The notes under the pieces are model-generated. The model did no database searches. It saw nothing but the letters and a program-made list of their open reading frames with translations, and had not been told where the DNA came from. From Planctomycetota bacterium (GTDB lineage Bacteria > Planctomycetota > Planctomycetia > Pirellulales > PLA5), in NCBI GenBank assembly GCA_003576845.1, contig QEVJ01000033.1:1-53446 (forward strand): 53,446 bases of DNA, given 5' to 3'. A program made the translations under genes and the position numbers. Numbering within the stretch: the first letter of the stretch is position 1; each line of letters begins with the position of its first letter. Below, one piece after another: positions 1 through 53,446 of this stretch.

Positions 1-45
1 GGCCGGTTGGTCGCCTACGTGCGGCGGCCAACCGGCCTTTCTCGT
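1..45 (+). terminator. Hairpin followed by T-rich tract
   Basis: A perfect 10-bp inverted repeat (GGCCGGTTGG at 1-10, CCAACCGGCC at 28-37) with a 17-base loop is followed directly by TTTCTCGTTGTT. This fits an intrinsic terminator for a plus-strand gene lying off the left edge. It could also help end the minus-strand H1-like gene that stops at 160, but its T tract is on the plus strand. Confidence 0.55.
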
Positions 46-159
46 TGTTGCTGCGATTCGGGCCCCGTTTCGTCCGTCCGTCGTCGACAACGAGGACAAC
101 GAGCCAGATGGCCGCCGTGGCATTCGCCAGAGAACCCGGCTCGCCGCGGCAGGGAGCGA

Positions 160-291
160 CTACTTCTTCGCCTTCGAGGTCTTGGCCTTCGGCGACTTCT
201 TGGCCGTCGTCTTCTTCTTGGCGGTCGACTTCTTGGGCGAACGAGTCGTCTTGGTGGCCGTCTTCTTGGCGGCCGGCTTCTTGGTTGCCAT
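160..291 (-). CDS. Lys/Ala-rich histone H1-like mini-protein
   Basis: A 43-residue protein made almost only of Lys, Ala, Thr, Ser and Pro, with repeated AAKK, TAKK and SPK words and no hydrophobic core. This is the composition of the C-terminal tail of eukaryotic histone H1 and of bacterial H1-like DNA-binding proteins, so it probably binds DNA or RNA by charge. The frame stays open further upstream, but that part has ordinary composition. The ATG at 291 follows a GGAG about nine bases upstream and starts the basic block exactly. A promoter candidate lies at 450-479. The low-complexity sequence makes function an inference from composition only. Confidence 0.72.
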   Translation of the reverse strand: MATKKPAAKKTATKTTRSPKKSTAKKKTTAKKSPKAKTSKAKK

Positions 292-449
292 TTCCGTGGC
301 TCCAGAGGTTTGGGCGCCGGACGAACTGAAATCGACTCGACGCGCGGCGCCCTGGCAAGCCGAGTCGCTTCTGCCTATGTTGGCAAATCGTCGCCGCTTC
401 GCGGTCGATTGCGTCGCTTCGCAGTCGCCCAAAAGCACCGACGCCGCGC

Positions 450-479
450 ATTTAAGCAAGTTTATCCATTTTGGGTCAA
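450..479 (-). promoter_or_regulatory. Sigma-70-like promoter for the H1-like gene
   Basis: Read on the minus strand: TTGACC (474-479), an 18-base spacer, then TTAAAT (450-455). The predicted transcript would start near 443 and carry a leader of about 150 bases before the ATG at 291. The same TTGACC -35 element recurs in front of nuoA, the FHA gene and the small gene at 35959. Confidence 0.5.
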
Positions 480-578
480 GACGAGTTTGCCATCGGCCGG
501 GTTGCCGTCTCTCCCCAGGACATTTGCCGCGCCGAACTTCGCGCCGCTCAACCGACGCTCCAGCACACCGTCGCGCCG

Positions 579-2192
579 ATGCGAATCGACCTTCTCATCA
601 TCGGCCTGTACCTCGTCGGAATGTTGGCGATCGGCTATCGCGTTTCCGACCAGAGCCGTGACGTCGAAGGATATACCATCGGCAACCGCAACATGTCCGG
701 TTGGCCGCTCGGCCTGTCCGTGCTCGCCACGTTCTTGAGCAGCATCACGTTTCTCGGCCTGCCGGCGAAAACGCTTTCGCAGGGCAACTGGAACGCATTC
801 GTTTTCGGCGCCACGGCCCCGATTGCCGCGCTGGTCGCGGTTCGCTACTTCGTACCGCTCTACCGCAACTCCGCGGGCCTTACGGCGTACGAACTGCTCG
901 AATCCCGCTTCGGCTATTGGGCACGAGCTTATGCAGCGCTGTCGTATGTCACGCTCCAAGTGATCCGGATTGGAAACGTTCTGTTGCTAGTCGCTTTGGC
1001 GGTCGAACCGATGCTCCGCTGGGACGAGCCGCCGGCTGCCTGGGCCGATCGCTTCTCGGCCGCCCAATGGGTCGATGTCAAGATCGTCGGTATTCTCGTC
1101 CTCGCCGGGCTCGTGGTGATCGTCTACGACGTGCTCGGCGGCATTCGGGCCGTCGTCTGGACCGACGTGGTGCAAGTGTTCGTGCTCACGTTCGGCGCAT
1201 TGTGGGTGCTTGCCGAATTGACGATCGACCGCGAAGGCGGCATCGCAGGCTTCTTCGGCGACATTCCCGCCGAACGCTTCGATCTCGGCCAGTGGCTCAA
1301 CTGGACGGACTCCGGCCTGTGGGACTGGGCGATTCCGTCGGTGCTGGTGATCGTGATCTACGGCGTCACGGAGAACATGCGCAACTACGGCGCCGACCAG
1401 AACTACGTCCAGCGGATGCTCGCCGCCAAGGATCATCGCGCCGCGGGCCATTCGATCTGGATCGGGGCGCTTGGCTATCAGCCGCTCAACGTTCTCTTTT
1501 GCCTGATCGGCACAGCGCTCTGGCTGCACATCGAGGACATCAAACGATCCGGCGTCGCCGCGACGGAATCGGCTCGGGCCGTGTCGAGCGTCGCCGCCGA
1601 TCAAGTCTTGCCCAACTACATCCGCTATGAACTGCCCGAATTCGTCGCCGGACTCATCATCGCGGCCATTCTCGCGGCGGCCATGAGCACGGTCGACTCG
1701 GGCATGAACTCGAGCTCGATGGTCGTTTATTGCGATTTCGTGAAACGGTTGCGAAAAACGGCGCCACGGTGGCCGGAAATCCTCTCGCTGCGGCTGTGGA
1801 CGATCGCGATCGGCGCGTTCGGCACGGGGATGGCCGTGTTTCTTTATCTCTCGCTCGGCGCCGGCTCGTCGCGGACCATCATGGACGTCTGGTGGCAATA
1901 TGCCGGCGTGGCGGGCGGAGGAATGTTCGGCCTGTTTCTGCTGGCGTGGTTGCTGCCCGGCGTCCCGGCGCGGTTCGCTCTCGCGGGCGTGCTCGCATCG
2001 TTGCCCGTGCTCGCCTGGGGCGTGTTCTGCCGCGGTCTCGCCGCCGACTCGCCCTGGAAGCCCTACGAGTGTCCGTTGCATCCGAATCTCGTCGGCGTGC
2101 TGGGTACGCTCACCGTGCTGGCAGTCGCGGGAGTTGGTACGTTCCTCGGCAGCGCTGGCAGATCCGCGGCAGATCGTCGCTCGGCGAATTGA
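579..2192 (+). CDS. Sodium/solute symporter (SSS family)
   Basis: A 537-residue integral membrane protein with about 13 hydrophobic segments. The N-terminal stretch RIDLLIIGLYLVGMLAIGY followed by a GYTIGNRNM-type loop is typical of the sodium:solute symporter family that includes PutP and SGLT. A late AAAMSTVDSGMNSSSMV segment matches the conserved helix that lines the sodium site in this family. It should couple sodium entry to uptake of a small organic solute in the inner membrane; the substrate cannot be read. The frame opens at 471, but the ATG at 579 begins the first transmembrane helix and is preferred. The gene converges with coaD. Confidence 0.85.
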   Translation: MRIDLLIIGLYLVGMLAIGYRVSDQSRDVEGYTIGNRNMSGWPLGLSVLATFLSSITFLGLPAKTLSQGNWNAFVFGATAPIAALVAVRYFVPLYRNSAGLTAYELLESRFGYWARAYAALSYVTLQVIRIGNVLLLVALAVEPMLRWDEPPAAWADRFSAAQWVDVKIVGILVLAGLVVIVYDVLGGIRAVVWTDVVQVFVLTFGALWVLAELTIDREGGIAGFFGDIPAERFDLGQWLNWTDSGLWDWAIPSVLVIVIYGVTENMRNYGADQNYVQRMLAAKDHRAAGHSIWIGALGYQPLNVLFCLIGTALWLHIEDIKRSGVAATESARAVSSVAADQVLPNYIRYELPEFVAGLIIAAILAAAMSTVDSGMNSSSMVVYCDFVKRLRKTAPRWPEILSLRLWTIAIGAFGTGMAVFLYLSLGAGSSRTIMDVWWQYAGVAGGGMFGLFLLAWLLPGVPARFALAGVLASLPVLAWGVFCRGLAADSPWKPYECPLHPNLVGVLGTLTVLAVAGVGTFLGSAGRSAADRRSAN

Positions 2193-2241
2193 AAGTGCAA
2201 GACGCCGTACACGGGCTCGCTGCTGACTCCTCGGCGCCCGC

Positions 2242-2748
2242 TCAGCCTCCCGCGGCCGCGATTTTTGCTCGAATCGCCGCGATCAGCTCGCGGGGGACGA
2301 ACCGCGAAAGTTCTTCGTCGCCGGCCAGCGGCGTGATCTGTTTGATGAGCGTGCTCGACACGTGGCTGAACTCTTCGTCGGCCATGAGGAACACCGTTTC
2401 GACGCCCGGGTCGAGCTTGCGATTGGCGAGCGTCATCGTGAACTCGGCTTCCATGTCGGTCAGCGTGCGGATGCCGCGGACGATCACCCGCGCGCCGCAG
2501 TCGCGAACGAACTTGACGGCCAGGCCCGTGAACGTCTTCACCACGACGTTTCCCAGGCGCGCGGTCACCAGCTCGACGAGGGCGACGCGCTCTTCCGGCG
2601 TGAATAGCGACTGCTTTTCAAGATTCACGCCGATGCCGACGATGAGCCGATCGACCAGCCGGCTTGCCCGCTCGATGACGTTCAGATGCCCGAGCGTGAT
2701 CGGATCGAACGACCCGGTGTAAACGGCGATCCGCGAATCGACGGGCAT
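2242..2748 (-). CDS. coaD: Phosphopantetheine adenylyltransferase
   Basis: A 168-residue cytosolic enzyme that transfers AMP from ATP to 4'-phosphopantetheine, the penultimate step of coenzyme A synthesis. The nucleotidyltransferase signature YTGSFDPITLGH is at residues 10-21 (HxGH-type motif), VIVRGIRTLTD lies in the middle, and the second motif SSTLIKQ (usually SSSxVKE) is near residue 130. Length is normal for CoaD. The ATG at 2748 starts just before the first beta strand. It lies 69 bases downstream of the LRR gene on the same strand and may share its transcript. The spacer holds a CCCCGAATCC-type repeat. Confidence 0.95.
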   Translation of the reverse strand: MPVDSRIAVYTGSFDPITLGHLNVIERASRLVDRLIVGIGVNLEKQSLFTPEERVALVELVTARLGNVVVKTFTGLAVKFVRDCGARVIVRGIRTLTDMEAEFTMTLANRKLDPGVETVFLMADEEFSHVSSTLIKQITPLAGDEELSRFVPRELIAAIRAKIAAAGG

Positions 2749-2780
2749 AGGCGATGCGCTCGTGACAGGTCCGTTGCTCG

Positions 2781-2817
2781 CGATCCCAATCCCCGAATCC
2801 CGAATGCCGAATCCCGG
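2781..2817. repeat. CCCGAATCC-word repeat block
   Basis: Degenerate tandem copies of CCCGAATCC-like words fill the spacer between the LRR gene and coaD. The same word family occurs at 20331-20371, on the opposite strand at 30540-30566, and at 47169-47212. Confidence 0.6.
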
Positions 2818-3678
2818 CTACTTCGTTTCTTCAAGCGACACGCGTCCGCCGAGCTTCTTGAGTTCCTCGATTTGTCCCTTGGCCGCGTCGCCGAGCGGGT
2901 TGCCGAACAGGTAAATGTTCCAGAACGGCGAAAACCGCTTCTGACCGGCGTTGTCGGCCTTGGCCATTTCGACCAGCACGGCCAGATCGGTCAGCTTATT
3001 GCCGTCGAGCATCAGGTACGTCCACTCGGTCAAGTTTTTTAGCGGCGACAAATCGTTAACGCCACAGCCCCGCAGGTCGAGCCGCTGCAACCGCTTGAGT
3101 TCCGCCAGCGGCTTGAGGTCGGATACCTGGTTGTTGCGCAGATAAATCGCCACCGCGCCTTTGAGGCCGGCAAGCGGGCCGATATCGGTCACCTTGTTCC
3201 GCGACAGTTCGAGATAATAGCACTTCTCCAGCTTCGCCAGGGGCGCGAGGTCGGCGATTTGGTTGTCGGCCAGGTCGAGGTATTGCAGACCGACGAGCCC
3301 TTCGAGCGGCTTCACGTCGGAAATCTTGTTCTTGGCCAACGTGAGCGTCTGGAGGTTCTTGAGGTCTTTGATCGGCGAAAGGTCCTCGATTTCGTTTTCC
3401 TTCAGATCGAGCGCGGCCAGCGAAACGCACTTTTCCAGCCCGGCGAGACTCTTGATTTGCTTTCCGTTTCCTTTGATGGTCGAAATGTTCTGGACGTCGG
3501 CCTCGACGAGTGGCTTGTCGGTGTCCCGCTTCTCGAACACATACTGGCGGACGACGGCTTCGAGGTTCTTGTCGGCAAACAGCCCATCGGCCCGAACCGC
3601 CGCCACATTAAACAAGCCGACAAATGCGATGGCGGCGACAATACGGAAAGCGTGAACGGCGGCGGGCGAAAGCGACAT
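2818..3678 (-). CDS. Secreted leucine-rich repeat protein
   Basis: A 286-residue protein with a Sec signal peptide (hydrophobic IVAAIAFVGLFNVAAV, cleavage probably after VRA near residue 30). It is followed by at least seven consecutive 22-residue leucine-rich repeats of the internalin type (pattern LxxLxxLxLxxNxIxDLxPL), covering roughly residues 70-250. Such repeats form a curved solenoid used for protein binding, so an envelope or extracellular recognition role is likely. No catalytic domain or anchor was seen. The gene is divergent from nuoA and has its own promoter candidate at 3757-3785. Confidence 0.85.
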   Translation of the reverse strand: MSLSPAAVHAFRIVAAIAFVGLFNVAAVRADGLFADKNLEAVVRQYVFEKRDTDKPLVEADVQNISTIKGNGKQIKSLAGLEKCVSLAALDLKENEIEDLSPIKDLKNLQTLTLAKNKISDVKPLEGLVGLQYLDLADNQIADLAPLAKLEKCYYLELSRNKVTDIGPLAGLKGAVAIYLRNNQVSDLKPLAELKRLQRLDLRGCGVNDLSPLKNLTEWTYLMLDGNKLTDLAVLVEMAKADNAGQKRFSPFWNIYLFGNPLGDAAKGQIEELKKLGGRVSLEETK

Positions 3679-3756
3679 GGCGAGGGTCTCAACAGGCGGG
3701 AAGGTGCAAGGCAGGAAATTGTATCAAAAGTAGCGGCCGGACGCGGCTCTGGTGCG

Positions 3757-3785
3757 ATTGTACTTTGCCCCATGCCCACCAGCAA
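3757..3785 (-). promoter_or_regulatory. Promoter candidate for the LRR gene
   Basis: On the minus strand TTGCTG (3780-3785), a 17-base spacer and TACAAT (3757-3762) precede the LRR start codon at 3678 by about 70 bases of leader. The -10 box is a good match and the -35 box is weak. Confidence 0.4.
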
Positions 3786-3876
3786 TTAACGCCGGCACGA
3801 AGCGTAACCCCACCCGCGGTATCGCGTTGCATTCCGCCGACCCTCGGCCCCTGACCCCCGCCTCCCGACCGCCTGA

Positions 3877-3905
3877 TTGACCCCGCCCGGTCGCCCCGGT
3901 ACGAT
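3877..3905 (+). promoter_or_regulatory. Upstream promoter candidate for the nuo operon
   Basis: TTGACC (3877-3882), a 17-base spacer, then TACGAT (3900-3905). Transcription would start near 3912 and give a leader of about 125 bases before nuoA. The spacer is C-rich and overlaps the repeat-like block at 3841-3875. Confidence 0.5.
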
Positions 3906-3964
3906 GCTGCGCGTTTGCCCGCAAGGCTCGGCCGGCCCGGTCGAGCCTTTTCTCAGGCCCGACA

Positions 3965-3982
3965 TTGTGATAACTTTCACAA
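3965..3982. promoter_or_regulatory. CRP/FNR-family operator upstream of nuoA
   Basis: A perfect palindrome TTGTGA-N6-TCACAA (N6 = TAACTT), which fits the TGTGA-N6-TCACA consensus recognised by CRP-type regulators. Its centre is about 41.5 bases before a possible start near 4015, with a TATTCG box at 4004-4009. That is the classic class II activator position. Relative to the upstream promoter it would sit in the leader at about +54 to +71 and could repress instead. The regulator is not encoded in this window. Confidence 0.55.
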
Positions 3983-4037
3983 AGTAGCGCCGCGCGGCGA
4001 GCGTATTCGCACGCAAAACCCGATTTCGGCTGGGTTT

Positions 4038-4502
4038 ATGGTCGGTCCCATCCTGCCCGTGTTCATCATGGTCGTTGTGGCCGTGGCCCTGTCGGTCGGC
4101 ATGATCGTGGCCGGCAAGCTGGTGGGGCCACGCCGGACCACCCCGGTCAAGGCCATGCCCTACGAAAGCGGGATGGACCCGATCCACGACACGCGGCGAA
4201 GGTTCGACGTCCGGTTTCATATCGTCGCCATCGCGTTTCTGATCTTCGACGTCGAATTGTTGATCCTCTACCCCTGGGCCGTTGCGCGCGTAAACCCTGA
4301 CGGCATCGAGCGTTCCGTCGCCACTGCCGTCGCTGGGCCAGACGTGCTTTCAGCAGGCGGACGGGCTGCGCTTGCCCCGGATCAGGCCGCCGAATTCTCG
4401 TCGCAGATGGGCCTGATATTTGCCGAAATCCTCGTCTTTATCGTCCTCCTGGCCTTGGGTTTCGTTTACGCCTGGCGAAAGGGGGTGTTCCAGTGGCGGT
4501 AG
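4038..4502 (+). CDS. nuoA: NADH-quinone oxidoreductase subunit A
   Basis: A 154-residue membrane subunit of complex I with three transmembrane helices. The conserved loop after TM1 (MPYESGMDPIHDTRRRFDVRF) and the TM2 motif FLIFDVELL are diagnostic. About 35 extra polar/Ala residues lie between TM2 and TM3, making it longer than many NuoA proteins. The frame opens earlier at 3915, but the ATG at 4038 begins the first hydrophobic helix; no strong Shine-Dalgarno is present. It is the first gene of the nuo operon and overlaps nuoB by ten bases. Confidence 0.95.
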   Translation: MVGPILPVFIMVVVAVALSVGMIVAGKLVGPRRTTPVKAMPYESGMDPIHDTRRRFDVRFHIVAIAFLIFDVELLILYPWAVARVNPDGIERSVATAVAGPDVLSAGGRAALAPDQAAEFSSQMGLIFAEILVFIVLLALGFVYAWRKGVFQWR

Positions 4503-5101
4503 AACTCCCTGAAAACGTGGTGGTGAGCAAGCTGGACCAACTCGCGAGCTGGTGCCGCAAGAACAGCCTCTGGCCGATGCCGTTTGCCACGGCCTGCTGC
4601 GGAATCGAGCTGATGGCGACCGGGGCCAGTAAGCACGATTTGGCACGCTTCGGAGCGGAAGTCTTCCGGTTCAGCCCGCGGCAGTGCGACCTGATGATCG
4701 TGGCCGGCCGCGTCGTGATGAAGATGCTCCCGGTGCTCCAGCGGATCTGGTCGCAGATGCCGGAGCCGAAGTGGTGCATTTCAATGGGCGCCTGCGCCTC
4801 GACCGGCGGCGTGTTCGACACGTATAGCGTCGTCCAAGGCATCGACCGCTTCATTCCCGTCGATATGTACGTCCCCGGTTGCCCTCCGCGGCCCGAGCAA
4901 CTCATTCAGGCGATCATCGACCTGCAAGACAAGATTCAGAACGAGGGCACCATCACGGGCGAAGAGTTCAGTGCGGCATCGCGGCAACAACCGAAACGGG
5001 CGCTCATGGAACTGCCCGTGATTCAGTCGGGGCTAGGGACTGGGGGCTGGGGACCGGGGTCGCAGGTCGGGCCGGCACCGGCGATCGGAGGCCCGCGATG
5101 A
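4493..5101 (+). CDS. nuoB: NADH-quinone oxidoreductase subunit B
   Basis: A 202-residue peripheral-arm subunit that carries the terminal [4Fe-4S] cluster N2, which passes electrons to quinone. Cluster ligands are visible: ATACCGIE (adjacent Cys pair), GACAS and PGCPPRPE. The GTG start at 4493 lies inside the end of nuoA, indicating translational coupling. The last 25 residues (Gly/Pro-rich, from about residue 178) are encoded by a G-rich repeat (5029-5059) and do not resemble NuoB. They look like a repeat-derived tail. The stop overlaps the nuoC start (ATGA). Confidence 0.96.
   Translation: MAVELPENVVVSKLDQLASWCRKNSLWPMPFATACCGIELMATGASKHDLARFGAEVFRFSPRQCDLMIVAGRVVMKMLPVLQRIWSQMPEPKWCISMGACASTGGVFDTYSVVQGIDRFIPVDMYVPGCPPRPEQLIQAIIDLQDKIQNEGTITGEEFSAASRQQPKRALMELPVIQSGLGTGGWGPGSQVGPAPAIGGPR
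5029..5059 (+). repeat. G-rich repeat, G-quadruplex candidate inside nuoB
   Basis: Five runs of three to five G separated by two to three bases, with words GGGACTGGGG and GGGGCTGGGG, on the coding strand near the nuoB 3' end. The same words occur on the opposite strand at 44330-44368. Confidence 0.6.
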
Positions 5102-5589
5102 GCGACATCGTCTCCACGCTACAGCAGCGATTCGCCGGTGTAACGTCGAGCGAGTTTCGCGGCCAGACCCGCGTCGTCGTCTCCAAATCCGACGCCTTCG
5201 CCGCCCTGCAACTGCTCCGCGCCACGGGCGGCTTCGACTTGCTCGTCGACATTACCTGCGTCGACTATTTGAACTACCGCGACGCTCCCAACCGCTTCGG
5301 CCTCGTGTACTTGCTCGCCAACACGGCAACGAACGAGCGGCTGACCCTGCGTGTCTTTCTGGGAGAGGAGGACCTCACGATCCCCTCGGTCGTGTCGATA
5401 TGGAAGGGCGCGGACTGGCTCGAGCGCGAAGTTTACGACATGTTCGGCGTTGAGCTCACGAACCACGGCGATCTGCGCCGCATCCTGCTCCCGGAAGAGT
5501 TCACGGCCCACCCGCTCCGCAAGGACTACCCGATGCAAGGCCGCGGCGAACGGCATAATTTCCCCGTCCTCGCCCGCGACCGAGCATGA
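5098..5589 (+). CDS. nuoC: NADH-quinone oxidoreductase subunit C
   Basis: A 163-residue hydrophilic complex I subunit of the 30-kDa family. It has the family core FDLLVDITCVDYLNY, then VVSIWKGADWLEREVYDMFGVE (its WxEREVYDMFG core is the family signature) and the C-terminal RILLPEEFTAHPLRKDYPMQG. It starts at the ATG within the ATGA overlap with nuoB. NuoC is separate from NuoD here, unlike the fused NuoCD of E. coli. It contacts NuoD and NuoI in the peripheral arm. Confidence 0.95.
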   Translation: MSDIVSTLQQRFAGVTSSEFRGQTRVVVSKSDAFAALQLLRATGGFDLLVDITCVDYLNYRDAPNRFGLVYLLANTATNERLTLRVFLGEEDLTIPSVVSIWKGADWLEREVYDMFGVELTNHGDLRRILLPEEFTAHPLRKDYPMQGRGERHNFPVLARDRA

Positions 5590-5607
5590 TCGGTCCTCGC
5601 ATTTCCC

Positions 5608-5641
5608 TGACCCCTGCAACCTGACCGCCGACCTCTGCTCC
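5608..5641. repeat. C-rich CTGACCCC-word leader before nuoD
   Basis: Degenerate CTGACCCCTG/CTGACCGCC words end directly at the nuoD ATG and leave no purine-rich Shine-Dalgarno. Similar C-rich leaders precede nuoH, nuoN and holB. Confidence 0.5.
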
Positions 5642-6865
5642 ATGCCCCTCGCCCTCGCCGAAACCCGAAACCTCGCCCACGACGAAGCGCAAGACTTCGT
5701 CTGGACGCTGAATTTCGGCCCGCAGCATCCGGCCACGCATACGACGCTGCGGATCGTGCTCAAGCTCGACGGCGAGCGGGTGATCGACGCGATGCCCGAC
5801 ATCGGGTATCTCCATTCGGGCTTCGAGAAGATCGGCGAGCATCTCGATTACAACCAGTACGTCACGGTCACCGACCGGATGAACTACATCTCGCCGCTGG
5901 CCAACAACATCGCCTGGCACGGGGCGGTCGAAAAGCTGCTCGGCATCGACATCACGCCGCGGTGCAAGTACGCGCGGGTGATTCTCGCCGAGCTCGCCCG
6001 AATCAGCGACCACCTGGTCTGCAACGGCGCGATGGGGCTCGACACGGGCGCGTTCACGTTCTTCCTTTACGCCTTCAATCAGCGGGAAGTTCTCTACGAC
6101 ATCTTCGAAACGCTCTGTGGCGCCCGGTTCACGAACAGCTACACGCGCGTCGGCGGCGCGTCGCACGACTTCACGCCGCTGGTGATCGAAAAGATTCGCG
6201 CGTTCCTCAAGAACTTTCCCAAAACGCTCGACGACATGGACCGGTTGCTCAAACGCAATCGGATTTTCCACGACCGGACGAAGGGCGTCGGTTTGTTGAC
6301 GCGCGAAGAAGCGACGAATCGCAGTTGCACGGGTCCCGTCGCTCGGGCGAGCGGCGTAACGCGCGACTTGCGCAAAGACGAGCCGTATCTGGCCTATGCC
6401 GATTTCGACTTCCAGGTGCCGTGCATGAAGACCGGCGACTGCTTCGCCCGCTATTGGGTCCGCATGGCCGAGATACGCGAAAGCCTGAAGATCGTCCAGC
6501 AGGCGCTCGAAAACCTTCCGGCGGGACCGATCAACGTCGGCATCGACGAGCGAACCACGCTGCCCGACAAGCGGCAAGTCTACCAGACGATCGAGGGCAC
6601 GATTTCGCACTTCGAGCTGACGATGGCGAACCGCGGGTTCACGGTGCCGGTCGAAGAGAGTTATGCCGCCGTCGAAGCCCCCAACGGGGAACTCGGGTTC
6701 TACCTCGTCGGCGACGGCAGCGACCGAGCCTATCGCGCCCGCTGCCGCCCGCCATCGTTCATCCACTTCGCCGTGTTCCCACATTTGATCCGCGGGCACA
6801 CGCTCAGCGACGTCGTGGCCGTGCTAGGGAGTTTGAATATCATCGCGGCGGAGCTAGACCGGTAA
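5642..6865 (+). CDS. nuoD: NADH-quinone oxidoreductase subunit D
   Basis: A 407-residue 49-kDa-type subunit that helps form the quinone-binding cavity with NuoB. Conserved parts seen: NFGPQHPATHTTLRI near the N-terminus, PDIGYLHSGFEKIGEH, YVTVTDRMNYISPLANN, and the C-terminal DRAYRARCRPPSFIHF and LGSLNIIAAELDR end. Length and end match the family. The ATG at 5642 follows a C-rich leader; the longer frame upstream overlaps nuoC and is not used. The spacer to nuoE holds an inverted repeat. Confidence 0.96.
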   Translation: MPLALAETRNLAHDEAQDFVWTLNFGPQHPATHTTLRIVLKLDGERVIDAMPDIGYLHSGFEKIGEHLDYNQYVTVTDRMNYISPLANNIAWHGAVEKLLGIDITPRCKYARVILAELARISDHLVCNGAMGLDTGAFTFFLYAFNQREVLYDIFETLCGARFTNSYTRVGGASHDFTPLVIEKIRAFLKNFPKTLDDMDRLLKRNRIFHDRTKGVGLLTREEATNRSCTGPVARASGVTRDLRKDEPYLAYADFDFQVPCMKTGDCFARYWVRMAEIRESLKIVQQALENLPAGPINVGIDERTTLPDKRQVYQTIEGTISHFELTMANRGFTVPVEESYAAVEAPNGELGFYLVGDGSDRAYRARCRPPSFIHFAVFPHLIRGHTLSDVVAVLGSLNIIAAELDR

Positions 6866-6867
6866 AT

Positions 6868-6960
6868 AAGCCGCAAAGCAATAAAGGCGCAAAGAAATAC
6901 AACGTCCGATCGCCACTACGATCCCGTTCTCTTCCTTTGCTACCTTGCTCCTTTGCGGTT
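6868..6960. repeat. Intercistronic inverted repeat nuoD-nuoE
   Basis: Left arm 6868-6897 is built from CCGCAAAG / GCGCAAAG words. Right arm 6931-6960 is its approximate reverse complement (CCTTTGC, CTCCTTTGCGG). The purine-rich arm follows the nuoD stop and the pyrimidine-rich arm precedes nuoE. Confidence 0.65.
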
Positions 6961-6981
6961 GAGAACGAATTTCATTTAGCA

Positions 6982-7473
6982 ATGAGTACCGAGCGCATTC
7001 TCACCGACGACATGATCGCCGAGATCAAGGCGTTCTTTCCGCGCTATCCGACGCGGCAAGCGGTGACGCTGCCGGCGCTGCACGTGGTCAACGAGCGGCT
7101 GCGATACGTCCCGCTGCAAGCCGTCGTGGAAATCGCCGAACTGCTCGACCTCGCTCCGGCTCAGGTCCAAGACACGCTTAGCTTTTACGGCTACTTCAAG
7201 CAAGACAAGCCGCACGGCGAAACCCGAGCCTGGGTCTGCCGCTCGATCGCCTGTGCCCTCCGCGGCGGCGAGGAAGTCATGGCCCACATGTGCCAGCGGG
7301 CAGGCATTCACGCGGGCGAAACCACTGACAACGGCAAGCTCACGATCGAAACGGCCGAATGCCTCGGCGGTTGCGAATACGCCCCGTGCATGCTCGCGGG
7401 CGAAACACTACATAAGGATCTGACGGCGGAAAAGGCCGATGCGTTCTTGAAGGATGTTGGAGTTGGCAGCTAG
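6982..7473 (+). CDS. nuoE: NADH-quinone oxidoreductase subunit E
   Basis: A 163-residue thioredoxin-like subunit carrying the [2Fe-2S] cluster N1a. Ligands are Cys-x4-Cys in VCRSIACALRGG and Cys-x3-Cys in ECLGGCEYAPC. The N-terminal helical domain (IKAFFPRYPTRQAVTLPALH) and DTLSFYGYFK are typical. The ATG at 6982 lies shortly after the inverted repeat. With NuoF it forms the NADH-oxidising tip of complex I. Its normal partner nuoF is displaced by an inserted two-gene cassette. Confidence 0.95.
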   Translation: MSTERILTDDMIAEIKAFFPRYPTRQAVTLPALHVVNERLRYVPLQAVVEIAELLDLAPAQVQDTLSFYGYFKQDKPHGETRAWVCRSIACALRGGEEVMAHMCQRAGIHAGETTDNGKLTIETAECLGGCEYAPCMLAGETLHKDLTAEKADAFLKDVGVGS

Positions 7474-7500
7474 AAACGCATAACGGAAACTGCGCATACG

Positions 7501-8469
7501 ATGAAGGCTACCTCGACAACACGACGACGATCGCGCGGAGCGGCACAAAGCCGGACGCTGTTCGATCGTATGGCCGCAGACGCCCCGCGCGCCGCTGTCG
7601 TCGAGGGCAGCTATAGCCTGTTTCACGCCGACGCATTCGATTGGCTCGCCGCCGCCCCGGTGAATTCGATTGAAGCCGTCGTCACGGATCCGCCTTATGG
7701 CCTTATTGAATACACCGAAGAGCAACTCAAGAAGCGAAAAAGCGGCAGCGGAGGCGTCTGGAGAATTCCGCCCTCGTTCGATGGACACAAACGCTCTCCG
7801 CTTCCGCGATTCACCGTTCTCAAGGCCGACGATCACCAGCGACTCCGCGACTTTTTCGCCAAGCTTGCTGCGGGACTGATACGGGTCATGGTGCCCGGCG
7901 CCCATCTGTTCATCGCGACTAATCCACTCGTGTCCTACCTCGTCTACGAGCCATTGATTCAGGCCGGCTTCGAGAAGCGCGGCGAGATCATCCGGCTCGT
8001 GCAAACGCTTCGCGGCGGCGATCGCCCAAAGAACGCCGAAGATGAGTTTCCGATGGTCAGCGTCATGCCCCGCTCCTGTTGGGAACCGTGGGGACTGTTC
8101 CGCAAACCGTGCGAAGGCCGCGTCCACGAAAACCTGCGAAGGTGGAAGACCGGTGGACTTCGCCGAATCTCCGAAAAAGAACCATTCCGCGATGTGATCG
8201 AGTCGTCCGTAGCCCGTAATGGCGAGCGCAAGATCGCGCCCCACCCATCGCTCAAGCCGCAACATTTTCTTAGGCAACTCTGTCGCGCGGCTTTGCCGCT
8301 GGGAGAAGGGACGATTCTCGATCCATTCATGGGTTCCGGCTCGACCGTCGCCGCGGCGGTCGCATGTGGAGCGAAGGCGGTTGGTATTGAAGCGAACGAA
8401 GAGTATTTCGTGATGGCGGCAAAGGCCGTCGGTGCATTGGCCACTCACCGAGTTAATGGAGAGGGCTAA
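7501..8469 (+). CDS. Beta-class DNA methyltransferase (N4-C or N6-A)
   Basis: A 322-residue AdoMet-dependent DNA methyltransferase. The catalytic motif IV TDPPYG is at residues 62-67, before motif I (LDPFMGSGST, 273-282) and the HPSLKP motif (248-253). This order defines the beta class. The region between (residues 85-245, including VWRIPPSFDGHKRSPLP) should contain the target recognition part. DPPY allows N6-adenine or N4-cytosine methylation; the target cannot be read. It begins 27 bases after nuoE and its stop codon directly abuts the next start, so it forms a cassette with the following gene. No terminator separates it from the nuo transcript. Confidence 0.88.
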   Translation: MKATSTTRRRSRGAAQSRTLFDRMAADAPRAAVVEGSYSLFHADAFDWLAAAPVNSIEAVVTDPPYGLIEYTEEQLKKRKSGSGGVWRIPPSFDGHKRSPLPRFTVLKADDHQRLRDFFAKLAAGLIRVMVPGAHLFIATNPLVSYLVYEPLIQAGFEKRGEIIRLVQTLRGGDRPKNAEDEFPMVSVMPRSCWEPWGLFRKPCEGRVHENLRRWKTGGLRRISEKEPFRDVIESSVARNGERKIAPHPSLKPQHFLRQLCRAALPLGEGTILDPFMGSGSTVAAAVACGAKAVGIEANEEYFVMAAKAVGALATHRVNGEG

Positions 8470-9087
8470 ATGCCGAGAAAACAGGATTTCGATCCGAGCG
8501 TCGCACTGCCTCCGGGGCTCGATGTCGCTCAAATCCGCAAGGCGATTGAATATGTCGAACGAGAAGCATCCGACTTGGTAGAAATCTACTTCGAGCAGGC
8601 CAACGTTTTCAGCGCGATCATCGGAATTCTCGGCACGAAGGCAATGGACCAAGTAAGTTGTTATGAAAAACACCGCAACATCGATACGGCGCAGCAGCGG
8701 TTTCCTGATCTGAAACGTCGAGGCTCGGGAGCGAATCCAACTCCGAATAACTCATTGGAGAGTAAAGGAAGCAAACGGCCGTGGGCGATCCAGTCACACT
8801 ACGATCATCCTGGCTGGTACATCGTTTGGAGGTATTTGGTCGACACGACCAAGATGATCCAATCGGACAAGTCAGTGATTATCTGGCGCGTCGACGTTGT
8901 GTTTTTGGAGCGAGGCGACTGGAAATACGAGGGAAGTGGCGCTGGCGTACACGGCGGCGGACGCACGCACACCTTTGGAGTTACGAATCCCGCAAAGAAA
9001 CTCAATGGCAAAGCAGTTTACGCTCGCAAGGACGTCGTGATACGCAACAGCAAGCCCGTTCCAGTTAACGGCGACCACGACGAATGA
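8470..9087 (+). CDS. Probable type II restriction endonuclease
   Basis: A 205-residue protein with no family I can name. Its position, with the start codon immediately after a DNA methyltransferase stop, is the main argument for a restriction partner. A possible PD-(D/E)xK core is present: Pro79-Asp80, then Glu97-Ser98-Lys99 followed by Gly-Ser, with a strand-like WAIQSHYDHPGWYIVWRY after it. The base composition looks more AT-rich than the nuo genes. It would cut unmethylated DNA at the site protected by the upstream enzyme. Alternatives are a different methyltransferase-linked defence protein. nuoF resumes 28 bases later. Confidence 0.6.
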   Translation: MPRKQDFDPSVALPPGLDVAQIRKAIEYVEREASDLVEIYFEQANVFSAIIGILGTKAMDQVSCYEKHRNIDTAQQRFPDLKRRGSGANPTPNNSLESKGSKRPWAIQSHYDHPGWYIVWRYLVDTTKMIQSDKSVIIWRVDVVFLERGDWKYEGSGAGVHGGGRTHTFGVTNPAKKLNGKAVYARKDVVIRNSKPVPVNGDHDE

Positions 9088-9115
9088 ACTCGAAGAACCA
9101 ACGACAATAGTACCC

Positions 9116-10471
9116 GTGCCCCAGTTCGAACCCGTCCTACTCGCGAACATCCACAAACCCGACAGCCATACGCGCAAAGCGTATGAAGCGTCTGGCGGGT
9201 ACTCCGCGCTCAAGAAGATTCTCAAGGAGAAGACACCGGCGGAAATGATCGACCTGGTGAAGGCCAGCGGCCTGCGCGGTCGCGGCGGGGCGGGCTTTCC
9301 TTGCGGGCTCAAGTGGTCGTTCTTGCCGAAGAACCATCCCGGCCCGATTTATATGTGCGTTAATGCCGACGAGAGCGAGCCGGCGACGTTCAATAATCGC
9401 ATCTTGATGGAACTCGATCCGCACCAGGTGATCGAAGGCACCATCATGGCCTGCTACGCCACGCAAGCCAGCACGGCCTACATCTATCTCCGCATCGAAT
9501 ATCCAACCTGCTACCGCCGCCTCGAAGCCGCCATCGCCGAATGTTACGACGCGGGCTATTTGGGCAAAAACATCTTGGGCAGCGGGTTCTCGCTCGATAT
9601 CTTCGTCCATCGCGGCGCGGCGGCGTATATCTGCGGCGAAGAGACCGGCCTCATCGAAAGCCTCGAAGGCAAACGCGCCTGGCCCCGCATCAAGCCGCCG
9701 TTTCCCGCCGTCGAGGGCGTGTTCCGCAAGCCGACCGTGGTGAACAACGTCGAGACGATGGCCTGCGTCACGCATATTGCGGCCCGCGGGTCGGATTGGT
9801 TCAAGTCGATTGGCGTCCCGGCCGATCCGAACAATCCCCGCGACGCCGGCAGCTACGGTCCGAAGCTGTATTGCCTCTCGGGCCACGTCAATAAGCCCGG
9901 CTGCTACGAGCAACCGCTCGGCATCACGTGCCGGCAACTGATCGACGAATTCGGCGGCGGCGTCTGGAAGGGCCGCAAGGCGAAGGCCGCGGTCCCCGGC
10001 GGGATCAGCATGGGCTTGCTCACGGCCGCGGAACTCGACACGCCGCTCGACTTCAACGCGCTCGGCAAGGTTGGTTGCCTCGGTCTCGGCACGGCCGCGG
10101 TGACGGTCATGGACGACACGACGAGCATGATCGACTTCCTGCACAACACCTGCCGGTTCTTCTCGCACGAAAGCTGCGGCCAATGCACGCCCTGCCGCGA
10201 AGGAACGCATTGGGCACTGGCGATGATGGAGCGGATCAAGGCGGGCAAGGGCCGGGTCAAGGATTTGGATTTGCTGCTCGAAATCGGCGACACCATCGGC
10301 ATCATCCCCGGCTCGACGATCTGCGGATTGTCCGACGGCGCGGCTTGGCCGATCAAGAATGCGATTCGGAAGTTCCGGCAGGAGTTCGAAGACTATATCA
10401 AGACGACAAACCCGACGGGATACATGGTGACGGAGGCGGTGCCGGCGCTCGTGCCGCTGTCAGTGCATTGA
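9116..10471 (+). CDS. nuoF: NADH-quinone oxidoreductase subunit F
   Basis: A 451-residue NADH-binding subunit with FMN and [4Fe-4S] cluster N3. Motifs seen: GLRGRGGAGFPCGLKW (nucleotide-binding Gly-rich loop), NADESEPATFNNR, GAAAYICGEETGLIESLEGKR (long FMN/NADH region) and the cluster motif ESCGQCTPCREG with a later Cys in STICGLSDGAAWP. Start is the GTG at 9116, 28 bases after the restriction gene. It pairs with NuoE as the electron input module, although the two genes are separated here by 1.64 kb. Confidence 0.96.
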   Translation: MPQFEPVLLANIHKPDSHTRKAYEASGGYSALKKILKEKTPAEMIDLVKASGLRGRGGAGFPCGLKWSFLPKNHPGPIYMCVNADESEPATFNNRILMELDPHQVIEGTIMACYATQASTAYIYLRIEYPTCYRRLEAAIAECYDAGYLGKNILGSGFSLDIFVHRGAAAYICGEETGLIESLEGKRAWPRIKPPFPAVEGVFRKPTVVNNVETMACVTHIAARGSDWFKSIGVPADPNNPRDAGSYGPKLYCLSGHVNKPGCYEQPLGITCRQLIDEFGGGVWKGRKAKAAVPGGISMGLLTAAELDTPLDFNALGKVGCLGLGTAAVTVMDDTTSMIDFLHNTCRFFSHESCGQCTPCREGTHWALAMMERIKAGKGRVKDLDLLLEIGDTIGIIPGSTICGLSDGAAWPIKNAIRKFRQEFEDYIKTTNPTGYMVTEAVPALVPLSVH

Positions 10472-10530
10472 TTCAGAGCGACAAGCGAAGCATCGGCGTT
10501 TAACCTGATGGCGAGTTGGTTCGTTTTTTT

Positions 10531-10600
10531 AACGCAGAGGGCGCTGAGGTTTCGCAGAGGGCGCAGAGAAGACCACACGCTCGTTTCGCGTTGCTGCAAA
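10531..10600. repeat. CGCAGAGGGCGC repeat and hairpin between nuoF and nuoG
   Basis: CGCAGAGGGCGC occurs twice (10533-10544 and 10553-10564). Just downstream is a small hairpin, GCGTTGC-loop-GCAACGC, at about 10588-10608. It belongs to the CAGAGG word family also seen at 14713-14888. Confidence 0.5.
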
Positions 10601-10630
10601 GGCAACGCTAAGAATAAGAAGTTGTGTTGC

Positions 10631-12253
10631 ATGGCGACGGTTTTGGTTGACGGCAAAGAAATCGTGCTTCCCGATGGGCAAAAGCTCAACGGGATTCAAG
10701 TCGCGCGCCTCGCGGGAACGGATATTCCGCACTATTGCTGGCATCCCGGTTTGACGGTGGTGGCAAGTTGTCGCATGTGTTTGTGCGAAACGGGCACGCG
10801 CGATCCGGCCACCGGCAAAGTCACCATGCTGCCGAAGCTCGTGCCGGCTTGCCAAACGCCCGCGACCGACAACACGGTGTTCGTGACCGATAGCGAGAAG
10901 ATTCGCAACGCCCGGGCGATGGTGGAAGAGGACTTGCTCATCGACCATCCGATCGACTGCCCGATTTGCGACAAAGCCGGCGAGTGCCTGCTGCAAGACT
11001 ACCACTTCGAGCACGGCCGCGATCAGCGCCGGGCCGACATTCGCCCGTTCACGAGCCGCCGCCGCGAGATGGGCGACACGGTGACGCTGTTCGTCGACCG
11101 CTGCGTGATGTGCACCCGCTGCGTCCGCTTCACGCGCGAAATTTCCGGCGACGCGGAACTCATGGTCATCAATCGCGGCGCGCACGAAGAGATCGACGTC
11201 TTCCCCGGCTACCCGCTCGACAACAAGCTCTCCGGCAACGTCGTCGATCTCTGCCCGGTCGGCGCGCTCGGCGACAAAGACTTCCTCTATCAGCAGCGCG
11301 TTTGGTTCATGAAGAAGCACGCCGGCGTCTGCGCCGGCTGCTCGACGGGCTGCTCGATCACCATCGAAGAAAACCAAGACCGCGTCTATCGCCTCAAGCC
11401 GCGCGAAAATCCTGAAATCAACCAGTGGTGGATGTGCGACGAAGGGCGGTACGGCTATCACCACGTTCACGCCGAAGGCCGCCAGACCGAGCCGCGCCGC
11501 ATCGTCGCCGGCGAGCGTGTCAACGTCGAATGGTCGGCAATCCCGCGCGAGCTCAACAAGCAACTGCGCGAAGCCGGACGCATCGCGGTCGCAATCTCGC
11601 CGCACCTGACGGTCGAGGAAGCGTATTTGCTCGCAGCCTACGCCCGGTCGATCGACGCGGATGCGTTGCTCGCGCTCGGCCCCGTCCCGGTGATCGGTGA
11701 AGACGAGAAGTTCAAGAATGGCTTCACGATCCATGCCGAGAAATGCCCAAACCGCCGCGGCGTCGAGGAAGTGCTCAAGCACTTCACCGGCGGCGTGATG
11801 TCGTTCGGCGACTTCGCCAACGAAGTTGCAAGCGGCCAGGTCGGTAGCATGTGGCTAAGCGGCGGCAACAAAAAGTCCGACTGGATCGACGCCGCGACAA
11901 CGGAAAAACTAACCGCCGCAAAGGTAATCGTCGTCCAAGACTTGTTCACGTCACCGGCATGGGAAGCCGCCACCTGGCAACTCCCCGGCGCAGCCTTCGC
12001 CGAGCGCGAAGGAAGCTACGTCAACCACGCCAACCACGTCCAATCCTTCACCTGGGCGGTCCGCCCACCAGTCGGCGTCTGGACCGAAGGGCAACTCCTA
12101 TGGCGCTTGCTCAACCGACCCGGTCTATACAAAGCCCGCCCCGTAATGCAAGAAATCGCCACAACGATCGACTATTTCGCCGCCGCCGCTGAAGAAGTAC
12201 CGCCGACTGGCGTGAAGCTCATCGCCAAGAAACAAATACCCGCCTCTGTTTGA
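10631..12253 (+). CDS. nuoG: NADH-quinone oxidoreductase subunit G
   Basis: A 540-residue peripheral-arm subunit. The N-terminal ferredoxin domain binds [2Fe-2S] N1b (HYCWHPGL, SCRMCLC, PACQTP). A His/Cys site and the motif CPICDKAGECLLQDYHF follow, then CVMCTRCVRF. A CAGCSTGC motif with a Cys 27-30 residues later (WWMCDEGR) resembles the extra cluster N7. The C-terminal molybdopterin-like domain is short compared with the 700-900 residues of many NuoG. The ATG at 10631 begins the ferredoxin fold; the frame opens earlier inside the spacer repeat. Confidence 0.94.
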   Translation: MATVLVDGKEIVLPDGQKLNGIQVARLAGTDIPHYCWHPGLTVVASCRMCLCETGTRDPATGKVTMLPKLVPACQTPATDNTVFVTDSEKIRNARAMVEEDLLIDHPIDCPICDKAGECLLQDYHFEHGRDQRRADIRPFTSRRREMGDTVTLFVDRCVMCTRCVRFTREISGDAELMVINRGAHEEIDVFPGYPLDNKLSGNVVDLCPVGALGDKDFLYQQRVWFMKKHAGVCAGCSTGCSITIEENQDRVYRLKPRENPEINQWWMCDEGRYGYHHVHAEGRQTEPRRIVAGERVNVEWSAIPRELNKQLREAGRIAVAISPHLTVEEAYLLAAYARSIDADALLALGPVPVIGEDEKFKNGFTIHAEKCPNRRGVEEVLKHFTGGVMSFGDFANEVASGQVGSMWLSGGNKKSDWIDAATTEKLTAAKVIVVQDLFTSPAWEAATWQLPGAAFAEREGSYVNHANHVQSFTWAVRPPVGVWTEGQLLWRLLNRPGLYKARPVMQEIATTIDYFAAAAEEVPPTGVKLIAKKQIPASV

Positions 12254-12302
12254 AATGCCATCGCGGAATTCCATTGAAATGTCACACTGCAAACTCGCAC
12301 GA

Positions 12303-12770
12303 ATGAAATTCCTAGCTGTACTCGTGACTTTAGTCGCCGGCACAGCGCTGTGCGTTGCCGCGCCCGCCGCGCTTGAGCTACTCGAAGGTCCGCGATATCG
12401 CGCCGTCAGCCCCGAGAAAGACAGCGGCCGCGGCCACCTTCAGCCGTGGGCCGAATTGGTCGGCTCACCGGTGAAAGTCGAAGGCATTGTCTGGGGCATG
12501 TTCGAAAAGGGCTACGATCCCTACGTGGTAACGGCCAACGGAAAAATCCACTTGCCCAGCGCCCTCGAAGGCAAGGAAGCCTGGAACGGAAAGCTCATTC
12601 GAGCAACGGGTATTCTTGCGACAAAAGAAATCCGTGCCGCGGCAAACAAAGGCCTTGTATCACAAGGCCCGGCGAAGAACGGGTTCATCTTCATCCTGAA
12701 GGATGCCACCGTCGAGCAAATCGACCAAAGCAATTGGCCCTGGCTCCAAGTAGTCGAAACGAAGAAATAG
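12303..12770 (+). CDS. Small secreted protein of unknown function
   Basis: A 155-residue protein with a clear signal peptide (MKFLAVLVTLVAGTALCVAA) and a mature part of about 130 residues. Segments such as SPVKVEGIVWGMF, DPYVVTANGKIHLP and GKLIRATGILATK look like alternating beta strands of a small OB-like barrel, but this is only an impression. I do not recognise the family. It lies between nuoG and nuoH on the same strand, where complex I operons usually have nothing. It is either co-transcribed cargo or an exported accessory protein. The ATG at 12303 gives the signal peptide directly; an earlier ATG at 12255 would add 16 residues. Confidence 0.75.
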   Translation: MKFLAVLVTLVAGTALCVAAPAALELLEGPRYRAVSPEKDSGRGHLQPWAELVGSPVKVEGIVWGMFEKGYDPYVVTANGKIHLPSALEGKEAWNGKLIRATGILATKEIRAAANKGLVSQGPAKNGFIFILKDATVEQIDQSNWPWLQVVETKK

Positions 12771-12779
12771 ATACATCTT

Positions 12780-12826
12780 CTCCCCGACCCCTGCGCCCTG
12801 ATCCCCGACACCCGCGCCCCTCCCCA
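12780..12826. repeat. C-rich CCCCGACCCCTG-word leader before nuoH
   Basis: Degenerate CCCCGACCCCTGCGCCCTGATCC-like words run up to the nuoH ATG with no Shine-Dalgarno purine tract, as in front of nuoD, nuoN and holB. Confidence 0.5.
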
Positions 12827-14056
12827 ATGATCGACCTCCTCGAAGCCATCGCGAAAATCGCCCTGCTCCTCGGCGGCATGATGACCGCCGCGGCGTATTT
12901 CGTGCTGCTCGAGCGCTGGATGGCCGCCTGGGTGCAAGATCGCCGCGGCCCAAACCGCGTCGGCGTTCCGCTGACGAACATCAAGCTGTTCGGCCTTGGC
13001 CAGCCGCTCGCCGATGGCGCGAAGATGCTGCTCAAGGAAGATTTTACGCCGGCGCACGTCGACAAGCGGCTGTTCGTCGTCGCGCCGATCGTCATCATGA
13101 CGGCCGCCCTGGCGATCTTCGCCGTCATTCCATTCGGCAGCGTGACGCCGAATGTGCTGCCCGTCGAACCCGGCAGCCAAACGACGCGCCCCATCGAGCT
13201 TGTGATCGCGCCCGGCATCGACGTCGGCATGCTCTACGTCTTCGCCCTCTCGAGCATTGCCGTCTACGGCGTGATCCTCGGCGGTTGGTCGAGCAACAAC
13301 AAATACAGCTTCTTGGGCGGCTTGCGGTCGAGCGCGCAGCTCATCGCCTACGAACTCCCGCTGGGCCTGGGCATCCTCGGCGTGGTGCTTGCCAGTGGCT
13401 CGCTCGATCTGGGCGACATCATTACGCACCAGGCATTGACCGGCGTGTGGAACGCGATCGGACAGCCGCTCGGCTTCGTCGTGTTCGTCGTCGCCGCGTT
13501 CGCCGAAGCAGCCCGGCTCCCGTTTGACTTGCCCGAGTGCGAACAGGAACTCATCGGCGGGTACCACACCGAATACGGCGGGATGAAGCTCGTGCTGTTT
13601 CTCACCGCCGAGTTCATCCACATGATCACGGCTTCGTTTTTGATCGTGATTTTGTTCCTCGGTGGATGGCACTTCTGGGGCATCACGGGTACGGGCGAAG
13701 CCGGCGAAGCGATCGGCTGGGGAACCGCCATCTTGCGGGTCGTGGTCCTGATGGTGAAAATCCTGCTCGTCATCTTGTTCTTTATGCTCGTCCGCTGGAG
13801 TTGGCCGCGGTTCCGCTTCGATCAGCTCATGGCGTTCGCCTGGAAGGTCATGCTTCCCTTGGGCATGGTCAACCTGCTTGCAATGGCGATTGTCGTCGAA
13901 GTCGAGCGGGTGTATGCAAATCAACTCGGCTGGCTGGGGCGGCTGTTGCTCGTCGCGGCATCGTGGTGCGTGCTCGTCGGCGGCTGGGTCGTCGTGGCGC
14001 TCGCGCAACCGGTGACGGCGGATAATCGTCCGCGAGAAAGGGTGGGAATTGAATGA
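12827..14056 (+). CDS. nuoH: NADH-quinone oxidoreductase subunit H
   Basis: A 409-residue membrane subunit with eight or nine helices that forms part of the quinone channel. Conserved features are ERWMAAWVQDRRGPNRVG, QPLADGAKMLLKED, the loop SNNKYSFLGGLRSSAQLIAYE, and AEAARLPFDLPECEQELIGGYHTEYGGMKL. The Glu-rich loops line the path from the quinone site to the membrane. It starts at the ATG at 12827 after a C-rich leader. Confidence 0.96.
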   Translation: MIDLLEAIAKIALLLGGMMTAAAYFVLLERWMAAWVQDRRGPNRVGVPLTNIKLFGLGQPLADGAKMLLKEDFTPAHVDKRLFVVAPIVIMTAALAIFAVIPFGSVTPNVLPVEPGSQTTRPIELVIAPGIDVGMLYVFALSSIAVYGVILGGWSSNNKYSFLGGLRSSAQLIAYELPLGLGILGVVLASGSLDLGDIITHQALTGVWNAIGQPLGFVVFVVAAFAEAARLPFDLPECEQELIGGYHTEYGGMKLVLFLTAEFIHMITASFLIVILFLGGWHFWGITGTGEAGEAIGWGTAILRVVVLMVKILLVILFFMLVRWSWPRFRFDQLMAFAWKVMLPLGMVNLLAMAIVVEVERVYANQLGWLGRLLLVAASWCVLVGGWVVVALAQPVTADNRPRERVGIE

Positions 14057-14150
14057 AAAAATGCAAAATGAAGAATGCAAAATGCTGAGACATTTCGACT
14101 CTTAATGGCCCCATTGTTCATTCTTCATTCTGCCTTTTGCATTTCCCAAC
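14050..14150. repeat. Intercistronic inverted repeat nuoH-nuoI (AATGCAAAATG family)
   Basis: Left arm 14050-14090 is made of GAANAATGCAAAATG words. Right arm 14112-14150 is made of CATTCTTCATT / TTTTGCATTT words, its approximate reverse complement. The same family fills the nuoK-nuoL and nuoL-nuoM spacers. Confidence 0.75.
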
Positions 14151-14153
14151 ATC

Positions 14154-14687
14154 ATGAAACCCGACGATCCGAACATTGCGTGGCTCGAAGCGCCGCGGCT
14201 GGGACTGGCCGATCGGATGTATTTGCCGCTGTTCTTCGAGGGCCTGACGACGACGTCGCGGCATCTCATCGGGCCGAAGATGACGGTGAGTTTCCCCGAG
14301 GAGCGTCCGGCGGTCGGCAATCCGCTGATTTACCGCGGCGTCCATCGCTTGAACAAGGACGAGCAAGGCCGCGTGAAGTGCGTGGCGTGCTTCCTGTGCG
14401 CGACGGCCTGCCCGGCGCATTGTATCGACATCATCGGCACGGAGAGTCCCTGGCCCGATCGCGAGAAGTATCCCGAGAGCTTCGTGATCGACGAGCTGCG
14501 GTGCATTTACTGCGGCATGTGCGAGGAAGCGTGCCCGGTGGACGCGATCGAGCTAACGAGCCTGTTGGACCTGACGGGCCGGAGCCGCGAGGAGATGATT
14601 TTCGACAAAGAGAAGTTATTGAGTGTGTACGACCAGACGAAAGACGCCGAGCCGATGAAGTCGAAGTCGCTCGGCGGAACCGTTTGA
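14154..14687 (+). CDS. nuoI: NADH-quinone oxidoreductase subunit I
   Basis: A 177-residue ferredoxin-type subunit with two [4Fe-4S] clusters (N6a and N6b). Both CxxCxxCxxxCP motifs are visible: CVACFLCATACP (about residues 76-87) and CIYCGMCEEACP (about 119-130). It is preceded by the amphipathic N-terminal region and RYRG-like YRGVHRL. It passes electrons from NuoG to NuoB. The ATG at 14154 lies four bases after the right arm of the spacer repeat. Confidence 0.96.
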   Translation: MKPDDPNIAWLEAPRLGLADRMYLPLFFEGLTTTSRHLIGPKMTVSFPEERPAVGNPLIYRGVHRLNKDEQGRVKCVACFLCATACPAHCIDIIGTESPWPDREKYPESFVIDELRCIYCGMCEEACPVDAIELTSLLDLTGRSREEMIFDKEKLLSVYDQTKDAEPMKSKSLGGTV

Positions 14688-14712
14688 CGAGAATGGTGTG
14701 TTGGTTTCCTAA

Positions 14713-14888
14713 ACACAGAGAGCACAGAGGAGGAGCACAGAGAGGGATGTCAGTGATGAATGATGATTGATGAGCGAGGAGTGATGAACCGAAAAAGCAG
14801 ATTTACACGTCGTGGCTCATCGTTCATCAATCACCGCCAGAATTCTCCTCTGTGTTCCTCTGTGCATCCCTCCGTGCCCTCTGTGTTT
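14713..14888. repeat. Nested inverted repeats nuoI-nuoJ (CACAGAG and TGATGAATGA families)
   Basis: Outer arms: CACAGAG-word tandem at 14713-14745 against CTCTGTG words at 14845-14888. Inner arms: TGATGAATGATGATTGATGA words at 14751-14790 against CATCGTTCATCAATCA at 14818-14833. Two repeat families are nested in one spacer. Confidence 0.7.
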
Positions 14889-14919
14889 AAAGAACCAGCG
14901 TCGAAATAGGAACGAGTGC

Positions 14920-15666
14920 GTGTCCGCGAATGAACACTTAGTGTATTCCACGGTCCTCGCCGCTCTCGGCCTCTGGCTGATGTTGCCGCCGAGCGGGCAT
15001 CGCTTGCGCGCGGTGGGCATGGTCGTGGCTGCTTCCGGCTTCGGCTGGTTGATGGCGCGGATGCCTGGCATGGGCGATTGGGCGAGCGACGCCGCGTTCT
15101 GGACGCTCGCCGCCGCGACGATTGCCGCCGCGGTTGCCGCGGTCGTCTCGCACAATCCCGTCTATTGCGCGCTGTGGTTCGCCCTGTCGCTCTTGGGCAC
15201 GGCGGGCGTGTTCGCCGTGCAAGGGGCCCAGTTTCTCGCCGCGGCGACGATCGTCGTCTATGCCGGGGCGATCGTGGTGACGTTTTTGTTCGTGCTGATG
15301 CTCGCGCAACCCGACGGGACGGCATTTTACGACCGCGTCGGCTGGGGCCGCGTTACGTCGCTCTTGGCTTGCGCGTGTCCCGCGGTAATTGTCGGCGTGC
15401 TCGCGATGTTGCTCGCGGGAGAATTGCCGGCCCACGAAGCCGCCGCGCCGACTGCCGAGAGTCTCGCGGCCGGCGTGGCACACGGCGAGCACGTCGCGCG
15501 GCTCGGCGGCACGCTGTTTACCCAGCACCTTGTGGCCGTCGAACTGGCGGGCACGCTGCTGCTCGTGGCCCTCGTCGGCGCGGTCGCAATTACCGCCCAC
15601 GAACGGCAACGCGGCAGTCGTTCGGATCGCTCCGGCGCGGCTATGGGAAAAGGAGCGACACGATGA
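14920..15666 (+). CDS. nuoJ: NADH-quinone oxidoreductase subunit J
   Basis: A 248-residue membrane subunit with about five or six helices. The family signature is in HNPVYCALWFALSLLGTAGVF and AATIVVYAGAIVVTFLFVLML. The conserved Tyr/Gly region of TM3 contains the pi-bulge that is important for coupling. The N-terminus (about 45 residues before the core) and a polar stretch between the last helices make it longer than average. The GTG at 14920, preceded by AGGAA, is the likely start; reading farther upstream enters the spacer repeat. It overlaps nuoK by four bases. Confidence 0.9.
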   Translation: MSANEHLVYSTVLAALGLWLMLPPSGHRLRAVGMVVAASGFGWLMARMPGMGDWASDAAFWTLAAATIAAAVAAVVSHNPVYCALWFALSLLGTAGVFAVQGAQFLAAATIVVYAGAIVVTFLFVLMLAQPDGTAFYDRVGWGRVTSLLACACPAVIVGVLAMLLAGELPAHEAAAPTAESLAAGVAHGEHVARLGGTLFTQHLVAVELAGTLLLVALVGAVAITAHERQRGSRSDRSGAAMGKGATR

Positions 15667-16109
15667 ACGAAGCCGCTCTGCTCGACAACTCGCTGATCCT
15701 GGGCGCGATCCTGTTCGGCATTGGCATGGTCGGCATGATCGCCCGGCGGAACATGATCGTCATGTTCCTGTGCGCCGAGATGATGCTGCAAGGCGTGTCG
15801 GTGAGCCTGGTCGCGTGGGGCCGCTATCACAACGACTTCGGCGGCCAGATGCTGGTGATTTTCATATTGACGGTCGCCGCGTGCGAGGCCGGTCTTGCGC
15901 TCGCGCTGTTCGTCGTGCTGTTTCAACGCAGCGGCAGCCTGGACATTACGTATTGGCAAGAATTGCGCGAAGACAACCAGCCGGCGTACGTCGACCGCGA
16001 TGTGCCGGAAGCGGAAGACGCCGCGAAAGTGACCTGGCCGCACCTCGCGCCGGCGGGCATCGAACCGCCCAAGAACCCCGAGAAAGAACTGCACCGCAGC
16101 CGGGTGTGA
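15663..16109 (+). CDS. nuoK: NADH-quinone oxidoreductase subunit K
   Basis: A 148-residue subunit with three transmembrane helices. The conserved Glu residues lie in CAEMMLQGVSVS (TM2) and VAACEAGLALALFV (TM3), which form part of the proton path of the antiporter-like chain. Usual length is about 100 residues. Here a polar 45-residue C-terminal tail, rich in Pro and acidic residues, is added after YWQELRED. The ATG overlaps the nuoJ stop. Confidence 0.95.
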   Translation: MNEAALLDNSLILGAILFGIGMVGMIARRNMIVMFLCAEMMLQGVSVSLVAWGRYHNDFGGQMLVIFILTVAACEAGLALALFVVLFQRSGSLDITYWQELREDNQPAYVDRDVPEAEDAAKVTWPHLAPAGIEPPKNPEKELHRSRV

Positions 16110-16137
16110 CGTGCGCGTGAGGTCCATCGCTTAACTA

Positions 16138-16243
16138 GAGGGAAATGCAAAATGAAAAATGAAGAATGAAGAATCGAGAACGATACCCGTCCAGTCGTGG
16201 CATCACTCATTTTGCATTCTTCATTTTGCACTTTTCATTCGCC
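16138..16243. repeat. Intercistronic inverted repeat nuoK-nuoL (AATGCAAAATG family)
   Basis: Left arm 16138-16181 (AAATGCAAAATGAAAAATGA-type words), right arm 16201-16243 (CATTTTGCATTCTTCATTTT-type words). Same family and polarity as 14050-14150 and 18447-18545. Confidence 0.75.
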
Positions 16244-16258
16244 TCGCAAAACGCTTCC

Positions 16259-18445
16259 ATGACCAACACTGACCTAATGACGCTCGCTCCCGGCTTGCCC
16301 TTGTTGGCGGCCGTCGTGACGGCGCTCTTCGGACGCAAGCTCGGCAAGCAGGCGCATTGGCCGGCGCTCGTTTGCGTGGGGCTGTCGTTCTTGTGCAGCG
16401 TGGGTTTGCTCCGCGACGCCTACACCGCCGCAATTACCGAACATCCGGCCGCAGCCCGCGAGGCGGCAAAAACCGGCGAAATCGCCGGCCTTGGATTCGA
16501 GAAAGTCCACACCCTCTACCGCTGGGTCGGCATCGAGAACGCGCTCGGAAGTTCGGACTTCGCCATCGACGTGACGCTCCGCCTCGATCCGCTCACGGCG
16601 ATCATGCTGTCGATGGTCACGTTCATCTCGACGCTCGTCGTGCTCTACTCGATCGGCTACATGCACGGCGATCCCGGCTACGCCCGGTTCTTCGCAACGG
16701 TCTCACTGTTCGTGTTTTCGATGACGATGCTCGTGTCGGTGAGCAACTTCATCTTGCTGTACGTCTTCTGGGAGGCGGTCGGCGCGTGCAGTTACCTGCT
16801 CATCGGGTTCTGGTTTCAGAAGCCCGAGGCGGCGGCGGCCGGCAAGAAGGCGTTTCTCGTCAATCGCGTGGGCGACTTCGGGTTTGCCATCGCGCTGTTC
16901 TTGATTTGGACGAGTTACGGGACGCTGAACTTTCACGACACGAAGTCAACGGTCGACGCGGCGGCGGCAAGCCGAGACCCGCGGACGATCGTGCACGGGT
17001 TCGACCCGCGAACACCGGCCTCCGAGCGCGATTCGGCATCGCAGGAACGCAACCTGCACGCGGTTCACGAAGCGCAGTTCGTCGGGCTGAATTCGGCGGA
17101 TAGAATCACGCGCGGCGTTCTCGGAACCTCGAGGCTAAGCGAGAATCTGTTTATCGGCGGCGCGGCGGGTACGGCGATTTGTCTGCTGCTCATGCTCGGC
17201 GCGTGCGGCAAGAGCGCCCAATTCCCGCTGCACGTTTGGCTACCCGACGCGATGGAAGGCCCCACGCCGGTGAGTGCCTTGATTCACGCCGCGACGATGG
17301 TGACGGCCGGCGTGTACATGGTCGCTCGGTGCATGCCGCTGTTCATGGCGTCCGCAGACGCCCGGCTCGTGGTGTCGACGATCGGCGCAGTTACGGCGTT
17401 GCTCGCCGGTTTGATCGCACTCACGCAGACCGATCTCAAGCGGGTGCTCGCTTACTCGACGGTGAGCCAGCTCGGCTACATGTTCCTCGCGCTCGGAACC
17501 GGCTCGCTCGCGGGCGCGTTTGCCGGGATGTTTCACCTGTTTACGCATGCGTTTTTCAAGGCGTGTTTGTTCCTCGGCGCGGGGAGCGTGATGCACGCCA
17601 TGGGCGGCGTGATCGACATGCGCCGCTTCGGCGGATTGCGAAAGATCATGCCCGTCACGCACTGGACTTTTCTGGCCGGTTGCCTCGCGCTGGCCGGCTT
17701 CCCGTTCCTCTCGGGCTTTTGGAGTAAGGACGCGATTCTTGCTTCGGTCCATGCGGCGGGCGAGCGCGAGCAATGGTTCCACTATCTTTACTACGCGGCG
17801 CTCGGCACGGCGTTCCTGACGGCGTTTTACACCTTCCGTGCGTTCTTCATGACGTTCTACGGCGAAGAGCGCGTGCCGGACGAAGCGGGCCACGACGCCC
17901 ACGAGTCGCCGTCGGCGATGACCGTGCCGCTCGTGATTCTCGGCATACTCGCGCTCGTCGTTGGCGGGATCGCCGAACACCCCTTCCTCGAGTTCCTGCG
18001 GCTTACGCCGTCGCTGGCCAATGCGGCGATCGTGCCGGCCGCCGGCGCGGGCGAAATGCACTGGGACATTGCCGCGGTCAGTTCCGTCGTCGCGCTCGCC
18101 GGCATCGGCATCGCCGCGTTCATGTACCTGGGCGAACGCAACGAGGCCGACGCACTGGCCAAGGCGACCGGCCGCGTCGGACTGTTTCAGCTTTCGCGCG
18201 ACAAGTTTTATCTCGACGAGATTTACGCGTTGCTGGTCGTCTGGCCGCTGCGGATCGCGGCCGCGGTCATTTACTGGCTCGATCGGTATCTAGTCGACGG
18301 CGTGGTGAACCTCGTCGGCCGCATTCCGCCGGCCGTCGGCGCGCTCGTCCGGCCGCTGCAAAACGGTCTCGTCCAGTTTTATGCTCTGGCCATGCTGCTC
18401 GGCGTGTTGACGCTGGTTGGGGTGGCGTATTGGGTGCAATCGTAG
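16259..18445 (+). CDS. nuoL: NADH-quinone oxidoreductase subunit L
   Basis: A 728-residue antiporter-like subunit that pumps protons at the distal end of the membrane arm. Seen: FWEAVGACSYLLIGFW with the essential Glu, KSAQFPLHVWLPDAMEGPTPVSALIHAATMV with the conserved Lys, LAYSTVSQLGYMF, FKACLFLGAGSVMHAMGG and, near the end, the long lateral helix region. A polar insertion (about residues 235-290) sits before the KSAQFPLH helix. The ATG at 16259 is just before the first helix; the frame opens upstream in the spacer repeat. Confidence 0.95.
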   Translation: MTNTDLMTLAPGLPLLAAVVTALFGRKLGKQAHWPALVCVGLSFLCSVGLLRDAYTAAITEHPAAAREAAKTGEIAGLGFEKVHTLYRWVGIENALGSSDFAIDVTLRLDPLTAIMLSMVTFISTLVVLYSIGYMHGDPGYARFFATVSLFVFSMTMLVSVSNFILLYVFWEAVGACSYLLIGFWFQKPEAAAAGKKAFLVNRVGDFGFAIALFLIWTSYGTLNFHDTKSTVDAAAASRDPRTIVHGFDPRTPASERDSASQERNLHAVHEAQFVGLNSADRITRGVLGTSRLSENLFIGGAAGTAICLLLMLGACGKSAQFPLHVWLPDAMEGPTPVSALIHAATMVTAGVYMVARCMPLFMASADARLVVSTIGAVTALLAGLIALTQTDLKRVLAYSTVSQLGYMFLALGTGSLAGAFAGMFHLFTHAFFKACLFLGAGSVMHAMGGVIDMRRFGGLRKIMPVTHWTFLAGCLALAGFPFLSGFWSKDAILASVHAAGEREQWFHYLYYAALGTAFLTAFYTFRAFFMTFYGEERVPDEAGHDAHESPSAMTVPLVILGILALVVGGIAEHPFLEFLRLTPSLANAAIVPAAGAGEMHWDIAAVSSVVALAGIGIAAFMYLGERNEADALAKATGRVGLFQLSRDKFYLDEIYALLVVWPLRIAAAVIYWLDRYLVDGVVNLVGRIPPAVGALVRPLQNGLVQFYALAMLLGVLTLVGVAYWVQS

Positions 18446-18446
18446 G

Positions 18447-18545
18447 GAATGAAAAATGCAAAATGATAAATGCAGAATGAAAGCTTCGGCGGCACGGACC
18501 ATCATCGCGGCGTCTTCATTTTTCATTCATCATCTTGACTTTTGT
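18447..18545. repeat. Intercistronic inverted repeat nuoL-nuoM (AATGCAAAATG family)
   Basis: Left arm 18447-18484 (GAAAAATGCAAAATGATAAA-type words) and right arm 18513-18545 (CTTCATTTTTCATTCATCAT-type words) are imperfect reverse complements. Confidence 0.7.
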
Positions 18546-18555
18546 GTTTAACAAA

Positions 18556-20223
18556 ATGTCCACCGAGTCCTTAGTTCTCCTGGCCACGATCTTCCTGCCG
18601 CTCATGGGCGTGGGACTGGTGTGGGCCGTTGCGCCGAGCGGGCGGTCGGTCGTGCGCTACGTGGCGCTGGCCGTTTCGCTAGCCACACTTGCAGGCGCGG
18701 CTTGGCTTGTGGCCCGCTTTCCCGCCGAAGGGATCGCCGAAGGAACCGAAGCCTTTGCCACCGTGAACGCGCCCTGGCTCGGGACGGCCTCGGGCATCGA
18801 CATCCGCTTTCACGTCGCGCTCGACGGCTTGAGTCTGTGGCTCTTTGCGCTGTCGGCGCTCTTGACCGCGACGTCGGTGCTCGTGAGTTGGACCGCGATT
18901 ACCGAGCGCGTCAGCGAGTTCTTCGCCATGCTGCTCTTGCTCGAAACGGGCATGCTCGGCGTGTTCGCGGCGCAGGACATCATCCTGTTCTACGTGTTCT
19001 TCGAGTTCACGCTTATACCGCTGTTCTTCTTGATCGGCATTTGGGGCAGCGAGGAGCGGCGGTATGCGGCGATCAAGTTCTTCCTGTTCACGCTCGCCGG
19101 CAGCATGTTGACGTTCTTGGGCATTTTGGCGATCGTGCTCAATGCCCGCGGCGTCGGCGGCGAACTGACGTTTTCGATTCCGGAACTGACCGCGCGGCTT
19201 GCGGCGAATCCGCTGGGGTTCGATTTGCAACTGCTGATCTTCGTCGCGCTTTTCGCCGGGTTTGCGATCAAGGTGCCGCTGTTTCCGTTTCACACGTGGT
19301 TGCCGCTGGCGCACGTGCAGGCGCCGACCGCTGGCAGTGTGATTCTCGCTGGCGTGCTACTCAAGATGGGCACCTACGGCTTTTTGCGGTTCAGCTTGCC
19401 GATGCTTCCCGATGCGACGGCGGCGGCGATGCCGTGGATGCTGTGGCTTTCCGTGGCCGGCATCGTCTACGGCGCGCTCGTCGCGCTCGCGCAGGGAGAC
19501 ATGAAGCGGCTCATCGCCTATTCCAGCGTGAGCCACCTGGGCTATTGCATGCTCGGCCTGTTCGCGCTCAACCGGCTCGGCATGCAGGGCGGCGTGCTGC
19601 AAACGATCAACCACGGGCTGTCGACCGGTGGGTTGTTCGCGATCGTCGGCATGGTTTACGAACGCTATCACACGCGGCAAATCGGCGAATTCGGCGGCTT
19701 GGCGAAGCGCACTCCGCTGCTGGCGACGATGATGGTCTTCTTCACGTTCTCGAGCATCGGCCTGCCGGGTCTCAACGGCTTCGTCGGCGAAACGCTCGTC
19801 CTCGTCGGCATGTTCCAGCGCGGTTGGGCCGATGTCGACGCCGCCGGACCGCCGGCCGGTCTTGCCGGGCAATACCAGTGGATCAGCGTGCTCGCCGTGA
19901 CGGGGGTCGTGCTCGGCGCGTGGTACATGCTCTGGCTCGTGCAGCGCGTGTTCTTCGGCCCGCTCAAGGAGCCGCACGGACACGACGCGCCCGGCGGTCA
20001 CGGTGACGGGCAAGGCGCAATCCAAGACATGAACCTTCGCGAGATTGCGGCGCTCGCGCCCTTGTGCGCGTTCATCCTGTGGATCGGCATTTACCCGCAG
20101 TTCTTCCTCGATCGAATGTCGGACCAGCTCGACACAATCACCGACCGCGGCGCCGCGGCGCTCGAACGCCACGAAGCCCGCGAGGCAATTGAAGTACGAA
20201 TGGCAAGCGAAAGTAGAAGGTAG
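18556..20223 (+). CDS. nuoM: NADH-quinone oxidoreductase subunit M
   Basis: A 555-residue antiporter-like proton-pumping subunit. Conserved segments are FYVFFEFTLIPLFFLIGIWG (TM5 Glu), AIKVPLFPFHTWLPLAHVQAPTAGSVILAG (TM7 Lys), RLIAYSSVSHLGYCMLG and GLPGLNGFVGE. Two candidate ATGs (18535 and 18556) exist; the second starts right before the first helix and is outside the right arm of the spacer repeat. The C-terminal 20 residues are polar and run up to the GGGTGGGTCG repeat. Confidence 0.95.
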   Translation: MSTESLVLLATIFLPLMGVGLVWAVAPSGRSVVRYVALAVSLATLAGAAWLVARFPAEGIAEGTEAFATVNAPWLGTASGIDIRFHVALDGLSLWLFALSALLTATSVLVSWTAITERVSEFFAMLLLLETGMLGVFAAQDIILFYVFFEFTLIPLFFLIGIWGSEERRYAAIKFFLFTLAGSMLTFLGILAIVLNARGVGGELTFSIPELTARLAANPLGFDLQLLIFVALFAGFAIKVPLFPFHTWLPLAHVQAPTAGSVILAGVLLKMGTYGFLRFSLPMLPDATAAAMPWMLWLSVAGIVYGALVALAQGDMKRLIAYSSVSHLGYCMLGLFALNRLGMQGGVLQTINHGLSTGGLFAIVGMVYERYHTRQIGEFGGLAKRTPLLATMMVFFTFSSIGLPGLNGFVGETLVLVGMFQRGWADVDAAGPPAGLAGQYQWISVLAVTGVVLGAWYMLWLVQRVFFGPLKEPHGHDAPGGHGDGQGAIQDMNLREIAALAPLCAFILWIGIYPQFFLDRMSDQLDTITDRGAAALERHEAREAIEVRMASESRR

Positions 20224-20322
20224 GGTGGGTCGAACGAAGTGAGGCCCACCAAGGATAGGCTTGAGACTTGAGGCACGAGGCTTGCGGAAAGGACGATGGG
20301 CCTCACTTCGTTCGACCCACCC
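20223..20322. repeat. Perfect 26-bp inverted repeat nuoM-nuoN
   Basis: Arms at 20223-20248 and 20297-20322 are exact reverse complements (26 of 26; left arm begins GGGTGGGTCGAAC). The 48-base loop is made of CTTGAGACTTGAGGC-type words related to the repeat at 25167-25280. This is the most perfect palindrome in the window. Confidence 0.9.
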
Positions 20323-20330
20323 TTCGCATT

Positions 20331-20371
20331 CCCCGAATACCGAATCCTGAATCCCGACCCCCGATTCTCCC
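20331..20371. repeat. CCGAATCC-word leader before nuoN
   Basis: Degenerate CCGAATACCGAATCCTGAAT-type words end at the GTG start of nuoN, leaving no Shine-Dalgarno tract. Confidence 0.55.
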
Positions 20372-22000
20372 GTGACACTCGACACCGTACTGCTGCTCTA
20401 TCCGGAAATCGTCGTGCTGCTGGTCGCGACGTGGACCTACGTCGGCGGCGCGTTCGCGACGCGCGAGTCGGCGCGGTGGAATTGGTTCGCGCTCGGCGGA
20501 CTGGCTGTGGCGGCGCTGCAACTCTACCGGCAGTTGGAACCGACGGTCTTTACCGACCAGGTTTCGACGTTTGGCCCGATGACCGCCGACGCGCTGATGT
20601 ACCTCGCCCGATTCGTTGCGCTCGCGGTCGGCGCGGTGTTCGTGCTCGCGACGATGCGTTCGACCCCGCGGGGGCAATCGGGCGAGATCGTCGGCTCGAT
20701 TTTGATGGTCGTCGCCGGCATGATGCTCGTTGCCGGCGCGACGGAACTCGTCACGCTGTTTTTGGCCCTCGAACTGATCTCGATTCCGACTTACGTGATC
20801 TTGTACCTGGGCCGCCGCGGCGCGGGCGGCGACGAGGCGGTCACGAAATACTTCTTCCTGAGCATTCTCTCGTCCGCCGTCATGCTCTACGGGTTCAGCT
20901 TTCTCTACGGCCTGTCCGGAGCGGGCGGTCTGGCGGCATCGACGAAACTCGCCGACATTCGGGCGAGCCTCGTCGCCGCAGAGGCCGCGGGCACGCTCTC
21001 GCCGCTCGCCAGCGTGGCATTCGTCCTCGTGCTCGCGGGCTTGGCGTTCAAGCTGGCCGCCGTCCCGTTTCACTTCTATGCGCCCGACGTGTATCACGGC
21101 ACGTCGAGTGTGAACGCGGGCTTGCTCGCCGTCGCGCCGAAGATCGCCGGCTTGATCGCCCTCGTGCGGCTTCTGTTTGCCATGCCGGGCGTGGAATCGC
21201 TGGCGCTCGCCGTCATTTCGGCCGTGGCGCTCTTGACGATGACGCTCGGCAACGTGATGGCGCTGTGGCAGGCGAACGTCCGGCGGATGCTGGCCTATTC
21301 GTCGATCGCCCACGGTGGGTATCTGCTCATCGGGCTGGTCGTCGCGCTCCATCGTCCGGACGACCCAACGGCACAGAGCGGACTCGCCGCGGCGCTGCTT
21401 TACGCGGTCGTGTATTCCGTGGCCTCGGCGGGGGCGTTCGCGGCGCTCGCGTATCTCGCCCGCGGGACGCGCGAGGTCGAAACGCTGGACGATCTGGCGG
21501 GCATCGGGCGGTCGCAGCCCGGCGTTGCGGCGCTCTTGGCCGTGTTCATGTTCAGCCTGGCGGGCATTCCGCCGCTCGTCGGTTTTTGGGGCAAGCTGGC
21601 GATCTTCACCGGCCCACTCGACGTGTATCTCGCGAGCCTTCCCAGCGACGGTGCGGTCGTGGCCGACTCGGCTCTGGCGCTCGGCCAGTGGTATCTCGCG
21701 CTGGCCGTGATCGGCGTGCTAAATGCGGCGGTGGCGGCGGCGTATTACTTGCGGATCGTCGCGGCGATGTACTTCCGCCCGGCGATCGACGACGCCGAAC
21801 CGCAGGGCGGATTGGGCGCGCTCGCAGCGGCCACGCTGTGCGGACTCGCGGTCGTCGCCGGCGGCATTTTTCCCGGCGTCGGACTGAAGTATGCTCAATC
21901 GGCTGGCCGCGCCGCGCTTGCGCCATCGAGCGAGCCGCCGATCGAAGCAACGGCGCACGCGGTCCGCGGCGTTTCCCGACTACCGACCCCCGACCGCTGA
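20372..22000 (+). CDS. nuoN: NADH-quinone oxidoreductase subunit N
   Basis: A 542-residue antiporter-like proton-pumping subunit and last gene of the operon. Conserved parts: TLFLALELISIPTYVILYLGR (TM5 Glu), FKLAAVPFHFYAPDVYHGT (TM7 Lys), RRMLAYSSIAHGGYLLIG and LAGIPPLVGFWGKLAIF. The GTG start at 20372 gives a hydrophobic N-terminus. It converges with the uxaA-like gene six bases beyond its stop; no hairpin terminator was seen at the junction. Confidence 0.95.
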   Translation: MTLDTVLLLYPEIVVLLVATWTYVGGAFATRESARWNWFALGGLAVAALQLYRQLEPTVFTDQVSTFGPMTADALMYLARFVALAVGAVFVLATMRSTPRGQSGEIVGSILMVVAGMMLVAGATELVTLFLALELISIPTYVILYLGRRGAGGDEAVTKYFFLSILSSAVMLYGFSFLYGLSGAGGLAASTKLADIRASLVAAEAAGTLSPLASVAFVLVLAGLAFKLAAVPFHFYAPDVYHGTSSVNAGLLAVAPKIAGLIALVRLLFAMPGVESLALAVISAVALLTMTLGNVMALWQANVRRMLAYSSIAHGGYLLIGLVVALHRPDDPTAQSGLAAALLYAVVYSVASAGAFAALAYLARGTREVETLDDLAGIGRSQPGVAALLAVFMFSLAGIPPLVGFWGKLAIFTGPLDVYLASLPSDGAVVADSALALGQWYLALAVIGVLNAAVAAAYYLRIVAAMYFRPAIDDAEPQGGLGALAAATLCGLAVVAGGIFPGVGLKYAQSAGRAALAPSSEPPIEATAHAVRGVSRLPTPDR

Positions 22001-22006
22001 TCTCGC

Positions 22007-23572
22007 TCAAAGCACCGGTCCGACGATCCACGGGACGAATTCTTCGTCTCCGATGCCGAGTTGTTCGCTTTTGGTCTTCTTGCCGCTGGCGACGGCGAGG
22101 ATTTCTTCGAAGATTTCGCGGCCGACGTCGGCGACGCTGCGGCCGATGAGGATTTCGCCCGCGTTCAAGTCCATGTCGTCCCGCATTCGCTCGAACATGG
22201 GCGTGTTCGTGGCGAGCTTGATCGACGGCGTCGGCTTGCAGCCGAAGCAGCTTCCGCGGCCAGTGGTGAAGACGACGACGTTGGCCCCGCCCGCGACCAT
22301 GCCCGTCACGCTCGGCGGGTCGTAGCCGGGCGTGTCCATGAAGACGAAACCTTTGGCGGCAACCGGTTCGGCGTATTCGTACACGGCTTCGAGGGCGAGC
22401 GTGCCGCCCTTGGAGATTGCGCCGAGCGACTTTTCGTAAATCGTAGTGAGACCGCCGGCTTTGTTGCCCGTCGAAGGATTGCCGTCGATCTTCGAGCCGA
22501 AGACGCTCGTGTACCATTCCCACCAGCGGATGCGCTCTAGCAGCTTTTCGGCGACCGCGGGCGTTCGCGCGCGGGCGACGAGAAGTTGCTCCGCGCCGTA
22601 GACTTCCGTCGTTTCGGAGAGAATTGCTGTGCCGCCGGCTGCGACCACCATATCCGCCGCGAAACCGAGTGCCGGGTTGGCCGTGATGCCGCTCGATCCA
22701 TCCGAACCGCCGCATTCGCAGCCAAGCACGATTTCGCTCGCGGGAATCGGTTCCCGGCGGACGTCGTTCGCCCACGGCAGCAGTTCGGCGAGTCGGCGGC
22801 AGCCTTCGGCGACCGTCCGTTCCGTGCCGCCGGTCTCTTGCATGATGAGCACCGGCGGGCCGCTCGATGCGCTTGCAAAGCCGTCGATCTGCACGAGCTT
22901 CTGGCTGTCGACGAGGTAGCTCATCGCCCCTTGCTCGCAGCCGAGTCCGACGAGCAGGAACGCGCCGACGTTGGGATGCCGCGCGATTCCGGCGAGCGTG
23001 CGGTTGAGCATCTCGTGCCCTAGGCCGCCGAATTGCATCCCGCAGCCGGCCTGGTGCGCGATCGGCATGATGCCGTCGATGTTGGGGTATTGCCGCAGCA
23101 GGGATTCGTCGAACCGCCGGGCGATGAGCTTGCACGCCGACGCCGAGCAATTCACGGTCGAGATGACCGCGACGTAATTCCGCGTGCCCGCGCGGCCGCT
23201 CGACCGGCGATAGCCTTGAAACGTGCGGCCGACGATCGGCTCGGGATCGGGCGGGATCGCCGAGCACGGCGCATATTGCCGCGTGAACTCGCCGGCGGAG
23301 AGATTGTGCGAATGGACCCAATCGCCGGGCGCGATTTCGGCGGTGGCGAAGCCGATGGTCTGGCCGTAGCGGGTGACGCAGTCGCCTTTGGCGATTTTTG
23401 CGAGCGCGATCTTGTGGCCCATGTTGACGGCGGTGGTGAGTTCGACCGTGCGGCCGCCCGCAGAGACGCGCACGCCCGCGGGAAGGTTGCGAACGGCGAT
23501 GCAGACGTTGTCGGCCGGGTGGATCAGGACGACGTCGGCGGCGCGTGCCGAAGACTCAGTGATCGTGGCCAT
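22007..23572 (-). CDS. Altronate/galactarate dehydratase family (UxaA-like)
   Basis: A 521-residue enzyme that dehydrates a hexaric or hexonic sugar acid to a 2-keto-3-deoxy product. The N-terminal SAF-type domain (residues 1-95, LPAGVRVSAG, MGHKIALAKIAKGDCV) is followed by the catalytic part with GYRRSSGRAGTRNYV, VNCSASACK, HQAGCGMQ and LGCECGGSDGSSG. The Cys residues could bind the iron needed by this family. Full length, with both domains in one chain as in UxaA. Altronate and galactarate dehydratases cannot be told apart by eye. It lies downstream of gnd on the same strand. Confidence 0.88.
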   Translation of the reverse strand: MATITESSARAADVVLIHPADNVCIAVRNLPAGVRVSAGGRTVELTTAVNMGHKIALAKIAKGDCVTRYGQTIGFATAEIAPGDWVHSHNLSAGEFTRQYAPCSAIPPDPEPIVGRTFQGYRRSSGRAGTRNYVAVISTVNCSASACKLIARRFDESLLRQYPNIDGIMPIAHQAGCGMQFGGLGHEMLNRTLAGIARHPNVGAFLLVGLGCEQGAMSYLVDSQKLVQIDGFASASSGPPVLIMQETGGTERTVAEGCRRLAELLPWANDVRREPIPASEIVLGCECGGSDGSSGITANPALGFAADMVVAAGGTAILSETTEVYGAEQLLVARARTPAVAEKLLERIRWWEWYTSVFGSKIDGNPSTGNKAGGLTTIYEKSLGAISKGGTLALEAVYEYAEPVAAKGFVFMDTPGYDPPSVTGMVAGGANVVVFTTGRGSCFGCKPTPSIKLATNTPMFERMRDDMDLNAGEILIGRSVADVGREIFEEILAVASGKKTKSEQLGIGDEEFVPWIVGPVL

Positions 23573-23607
23573 TGGGCACTCCAGGGATGCCGCCGAAGAA
23601 CAAAAGC

Positions 23608-23687
23608 GAAGAGGTATTCAGGAGCCAGGAAACAGGAGTCCGAAGTTTGTTGCCCATCCGTTCTCCAGTCTTCTGGCTCCTCCCGTG
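23608..23687. repeat. Inverted repeat between gnd and the UxaA-like gene
   Basis: Plus-strand left arm 23608-23640 is purine-rich (AGGAGCCAG at 23620-23628) and right arm 23661-23687 is pyrimidine-rich (CTGGCTCCT at 23673-23681). It has the same polarity as the nuo spacers with a different word. Confidence 0.65.
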
Positions 23688-23688
23688 C

Positions 23689-25128
23689 CTATTGCGAATT
23701 CCTCCGCAGCGAGAGCCAATCCGTATGGAAAAACTCGCCGCGGGGTTTGTCGATGCGCTCGTAAGTGTGCGCGCCGAAGTAGTCGCGCTGGGCCTGGAGC
23801 AGGTTCGCCGGCAGGCGGTCGCGGCGATAGCCGTCGTAGTAGGCGAGCGCCGTCGTGAACGCCGGCGTTGGAATGCCGAGCGTGACCGCAGTGCTCACCA
23901 CGTGCCGCCAGGCGGCTTGCGCCTTGTCGATGGCCTCGCGAAAATACGGCGCTAGCAACAGGTTTTCGAGGTTCTTGTCGGCCGCGAACGCCTCTTTGAT
24001 GCGGTCCAAGAAGCGGGCGCGGATGATGCACCCGCCGCGCCAGAGCATGGCGATATTGCCGTAATCGAGCGGCCAGTTGTGTTCTTTCGCCGCGGCCTGA
24101 AGCTGCACGTAACCCTGGGCGTAGCTGGCAATCTTCGAGGCGTAGAGCGCCTGCCGCACGTGTTCGATGAACGCCTTGCGGTCGCCTTCGTATCTGGCGC
24201 TGGGGCCCTTAAGCACCTTGCTAGCACGGACGCGGGCCTCTTTGAGCGCCGAAAGACAGCGGGCATACACCGCTTCGGTCACGAGCGTGCTCGGCACGCC
24301 GAGATCGAGGGCAAGCTGGCTCATCCACTTTCCCGTGCCCTTGGCGCCGGCCGTGTCGAGAATCTTATCGACGAGGTGCCCGCCGGTGGCTTCGTCCTTG
24401 ACGCTGAAGATGTCGCGGGTGATTTCGATGAGGTAGCTATCCAAGTCGCCGCGGTTCCACTCGGCGAAGACGTCGTACAGTTCGTCGTTCGACAGTCCGA
24501 TCGCTTCACGGAGCACGTAGTACGCTTCGCAGATCAGCTGCATGTCGCCGTATTCGATGCCGTTGTGGACCATCTTGACGTAATGGCCGGCGCCGCGCGG
24601 ACCGACCCATTCGCAGCACGGGATGTCGCCCTTCGGGCCGACTTTTGCCGCGATGGCTTGAAAGATCGGCTTGACCAGCGGCCAGGCTTTCTCGCTGCCG
24701 CCGGGCATCATGCTCGGCCCCTTGAGCGCGCCCTCCTCACCGCCGGAGACGCCCGTGCCGATGTACAAGAGGCCCTTCGACTCGACGTATTTCGTGCGGC
24801 GCTCGGTGTTCGTGTAGTGCTCGTTGCCGCCGTCGATGATGACGTCGCCGGGCGAGAGGAGTGGGATCAAGCGCTCGATCTGCTCGTCGACGGCAGGGCC
24901 AGCCTTGATCATCATCATGATCTTCCGCGGCGGCTCGACGGCGTTGACCAACTCTTCGAGCGAGTGGCAACCGACGAACCTCTTGCCCTTGGCGCGGCCG
25001 GCGAGTAGCTCGTCGACCTTGCTGGTGGTGCGATTGAACACGGCGATGGCAAAGCCGCGGCTTTCGATGTTGAGCGCGAGGTTCTCGCCCATCACGGCGA
25101 GACCGATGAGGCCGAAGTCAGCAGTCAT
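23689..25128 (-). CDS. gnd: 6-phosphogluconate dehydrogenase, decarboxylating
   Basis: A 479-residue NADP-type enzyme converting 6-phosphogluconate to ribulose 5-phosphate and CO2 in the pentose phosphate pathway. It has the N-terminal Rossmann motif GLAVMGENLALNIESRGFAI with NRT after the second strand, GGEEGALKGPSMMPGG, the active-site segment KMVHNGIEYGDMQ, and the C-terminal RIDKPRGEFFHTDW tail. Length equals the long (two-domain) form of E. coli type. It is located between a HAD phosphatase gene and the UxaA-like gene on the same strand. Confidence 0.97.
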   Translation of the reverse strand: MTADFGLIGLAVMGENLALNIESRGFAIAVFNRTTSKVDELLAGRAKGKRFVGCHSLEELVNAVEPPRKIMMMIKAGPAVDEQIERLIPLLSPGDVIIDGGNEHYTNTERRTKYVESKGLLYIGTGVSGGEEGALKGPSMMPGGSEKAWPLVKPIFQAIAAKVGPKGDIPCCEWVGPRGAGHYVKMVHNGIEYGDMQLICEAYYVLREAIGLSNDELYDVFAEWNRGDLDSYLIEITRDIFSVKDEATGGHLVDKILDTAGAKGTGKWMSQLALDLGVPSTLVTEAVYARCLSALKEARVRASKVLKGPSARYEGDRKAFIEHVRQALYASKIASYAQGYVQLQAAAKEHNWPLDYGNIAMLWRGGCIIRARFLDRIKEAFAADKNLENLLLAPYFREAIDKAQAAWRHVVSTAVTLGIPTPAFTTALAYYDGYRRDRLPANLLQAQRDYFGAHTYERIDKPRGEFFHTDWLSLRRNSQ

Positions 25129-25166
25129 GGATTGTGCGTTTGATCGTGATTATTGATTGAAATACG

Positions 25167-25280
25167 GAGGCACGGAGAGAAGTCTCAAGTCTCAAGGTTC
25201 AAATAAGCTTCAAGTTCCAAGCCTTAAACCTCGCAACTTAAGCCTTATTTGAACGTTGAAACTTGAACCTTGATACTTCC
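25167..25280. repeat. Inverted repeat between the HAD gene and gnd (CAAGGTTCAA family)
   Basis: Left arm (25167-25230) consists of CAAGTCTCAAGGTTCAAATAAG-like words. Right arm 25237-25280 is complementary, with exact CAAGGTTCAA (25193-25202) and TTGAACCTTG (25263-25272). Single words recur in the loop at 20249-20296. Confidence 0.75.
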
Positions 25281-25297
25281 TCACGCTATGGAAAACT

Positions 25298-26161
25298 CTA
25301 GGCGGTCGGCCAACTCGGTTTCTCTGGCAGGCGTTTATCGAATTCGGCGAGCAATTCCTTTTGGTATGCCTCGTCGAATTTGCCGTTCAGGAATCGGGCG
25401 AGGCCTTCTTCGTGGAGGCGCTTCCAACTTGCTTCTTCCGCGCCGGGGTTGATGGGAAAGAACCAGGCTTTGTTGGCGACGGCGGCCTGATAGTCGCCGG
25501 GGGCGTCGCCGATCATCAGGACCGCACCGGCGGCGTATTTTTTGGCGTTGCCGAGGACTTCCTTCTTCGAGCCGATTTCCTGGCCGCAGATGGCGGCGAC
25601 GTGTTTGTCGATGCCGTGCTCGGCCCATTCGCGGTGGAGGGCTTCGTTGGGCGTGGCGGAGACGACGAGAATGTCTGCCCGTTCGGCGAACGCTTCCAGG
25701 CATTCGCGCACGAGCGGAAACGGCGGCACGTGATGCACCATGTCCGACACGCGCACGTTGACTTCCTTCGACCACGCCAGCGCCGTCTTCAAGTCCGCGT
25801 CGCCTGTCTTGGCGACTTCGGTTTCGAGTGCCGGGTTGCCGAGTTTCGTTTCGCGCTCGGTCCAGGCGACGACTCCGGGCGGCGGCTTCACATCATACCC
25901 GCGAGCCTTCACCTCCGGGCGATGGCCCAGCAATGCAAGCTGCTTGATGAGCGCATGAAAGCGATTGCAGCCGCGGTCCTTCGAGTACAGATTGACGAAC
26001 TCGGCGCACTCGCGGGCAAATTTGCTGACGCCTTGTAGGCCAAAATGCTTGATGAATGGCGGAATAAAGCACTCCTTGTGCTTTAACTCCATCGTGTCGA
26101 ACGCGCAACCGTCGGAGTCGATGCCGACGAGGAACTTGTGTTTGGGAATGATCTCGTACAT
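25298..26161 (-). CDS. HAD-superfamily hydrolase
   Basis: A 287-residue phosphatase-like protein. Motif I is GIDSDGCAFDT (residues 13-23, nucleophile and acid Asp in DxD), motif II is VVSATPNEA, and motif IV is LMIGDAPGDYQAA; a Lys-containing GSKKE segment precedes it. A large cap domain separates motifs I and II. The fold is certain, the substrate is not; the setting between pfk and gnd points to a sugar phosphate. Its ATG overlaps the stop of the upstream gene by one base (TAATG), so translation is coupled. Confidence 0.85.
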   Translation of the reverse strand: MYEIIPKHKFLVGIDSDGCAFDTMELKHKECFIPPFIKHFGLQGVSKFARECAEFVNLYSKDRGCNRFHALIKQLALLGHRPEVKARGYDVKPPPGVVAWTERETKLGNPALETEVAKTGDADLKTALAWSKEVNVRVSDMVHHVPPFPLVRECLEAFAERADILVVSATPNEALHREWAEHGIDKHVAAICGQEIGSKKEVLGNAKKYAAGAVLMIGDAPGDYQAAVANKAWFFPINPGAEEASWKRLHEEGLARFLNGKFDEAYQKELLAEFDKRLPEKPSWPTA

Positions 26162-26652
26162 TAGTTTCGTTGAACGTTATCCGCCCAATCAATTTGAGTG
26201 TAAATCATAAACGTAAATCCGTTATCCTTTGGTGACCGGTAGGCACCTTTTGCTTGAAGCAAGTTGGCGGCAATCGCCGTCATCGTCCAGCCATCGATTT
26301 CGTCCGCCTCCCACTTCGACGTGTGTAGTTGCCAATAACCATTTTCCTCGCCGAACGCCTTTACTTGCCATATCCTCTCACAAAGCCCGGGAAGAACAGA
26401 TTCGTTCGCCCATGCCCAGAGCCAGGTGTTCGTTACCGTCGAAATCGACCCCACGAATTGAATCTTGGCGACAACCTTTGCGATGCCCTGATCGGAGAAC
26501 ACCAACGATTCTTTTTCTTGATCCCAGTCGTATCGTTCGCACGCACCTAATCGAAACCTAGTCTTCGTTTGTTCTTGCACCAACTTCAAATATGCTTCCG
26601 AATCGGCGACGAAAGCTTCGAACTTCTCCCATGCTGACTCGGGTTCATCCAC
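26161..26652 (-). CDS. Uncharacterised protein, possibly DUF6882-like
   Basis: A 163-residue soluble protein with no signal peptide. The segment FVGSISTVTNTWLWAWANES and the later WTMTAIAANLLQAKGAYR resemble a family of small uncharacterised proteins that I recall as DUF6882, but this is from memory. It has a GTG start at 26652 preceded by GAGGAA. It is coupled to the following HAD gene and preceded by another small gene at 33 bases. Some members of such families act as immunity-type or stress proteins; nothing here proves that. Confidence 0.65.
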   Translation of the reverse strand: MDEPESAWEKFEAFVADSEAYLKLVQEQTKTRFRLGACERYDWDQEKESLVFSDQGIAKVVAKIQFVGSISTVTNTWLWAWANESVLPGLCERIWQVKAFGEENGYWQLHTSKWEADEIDGWTMTAIAANLLQAKGAYRSPKDNGFTFMIYTQIDWADNVQRN

Positions 26653-26685
26653 GAACTCGTTCCTCAGGTTTGTAGTCTCGCCGGG

Positions 26686-26934
26686 TCAATTCGTTCGGGC
26701 GACGATTCTCCTCGCATGCCTGGCGCCGATTCGTGCAAGCCAAGTTTGGGCATTAGGGCGTCGAATGAGTAGTCGGTCCGATGCGGCGATTTCGTCGGCG
26801 TCGACCTCGTAATCACCGCTGTCAATGTCGATCAGGACGAACTTGCCTTGGTCCGACACGGCGAAAGTTGGCGCCAATTGCTCGTAGAGCGCGTCGCCCC
26901 GTCGCGCAAATCCCTCTTTGTCATATCGTCGCAT
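26686..26934 (-). CDS. Small conserved hypothetical protein
   Basis: An 82-residue protein starting MRRYDKEGFARRGDALYE. It continues with a strand-like segment (GKFVLIDIDSGDYEVD), then DEIAASDRLLIRRPNAQTWLARIG. It is acidic in the middle and basic at the end. The ATG at 26934 has GGTGAGA just upstream and is preferred over the TTG at 26946. I cannot assign a function. It lies 35 bases behind pfk in an apparent operon. Confidence 0.7.
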   Translation of the reverse strand: MRRYDKEGFARRGDALYEQLAPTFAVSDQGKFVLIDIDSGDYEVDADEIAASDRLLIRRPNAQTWLARIGARHARRIVARTN

Positions 26935-26969
26935 ACTCTCACCCAAAGCGCTACTTCCATGATCGCGGG

Positions 26970-28259
26970 CTATGTGCGGTCCGCTTGCGGAACATATGTC
27001 GCGAGCTTTTGGCTCGCGTAAATCGGCTGCAATTTCGCCAGCCGCTGCCGACCGTCGATCATTGGCAACGTCACCATGTCCTCGCCGACCAGCGGCTTGG
27101 CGTAACGAATGAACTCATCCGTAACGTCGTAGCCATTTTTCGCAATCCACGCCTTCGGAAACGTCCGCTCGCTGTTGGCGACCGCTTCGAGCGGCGCTTT
27201 GTCGTAGCGGACGCTGTAGAACGGCGTGTCGTTGCGGAGGATTGTCGACATGTAGCCGCTTTGGCCCGTTGCCGCGAGGTACGCCGCGTTTTCGCCGATG
27301 CGGTAGGCTTCGTCCAAGTCGACCGTCGAGGCGTAGGCCATCGAGTGCCGCTGGTCCGTGCCCGGCACGTTGCCGCGGGCGGCGCCTTTTGCTACAAGGC
27401 CAACTTGGTTCAAGTAGTTCACCACAACCTGGGCGACGGTGATTTGGCTGCTGCTAAACATTACGTGCCCGAACGAATCGCGGACTTCGCCGACGCCGCC
27501 GACGTCGAAGCCTTCGCTGACGACGACCATGCAGCGGCCGGACTTCTTAAGCTCGTCGTTGACTTGATCGGCGACTTGTTCGAGCGGGACTTTGTTCTCG
27601 GCCAGATAGATTTGCAGCGGCATCTCGCGGGCCGGATCGGCCAGCCGCGCCGCCGCAGGAATGTAGCCAATCTTGCGGCCCATCGCCTGCATGACGAGCA
27701 CCGGATCGGCAGGGCAGCTTCCGCCGTTCTCTTCGTTGGCGTTTTGGACCATGTGCATCCAATACTTCGCGGTCGAGCCGTAGCCCGGCGTGTGGTCGAT
27801 CAGCTTGAACTCGCTGTCGCCGACGTCGTTGTCGATCGTCTTGGACACGCCGACCGCGACGAGATCGAGTCCGCGCTGATGGGCGAGTTGGGCAATCTTG
27901 TTCGCCGTGTCCATCGAGTCGTTGCCGCCGATGTACAGGAAGTAGCCGATGTTGTGGGCCTTGAAGACTTCGATGACGCGGTCGAAGTCCTCGGTTTGAG
28001 CCGGCTTGAGCTTGTAGCGGCACGTGCCGATCGACCCGGCGGCGGGCGTGTAACGGAGTAGGGCGATTTCTTCGGCTGGCTGGGCCGAGAGGTCGATTAG
28101 CTCCTCTTTTAGCACGCCCTCGATGCCGTGGTGCCCGCCGTAGACCGTGCCAATCGCGTCGAAGCTCCGGGCCGCCTCGACGATACCGCGGAGGCTGCTG
28201 TTGATGACCGGGCTGGGGCCGCCGCTTTGGGCGACGATCATATTGCGGGGCGTAGGCAT
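26970..28259 (-). CDS. pfk: 6-phosphofructokinase, PPi-type signature
   Basis: A 429-residue phosphofructokinase of the long PFK group. The phosphate-donor loop reads IGGNDSMDT and the catalytic motif is SKTIDNDV. In this superfamily Asp after the first acidic position (GGxDS) and Lys before TIDND mark pyrophosphate use, whereas ATP enzymes have GGDGS and PGTIDND. Asn replaces the usual first Asp of GGDDS. The enzyme would make fructose 1,6-bisphosphate reversibly with PPi. The ATG at 28259 is chosen over an upstream TTG because it directly precedes the first beta strand. Its promoter is at 28369-28397. Confidence 0.88.
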   Translation of the reverse strand: MPTPRNMIVAQSGGPSPVINSSLRGIVEAARSFDAIGTVYGGHHGIEGVLKEELIDLSAQPAEEIALLRYTPAAGSIGTCRYKLKPAQTEDFDRVIEVFKAHNIGYFLYIGGNDSMDTANKIAQLAHQRGLDLVAVGVSKTIDNDVGDSEFKLIDHTPGYGSTAKYWMHMVQNANEENGGSCPADPVLVMQAMGRKIGYIPAAARLADPAREMPLQIYLAENKVPLEQVADQVNDELKKSGRCMVVVSEGFDVGGVGEVRDSFGHVMFSSSQITVAQVVVNYLNQVGLVAKGAARGNVPGTDQRHSMAYASTVDLDEAYRIGENAAYLAATGQSGYMSTILRNDTPFYSVRYDKAPLEAVANSERTFPKAWIAKNGYDVTDEFIRYAKPLVGEDMVTLPMIDGRQRLAKLQPIYASQKLATYVPQADRT

Positions 28260-28368
28260 AGCGAGGGGGAAGCTCAGGGGCAACGAGGCGGAATTCAACC
28301 GCCGAGACGGGCCGGGGCAACGTGCGCACGAAACCGGCGCGGCCGCGCGGTGCGGTTCAAGAGACCGG

Positions 28369-28397
28369 ATTCTATCCCCGAAAGGGGCCGCTCACAA
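28369..28397 (-). promoter_or_regulatory. Promoter candidate for the pfk operon
   Basis: On the minus strand TTGTGA (28392-28397), a 17-base spacer containing a CCCC-TTTC-GGGG hairpin, and TAGAAT (28369-28374). The predicted leader before pfk is about 100 bases. Outer complementary stretches at about 28347-28357 and 28412-28421 could enclose the promoter in a stem. Confidence 0.5.
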
Positions 28398-28433
28398 CGG
28401 GCGAAGGCCGGCCCGCACCGCCTGCCGGCGCGT

Positions 28434-29102
28434 TCAGATAACCCAGTCCCGAACGGCCAGGTCGCTCATGCCGACGCCGATCGGTAGCGTGCCGGGAGCG
28501 AGCCGCGTGGGGCTGCTCGGCGATGCGCCCAGCAGGTCCGCCACGGTAATCGCGTCGAAAAACTCACGTGCGGACCGCGTCAATTTGAGGAAGGCCATTT
28601 CCGACGCTCGTCGTCGCCCGGTCGCTGGCGGCGACCCGCGTGTTGACGCCGAATGGCGACCGGCGGTCTCGTCGACGGCCGCAAGGGTTGCGGTCCCGCC
28701 GCCGTGCCCATTGCCGCCGGCAAATCCGTCGGAGAGCGACAACAATCCGTTTCCAAACGACCAGCCGACGTGGCGGATTGCGGTCCGTCGGGTCGCACCA
28801 TTGTCGCGGCCTTGCGTCTCGGGAAGTGCCCAAACTTCGTTCAGCGGTCCGTCGACCGCCTCGATGAGAGCCAGCAGCGAGATCTCGCCGGGCTTGCGCG
28901 CCAATAGGTATCCGCCCTCGGCCCCGCGTCGCGAGCGCAAGATGCCGCGTTTGACGAGCTTACGCAAAATCGCCAGCAGATACCGGCTCGGCATATTCCC
29001 GGCGGCGGCAAGCTGGCTACTCGACACGGGAACGTCGCCGGCCGACTGAGCCAACTGCAAGACGGCCTCGATTGCGTAACCTGCTGGCCGAGAGAGCAAC
29101 AT
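28434..29102 (-). CDS. Rrf2-family transcriptional regulator with unusual insert
   Basis: A 222-residue protein with an N-terminal winged helix of Rrf2 type (MLLSRPAGYAIEAVLQLAQ, then MPSRYLLAILRKLVKRGILRSRRGAEGGYLLARKPGEISLLALIEAVDGPL, residues 1-88). The family-typical C-terminal LTRSAREFFDAITVADLL is also present. Between them lies an about 75-residue Gly/Ala/Arg-rich segment without similarity to Rrf2. The cysteines that bind Fe-S clusters in IscR or NsrR are absent, so the signal is unknown. The ATG at 29102 matches the usual Rrf2 start. It sits upstream of pfk and could regulate that operon. Confidence 0.78.
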   Translation of the reverse strand: MLLSRPAGYAIEAVLQLAQSAGDVPVSSSQLAAAGNMPSRYLLAILRKLVKRGILRSRRGAEGGYLLARKPGEISLLALIEAVDGPLNEVWALPETQGRDNGATRRTAIRHVGWSFGNGLLSLSDGFAGGNGHGGGTATLAAVDETAGRHSASTRGSPPATGRRRASEMAFLKLTRSAREFFDAITVADLLGASPSSPTRLAPGTLPIGVGMSDLAVRDWVI

Positions 29103-29545
29103 GACGGCGCCCGCCTGGAGAGAATATAGGTAGTGCTGCGCACATCGATTCGACGCCGGCCGTCCGCGATCGGCCTGACAAAACGAGCCAAGCCCCGGAC
29201 CGCTGCGAACGAGGAACTCCTGTTGCCCGTTTCGTCGCGAAACGTTTTCCCAAAGAGAGTAACGCGCCTGCCTTTCGAAAGTACGCACTTTTTGCGGACC
29301 GGAAGTCGGGACGGTTGCTTAGTGGCGGATGGTAGGAAAATGGTTCACTCGTTCGCCAAAAAAAGCGACCTATCGCGAGTTTTTCGATCGAGCTCGCCCC
29401 TCGTGTTGAGACGCGGTTTCATGTTCCGAGGATCGCTGCGAGACGCCCGCTGGAACTTTCGTGGAACGAAGGGCGTCCACTTCGCGGCTACATTAGTGAT
29501 TACGCGTTATCGTTACGTCGATGACTTCGCTTTGGAGCATCCGCC
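29103..29545. other. Gene-free spacer, nothing recognised
   Basis: 443 bases between divergent genes (Rrf2 regulator and LCCL protein). I see no convincing reading frame, RNA gene, or repeat family. Promoters for both genes must lie here, but no clear hexamer pair was found. Confidence 0.5.
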
Positions 29546-30529
29546 ATGAATTTCGCTCGCTCGATCGGAATTTCTTCCCTGATGCTCGGCTGCTTCGCGG
29601 CCGCCGCGATCGGTTCCGGCGTGCTGGGCTGGGCGTCGGCCGACGATTCGCCGTCGGTCGAGTCCACCCAACACAATCCCGGCGAACACCAATGGGTCGA
29701 CGTCGAGTTCAGCCGCAAAGGAGCGTTGCGCGTGCGGCTCATGGAAACGGCCCTCGAACTCGACACGCCGTACGGCGCGCTCAAGATTCCTGCGGACGAG
29801 GTGTTGAGCATCGACTTCGCCACGCGGCTCTCCGACGCGGAATCGGCCGCCATCGTCACGGCCATCGCCGGTCTGGCGAGCGGCGAGTTCGCCGTCCGCG
29901 AAGCCGCTACCAACCGGCTGTTGGAGCTGGAGCACCGGGCCTATCCCGCCTTGGTCCGTGCCGCCCAGGACGCCGACGCCGAAGTGGCCAAGCGAGCGGC
30001 GGCCCTCGTGACGCGGCTGGAAACGACCGTTCCGCCGGAGCGGCTCAAGGTTCGCGACTACGACGTGCTAGAAACGCCGCATTCGCGGATTTCGGGCAAG
30101 CTTCGGGCGAGCGGGCTGGCGGTCGAGACGACCGAGTTCGGCCCGCAGCAACTGCGGCTCGCGGACATTCGGAGCCTGCGCTCGGAGCGCGCCGGGCCTG
30201 CGCGGCTTGGATACATCAAGCCCGAGGCGGACCCCGGCAGCATGAGCGCGTATCAAAACCAGATCGGCAAGACGTTCGCGTTCACGGTCACGGGCCAAGG
30301 CAGCGGCGGCGTTTACGGCACCGATCTGTACACGGCCGACTCGTCGATCGCCATCGCGGCGGTGCATTGTGGCGTGCTCAAGGCCGGCGAAACGGCGGTG
30401 ATTCACGTGCAGATGGTCCCGCCGCCGACGACGTTCACGGCATCGACGCGGAACGGCATCACGAGCAGCACTTGGAACAGCTACCCGGCGGCGTTTCGGA
30501 TTCTGGGGAAAGGACCCGCGACGCCGTGA
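29546..30529 (+). CDS. Secreted LCCL-domain protein with HEAT-like segment
   Basis: A 327-residue exported protein. A signal peptide (about residues 1-32) is followed by a short beta region. A helical HEAT-like stretch comes next (about residues 105-150, SGEFAVREAATNRLLELEHRAYPALVRAAQD-type repeat). The C-terminal LCCL domain (about residues 240-322) shows TVTGQGSGGVYGTDLYTADSS, AAVHCGVLKAGE and NGITSSTWNSYPAAFRI. LCCL domains are putative ligand or lipid-binding modules of extracellular proteins and are best known from eukaryotes. The role here is unknown; location outside the inner membrane is likely. Confidence 0.8.
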   Translation: MNFARSIGISSLMLGCFAAAAIGSGVLGWASADDSPSVESTQHNPGEHQWVDVEFSRKGALRVRLMETALELDTPYGALKIPADEVLSIDFATRLSDAESAAIVTAIAGLASGEFAVREAATNRLLELEHRAYPALVRAAQDADAEVAKRAAALVTRLETTVPPERLKVRDYDVLETPHSRISGKLRASGLAVETTEFGPQQLRLADIRSLRSERAGPARLGYIKPEADPGSMSAYQNQIGKTFAFTVTGQGSGGVYGTDLYTADSSIAIAAVHCGVLKAGETAVIHVQMVPPPTTFTASTRNGITSSTWNSYPAAFRILGKGPATP

Positions 30530-30569
30530 GCGGGCGGGCGTCGGGAGTCAGGATTCGGGATTCGGACAG

Positions 30570-30721
30570 GTAGGGTGGGCTGTGCCCACCGGAAGCTCCG
30601 AGCAAATGCCGCGTCGAGTCGGCAAGCCAGCCGCCGTCTCGTGGCGTTCCATTGGAAAACACACGCCACGTCGCACGACGCGGGACGAAATGGATGAACC
30701 GGTGGGCACAGCCCACCCTAC
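30570..30721. repeat. Perfect 23-bp inverted repeat element
   Basis: Arms 30570-30592 and 30699-30721 are exact reverse complements (left arm begins GTAGGGTGGGCTGTGCC). The stretch next to the left arm (to about 30635) recurs at 32524-32590 with roughly 85% identity, so this is a dispersed repeat with a longer conserved body. Confidence 0.85.
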
Positions 30722-30736
30722 GGTTCGTGAACGAGG

Positions 30737-31126
30737 TCATTTCAACCGTTCGAGCTTCCCTTTCCGGCGGACGATGTTCTTGTAGTCCCATTGAATCTCG
30801 CGCGCCTTGGTCAGCCAGCGTTTCAACGCTTTGACGTCGACCTGATCCGCGTCAGTGTATCGCGCCTCGGCTGCCTTGAATGTTCCTTCCGGCTTGAGTT
30901 CGTCCTCGTCGAAGGACTGCCCGCTCCAAAACAACAGCCGGACGCAGTTCTTCAGCTTGCTGTAGCCAACGATTGGATTCCCGTCCAGAAACCACACGGG
31001 ATGGGCGTGCCAGACTTTATTCTCGGCGCCGCAAAGGTGCTTGTCGATCGTTTGAGCGAGAAGATCGGCGATCGCGCGATCGTCCGCGCTCAAGGCAGCG
31101 TTGTACGCGAGCGTGTCAGAGTGCAT
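30737..31126 (-). CDS. DUF1801 domain protein
   Basis: A 129-residue cytosolic protein of the DUF1801/YdhG-like fold. The family pattern is visible in ENKVWHAHPVWFLDGNPIVGY (the DUF1801 core around a Trp and Gly-Pro-like turn) and VRLLFWSGQSFDE. The biochemical role of the family is not settled. ATG at 31126. It stands alone between the IR element at 30570-30721 and a short spacer with a GGGACGGGAGTC repeat word. Confidence 0.78.
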   Translation of the reverse strand: MHSDTLAYNAALSADDRAIADLLAQTIDKHLCGAENKVWHAHPVWFLDGNPIVGYSKLKNCVRLLFWSGQSFDEDELKPEGTFKAAEARYTDADQVDVKALKRWLTKAREIQWDYKNIVRRKGKLERLK

Positions 31127-31249
31127 TTGCCGATCCGTGCGTTCAAATTGAAAGCCAAACGGCGAGAGTCAGAAAACGCGTCGAGTCTGACGAAAGTTGG
31201 AATCAAAATGGACGAGTTGGAATCAAAAGGGACGGGAGTCTTTGCTTAC

Positions 31250-32446
31250 TCAACCTGCGCATGGTACTTCGCAGCCTTGGACATTGCCCTCCGGTGCAGC
31301 GCCGACGGCTCGGTTATTTGCTTCACTTCGTTTGTTTTCAAGGAAGTAGAACAGTTGATGAACAACAAGTATCGCTAGCATCGCCGATTTTTTGTTGAAC
31401 TCGGACGCAGACGCGACACCGTGTGCGACGCTATGGCGAGATACGTTAATGTCGTGCGCTACTGGATTGAAATCCGCAAAGTAGACATTGCTCAGGTATG
31501 TCGCAAATCGATGCGGCAATAGCAAGCACTTTTCATTTTCGAGTTTAGAAGCGACGGCCGTTTTCGTAAGGTTCGCGGGCGACGGTCGTGTTGTCGTGCC
31601 GAGGCTTGTGTGGTGAGTGCGAAGGATTCCCTCGATACGTGGAAAAAGCAATCCCGTGCAGCTCACGAAGTCGTCGTTTTGGAATCGATCCGCAGCGCGA
31701 GCCAGAATGTCAAAATGCGGTGCAAATGACGAGTGGTTGCGCCAACTATCCAGCATTAGCGGAAGTCGCTCCTTGATCCTGGCAACGACGTCGTCGAGCA
31801 TTTGATCCGGGTCCCAGCCAGAACGAACATGGCCGATCAAGGCATCAATTGATTCGTGATGCAGTCCCGCAAACGGGAACCATTTCGCCGCGAACAGTGC
31901 ATCCCATTCACGATCCGAAATTGTAAATCGTTCTTGGAATAGAACATAGCAGTACGCTTGCCCAAGGACTGCGGCAATGTCGTACTGCCGACGTAGTGGG
32001 TTCGGTTTGACGAGCGGGCCGAAATCGTAGAAGAGGCCTTTACGCCACCCTACGGAAAACAGAAACACAACGCCAGCATCGTCAGGAAGTTCTACGCCGA
32101 GTTCGAGTCGGTCCACCTCGACGATGTCGTTCTTGGTGACGGGTTGACCGGCATGCACCGGACCTGATGCGCGCATGCGTGCCCGCAGCGTGATTTCATT
32201 TAGGTAGACGGTTGCCTTCCCGCTACCGTCACAAATCGCGAGCAGGTTGTCGACTTGTGACGGGAAAACCTTCGGTGATAGCCGCCTTAGGATTTCATCG
32301 GGAATTCCCTCGAGTCGCTGAATGAAGTGCTGCCCGTCTTCGGTTGAGGTAAACTCCTGAAACTGAAATGCGACATCTTCCTCAGGACGAGCGGCCGTCA
32401 GACTGTACCCGGCGGGCGGCATTCCAAGGTCGATCTCAACTGGCAT
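31250..32446 (-). CDS. Uncharacterised protein with HEPN-like C-terminus
   Basis: A 398-residue protein without signal peptide or membrane segment. The N-terminal half is mixed alpha/beta and unrecognised. The C-terminal third is helical and contains NVSRHSVAHGVA, which fits the R-x4-6-H pattern of HEPN domains, often RNases in toxin or defence systems. The preceding FPRIEGILR segment is also found in such HEPN-like proteins. ATG at 32446. No paired nucleotidyltransferase or antitoxin gene is next to it, so a defence role is only a possibility. The gene looks less GC-rich than its neighbours. Confidence 0.6.
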   Translation of the reverse strand: MPVEIDLGMPPAGYSLTAARPEEDVAFQFQEFTSTEDGQHFIQRLEGIPDEILRRLSPKVFPSQVDNLLAICDGSGKATVYLNEITLRARMRASGPVHAGQPVTKNDIVEVDRLELGVELPDDAGVVFLFSVGWRKGLFYDFGPLVKPNPLRRQYDIAAVLGQAYCYVLFQERFTISDREWDALFAAKWFPFAGLHHESIDALIGHVRSGWDPDQMLDDVVARIKERLPLMLDSWRNHSSFAPHFDILARAADRFQNDDFVSCTGLLFPRIEGILRTHHTSLGTTTRPSPANLTKTAVASKLENEKCLLLPHRFATYLSNVYFADFNPVAHDINVSRHSVAHGVASASEFNKKSAMLAILVVHQLFYFLENKRSEANNRAVGAAPEGNVQGCEVPCAG

Positions 32447-32523
32447 GGTAGAAAGCCGCTAAAGAACTGAGTAGGATTCAGATAGAAATCCGACACATCC
32501 CGCACGTTTTGGTTCACAATTAC

Positions 32524-32590
32524 GTAGGTGGGCTGCGCCGACCGGAACCTCCGAGCAAATGCCGCCTCGAATCGTCAAGCTAACCGCCCC
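32524..32590. repeat. Second, one-sided copy of the GTAGGGTGGGC repeat
   Basis: Starts GTAGGTGGGCTGCGCCGACC and continues with CTCCGAGCAAATGCCGCCTC, matching 30570-30635 at most positions. No complementary right arm was seen here. Confidence 0.7.
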
Positions 32591-32630
32591 ACGCCTCAAG
32601 TTGGAACCCCCAAGCCTCAGGTCTCAAGCC

Positions 32631-35357
<2,727 letters not shown>

Positions 35358-35579
35358 GGTGTGTTCCAGTTCCTACGGGAATCGAAATGACGTGCGAAAC
35401 GCCCGTTTCTCGCGCCGCAAGCGGCCGGATTGGCGAGACGGCTCGGCCGCGCGGCATCCGCCACGCCGCGCAGGCCCGGCCAAGGCATTCCGAACAAAGT
35501 CCGGACAACCGCTCCCCAAGCGCGCAATACCGCCGCAGCCCGTGGAGCGAACGAAAATCACAGTGCAAAAGAACCGGCC

Positions 35580-35609
35580 AGTTTAGGGCTGGCACGGCGG
35601 AGTCGTCAA
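35580..35609 (-). promoter_or_regulatory. Promoter candidate for ppdK
   Basis: On the minus strand TTGACG (35604-35609), an 18-base spacer and TAAACT (35580-35585). The predicted leader is about 215 bases, long enough for regulation, but no known riboswitch was recognised in it. Confidence 0.45.
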
Positions 35610-35836
35610 GGACTCACTCGAAAGCATGCATGCCCCCCCGGAACGATGTAACTCTTCCCGTCGGCTTGACTTGAGGTCTGTGAATGCGTCCCGGCGCGTG
35701 ACCCAATCTGGCATCGCACGTCGCATTGCCGCTGCTTTGCGGCCAATGCCCTCCGCGGTCCAAGCCATTCGTCGGCGCGGCCGACGCCGACGGCCAAGTC
35801 GGCATCGCGGTGCGCTGTCTCCTTGGGGCGACGCCG

Positions 35837-35866
35837 TTGACCGCCCCCCAGGCGCGCGGCTATTTT
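35837..35866 (+). promoter_or_regulatory. Promoter candidate for the small DUF6800-like gene
   Basis: TTGACC (35837-35842), 18-base spacer, TATTTT (35861-35866). Predicted leader of about 85 bases before the GTG at 35959. The 601-base region 35358-35958 holds this and the ppdK promoter but no gene I can support. Confidence 0.45.
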
Positions 35867-35958
35867 GATGAGGTGTCGCCGGGTGCGTTCGCGTGCCGGC
35901 CTTGTTGTTGCTACTCTGACCTTGGTGCCTTGCAGCCTTTTTTGGGGAGTATCCTCGC

Positions 35959-36147
35959 GTGGCGAATGAACGTGTTACGGAAATCCGGCGTCGTCGGTCG
36001 CGGCGCAAGAAAATCGACAAGCTCAAGAAGAAGCTCGAAAAGGCGACGGTCTCCGAGCGGAAGGAGATCGCGACGAAGCTCCGCTCGTTGACGCCCGGCG
36101 CAAGTGTCATCATCGCGAATTGGGGCCTGGACGAGCGCAAGGTCTGA
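35959..36147 (+). CDS. Small basic coiled protein, DUF6800-like
   Basis: A 62-residue protein with a highly charged Lys/Arg-rich helix (VTEIRRRRSRRKKIDKLKKK, residues 6-25) and a short C-terminal part ending NWGLDERKV. It resembles a family of about 60-residue planctomycete proteins that I recall as DUF6800, with low certainty. It is likely to bind nucleic acid or ribosomes because of charge. The GTG start at 35959 is preceded by GGGGAG at a good distance, so this start is supported by its ribosome binding site. Confidence 0.7.
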   Translation: MANERVTEIRRRRSRRKKIDKLKKKLEKATVSERKEIATKLRSLTPGASVIIANWGLDERKV

Positions 36148-36277
36148 GCGGCCGGACCGAGCCAAATCTGCCGGCCGATTGATTTTCGCGTCGGCGTCTC
36201 GGCAGCTTCATGCACTTCGCCAACTTCCGCGTACGAGCGGCCGTGGGGCAGCGTCTCGCGTTTGAGGGACTCGTCGC

Positions 36278-36727
36278 GTGCTCCGGGATTGGTTCGATCG
36301 CTGTCGCGTATGGCTCGGACTCGAATCGGCGGGTCCTCTGCGTGGCCAAGATCGGCTCGGCGTCCGCGGCGAAAAGGCGGCCGCCCGGTTTCTCAAGCGC
36401 AAGGGCTATACGATTGTTGCCCGCGGGGTCCGATCGCGGCTTGGTGAGCTCGATCTGGTCGCCGTCGATGGCCGAACGGTCGTCTTCGTCGAAGTCAAAA
36501 CGCGCACGGACACCGACGCGGGTCAGCCGCTCGACGCCGTCACGCCCGAAAAGCAGCGGCGACTCACCCAGGCAGCGCTCGCGTTCCTGAAGTACCGCGG
36601 GCTGCTCGACGAGCGCTCGCGGTTCGACGTCGTGAGCGTCGTCTGGCCGGCCGATTCGCGCGACCCGCGGATCGAGCACATCGAAAATGCGTTCGAGGCC
36701 GTCGGTCGGGGGCAGATGTATCGGTGA
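36278..36727 (+). CDS. yraN: YraN-family (UPF0102) nuclease-fold protein
   Basis: A 149-residue protein of the UPF0102 family. It has GVRGEKAAARFLKRKGYTIVARGVRSRLGELDLVAVDGRTVVFVEVKTR; the GELDLVAxD and VFVEVKTR parts form the PD-(D/E)xK-like metal site (Glu-Leu-Asp and Glu-x-Lys). VTPEKQRRLTQAALAFLK follows. Members are predicted Holliday-junction-resolvase-like nucleases; no reaction is proven for most. GTG start at 36278. It is followed by a spacer with a 7-base tandem repeat and then ygfZ. Confidence 0.9.
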   Translation: MLRDWFDRCRVWLGLESAGPLRGQDRLGVRGEKAAARFLKRKGYTIVARGVRSRLGELDLVAVDGRTVVFVEVKTRTDTDAGQPLDAVTPEKQRRLTQAALAFLKYRGLLDERSRFDVVSVVWPADSRDPRIEHIENAFEAVGRGQMYR

Positions 36728-36739
36728 GGCGTGGGGATC

Positions 36740-36809
36740 GAGGGTTGAGGATTGAGGATCGAGGATCGAGGATCGAGGATCGAGGATCGAGGATCGAGGA
36801 TCGAGGGTC
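36740..36809. repeat. Tandem 7-bp repeat (GAGGATC)n
   Basis: Seven perfect head-to-tail GAGGATC units at 36754-36802 with degenerate units (GAGGGTT, GAGGATT, GAGGGTC) on both sides. It is followed by TGATGATCGATGATTG-type words (36822-36852) of the family seen at 14751-14790. A unit of seven makes slippage likely. Confidence 0.9.
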
Positions 36810-36852
36810 GAGCAAATCCCAGTGATGATCGATGATTGCTGAGCGATGAACG

Positions 36853-37842
36853 ATGAACGACGCGGACCGAAGCGCGATGTTGACCGATTATGACGCTCTG
36901 ACGCGCGGCGTTGGCTTTGCGCTGCTCGACGGTCGCACGCAGATCGAAGTCCGCGGCGCGGATCGGGCTTCGTTCTTGCACGGGATGTGTACCAACGACG
37001 TCAAGAATCTCACCCCTGGCCGCGGGCGCGAGGCGTTCTTCACGAACGTGCAAGGCAAGACGATCGGCCATGCTTACTTGTTCGCCGCCGCCGATGCAAT
37101 CTGCATCGACACGACGCCGGGCCAAGCAGCTGCGCTCGTTCCCGCGCTCGACCGCTATATCATTCGCGAGAAAATCGAATTGTACGATCGCACGACGGAG
37201 CGAGGCGAATTGCTCATCGCCGGACCGAGCGCGGCCGCGTTGCTCGAACAGGTTTCGGGACAGAAGCCGCCCAGCGAGCGTCTCGACCACACGGCGATCG
37301 CGCTTGGCGGCAAGTCGGCTTCGTTGCGGCGAGTCGATTTCGTTGCCGGCGGCTGTTTCTTCGTCGCGTGTGCCGCGGCCGACCTCGATGCCGTTGTTGA
37401 ATTGCTCGAATCGGCCGGCGCGAAGCGGATCGCCGACGCGACGCTGGACGCCGCCCGCATCGAGCAGGGCACGCCGCTGTTCGGCCGCGACATTTCGCCC
37501 GACAACCTGCCGCAGGAGCTTGCCCGCGACGCGCTGGCGATTAGCTTCACAAAAGGCTGCTACCTCGGCCAGGAAACGGTCGCCCGCATCGACGCCCTGG
37601 GCCACGTGAACCGCTATCTCGCTGGCGTGCGGTTCGAAGGCGATCGCGTCCCGCCCCCCGGCACGCCGCTCTTCGCCGCGGATAAGCAAGTGGGCGAGAT
37701 CACCTCCGCCGCATTCTCGCCACGGCTCAAGGCGCCGCTCGCCCTCGCGTTCGTGCGCCGCGGACACCACCAGCAGGGCACGCGGCTCCAATCCACCATT
37801 GCTGTCGCCGAAACCGTCGCGCTGCCTTTGACGACGGCTTGA
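36853..37842 (+). CDS. ygfZ: YgfZ/GcvT-like folate-binding protein
   Basis: A 329-residue protein related to the aminomethyltransferase GcvT. YgfZ-type proteins bind folate and help maintain Fe-S enzymes. The N-terminal folate-binding region has FLHGMCTNDVKNLTPG. The diagnostic K-G-C-Y-x-G-Q-E motif is present as FTKGCYLGQETVARI in the C-terminal half, followed by a barrel-like end (PLALAFVRRGHHQQGT). An ATG at 36853 is used; a second ATG at 36877 would remove eight residues. A role in assembly of the many Fe-S clusters of complex I is a reasonable inference. Confidence 0.88.
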   Translation: MNDADRSAMLTDYDALTRGVGFALLDGRTQIEVRGADRASFLHGMCTNDVKNLTPGRGREAFFTNVQGKTIGHAYLFAAADAICIDTTPGQAAALVPALDRYIIREKIELYDRTTERGELLIAGPSAAALLEQVSGQKPPSERLDHTAIALGGKSASLRRVDFVAGGCFFVACAAADLDAVVELLESAGAKRIADATLDAARIEQGTPLFGRDISPDNLPQELARDALAISFTKGCYLGQETVARIDALGHVNRYLAGVRFEGDRVPPPGTPLFAADKQVGEITSAAFSPRLKAPLALAFVRRGHHQQGTRLQSTIAVAETVALPLTTA

Positions 37843-37858
37843 CGCGTTCGTCGCCGTG

Positions 37859-39409
37859 TTATTCATATCCCAACGCCCGAACGAACGGTTCGAGCTTCTC
37901 CAGCACCGGCGCAAGTTGCCGCTCGTAGTTTCGCCAACGCCCGATCGCCGACGTGTAGAGCGGCTTCGTCACGGCTTCGTATGTCGGCGAGAGCACCTGC
38001 TTCTTCGCGGCGCGTTGTTGATATGCCAGCACCGCGTCGTCCCACGGCAAGCCGAGCAGACCGAGCGCCCGCCGAGCCGTCCCAGACAAATCGGCAACCG
38101 TGTCTTCGTAGCGAATCTCCGCCCACGGCGTGCGCAACATGTCGCGGAACTTGAGCCACGCCCGCATGTCGAGGGCATACCGCTCCGCGATGCGCTCGAT
38201 CGTCAAGAAGCAGACGCTCACCGGGTTGAGCGGCAAGTAACGAAAGAAGCAGCTCACGAGCACATCGCGCGGATCGCGAAGCGCGACGAGAACGCGAAGC
38301 TCCGGCAGCACGCGGAGCATCGCCGGAATGAGCAAGTTCATCGCCGGGTTCTTGTCGAGATGCACGCGCTCGCCGATCGGCTCGCGGAGCATCCCTTCCA
38401 TGTAGCGAACGTACTTCTCGCGTTCGGCGTGCACGCGCTCCGGAGACGCCGCATCGAGCATCTCTTGCACGGGCGTATCGAGCGGCATGCCACGGCCGAG
38501 CGCCGGAAACACCTCGCGCGAGAACACGTCCCGCTCCTCGCTGCTGACTAGATCGCCATGCCCGTCGACCACTTGTTCGAGCAGCGTCGTGCCGGAGCGG
38601 GGAAAACCGGTCAGTAGCGCCAATCGCTGCGGCGAACCCATCGGCGGCGCGGCACGCCAGCGCTCGAAATAGTCCGAGGTAATCGTGTCGACCATCCGCC
38701 GAAACCGCCCGAGCACGAAGTCGGACGCCTCGCGCTCCGCCTTGTCGCGAACGAGCATGATCTGCTTGCTTTCGATCATCGCCGACCACGCCGCGCCATA
38801 GTCGCCGCGTCCGTCGAGAAGGCCGGCAAAGTCCGCCCACGCTTCCGCTTTCACGTCCTGATGGACCGCCTTGAGATCCGTCACGCGCCGTAACGTGTTC
38901 TCGGCGATGCCCTCATCGCCGCGGCGGCGGGCGACCCGCGCCGACAGCAAATGGATCGCCGCGTTGTCGGGTTGCAAATCCGACGCCCGCTCGGCAAGTT
39001 CAGCCGCTTCTTCGAGCCGATGCTGCCGCTCGTACAGCGTCGCCAGTTCGACGAGTGCTTGCGGCGTGGCGGCCAGTTCGCACGACCGCTCGAAACACGC
39101 GGTCGCTTCGGCGGCGAGCGCGATCATGCGATAGGTTTCGCCGGCCCAGAGATGCGCTTCCGCCCGCCGCGGCGCGAGGCGCAGCAGACGCTCGGTGAGA
39201 TCGACTGCCTTTGCGTAGTCGTAGCGGAACCCGTGCGCCCGCGCGGCATCGACGAGCGCCCGCACGTTCGCCGGTTGCAGTCGGATCGCTTCATCGAACA
39301 GCGCAAGCGCCTCGTCGTAACGCTGTGCCGCCCACGCCCGCCGCGCCGCTTGCAGCGTCGGCGTGTCGTCGAAGTCCAAGGCGGGAAGGTATGGACGGGA
39401 CTTCTTCAT
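37859..39409 (-). CDS. TPR-repeat sulfotransferase
   Basis: A 516-residue protein. The N-terminal half (about residues 15-215) consists of tetratricopeptide repeats (ARRAWAAQRYDEALALFDEA, LQPANVRALVDAARAHG and others). The C-terminal half is a PAPS-dependent sulfotransferase: LLTGFPRSGTTLLEQVVDGH is the 5'-phosphosulfate loop and LVALRDPRDVLVSCF the 3'-phosphate site. LDKNPAMN lies between. It should sulfate a protein, glycan or small molecule bound via the TPR part. This architecture is common in planctomycetes. The ATG at 39409 begins the conserved part; the reading frame stays open far upstream only as antisense of other genes. Confidence 0.9.
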   Translation of the reverse strand: MKKSRPYLPALDFDDTPTLQAARRAWAAQRYDEALALFDEAIRLQPANVRALVDAARAHGFRYDYAKAVDLTERLLRLAPRRAEAHLWAGETYRMIALAAEATACFERSCELAATPQALVELATLYERQHRLEEAAELAERASDLQPDNAAIHLLSARVARRRGDEGIAENTLRRVTDLKAVHQDVKAEAWADFAGLLDGRGDYGAAWSAMIESKQIMLVRDKAEREASDFVLGRFRRMVDTITSDYFERWRAAPPMGSPQRLALLTGFPRSGTTLLEQVVDGHGDLVSSEERDVFSREVFPALGRGMPLDTPVQEMLDAASPERVHAEREKYVRYMEGMLREPIGERVHLDKNPAMNLLIPAMLRVLPELRVLVALRDPRDVLVSCFFRYLPLNPVSVCFLTIERIAERYALDMRAWLKFRDMLRTPWAEIRYEDTVADLSGTARRALGLLGLPWDDAVLAYQQRAAKKQVLSPTYEAVTKPLYTSAIGRWRNYERQLAPVLEKLEPFVRALGYE

Positions 39410-39580
39410 ACGCGAGGGACGTAGGAGGACGTGAATCGAGCGGCGTCCGACTTCATTATGCTCGAATGCTGCGCAGACGGCATGGGCACAGTTTACGTTT
39501 GCGGACGAACGCGAATTCCGCAATATTATGCCCGGCGACGCGGGTCTGGTTCGCGTCGAATTCTCCCCCGAGGCCGATCC

Positions 39581-40603
39581 ATGACTTCCGCCGCCCCCGT
39601 TGCCGATCCGACCGTCGTCCTCGACCTGCTCGAAGCCTTTCGCCGCTCGAAGACGATGTTCGCCGCCGTGTCGCTCGGCGTGTTCGACGCGCTCGATGCC
39701 GGCCCGCGGACGCTGCACGAGCTTTCCCGCGAGTTGCAGGCCGGCACCGACGGTCTGCAACGGCTCGTCGATGCCTGCGTGGGCCTGCACCTGCTCGAAC
39801 GGCGCGACGGCCGCTATGCCAACACGCCCGCGGCGACGACCTATTTGACCAAGAACAGCCCGCGGCGGCTCACCGGCTACATCGGCTACTCGAACGACGT
39901 GATGTGGAAGCTCTGGGCGAACCTCGAAGACGCAGTCCGCGAAGGCACGCACCGCTGGCAACAAACCTACGGCTGGGACGGCCCGATCTTTTCGCACTTC
40001 TTTCGCACCGAAGAGGCCAAACGCGAATTCTTGATGGGCATGCACGGCTTCGGCGTCATCAGCTCGCCGCACGTCGTCGCCGCGTTCGACTTGAGCCGGT
40101 TCTCGCGACTCGCCGACCTCGGCGCCGCGACAGGGCATCTCGTCGTCGCCGCCTGCGAACGCTACGCGCAACTGCGCGGCGTCGTGTTCGATCTGCCGGA
40201 TGCGTTGCCGCTCGCCCGCGAGATCGTGGCAGCCTCGCCGGTCGCGGATCGGATCGAGTTCGTCGGCGGCGATTTCTTCGTCGATCCGCTGCCGCCGGCC
40301 GACCTGTATGCTCTTGGACGCATCCTCCACGACTGGACGCAAGAGAAATGCCTCGCCTTGCTGCGCCGCATTCACGACCAGCTTCCGCCGGGCGGCGCCG
40401 TGCTGATCGCCGAAAAAATCCTCCACGACGACGCCACCGGCCCGCGCTGGGCGCAAATGCAAAACCTCAACATGCTCACCTGCACCGAGGGCAAGGAACG
40501 AACCGTCGCGGAGTATGTCGAGTTGTTGCGCCGGGCCGGATTTACCGATGTGCAATCGCGGATGACCGATTCGCCCCTCGATGCCGTGCTGGCAATGAAG
40601 TGA
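39581..40603 (+). CDS. SAM-dependent O-methyltransferase-like protein
   Basis: A 340-residue protein. The N-terminal winged-helix dimerisation domain (residues 8-85, FRRSKTMFAAVSLGVFDALDAGPRTLHELSRE...) is typical of plant-type and acetylserotonin/hydroxyneurosporene-type O-methyltransferases. The Rossmann domain has LADLGAATGHLVVA (SAM motif I), FDLPDALPLAR, FVGGDFFVDPLPPADLYALGRILHDWTQEKCLALLRRIH, and PPGGAVLIAEKIL. The catalytic His-Asp-Trp (HDW) is present. Substrate unknown. The ATG at 39581 is used. It is divergent from the sulfotransferase gene, with about 170 bases between them. Confidence 0.88.
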   Translation: MTSAAPVADPTVVLDLLEAFRRSKTMFAAVSLGVFDALDAGPRTLHELSRELQAGTDGLQRLVDACVGLHLLERRDGRYANTPAATTYLTKNSPRRLTGYIGYSNDVMWKLWANLEDAVREGTHRWQQTYGWDGPIFSHFFRTEEAKREFLMGMHGFGVISSPHVVAAFDLSRFSRLADLGAATGHLVVAACERYAQLRGVVFDLPDALPLAREIVAASPVADRIEFVGGDFFVDPLPPADLYALGRILHDWTQEKCLALLRRIHDQLPPGGAVLIAEKILHDDATGPRWAQMQNLNMLTCTEGKERTVAEYVELLRRAGFTDVQSRMTDSPLDAVLAMK

Positions 40604-40948
40604 GCCAGGCATCTTTGGTCGGCGGACAGGGATCAGGCCATGAATGGTCGCGCGGTCACCGCTATTCCTCCTGACCCCTTCCTCCCGTCTCCTCTCTTCC
40701 AAATTCTCGGGAATAATCCCGCCCCCCGGCCGCGAAACCACTATCAACACGGCTCGGTTTCGCATATCGCGGTTGCCGGGCGTGTCGGCGGTTCGCCGCG
40801 GCGACGCATCGAGCGCGCCTGCGCCGAAACCGCGTCGATCCCCGATGCCTCGGCGATTCTGGCGAGGCGTGCGCACGTCGAGCGACAATCTGCGCTCGTG
40901 CTGCGCGCGTAGCCGGACCGCCTGCAACTCACCGGCGAGGAGTTTCTC
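40604..40948. other. Gene-free spacer with C-rich words
   Basis: 345 bases between the methyltransferase and the squalene-cyclase-repeat gene. It contains GGGATCAGGCCATGAA at about 40629 (GGGATCAGGCCA recurs at 53409) and a CCTGACCCCTTCC-type tract at 40671-40684. No gene or clear promoter pair was found. Confidence 0.45.
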
Positions 40949-42730
40949 ATGTCCACGCACCCCAACCGCGCTACCGGTGCGCGCGCGCCCCGCGCCGCCG
41001 CCATCCAACAGCCGGCGCCGCTCTCGCAATACCAAGCTGACGACGGCGATACTCCCTATGAAATCTCCGCCGAGTCCACGTGGCGAACATGGCTCGACGA
41101 CCAGGTAAGCTGGCTCACCAGCAGCGTGTTGCACGCGGTCGGTTTGATGGTGCTCGCGCTGATTCCGTTGGCAGCACATGAACCACATTCGGTCCAGTCT
41201 GTCATCGTCGATGTGCCGCCACCCAAGGACACGAAGGATCCGCCGCTCGTGCCCAACGTGCCTGTCATCGTTGACCAACCCAATCTCAAGTCTTTCGACA
41301 CCATAGAAACCTTGCCGACGCTTGATCCACCACCGGCTTTGACGCCGAACGTCGACAAGCACGAAGGAGAAGTGAGCCAGCAAGGCGTAACGAGCAACGT
41401 CTTCGAAGATTGGGCCCGCGAAAGGAACCGCCCCGGCGCGATCGGACCCAATCACAGCAAGGACGTGGCGGAGGGCGGATTCGGCGATCGCGGCAAACCG
41501 CGCGGCATCTTCGGCCGTCCCGACGGCTTCGGCAATCGCCGCAGTCACGGTCCGTTCGGTCCTGCCGGCCCAACCGGCGACACCGAAGCCGCCGTCGACG
41601 CCGCCCTCGCCTGGCTTGCCGCCCACCAACTTCCCGACGGCAGTTGGAGCTTCGACCACCGCGGCGGCGTGTGCAACGGCCGCTGCAAGAATCACGGTCA
41701 GTTCGCCGCCGCCAAGAACGCCGCCACCGGACTCGCATTGCTCACGTTCCTCGGTGCGGGCGAAACGCATCTCGAAGGCCGCTACCAAAAAACCGTCGAC
41801 GCCGGCCTCCGCTATCTCCTCGCCACGCAAAAACTCGCCGGCGCCGCGGGAAGCTGGCACGAAGCCGTCGGCAACAGCGGCAACTATTCCCACGCCATCG
41901 CCACGCTCGCCGTCTGCGAAGCCTACGCGATGGCCCAGCTTCTGCCCGCGCCGAAAAAACCGCCCAAGTCGCCCTCCGAAATGACCGAGGAAGAACGCCG
42001 CAAATGGAAGGAAGAACGCGAACGGGCAAAGCAACGCCCGGCACAAGCTATCGACAAGCAACGCCTCGCCGCCGCAGCCCAAGCCGGCGTCAACTACCTC
42101 GTCGAAGGCCAACACTCCGCCGGCGGTTGGCGCTACAACAACGGCCAGGCCGGCGATACGTCCGTCGTCGGTTGGGTGCTCATGGCCCTCAAGAGCGGCC
42201 ACTTGTCGAACGTCAAGGTGCCGGTGGGCACGGTCGTCCGCACGTCGAAGTTCCTCGACTCCGTGCAAGAAGGCGACTACGGCGCGATCTATCACTACAT
42301 GGCCGACAAGAACCGCCCGACGAACGCCCTCAAAGCCACCACGTCTATCGGCCTGTTGTGCCGCATGTATCTCGGCTGGGATAAAAACCACCCCGGCATC
42401 GCCGAAGGCACGGCCCAGCTTGCACGCTGGGAGCCGTCGACCGTCGGCGGCACGAACATGTACTACAACTACTACGCCACGCAAGTCATGCACCACTACG
42501 GCGGCGATCCCTGGAAAAAATGGAACCTCGCCATGCGCGAGCACCTCGTCAAAACGCAAGCCAAAGACGGCCACGAACGCGGAAGCTGGCACTTCACCGG
42601 CGACCACGGCACAACCGCCGGCGGCCGACTCTACGCCACAACCCTCGCCGCGATGACGCTGGAGGTGTATTACCGCTACCTGCCGATCTATCGCGATCGG
42701 AGCGTGGAGGATGATCTACAGAAACCATGA
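40949..42730 (+). CDS. Membrane-anchored protein with prenyltransferase/squalene-oxidase-like repeats
   Basis: A 593-residue protein. After a 50-residue cytosolic part, one transmembrane helix lies at about residues 58-78 (SSVLHAVGLMVLALIPLAA). A Pro-rich periplasmic linker follows, then (from about residue 210) an alpha/alpha-toroid of squalene-cyclase-like repeats with QW-type words (ALAWLAAHQLPDGSWSFD, VNYLVEGQHSAGGWRYNN, TLAAMTLEVYYRYLP). Catalytic Asp-rich motifs of true cyclases were not identified, so it may be a scaffold or ligand-binding protein. An Arg/Lys-rich insertion lies near residue 350. The ATG at 40949 is preceded by GAGGAG at a good spacing. It is a widespread planctomycete architecture of unknown role. 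Confidence 0.85.
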   Translation: MSTHPNRATGARAPRAAAIQQPAPLSQYQADDGDTPYEISAESTWRTWLDDQVSWLTSSVLHAVGLMVLALIPLAAHEPHSVQSVIVDVPPPKDTKDPPLVPNVPVIVDQPNLKSFDTIETLPTLDPPPALTPNVDKHEGEVSQQGVTSNVFEDWARERNRPGAIGPNHSKDVAEGGFGDRGKPRGIFGRPDGFGNRRSHGPFGPAGPTGDTEAAVDAALAWLAAHQLPDGSWSFDHRGGVCNGRCKNHGQFAAAKNAATGLALLTFLGAGETHLEGRYQKTVDAGLRYLLATQKLAGAAGSWHEAVGNSGNYSHAIATLAVCEAYAMAQLLPAPKKPPKSPSEMTEEERRKWKEERERAKQRPAQAIDKQRLAAAAQAGVNYLVEGQHSAGGWRYNNGQAGDTSVVGWVLMALKSGHLSNVKVPVGTVVRTSKFLDSVQEGDYGAIYHYMADKNRPTNALKATTSIGLLCRMYLGWDKNHPGIAEGTAQLARWEPSTVGGTNMYYNYYATQVMHHYGGDPWKKWNLAMREHLVKTQAKDGHERGSWHFTGDHGTTAGGRLYATTLAAMTLEVYYRYLPIYRDRSVEDDLQKP

Positions 42731-42770
42731 TCCTTACCCGACCAAACTAAGAGTCATCGAACACCACACG

Positions 42771-43199
42771 TCATCCGTCCGTTCGTCGCTCGCCCGCTTC
42801 CGCCGCACATTCGCGTCGGCGGCCGATCCGCGCTCCTGCGCCGACGCCGAGCAATGCGCCGAGCCCGAGCGACGGCACGAGGACGAGCTTGGCCGCGTCC
42901 TTGGGCCACGGCTGATTGCGTGTGATGCATTGCACGCCGGCCGCAGTCATACCGAAAGCAAACACCGCAACGATTCCGCCGAGCCATTCGCGCCACCGGC
43001 CGTTGCGGCCCACCATCCAGGCGCAGATTGCCCCGAGAAGTCCGCCACCGATCGCCACGACCGGCCTCATGCCTTCGTAGATCTTCGTCGTATAGGCCGT
43101 CTTGATCTCGACGAGCAAGGGATACACGGTCGAGAACACCAGCCAGGACAGAAACGCCCCCGTCAACGCGGCCAGTAACGTAGCGACTACCCGTGCCAT
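42771..43199 (-). CDS. Small integral membrane protein, unknown
   Basis: A 142-residue protein with four predicted membrane helices: VVATLLAALTGAFLSWLVFS at the N-terminus, VVAIGGGLLGAICAWMVG, WLGGIVAVFAFGMTAAGVQC, and LVLVPSLGLGALLGVGAGA. The C-terminus is charged. I do not recognise the family. The ATG at 43199 has GGAGG eight bases upstream and is preferred over the ATG at 43223. It converges with the squalene-cyclase-repeat gene. Confidence 0.7.
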   Translation of the reverse strand: MARVVATLLAALTGAFLSWLVFSTVYPLLVEIKTAYTTKIYEGMRPVVAIGGGLLGAICAWMVGRNGRWREWLGGIVAVFAFGMTAAGVQCITRNQPWPKDAAKLVLVPSLGLGALLGVGAGARIGRRRECAAEAGERRTDG

Positions 43200-43272
43200 A
43201 GCCCGGCCCTCCAAAACCACCATACCCGCCGATTATCGCGGCGGTTTCGCAGCCCGACTTAGCCGGCTTGTT

Positions 43273-43313
43273 GTGGCACGGTCTGTTGTGGCACGGTCCC
43301 CCGACCGTGCCAC
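43273..43313. repeat. GTGGCACGGTC palindromic repeat
   Basis: GTGGCACGGTC occurs directly at 43273-43283 and 43288-43298. Its reverse complement follows at 43303-43313 after CCCC, giving an 11-bp stem with a 4-base loop. It is short, highly symmetric and unlike the neighbouring sequence. Confidence 0.75.
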
Positions 43314-43446
43314 CGCCCCGACCACAGGTCTCCAATCACCGCCAACAGACTCGCCAGCTCAACCACTCCCGGATAGCCCACGTCCAGCAACGCTATTCGC
43401 ACATTGGACGCACTCCGGAGTTCTGCCTCTTGGTCGTCGTCCGTCG

Positions 43447-44174
43447 TCACGTGCCGCAATGCTTCACATCAAAAAAATCGTCGTCCTCCAACTGATCCTG
43501 CAGCTCCCAAAGCCTTTCCAACGCGTCCATCGATCGCCGAATCGCATCGCCATCGCTCTTCCGTTTGCCACTCGCGCCCGGGACCGCAGGTTTCGTGCTC
43601 GCACGACGTGAACGCTCCAGTGCGTCCACTGCGTTCCTAGTTGCACTCGCTCCCGCGCTCTGGCCCTTCGCCGCAGCGTGCTCGCCCGCGCCCACCCGCG
43701 CCGCCGCCGCGCTTTCCGCCGCCGGTTGCTCGTTCGCAACCGCCGAACTCTCAACCCCCGCACTCGCAACGCTCGAACTCGCAACCGCCTGTTTCTTATC
43801 CTCGACCGCGCCAACGCCTCCTCCATGCGTTCGCTCTCCACTTCCTCCTCGAGCGTCGACACGTGCCCACCACCGAACCGACCGCCAACAGTCGTCTCGA
43901 GCAAATACGCGCCGGCCCGCCACGAGCGCCGCGCGGATGCCCGCACGTACGAAAGCAAAATCACCTCCCGCTGAGCCACCGCCTTCTCGATCTGCGCGGC
44001 GAACTCGGGATCGCGCTTCGCACACTTCGAAATCGCCGAAGCCGTGCAGCCCACATACTTCGCCGCCGTCCGATAAGAACACCCCGAAGCGAGCAAGGCA
44101 CAAATCTCCGCCCGCTTCACCTCATCCAACTCCTCCGGCCGCCCCACCCCATTGCCTTCGAAACCCAAACTCAT
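43447..44174 (-). pseudogene. HTH (homeodomain-like) gene with a reading-frame break
   Basis: Starting at the ATG at 44174, 121 residues read well: GRPEELDEVKRAEICALLAS, then a helix-turn-helix SYRTAAKYVGCTASAISKCA and RDPEFAAQIEKAVAQREV. This resembles small-terminase or transposase-type HTH domains. After EEALA (about 43810) this frame becomes an implausible Arg-rich run. A second frame instead continues naturally: VEDKKQAVASSSVASAGVES, and to the end RRSMDALERLWELQDQLEDD before the stop at 43447. The switch needs a -1 change at GGCGCGG around 43812-43806. Removing one CG dinucleotide would restore a single protein of about 240 residues. It is a mutation, a sequencing error or programmed frameshifting. 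Confidence 0.65.
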
Positions 44175-45024
44175 CGCATCGCTCCTTACCAAAGTTCTCC
44201 AGCCTCCCGCCACGAATCTCCCAAACGCATCACCCGCCGCCCCCACGCCGCAAAAAACGCGAGAAGCGTTGAATAATTCCCTCTCCAGAGTTATTCGCCA
44301 GGGCCCCATCCTCGCAGATCCCCTCCAGTCCCCAGCCCCCAGTCCCCAGTCCCCGTTCCCCGACCCCCGCGCGCACCCCGACCACCACCGCTCTCCCTCA
44401 AATCGCAAAGGGATCTCGGAACCCCAAAGACGGCTCGCTCAACTACCGGCCCCAACCGGCGCTTCGCGATACCGAAAGAAACCGCTCCCAGCGGCCAAAC
44501 CGAATCGGCGCATCCCACCGCACCCCAACCAACCTACCAAATCCGCCCCCAAAAATCAACGAAGAATTTGACACCCCAAAAAAATTCGCCGCCATTCAGA
44601 ACCGGCCGAAGACGAAACTCCTCGAACGTCATTTCCTGCGGATTCCCCTTCGTGCTTTCGTGCTTTCGCGATTTCGTGATCCTACTTGCAGTTCAACCGC
44701 GGGTCTCAGGGTTGGCGGTCCTTCGACGGCGGCCTGGCACTGCCTCGGCCAGCGCTGCCCGCAAAACCCGCTTGTCATCATGCCGCGCGATCGATGCGCC
44801 ACGACCCCATGCAGACGAAGTCCTCCGCCAAGGCGATTCCTCACCACAGCACTGACCGCGCCGGTGCCACCACAAGAAAATGAACGCGGCAGCATTCGGT
44901 TGGTTAACGTCCGCTCGACAGTGCCCCCGCCGTTTTCCGGATTTCGCTGAGTACGGAGCCATCCGACCGCACCTATAACGGTGGCGAATCGCCGCCCGTC
45001 GGAAAAATCTAAGGAGCACTCGTC
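44175..45024. other. 850-base gene-free region, strongly strand-skewed
   Basis: The plus strand is rich in C and A and poor in G from about 44000 to 44600. No reading frame is convincing. It includes a C-run block (44330-44368) and a CTTCGTGCTTTCGTGCTTTC word repeat at 44648-44680. A TATAAC box at 44974-44979, about 50 bases before the next gene, may be a -10 element, but no -35 partner was found. Confidence 0.5.
44330..44368 (-). repeat. G-quadruplex candidate repeat
   Basis: On the minus strand, six runs of four or five G with three-base spacers or less, using GGGGACTGGGG words. It is the same family as 5029-5059 in nuoB. Confidence 0.6.
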
Positions 45025-46176
45025 ATGGCCCATGGGCGCCTCGCATTACGGTTCGAAATCCGGTCGCTCGCCGCTACGGCGATCGTGTTGCTCGCCTGCT
45101 GCGGCTCACCGGCCGCCACGAAAATGTACTGGGGCGATTCGTTCACCAATAGCATTTACCGCGCGAATCTCGACGGCTCCGGATTGGAAACCGTAATCTC
45201 CCTTCCGCTCGCCGCCGATCCGCTGCGTTCCGGTATCGCACGGCTCGCGATCGATTCGCGGGCTGGACTCCTTTACTGGACCGACACCAACACGAGGCTC
45301 GTTCAACGAGCAAATGTCGACGGGTCCAACATTACGACGCTCGTCGATCTCAATGCGATCCAAAACATCTATCCCGGCGACATCGAGTTGGACCTCGTCC
45401 ACGGAAAGATGTACTTCACTGCCAACGGGCTATACCGAGCCAATCTCGACGGCACGCAGGTCGAGCCTCTGATTACCGACTCTCGAATCGCGGGTATCGA
45501 CGTCGACCACGTCAATCGGCGACTCTATATGACGTCGTTCGTATGCCTGGGCGAATCCCAAGGCGATTGCGTCCACCGCTCCGATCTCGACGGCTCGAAC
45601 TTCGAAACGCTGATCACCGGCGTTGGCGGTGCTGGGTTCGATATCGACGCGATCGAGGTCGACCCAACGAGCGGCAAGATGTACTACGCGGACGAAGACA
45701 ACGGCCGCATTTACGAGGCCAACCTCGACGGCTCGAACAACGTCCTGTTTTACGAGGCGACCTTGAACACCGTGGGCCACGGGCTGGCGATCGATCAAAC
45801 GAATCGGCGCCTTTATTGGGCGAATGCCAGTTGGCAAGTTCCCGATCCCAACGGCGACATCGAGCTTCGTGGTTCCATTGGATATTCCGACCTAGGCGTC
45901 CCCGATCCAAACGACGAGTTCGCACAGACAGTCATCGCGAGCGGCCTTCCGCGAGGAATCGTGCTCGACGACCCACTGCCAGTGCCCGAGCCCCATACGT
46001 CGTCGCTGGCCTTCGCTGCGGCTTTCGTCATCTTCTGCGCTCGCCGACGCCGCGCGCGAAATAAAGGGGACGGGAATCTTTTTCGACAACGGATCGCCTA
46101 CCGTTTCCCCGCCGCCCCAAGCGCCACATCCCGCCACACCAAATCATCCACCCACGCACTAATCAGCGCCGCCTGA
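45025..46176 (+). CDS. YWTD-propeller protein with PEP-CTERM sorting signal
   Basis: A 383-residue secreted protein. A signal peptide covers residues 1-31 (IVLLACCGSPAA). Six LDL-receptor-type YWTD-like repeats follow (KMYWGDSFTNSIYRANLDGS, LLYWTDTNTRLVQRANVDGS, KMYFTANGLYRANLDGT and others), predicting a six-bladed beta-propeller. The C-terminus carries a PEP-CTERM signal: PVPEPHTSS, a hydrophobic helix and a RRRRAR basic end, recognised by exosortase. Unusually, 38 further residues (NKGDGNLFRQ...) follow. They are encoded across a GGGGACGGGAATC repeat and antisense to holB, so the original stop codon was probably lost. It overlaps holB tail to tail by 79 bases. Confidence 0.85.
   Translation: MAHGRLALRFEIRSLAATAIVLLACCGSPAATKMYWGDSFTNSIYRANLDGSGLETVISLPLAADPLRSGIARLAIDSRAGLLYWTDTNTRLVQRANVDGSNITTLVDLNAIQNIYPGDIELDLVHGKMYFTANGLYRANLDGTQVEPLITDSRIAGIDVDHVNRRLYMTSFVCLGESQGDCVHRSDLDGSNFETLITGVGGAGFDIDAIEVDPTSGKMYYADEDNGRIYEANLDGSNNVLFYEATLNTVGHGLAIDQTNRRLYWANASWQVPDPNGDIELRGSIGYSDLGVPDPNDEFAQTVIASGLPRGIVLDDPLPVPEPHTSSLAFAAAFVIFCARRRRARNKGDGNLFRQRIAYRFPAAPSATSRHTKSSTHALISAA
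46066..46091. repeat. AAAGGGGACGGGAATC repeat word
   Basis: It lies at the end of the PEP-CTERM gene. Related words occur at about 31203-31225 and at 53300-53375, where they form an inverted repeat. Confidence 0.5.
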
Positions 46177-47168
46177 TTCGCATTCCGGTCGACGTGCCCC
46201 AGCGCTTCCAGGCACCGGTCGAGCCGATCCGCCGCGAGTTCCGCGTCGCCCGGAAAGTGCCGCAGCGCTTGCTCGACGGCTTGCTGCGTTTCCGCGTCCC
46301 CTTGCGCCGGAGCGCCGCTGAGCGTGCGGGCAAGCTGGCGATAGAACTCCGCTGCGAAGCCGATGACTTGCCGCAACCGATTCCGCCGCCGGAACGCGTC
46401 CGTGCCCGCTTCGTCGACGAACTTGCCGATCGCCTCCGCGAACCGCACGCTATCGAGATCGGCCTCGGCCAGCCGATTGAGCAGCACCTGCCGAAACTTC
46501 CACAACTCCGGGTCGGCCAAATCGCGGGCTTTGGCCAGGCTCCCGTCGCTCCACGCCGCAAGCCGCGCCGCCATCGCCCGATCGGTGGTCGTGCCCTCGG
46601 CAATGAGCAAGTCGGCGATCGTCTCGGCCGCCAGCGGCGCGAAGCGGACGATCTGACACCGCGAGCGGATCGTCGGCAGTTGCCGCTCGATGCTCGTGCC
46701 GACCAAAATTAGCAGCGACTTGGGCGGCGGCTCTTCGAGCGTCTTCAAAAGCGCGTTCGCGCCCTCCTCGTTGAGAAAATCCGCGTCGTCGATCACTGCC
46801 ACGCGGCGGCGGCCGAAGAACGGCTTGAGCGCCAGATCGTGGCACAAGCCCTCTTGCATCCGCTTCTCTTGCGAACCGATGAACAGCGCGACGGGAAGCT
46901 CCGATTTCTCCTTCGGCTTTTCGACGCGGAGAATGTCCGGATGCGTGCCGGCCAGCGCCTGCACGCACGATTCGCACCGGCCGCAAGGATCGAGCAGCTT
47001 TTCGTCGCGCTCCGTGCACAAGAGCGACTGGGCGAGCCTCAGCGCGAACGTCCGCTTGCCGATCCCGTCGGGCCCAACGAACAAAAACGTGCTGGCCAGC
47101 CGCCCGCGCGCGAGAATGCGGCGGAAACGGTCGACGACGTCGTCGTGATCGCGGAGGCCTTGCCACAT
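46098..47168 (-). CDS. holB: DNA polymerase III subunit delta'
   Basis: A 356-residue AAA+ clamp-loader subunit. It has the P-loop LFVGPDGIGKRTFALRLAQ, the zinc-binding Cys set CGRCESCVQALAGTHPD, the Walker B-like region VAVIDDADFLNEEGANALLKTLEEPP and sensor-1 TSIERQLPTIRSRCQIVRF. Delta' opens and loads the sliding clamp with DnaX and HolA. The ATG at 47168 directly follows a C-rich leader built from CCCCGAATCC words (47169-47212). It is the last gene of an operon with two M16 genes and pyrF, 52 bases behind pyrF. Confidence 0.92.
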   Translation of the reverse strand: MWQGLRDHDDVVDRFRRILARGRLASTFLFVGPDGIGKRTFALRLAQSLLCTERDEKLLDPCGRCESCVQALAGTHPDILRVEKPKEKSELPVALFIGSQEKRMQEGLCHDLALKPFFGRRRVAVIDDADFLNEEGANALLKTLEEPPPKSLLILVGTSIERQLPTIRSRCQIVRFAPLAAETIADLLIAEGTTTDRAMAARLAAWSDGSLAKARDLADPELWKFRQVLLNRLAEADLDSVRFAEAIGKFVDEAGTDAFRRRNRLRQVIGFAAEFYRQLARTLSGAPAQGDAETQQAVEQALRHFPGDAELAADRLDRCLEALGHVDRNANQAALISAWVDDLVWRDVALGAAGKR

Positions 47169-47212
47169 TTCAGGGGTCGGGGATCAGGATTCGGGATTCG
47201 GGGATTGGGGAA
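47169..47212. repeat. CCCGAATCC-word leader before holB
   Basis: On the minus strand, C-rich words CCCCAATCCCCGAATCCCGA-type run up to four bases before the holB ATG. On the plus strand the runs of GGGG separated by short gaps could form a quadruplex. Confidence 0.55.
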
Positions 47213-47220
47213 GACCGGCC

Positions 47221-48141
47221 TTACGCTAGATGGCGGGCTGTCGTGTGTTCGCGGAGCTCGGCGATCATTTCTCGGGTCGCCGCTTCGACGGCGCGTTGCC
47301 ACTCGCTCGCGGCGAAGCGGCCGGCGTAGTCTTTACGGGCGTGCGCGAAAATGATCGCCCGCGAACTGTTGATGACGGCCCCGAGACCACGCTGGTCGAA
47401 CGCCGCCGCGACATCCGCCCCCGCTCCGCCTTGCGAACCGTAGCCGGGAACTAAGAACCACGTGTGCGGCATCGCGGCCCGGAGTTCGGCGAGCTGCGCG
47501 GGATACGTCGCGCCGACAACCGCGCCGACCGCGCCGTAACCGCACTCGCCCACGGAACCCGCGGCGAGCGATTCGACCAGCCCGGCCACGTGGCGATAAA
47601 TCGGCTGCCCGCCCGACACAAGGTCCTGAAATGTGCGGCCGCCCGGATTCGACGTCTTGACCAGCACGAACGCGCCGCCGCCGTGTTGCTTCGCCGCCGC
47701 CACGAATGGGTCGAGACTGTCGTCGCCCAGATACGGATTCACGGTCAGCGCGTCGCCACCCCACGGGCTATTCGGTCCGATCATGCCGGCCGCGTATGCC
47801 TCGGCGGTCGAGCCGATGTCGCCCCGCTTGGCGTCGAGAATCACGAGCAAGCCGCGCTCGCGGGCGTAGCGAATCACCTCGACGAGCACCGCCACGCCCG
47901 GCGGCCCGAGTTCCTCGAAAAACGCCGACTGCGGCTTAACGACCGCGACCAGCGGCGCGACCACGTCGATCACACCGCGGCAGAACTCGCGATACGCCGC
48001 GGCCACGGCAACCAGATCGTTCGCATCCCGCGGACGCAACGGCTCCGGCAACTGCCCGACGCGCGGATCGAGACCCACGAGCACCGGGTTGCCCCTGGCA
48101 CGAACGGCATCAGCGAGTCGGTCGGCAAAATTGGTCGGCAT
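47221..48141 (-). CDS. pyrF: Orotidine 5'-phosphate decarboxylase (type 2)
   Basis: A 306-residue enzyme catalysing the last step of UMP synthesis, release of CO2 from OMP. The active-site tetrad is visible in VVAVVKPQSAFFEE and LVILDAKRGDIGSTAEAYA (Lys-Asp and Asp-Ile-Gly residues). The phosphate-binding end is FLVPGYGSQGG and NSSRAIIFA. The length (>270 residues) and sequence style match the longer type 2 PyrF family rather than the 230-residue form. ATG at 48141; it follows the M16 gene by 22 bases, indicating one transcript. Confidence 0.95.
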   Translation of the reverse strand: MPTNFADRLADAVRARGNPVLVGLDPRVGQLPEPLRPRDANDLVAVAAAYREFCRGVIDVVAPLVAVVKPQSAFFEELGPPGVAVLVEVIRYARERGLLVILDAKRGDIGSTAEAYAAGMIGPNSPWGGDALTVNPYLGDDSLDPFVAAAKQHGGGAFVLVKTSNPGGRTFQDLVSGGQPIYRHVAGLVESLAAGSVGECGYGAVGAVVGATYPAQLAELRAAMPHTWFLVPGYGSQGGAGADVAAAFDQRGLGAVINSSRAIIFAHARKDYAGRFAASEWQRAVEAATREMIAELREHTTARHLA

Positions 48142-48163
48142 GGCGATGAGTTGGAATCGCGAT

Positions 48164-49399
48164 TCACGGCGCCTTCATCGTCGCCAGCGGCCCGATGGCG
48201 ACCGTCGTCGTCTGCGACAGGGGCCACCGCCGAAGGACCCCGGCAATCTGCTCGACCGTCACGCCGTCGATCGCGTCGAGGTCGTCCTTCACCGAACGGT
48301 ATTCGCGGCGGTTGAGCCAGTTGAGGCCGACGTTGAACAACCGCCCGCGCGGCCGTTCGCCGGACAGAACCACGCGGGAAGACGTCTTGCTCTTGGCGGT
48401 CGCAAGCTCGGCCGGCGTGACCCCTTCCCGCTCGACCCGGCAAAAAATCTCCTCGACGCGGCGGAGGTTGTCCTCGGCGTTTTCGGGATCGCAACTCAGG
48501 TACGACATGAACAGGCCCGCGCCTTGATAGCCGTGATGCGCGAGGCTCGCCGACTCGGCCAGGCCCGAATCGACCAACTCCCAGAACATCCGGCTGCCCG
48601 AGTCGTCGCCGACGATCACCGCCAGCAACTTCGCCGCGAACCGCTCGGGATCGGTCGCCGACGGGCCGTTCGCAAGCTGCATGATGTACTCTTGCGCCGA
48701 CGAGTCCTTGACCAGCGCCTCGAAACCGGCGTGACTCGCATGGGCGGGAACGGCACGATCGGTCGCAACCGTTTCCCAGCCGCCGCAAATCCTCTCAGCC
48801 AAACCGACCAGCCGATCGAAATCCACGCGCCCGGCGGCGACCAGCGTCATGTTGCCGGGACTGTATCGGCGGCGGAAGTAATCGCGCATCTGATCGACCG
48901 CCAAACCGCCAACGGAATCGACCGTGCCCAATACGCTGCGCCCCAGCGGATGCCCGGCGAAGTGCCGCGCGCGAATCTTGTCGTCCGCGCCGAACGGCGG
49001 CTGATCCGCGTACATCCGAATCTCTTCGATAATCACCTGCTTCTCGGTGTTGAAGTCGTCCTCGCGAAGCGACGGGCGGACGATATCGGCGAGCAAGCCG
49101 ACCGCGCGGTCCTGGTTCTCGGGCAGCACGGTCGCGTAATAGACGGTGTTCTCCTCGCTCGTAAACGCGTTGTAGTCCGCCCCCATCTCGTCGAACTCGC
49201 GGTTCACGTCGTCCGCCGAGCGCGTGGGCGTCCCCTTGAACATCATGTGTTCGAGAAAGTGGCTCACCCCGGCGACTTCGTCCGTCTCGTCGCGCGCGCC
49301 CGTGTTGACGAAAAAGCCCGTCGCCGTCGTGTGGGCGTCCGGATTGCATTCGGCGACGATCGACAGGCCATTGGCCAATTCGTGCTTACGAAACTCCAT
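48164..49399 (-). CDS. M16-family zinc peptidase (catalytic type)
   Basis: A 411-residue protein with the inverted zinc motif HFLEHMMFKGT (HxxEH, residues 47-51), ENTVYYATVL and EEIRMYADQP (distal Glu ligand). The C-terminal half (from about residue 215) is the second inactive M16 domain. The usual R/Y pair of this family (RLFxEIRExRGLxYS) is degenerate: GSRMFWELVDSGLAESASLAHHG. It should cleave peptides in the cell, probably in complex with the upstream M16 protein. The ATG at 49399 overlaps the upstream gene by 14 bases; the frame open upstream is antisense of that gene. Confidence 0.9.
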   Translation of the reverse strand: MEFRKHELANGLSIVAECNPDAHTTATGFFVNTGARDETDEVAGVSHFLEHMMFKGTPTRSADDVNREFDEMGADYNAFTSEENTVYYATVLPENQDRAVGLLADIVRPSLREDDFNTEKQVIIEEIRMYADQPPFGADDKIRARHFAGHPLGRSVLGTVDSVGGLAVDQMRDYFRRRYSPGNMTLVAAGRVDFDRLVGLAERICGGWETVATDRAVPAHASHAGFEALVKDSSAQEYIMQLANGPSATDPERFAAKLLAVIVGDDSGSRMFWELVDSGLAESASLAHHGYQGAGLFMSYLSCDPENAEDNLRRVEEIFCRVEREGVTPAELATAKSKTSSRVVLSGERPRGRLFNVGLNWLNRREYRSVKDDLDAIDGVTVEQIAGVLRRWPLSQTTTVAIGPLATMKAP

Positions 49400-50630
49400 C
49401 GGGCAACTCCAGCGGGGCTCCGCCAAGCGTCGCCACGACGAAATCGCGCGGCGGATTGGCGGCCAGGTATTCGTTGATGCTCGCACACGTCACGGCGTCG
49501 ACGAGTTGGCTCAATTCGTCCAGCGTCCGCACGCGGCCGAGCAAATAATGTTCGCGGGCGATCGAACCGCTCCGCGCGGAACTCGACTCCTGCTGCATGA
49601 TGAGCCCGCTCTTGACGCGGGCCTTGAGCCGGTCCAACTCCGCCGGTTCGATGCCGGCAGAAAGACGCTTGAGCTCCGCAACCAGCACATCGAGCGTCTC
49701 CTGAGCGCGTTCGGCGCTCGTGCCGGCGTAGCACAGCACGCTCCCGCGATCGAGCAGCGTGTGGTGTGAAGCGTAGACGCTATAGCAAAGGCCGCGGCGC
49801 TCGCGGATTTCCGTGAACAGACGGCAACTCATGCCGCCCGAAAGCGCGCCGACCGCGCCCCACGCCTGAAAATACTGCGGATGGTTGTACGGCACGCTGC
49901 GATAGGCGACGCCGATCTGCGTCTGGTTCGATTCGTGATGCTCGTGATGGCTCGCCCGCTTGTGAACCACGTCCGCCGGCGGCGGCACGTCGGTCGGCTT
50001 CCAGTCGCCGAACAGCTTGCCGACTTCGCGGACGGTCGCGTCCCAATCGACGCGGCCCGCGACCGCGAGAATCGCGCCGTTGGGCCGGCTGTGCTGGGCA
50101 AAGTACGCCTTGAGCTCGTCGATGTCGGCCGATTCGAGCGTCGCCTCTTCGCCCGCGCTCGGCCGGCCCCACGGATCGCCGTAATGCCGGCGGCGAAGGT
50201 CCACCATCACCTTGTGCGCCGGGTCGTCTTCGATCGCTTGCAACTCTTGCAGCACCACCGCCCGGCCCGCTTCGAGTTGGTCGCCAGGCAAATGCGGGCG
50301 GCGGACCAGATCGGCGTAAATCGACAATGTCGGCATCAAGTTCGCCGCGCGGGTCGCGCCCGAAAAGCTCATGTGCGACGCCGCGCACGACTCGCCCCGC
50401 TCGACGCCCAGATTGTCGAGGTCGTTCACGAACGCCCGGCTGTCCCGCGACCCGCAGCCGCGAAGCATCATCTCACAGGTGAAATTGGCGACGCCGACGC
50501 GGTCCGGCCGGTCGTAAACGAAACCCGCCGGCAACAGCAGCGTGAACGCCGCCGATTCGAGCGACGCGATCGGCTCGGCCAAAAGCGTGAGACCGTTGTC
50601 GAATACGTGCGTGTAGATTTGCTGGGACAA
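49386..50630 (-). CDS. M16-family peptidase-like protein (zinc motif lost)
   Basis: A 414-residue M16 homologue. The position of HxxEH reads GVANFTCEMMLRG, so the zinc ligands are missing. The C-terminal half keeps the R/Y substrate motif RLFTEIRERRGLCYSVYASHH that the downstream partner lacks. M16B enzymes often work as such complementary heterodimers, similar to mitochondrial processing peptidase subunits. No ATG opens the gene; a TTG at 50630 preceded by AGGGAGAG at good spacing is the likely start, and the predicted N-terminus SQQIYTHVFDNGLTLL matches family starts. Translationally coupled to the catalytic partner. Confidence 0.88.
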   Translation of the reverse strand: MSQQIYTHVFDNGLTLLAEPIASLESAAFTLLLPAGFVYDRPDRVGVANFTCEMMLRGCGSRDSRAFVNDLDNLGVERGESCAASHMSFSGATRAANLMPTLSIYADLVRRPHLPGDQLEAGRAVVLQELQAIEDDPAHKVMVDLRRRHYGDPWGRPSAGEEATLESADIDELKAYFAQHSRPNGAILAVAGRVDWDATVREVGKLFGDWKPTDVPPPADVVHKRASHHEHHESNQTQIGVAYRSVPYNHPQYFQAWGAVGALSGGMSCRLFTEIRERRGLCYSVYASHHTLLDRGSVLCYAGTSAERAQETLDVLVAELKRLSAGIEPAELDRLKARVKSGLIMQQESSSARSGSIAREHYLLGRVRTLDELSQLVDAVTCASINEYLAANPPRDFVVATLGGAPLELPDGVS

Positions 50631-50708
50631 ACGACTCTCCCTCGAAAGGGGAAGGATCCTGCGGCGATTCCCGCCGCTGCCGAACCAGCGAGCACCGGTT
50701 GGTCCGCT

Positions 50709-50737
50709 ACTATGACGGGAGCCGCGGCATTCGGCAA
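50709..50737 (-). promoter_or_regulatory. Promoter candidate for the M16-pyrF-holB operon
   Basis: On the minus strand TTGCCG (50732-50737), a 17-base spacer and CATAGT (50709-50714). Both boxes match four of six consensus positions. Predicted leader about 75 bases. Confidence 0.35.
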
Positions 50738-51065
50738 CCGGCCGCAAACGATGCCGCCGCGGCAACCCCAAGCGTCGCCCAAGGCCCGTCGCTGCCCACC
50801 GGTCAATTGTTGCACGTTGTCCGCGTCCGGCACGGGCGGAATAATGCGAATAGCCCGTCACGACGACACGCCAAAAGCGGATCAACGTAATGAGCGAACC
50901 GCGATTTCGGCCGGGTCGTGGTCTGCACCCGTGCCCCTCGCTTCGCAGTGCGACGAGCGGAAGTCCGCCTAACGCGAGCACTACGACCCAGGGTCCGGGC
51001 GCGTGCAAGCATTTGGCGCGGTATATTTCGGCAATCGGCGCGACGCCGCACCCCTTGAAATCTGC

Positions 51066-51095
51066 TTGACCCCCGTTCGGGCCGGGCGGTATAAG
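51066..51095 (+). promoter_or_regulatory. Strong promoter candidate upstream of the FHA gene
   Basis: TTGACC (51066-51071), an 18-base spacer and TATAAG (51090-51095), five of six matches in each box. It is the best promoter in the window. The start would be near 51102, 230 bases upstream of the FHA gene, and the intervening RNA can fold into several hairpins. Confidence 0.6.
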
Positions 51096-51101
51096 CAAGG
51101 C

Positions 51102-51200
51102 AGAAGGTGTCGACGGAGCGCGCGGCGGGGCAACTCCGCGCGTCCGGAGAACTGGCGGTCTCGTGCCAGAATCAGCGGTAATCGTGCTAGTTGCCTTGTC
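51102..51200 (+). other. Structured leader or small RNA candidate
   Basis: Downstream of the strong promoter: a stem formed by CGCGCGG (51119-51125) with CCGCGCG (51136-51142), then CTGGC...GCCAG (51152-51168), enclosed by CAAGGCA (51096-51102) and TGCCTTG (51192-51198). It could be a leader of the FHA gene or a separate small RNA. No known RNA family was recognised. Confidence 0.3.
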
Positions 51201-51223
51201 AAATCTTGATATTAGGGTGGGTG

Positions 51224-51248
51224 CCACTGCTGGCTTGTCCAGCAGTGG
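51224..51248. repeat. CCACTGCTGG-CTTGT-CCAGCAGTGG hairpin repeat
   Basis: A perfect 10-bp stem (51224-51233 with 51239-51248) and 5-base loop, preceded by AGGGTGGGTG. The leading GGGTGGG word is shared with the elements at 20223 and 30570. Confidence 0.8.
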
Positions 51249-51334
51249 GAAACGGCGTTTGACAGTTGCCGCGCGAATCGCACAGCACTAGGGACGGGCC
51301 GCCGGCAATCGCGGTTTTTTCGGTCGAAGCGTAT

Positions 51335-52075
51335 ATGGCGGACATCACTCTACGCGTTATCGACGGCGCCGACCGCGGCCGGGTGTTTGCCGACCTGCCC
51401 ACGCCCGTCACCATCGGCCGCGAGGAAGGCAACACGATCCAGCTCAACGACGAGCGGATCAGCCGCTACCACGTCAAAATCCAGGAAGATCAGGCCAAGC
51501 TGATCCTCACCGACCTCGACAGCACGAACGGCACCAAGGTCAACGGCGAAGACGTGCAGCTTCGTATCCTCCGCTTCGGCGACGTGATCTCCGTCGGCCG
51601 CAGCACGCTCCTCGTCGGCTCGCGCGAGCAGATCGCCCAGCGGCTTCGCGAGCTGCGCGGCGGGCCGCCCGTTTCGCTCGACGTGACGAGGCGCCCCCAC
51701 GACGAGAACGGAGATGGCAGCGGAAACGGCAGCGGCGACATCGGCGGCGCACACGGCGACGCCTCCGACGACAGCGCCGCCGATCTCGACCTGGAAATGG
51801 ACTGGGGCGCCGACCAGGACGCCCAAAAGACGCTGCACGCGATCTTACCACCCGAGTTGCCGGAGGACCTCAGCCCCGGCCAGGCGGCTCAACTTTGCGA
51901 GTTGCTCGACTTTATCCACGTCACGATGCGCTCGCTGATCCGCAGCATCGGCGTCACGCCCAACGAGCAGCGCGTCACGCTCAGCGCCCGCGAATGGCAG
52001 CGGCTGCTCGATCTGCACGGCCGGCTGGCCATGTACATCCGCCAGATCGGCGATCCGCCCGTCGCGGACGAGTAA
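51335..52075 (+). CDS. FHA-domain protein
   Basis: A 246-residue cytosolic protein. Its N-terminal FHA domain (residues 1-95) binds phosphothreonine: VTIGREEGNTIQLNDERISRYHVKIQ contains the GRxxxN and SRYHV motif, and TDLDSTNGTKVNG follows. A Gly/Asp/Asn-rich acidic linker (about residues 125-165) leads to an all-helical C-terminal region (residues 170-240) with no known fold. Such proteins act as adaptors for Ser/Thr kinases, which are many in planctomycetes. The ATG at 51335 is used rather than the earlier start at 51266 because it begins the domain. Confidence 0.9.
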   Translation: MADITLRVIDGADRGRVFADLPTPVTIGREEGNTIQLNDERISRYHVKIQEDQAKLILTDLDSTNGTKVNGEDVQLRILRFGDVISVGRSTLLVGSREQIAQRLRELRGGPPVSLDVTRRPHDENGDGSGNGSGDIGGAHGDASDDSAADLDLEMDWGADQDAQKTLHAILPPELPEDLSPGQAAQLCELLDFIHVTMRSLIRSIGVTPNEQRVTLSAREWQRLLDLHGRLAMYIRQIGDPPVADE

Positions 52076-52131
52076 ACGTCGCTCTACGGCTTTCGTCCAC
52101 GGCCGGGCCTCGGTTTTCATGCCGAAAACGC

Positions 52132-52161
52132 TTGACGCCGTCCGGCAGCCGAAGGCAGAAT
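52132..52161 (+). promoter_or_regulatory. Promoter candidate for the small secreted protein
   Basis: TTGACG (52132-52137), an 18-base spacer and CAGAAT (52156-52161). Leader of about 170 bases before the ATG at 52337. Confidence 0.45.
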
Positions 52162-52336
52162 GGGTCCGACATCGCCGCCGGACGCCCGTCAAAATGCAAC
52201 CGCGCGTCGCGGTGCGGGACAGTCGAGGCGCGGAACTTACGCAATCGAGGCCGCGTTGAGAACCGCTCGTCCGCACGAGCGGAGTACCCTCGCGTTCGCA
52301 ATCTGGACGGCCGCTTTACCCTCGAAGGACCCGATC

Positions 52337-52729
52337 ATGTCGCAACTCAATCGTTTCGGCGCGTTTCTGCTCTTGGCACTTTCGGTAGCGATCATCGCGC
52401 CGCAGGCCCGCTCGGCGCCGCCCAAGGAAGACAAAGCCGCGTATGCCGTCGTTCAAGTCGACGAGGAATACACGGTCATCCGCAAAGCTGATCTGAAGGA
52501 TTTTCAGAAAGGCATCAACGAGAAGTACGCCGCCGACGTGAAGAAGCATGCCCAGGCCCGCAAGGACGCGGTGAAAGCCAAGGAAAAGTTCACGACGCCG
52601 GCCCCGAAGCGCCCGAAGGTCCGCACGCTTCCCAAGGCGTTCGCCACGGAAGAAGAGGCGAACACTTACGCCGCAGAGCTCAAGGAAGCGGACGAGAAGG
52701 CGAAAGCCACCGCGGCGGCGAAATCGTGA
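52337..52729 (+). CDS. Small secreted Lys/Ala-rich protein
   Basis: A 130-residue exported protein. The signal peptide is SQLNRFGAFLLLALSVAIIA with cleavage near residue 27 (ARSA). The mature part begins with a strand-like YAVVQVDEEYTVIRKADL. It continues as a highly charged helix (KDFQKGINEKYAADVKKHAQ and following, to the end) rich in Lys, Ala and Glu. No family recognised; a periplasmic helical or coiled-coil protein is the best description. ATG at 52337. Confidence 0.7.
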   Translation: MSQLNRFGAFLLLALSVAIIAPQARSAPPKEDKAAYAVVQVDEEYTVIRKADLKDFQKGINEKYAADVKKHAQARKDAVKAKEKFTTPAPKRPKVRTLPKAFATEEEANTYAAELKEADEKAKATAAAKS

Positions 52730-52787
52730 AACTCGCGCCGCGGACACAGTTTCTGCGGCACGAGCCAACACGCTTCATTTCTCTCAT

Positions 52788-53162
52788 TCAAGCCGACGCG
52801 AAGTGGTGGAACATCACCAGTTCCTCCACGGTCGTTTCGAGCGCCATCCCTTCGGTCGGCTTGAGCAAGTACGCCGTGGCCCCCGCTTGCCGCGCGCGGG
52901 CCATGTATTCCGCGTTGTCGGCGGCCGCCACCATCACGATCGGCACGTCCGCGCTCACGGCCCGGATCCGCTCGGCCATTTCGATGCCGTCGCCTTCCGG
53001 CATCATGATGTCCGTTATCACGATGTCGAAATCGCCGAGTTGAAACGCAGCCAGACCATCCTCGCCGTTGCGCACCGAGGCCACCTCGAGGCCGCCCTGG
53101 CAAAGAATGTTAGAGACCAGTTCCACGAACGCCGCGGAATCGTCCACCACGAGGGCACGCAT
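52788..53162 (-). CDS. Single-domain response regulator (CheY-like)
   Basis: A 124-residue receiver domain without output domain. The acidic pocket is VVDDS near the start, the phospho-acceptor Asp is in VITDIMMPEGDG (about residue 50), and the conserved Lys is in AYLLKP. The switch position that is usually Thr or Ser at the end of strand 4 reads IVMVAAADN, so Ala replaces it. Phosphorylation may therefore signal differently. ATG at 53162. Its partner kinase is not in this window. Confidence 0.88.
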   Translation of the reverse strand: MRALVVDDSAAFVELVSNILCQGGLEVASVRNGEDGLAAFQLGDFDIVITDIMMPEGDGIEMAERIRAVSADVPIVMVAAADNAEYMARARQAGATAYLLKPTEGMALETTVEELVMFHHFASA

Positions 53163-53299
53163 GATTGGACTGCCTGTCTCGAGTGTTGATGGGAACGAAA
53201 TCGAGTCGGGGACAATCTTCTCTAGCTAGCCGCATCTGTGAGCGCGCCGGACGAGACGTCGGCGAAGTCCAGGCAAGCAATGCCAGCCAACAGCCTGTT

Positions 53300-53375
53300 G
53301 AAAAAGGGGACTGACCCTCTCAGGCACGTCGCAACCTGCGGCTAAAAACGCACTTTCCAAAGGGTCTGTCCCCTG
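53300..53375. repeat. GGGGACTGACCCT inverted repeat at the window end
   Basis: GGGGACTGACCCT (about 53306-53318) pairs with AGGGTCTGTCCCC (about 53360-53372), 12 of 13 positions. Flanks contain AACAGCCTGTTGAAAAA. No gene was found from 53163 to the end. Confidence 0.65.
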
Positions 53376-53446
53376 GTATGTCCCCAGAATGCTTTAAATC
53401 TATGAAAGGGATCAGGCCAGCGCTTCTATTGGAAGGATTTGCGAAA

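Follow-up and report, generated by a model that had tools for sequence, protein, structure and literature searches.

A probable type II restriction–modification gene pair between nuoE and nuoF in the complex I operon of a planctomycete

Two genes lying between nuoE and nuoF, within the complex I operon of a Planctomycetota bacterium, most probably encode a compact type II restriction–modification (R-M) system without a control gene, situated at a permissive nuo junction and probably transcribed with the nuo genes; we assign this reading a probability of roughly 0.83. The two genes, here termed M (methyltransferase) and R (nuclease), are intact and encode conserved catalytic motifs, R has the fold of a restriction enzyme in structural comparisons, the pair is linked across phyla, M recurs at the same junction in four families, and the equivalent sites in sister species are empty. 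M and R are presumably active enzymes, with a role in defence and a benefit to the host.

The window (the whole stretch of DNA analysed, 53,446 nucleotides) carries a complete nuoA-N cluster, in which ORF analysis places nuoE, M, R and nuoF on the same (+) strand. nuoE, encoding the 24-kDa subunit of complex I (6982–7473, stop codon 7471–7473; Pfam PF01257, 2Fe-2S_thioredx, 2.2e-37; TIGR01958, 3.9e-32), is followed by a 27-nt spacer (7474–7500) and then by M (7501–8469, 322 residues), assigned as a beta-class N6-adenine/N4-cytosine DNA methyltransferase from PADLOC, Pfam and an alignment of 29 relatives. The start codon of R (8470–9087, 205 residues), a predicted PD-(D/E)XK type II restriction endonuclease on the basis of an AlphaFold2 model, PDB fold matches and linkage to M, is immediately 3' of the M stop codon, i.e. 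the M–R spacer is 0 nt. A 28-nt spacer (9088–9115) then leads to the GTG start, at 9116, of nuoF (9116–10471; TIGR01959, nuoF_fam, 9.4e-168), encoding the 51-kDa NADH-binding subunit. The ORF coordinates thus agree with an earlier note on this DNA, which described two co-oriented genes with spacers of 27 and 28 nt between nuoE and nuoF and no terminator nearby; terminators in the cassette region were indeed not above chance. Promoter and terminator signals in the nuoE–M spacer were likewise not above chance, a scan of the cassette region gave no match to a sigma-70-like promoter, and no direct or inverted repeat pairs were found at the cassette borders. The tight spacing, together with the overlapping stop and start codons seen in a related cassette (below), suggests that transcription of the pair may be coupled to respiration. 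Elsewhere in the operon, between nuoG and nuoH, there is a 171-residue ORF with a signal-like start and no Pfam match (12255–12770, +); the nuoG–nuoH gap of the window is the only one of at least 350 nt among 45 genomes.

The assignment of M as a beta-class DNA methyltransferase, as had been proposed, is borne out by profile matches and motif order. M matches the PADLOC type II methyltransferase model (MTase_II, PDLC03215) at 4.6e-120 and Pfam PF01555 (N6_N4_Mtase) at 3.1e-15. In an alignment of 29 sequences, motif IV (DPPY, residues 63–66; 7687–7698, +), of which D63, P64 and P65 are invariant, precedes motif I (FMGSGST, residues 276–282; 8326–8346, +), with its invariant F-x-G-x-G, an order that places M in the beta class. 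M therefore has the intact catalytic motifs characteristic of the methyltransferase of a type II system, and it fits the same model family as the MTase_II-type systems of PADLOC, with M and R as separate genes side by side.

Unlike M, R gave no match to the models of PADLOC, Pfam, NCBIfam and PHROGs or to PDB sequences; one of 28 homologues matched PADLOC REase_II, at 8.7e-4. R thus falls within no named restriction endonuclease sequence family of Pfam, NCBIfam or PADLOC, and, as judged from these searches, its family appears to be absent from the profile libraries used. The case for R is instead made by motif, fold and linkage, which agree. Across the alignment of 28 homologues the catalytic P79-D80 (8704–8709, +) is invariant, as are E and K of E97-x-K99 (8758–8766, +). 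In a confident AlphaFold2 model (pLDDT 89.6, pTM 0.87) P79-D80 lies just before a strand formed by residues 81–83, with E97 and K99 within a second strand (residues 95–101), so that the core residues are positioned on the PD-(D/E)XK superfamily fold. The top rows of a Foldseek search were EcoRV, NaeI and BglI, with weak E-values (best 0.057), and the fold argument hence rests on a second structure aligner and on the agreement of the motifs. With that aligner the best 30 rows were all type II restriction endonucleases (Z-scores: NaeI 9.3, SfiI 8.0, NhoI 6.5, BglI 6.3, EcoRV 6.3, SwaI 6.2), and proteins of other kinds matched only at Z below 4.

R is related in fold to the EcoRV/NaeI branch (NaeI Z 9.3 over 141 residues; EcoRV Z about 6), but is only 8–13% identical to these enzymes and is shorter, and it lacks the second domain of NaeI. 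Its catalytic spacing, D-x16-E-x-K, is close to that of EcoRV, which is D74-x15-D90-x-K92. Considered together, the predicted structure, the catalytic residues and the linkage to M indicate that R is very probably a PD-(D/E)XK type II restriction enzyme, its activity being predicted, encoded separately from M. The PD...ExK-like core that had been noted in the second gene is therefore well founded, and no match to a non-nuclease family emerged.

The linkage of the two genes is conserved in unrelated genomes, as expected for a type II R-M system. A search for relatives of R in 84,980 species genomes gave 30 loci in about ten phyla, including Planctomycetota, Acidobacteriota, Chloroflexota, Pseudomonadota, Myxococcota, Actinomycetota and Nitrospirota. 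M adjoins R in about 28 of the 30, the exceptions being L006, which is at a contig edge, and L022; a few of the pairs are convergent or divergent. Since homologues stay side by side across so many phyla, M and R are not a chance pair of ORFs. A more distant pair in another genome has, by inspection, M fused to a helix-turn-helix and facing a divergent R-like gene. Outside the order to which the window belongs, the pair adjoins the ATP synthase epsilon gene (atpC) in one context, and elsewhere is beside genes for lipoyl synthase (lipA) and an OB/HD-domain protein, for aspartate/ornithine carbamoyltransferase (pyrB) and for LepA (lepA), neighbours which indicate that a compact cassette amid housekeeping genes is the usual habit of this M–R family. 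No R was found in phage, plasmid and viral contigs. In two Chloroflexota loci (L023 and L025) the pair comes after a phage portal protein gene and before a co-directional Na/Pi cotransporter gene, the neighbours being confirmed by Pfam in L025 and assigned by similarity of translations in L023.

R is not intact everywhere. Its homologues carry nonsense codons in three other genomes, and the R-M system is thus not always kept active. In two loci from genomes assigned to different phyla, L006 (366–368) and L012, the in-frame stop is at the same residue, equivalent to Q108 of the window R (WAI*SHYDHPGW), L012 retaining M beside the stopped R; in L030 the stop is at codon 4.

Within the order, R is present in four of 397 genomes and M of the window type in 18. 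nuoE and nuoF are normally adjacent, as had been stated (gap of at most 210 nt in 52 of 61 relatives), and M is missing from their junction in 57 of the 61 surveyed genomes, including one of the same genus (G001), where the junction is empty at 95 nt. The two genes are therefore far from ubiquitous at this position. The four genomes with M at the junction represent four families. One of these (G055), from another family than the window, has the same order, nuoE-M-R-nuoF, with overlapping codons at the nuoE/M (ATGA) and R/nuoF (TAATG) boundaries; the junction is empty in its congeners G019 and G045. Another (G050) has M without R, the end of M overlapping the start of an unharmed nuoF. In the fourth (G028; L062:1755–3485) M is followed by a 198-residue protein without a Pfam match and then by a GmrSD_N (DUF262) protein, possibly constituting a methyltransferase plus a GmrSD-type system. 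Other inserts at the junction comprise a Uma2 family gene (G005), a T5orf172 gene (G072) and two further genes (G023). In the samples checked at class and phylum level no further cases of M between nuoE and nuoF were found.

These inserts are concentrated in one part of the operon. Inserts of at least 700 nt occur between nuoE and nuoF in seven of 61 genomes, as against one of 529 at other nuo junctions when nuoF–nuoG is left out (Fisher 6.7e-7) and seven of 583 when it is counted (Fisher 9.9e-5). Six nuoF–nuoG gaps among the 61 genomes hold inserts of this size, some without a convincing gene, and since nuoF–nuoG is a similar hotspot, nuoE–nuoF is not singular; rather, the nuoE-F-G stretch is permissive in this order. 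Inserts between nuoF and nuoG in relatives (L127:6933–7601, L120:10315–10995, L099:6930–7319, L119:11587–11964, L147 and L095) encode AbiEii/DUF6036-like nucleotidyltransferases, a 23S rRNA-intervening-sequence protein and others. In one low-completeness genome the nuoF match (G065:C512) contains one in-frame TAG. With conserved flanks enclosing differing whole-gene cassettes or none, the nuoE–nuoF junction has the form of a minimal mobile element, as compared between species, not strains.

The association of M with this junction is old. The four junction Ms are monophyletic in the M tree (support 98/97), with 72–76% amino acid identity overall; in aligned protein they differ by 19–23%, a divergence similar to that of NuoF. 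At fourfold synonymous sites they are 26–43% identical, i.e. saturated, compared with 49–62% for nuoF. The retention of amino acid identity while fourfold sites are saturated implies purifying selection on M, and saturation within one clade argues for a long-standing presence at the site; it also rules out recent transfer among the four hosts. By parsimony on the nuo tree (FastTree, 58 concatenated nuo sets), one gain needs at least 12 losses, compared with four gains without loss; independent gains are, however, disfavoured because the Ms at one site are monophyletic. M may have persisted vertically since a common ancestor, with many losses, or may have been passed between relatives in the distant past through recombination in the flanking nuo genes. 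The M data do not separate the three possible four-host topologies; rpoB prefers (window,G050)(G055,G028), which differs from the best pairing in the M tree, but this rpoB pairing is not rejected by the M data. The C terminus of the G028 M is only 35–41% identical to the other three, which are 53–71% identical to each other in this region. This pattern suggests a foreign C terminus, acquired by a crossover within M, for which a donor was sought and not found.

G050, with no R, and G028, with another partner and the foreign-looking M C terminus, are compatible with the restriction partner having been lost or replaced; R may have been ancestral at the junction, although the R tree is poorly resolved. 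A stronger proposal is that the junction is an old docking site at which M has been inherited since the families split, the partner being exchanged and expression tied to respiratory demand; we regard this as rather unlikely.

In the preferred reading of a compact type II R-M system at a permissive junction, M would recognise a particular short DNA sequence and methylate an adenine or a cytosine within it, so marking the host genome, and R, a nuclease of the EcoRV/NaeI branch, would cleave the same sequence in incoming DNA wherever it is unmethylated. The cassette would occupy a junction resembling a minimal mobile element, with both proteins made from the nuo transcript. The restriction partner varies by host: R in the window and G055, none in G050 and a GmrSD-type gene in G028.

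The tight intra-operon spacing, and the GC3 of M and R (0.66 and 0.61), which is below that of the nuo genes (0.77–0.85), might alternatively be taken to reflect a selfish cassette that the operon acquired and then stabilised, since losing it would disrupt complex I. The latter idea, i.e. that costly loss protects the cassette, was advanced in the earlier note, but is not supported. The junctions of close relatives are clean: those of sister species measure 85–99 nt and lie between intact nuoE and nuoF, whether through loss or because they were never filled, and G050 keeps M without R and without damage to nuoF. Strong stabilisation also predicts a higher frequency of R than is found in the order, and the age of M at the junction argues against recent capture. 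We thus consider capture with stabilisation improbable. Less probable again is that M is a regulatory methyltransferase used by the host, with a non-restriction accessory protein as its neighbour and a functional association with nuo. Its recurrence at exactly this junction in four families, and its occurrence without R or with another partner, are in keeping with such a role; by contrast, its absence from the junction in most surveyed genomes, including the same genus, the catalytic residues and restriction enzyme fold of R, and the presence of M–R pairs beside the unrelated atpC, lipA, pyrB and lepA are not. A chimeric contig or binning artefact, although conceivable for a draft assembly of 289 contigs, is exceedingly improbable, because the four genes occur in identical order in an independent genome (G055), two more genomes have M at the junction, and the flanking NuoE and NuoF are both closest to those of the same-genus G001 (89% and 93% identical, respectively).

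The arrangement is not without precedent, contrary to the earlier suggestion that no such case had been described. In Neisseria the NmeDI R-M genes lie between pheS and pheT, and those of NlaIV between leuD and leuB (PMC7973814); a minimal mobile element has been defined as two conserved genes flanking differing whole-gene cassettes (PMC3082526). As at pheS/pheT, the genes on either side of the R-M cassette in the window encode subunits of a single core enzyme, with cassettes differing among members. The Neisseria cassettes, however, vary within a naturally transformable species, whereas those at nuoE–nuoF differ from family to family within an order, lie in a complex I operon, and have junction Ms that all belong to a single old clade. 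Target duplication or inverted repeats accompany the insertion of some mobile R-M units (review, PMC3874152); the window pair resembles these as a presumably movable R-M cassette, but no flanking repeats were found around it. A literature search on R-M genes at nuoE/nuoF returned nothing relevant. The cassette is a further example, in a different operon and lineage and with an unlisted restriction enzyme family, rather than a new kind of system.

The results add a restriction enzyme family that is missed by current profile libraries, and indicate that, beyond Neisseria, restriction genes can repeatedly and lastingly occupy junctions within a core respiratory operon. They also offer a workable system in which to ask whether defence genes benefit from being carried on housekeeping transcripts, and how a methyltransferase gene can keep its position although the restriction gene paired with it varies.
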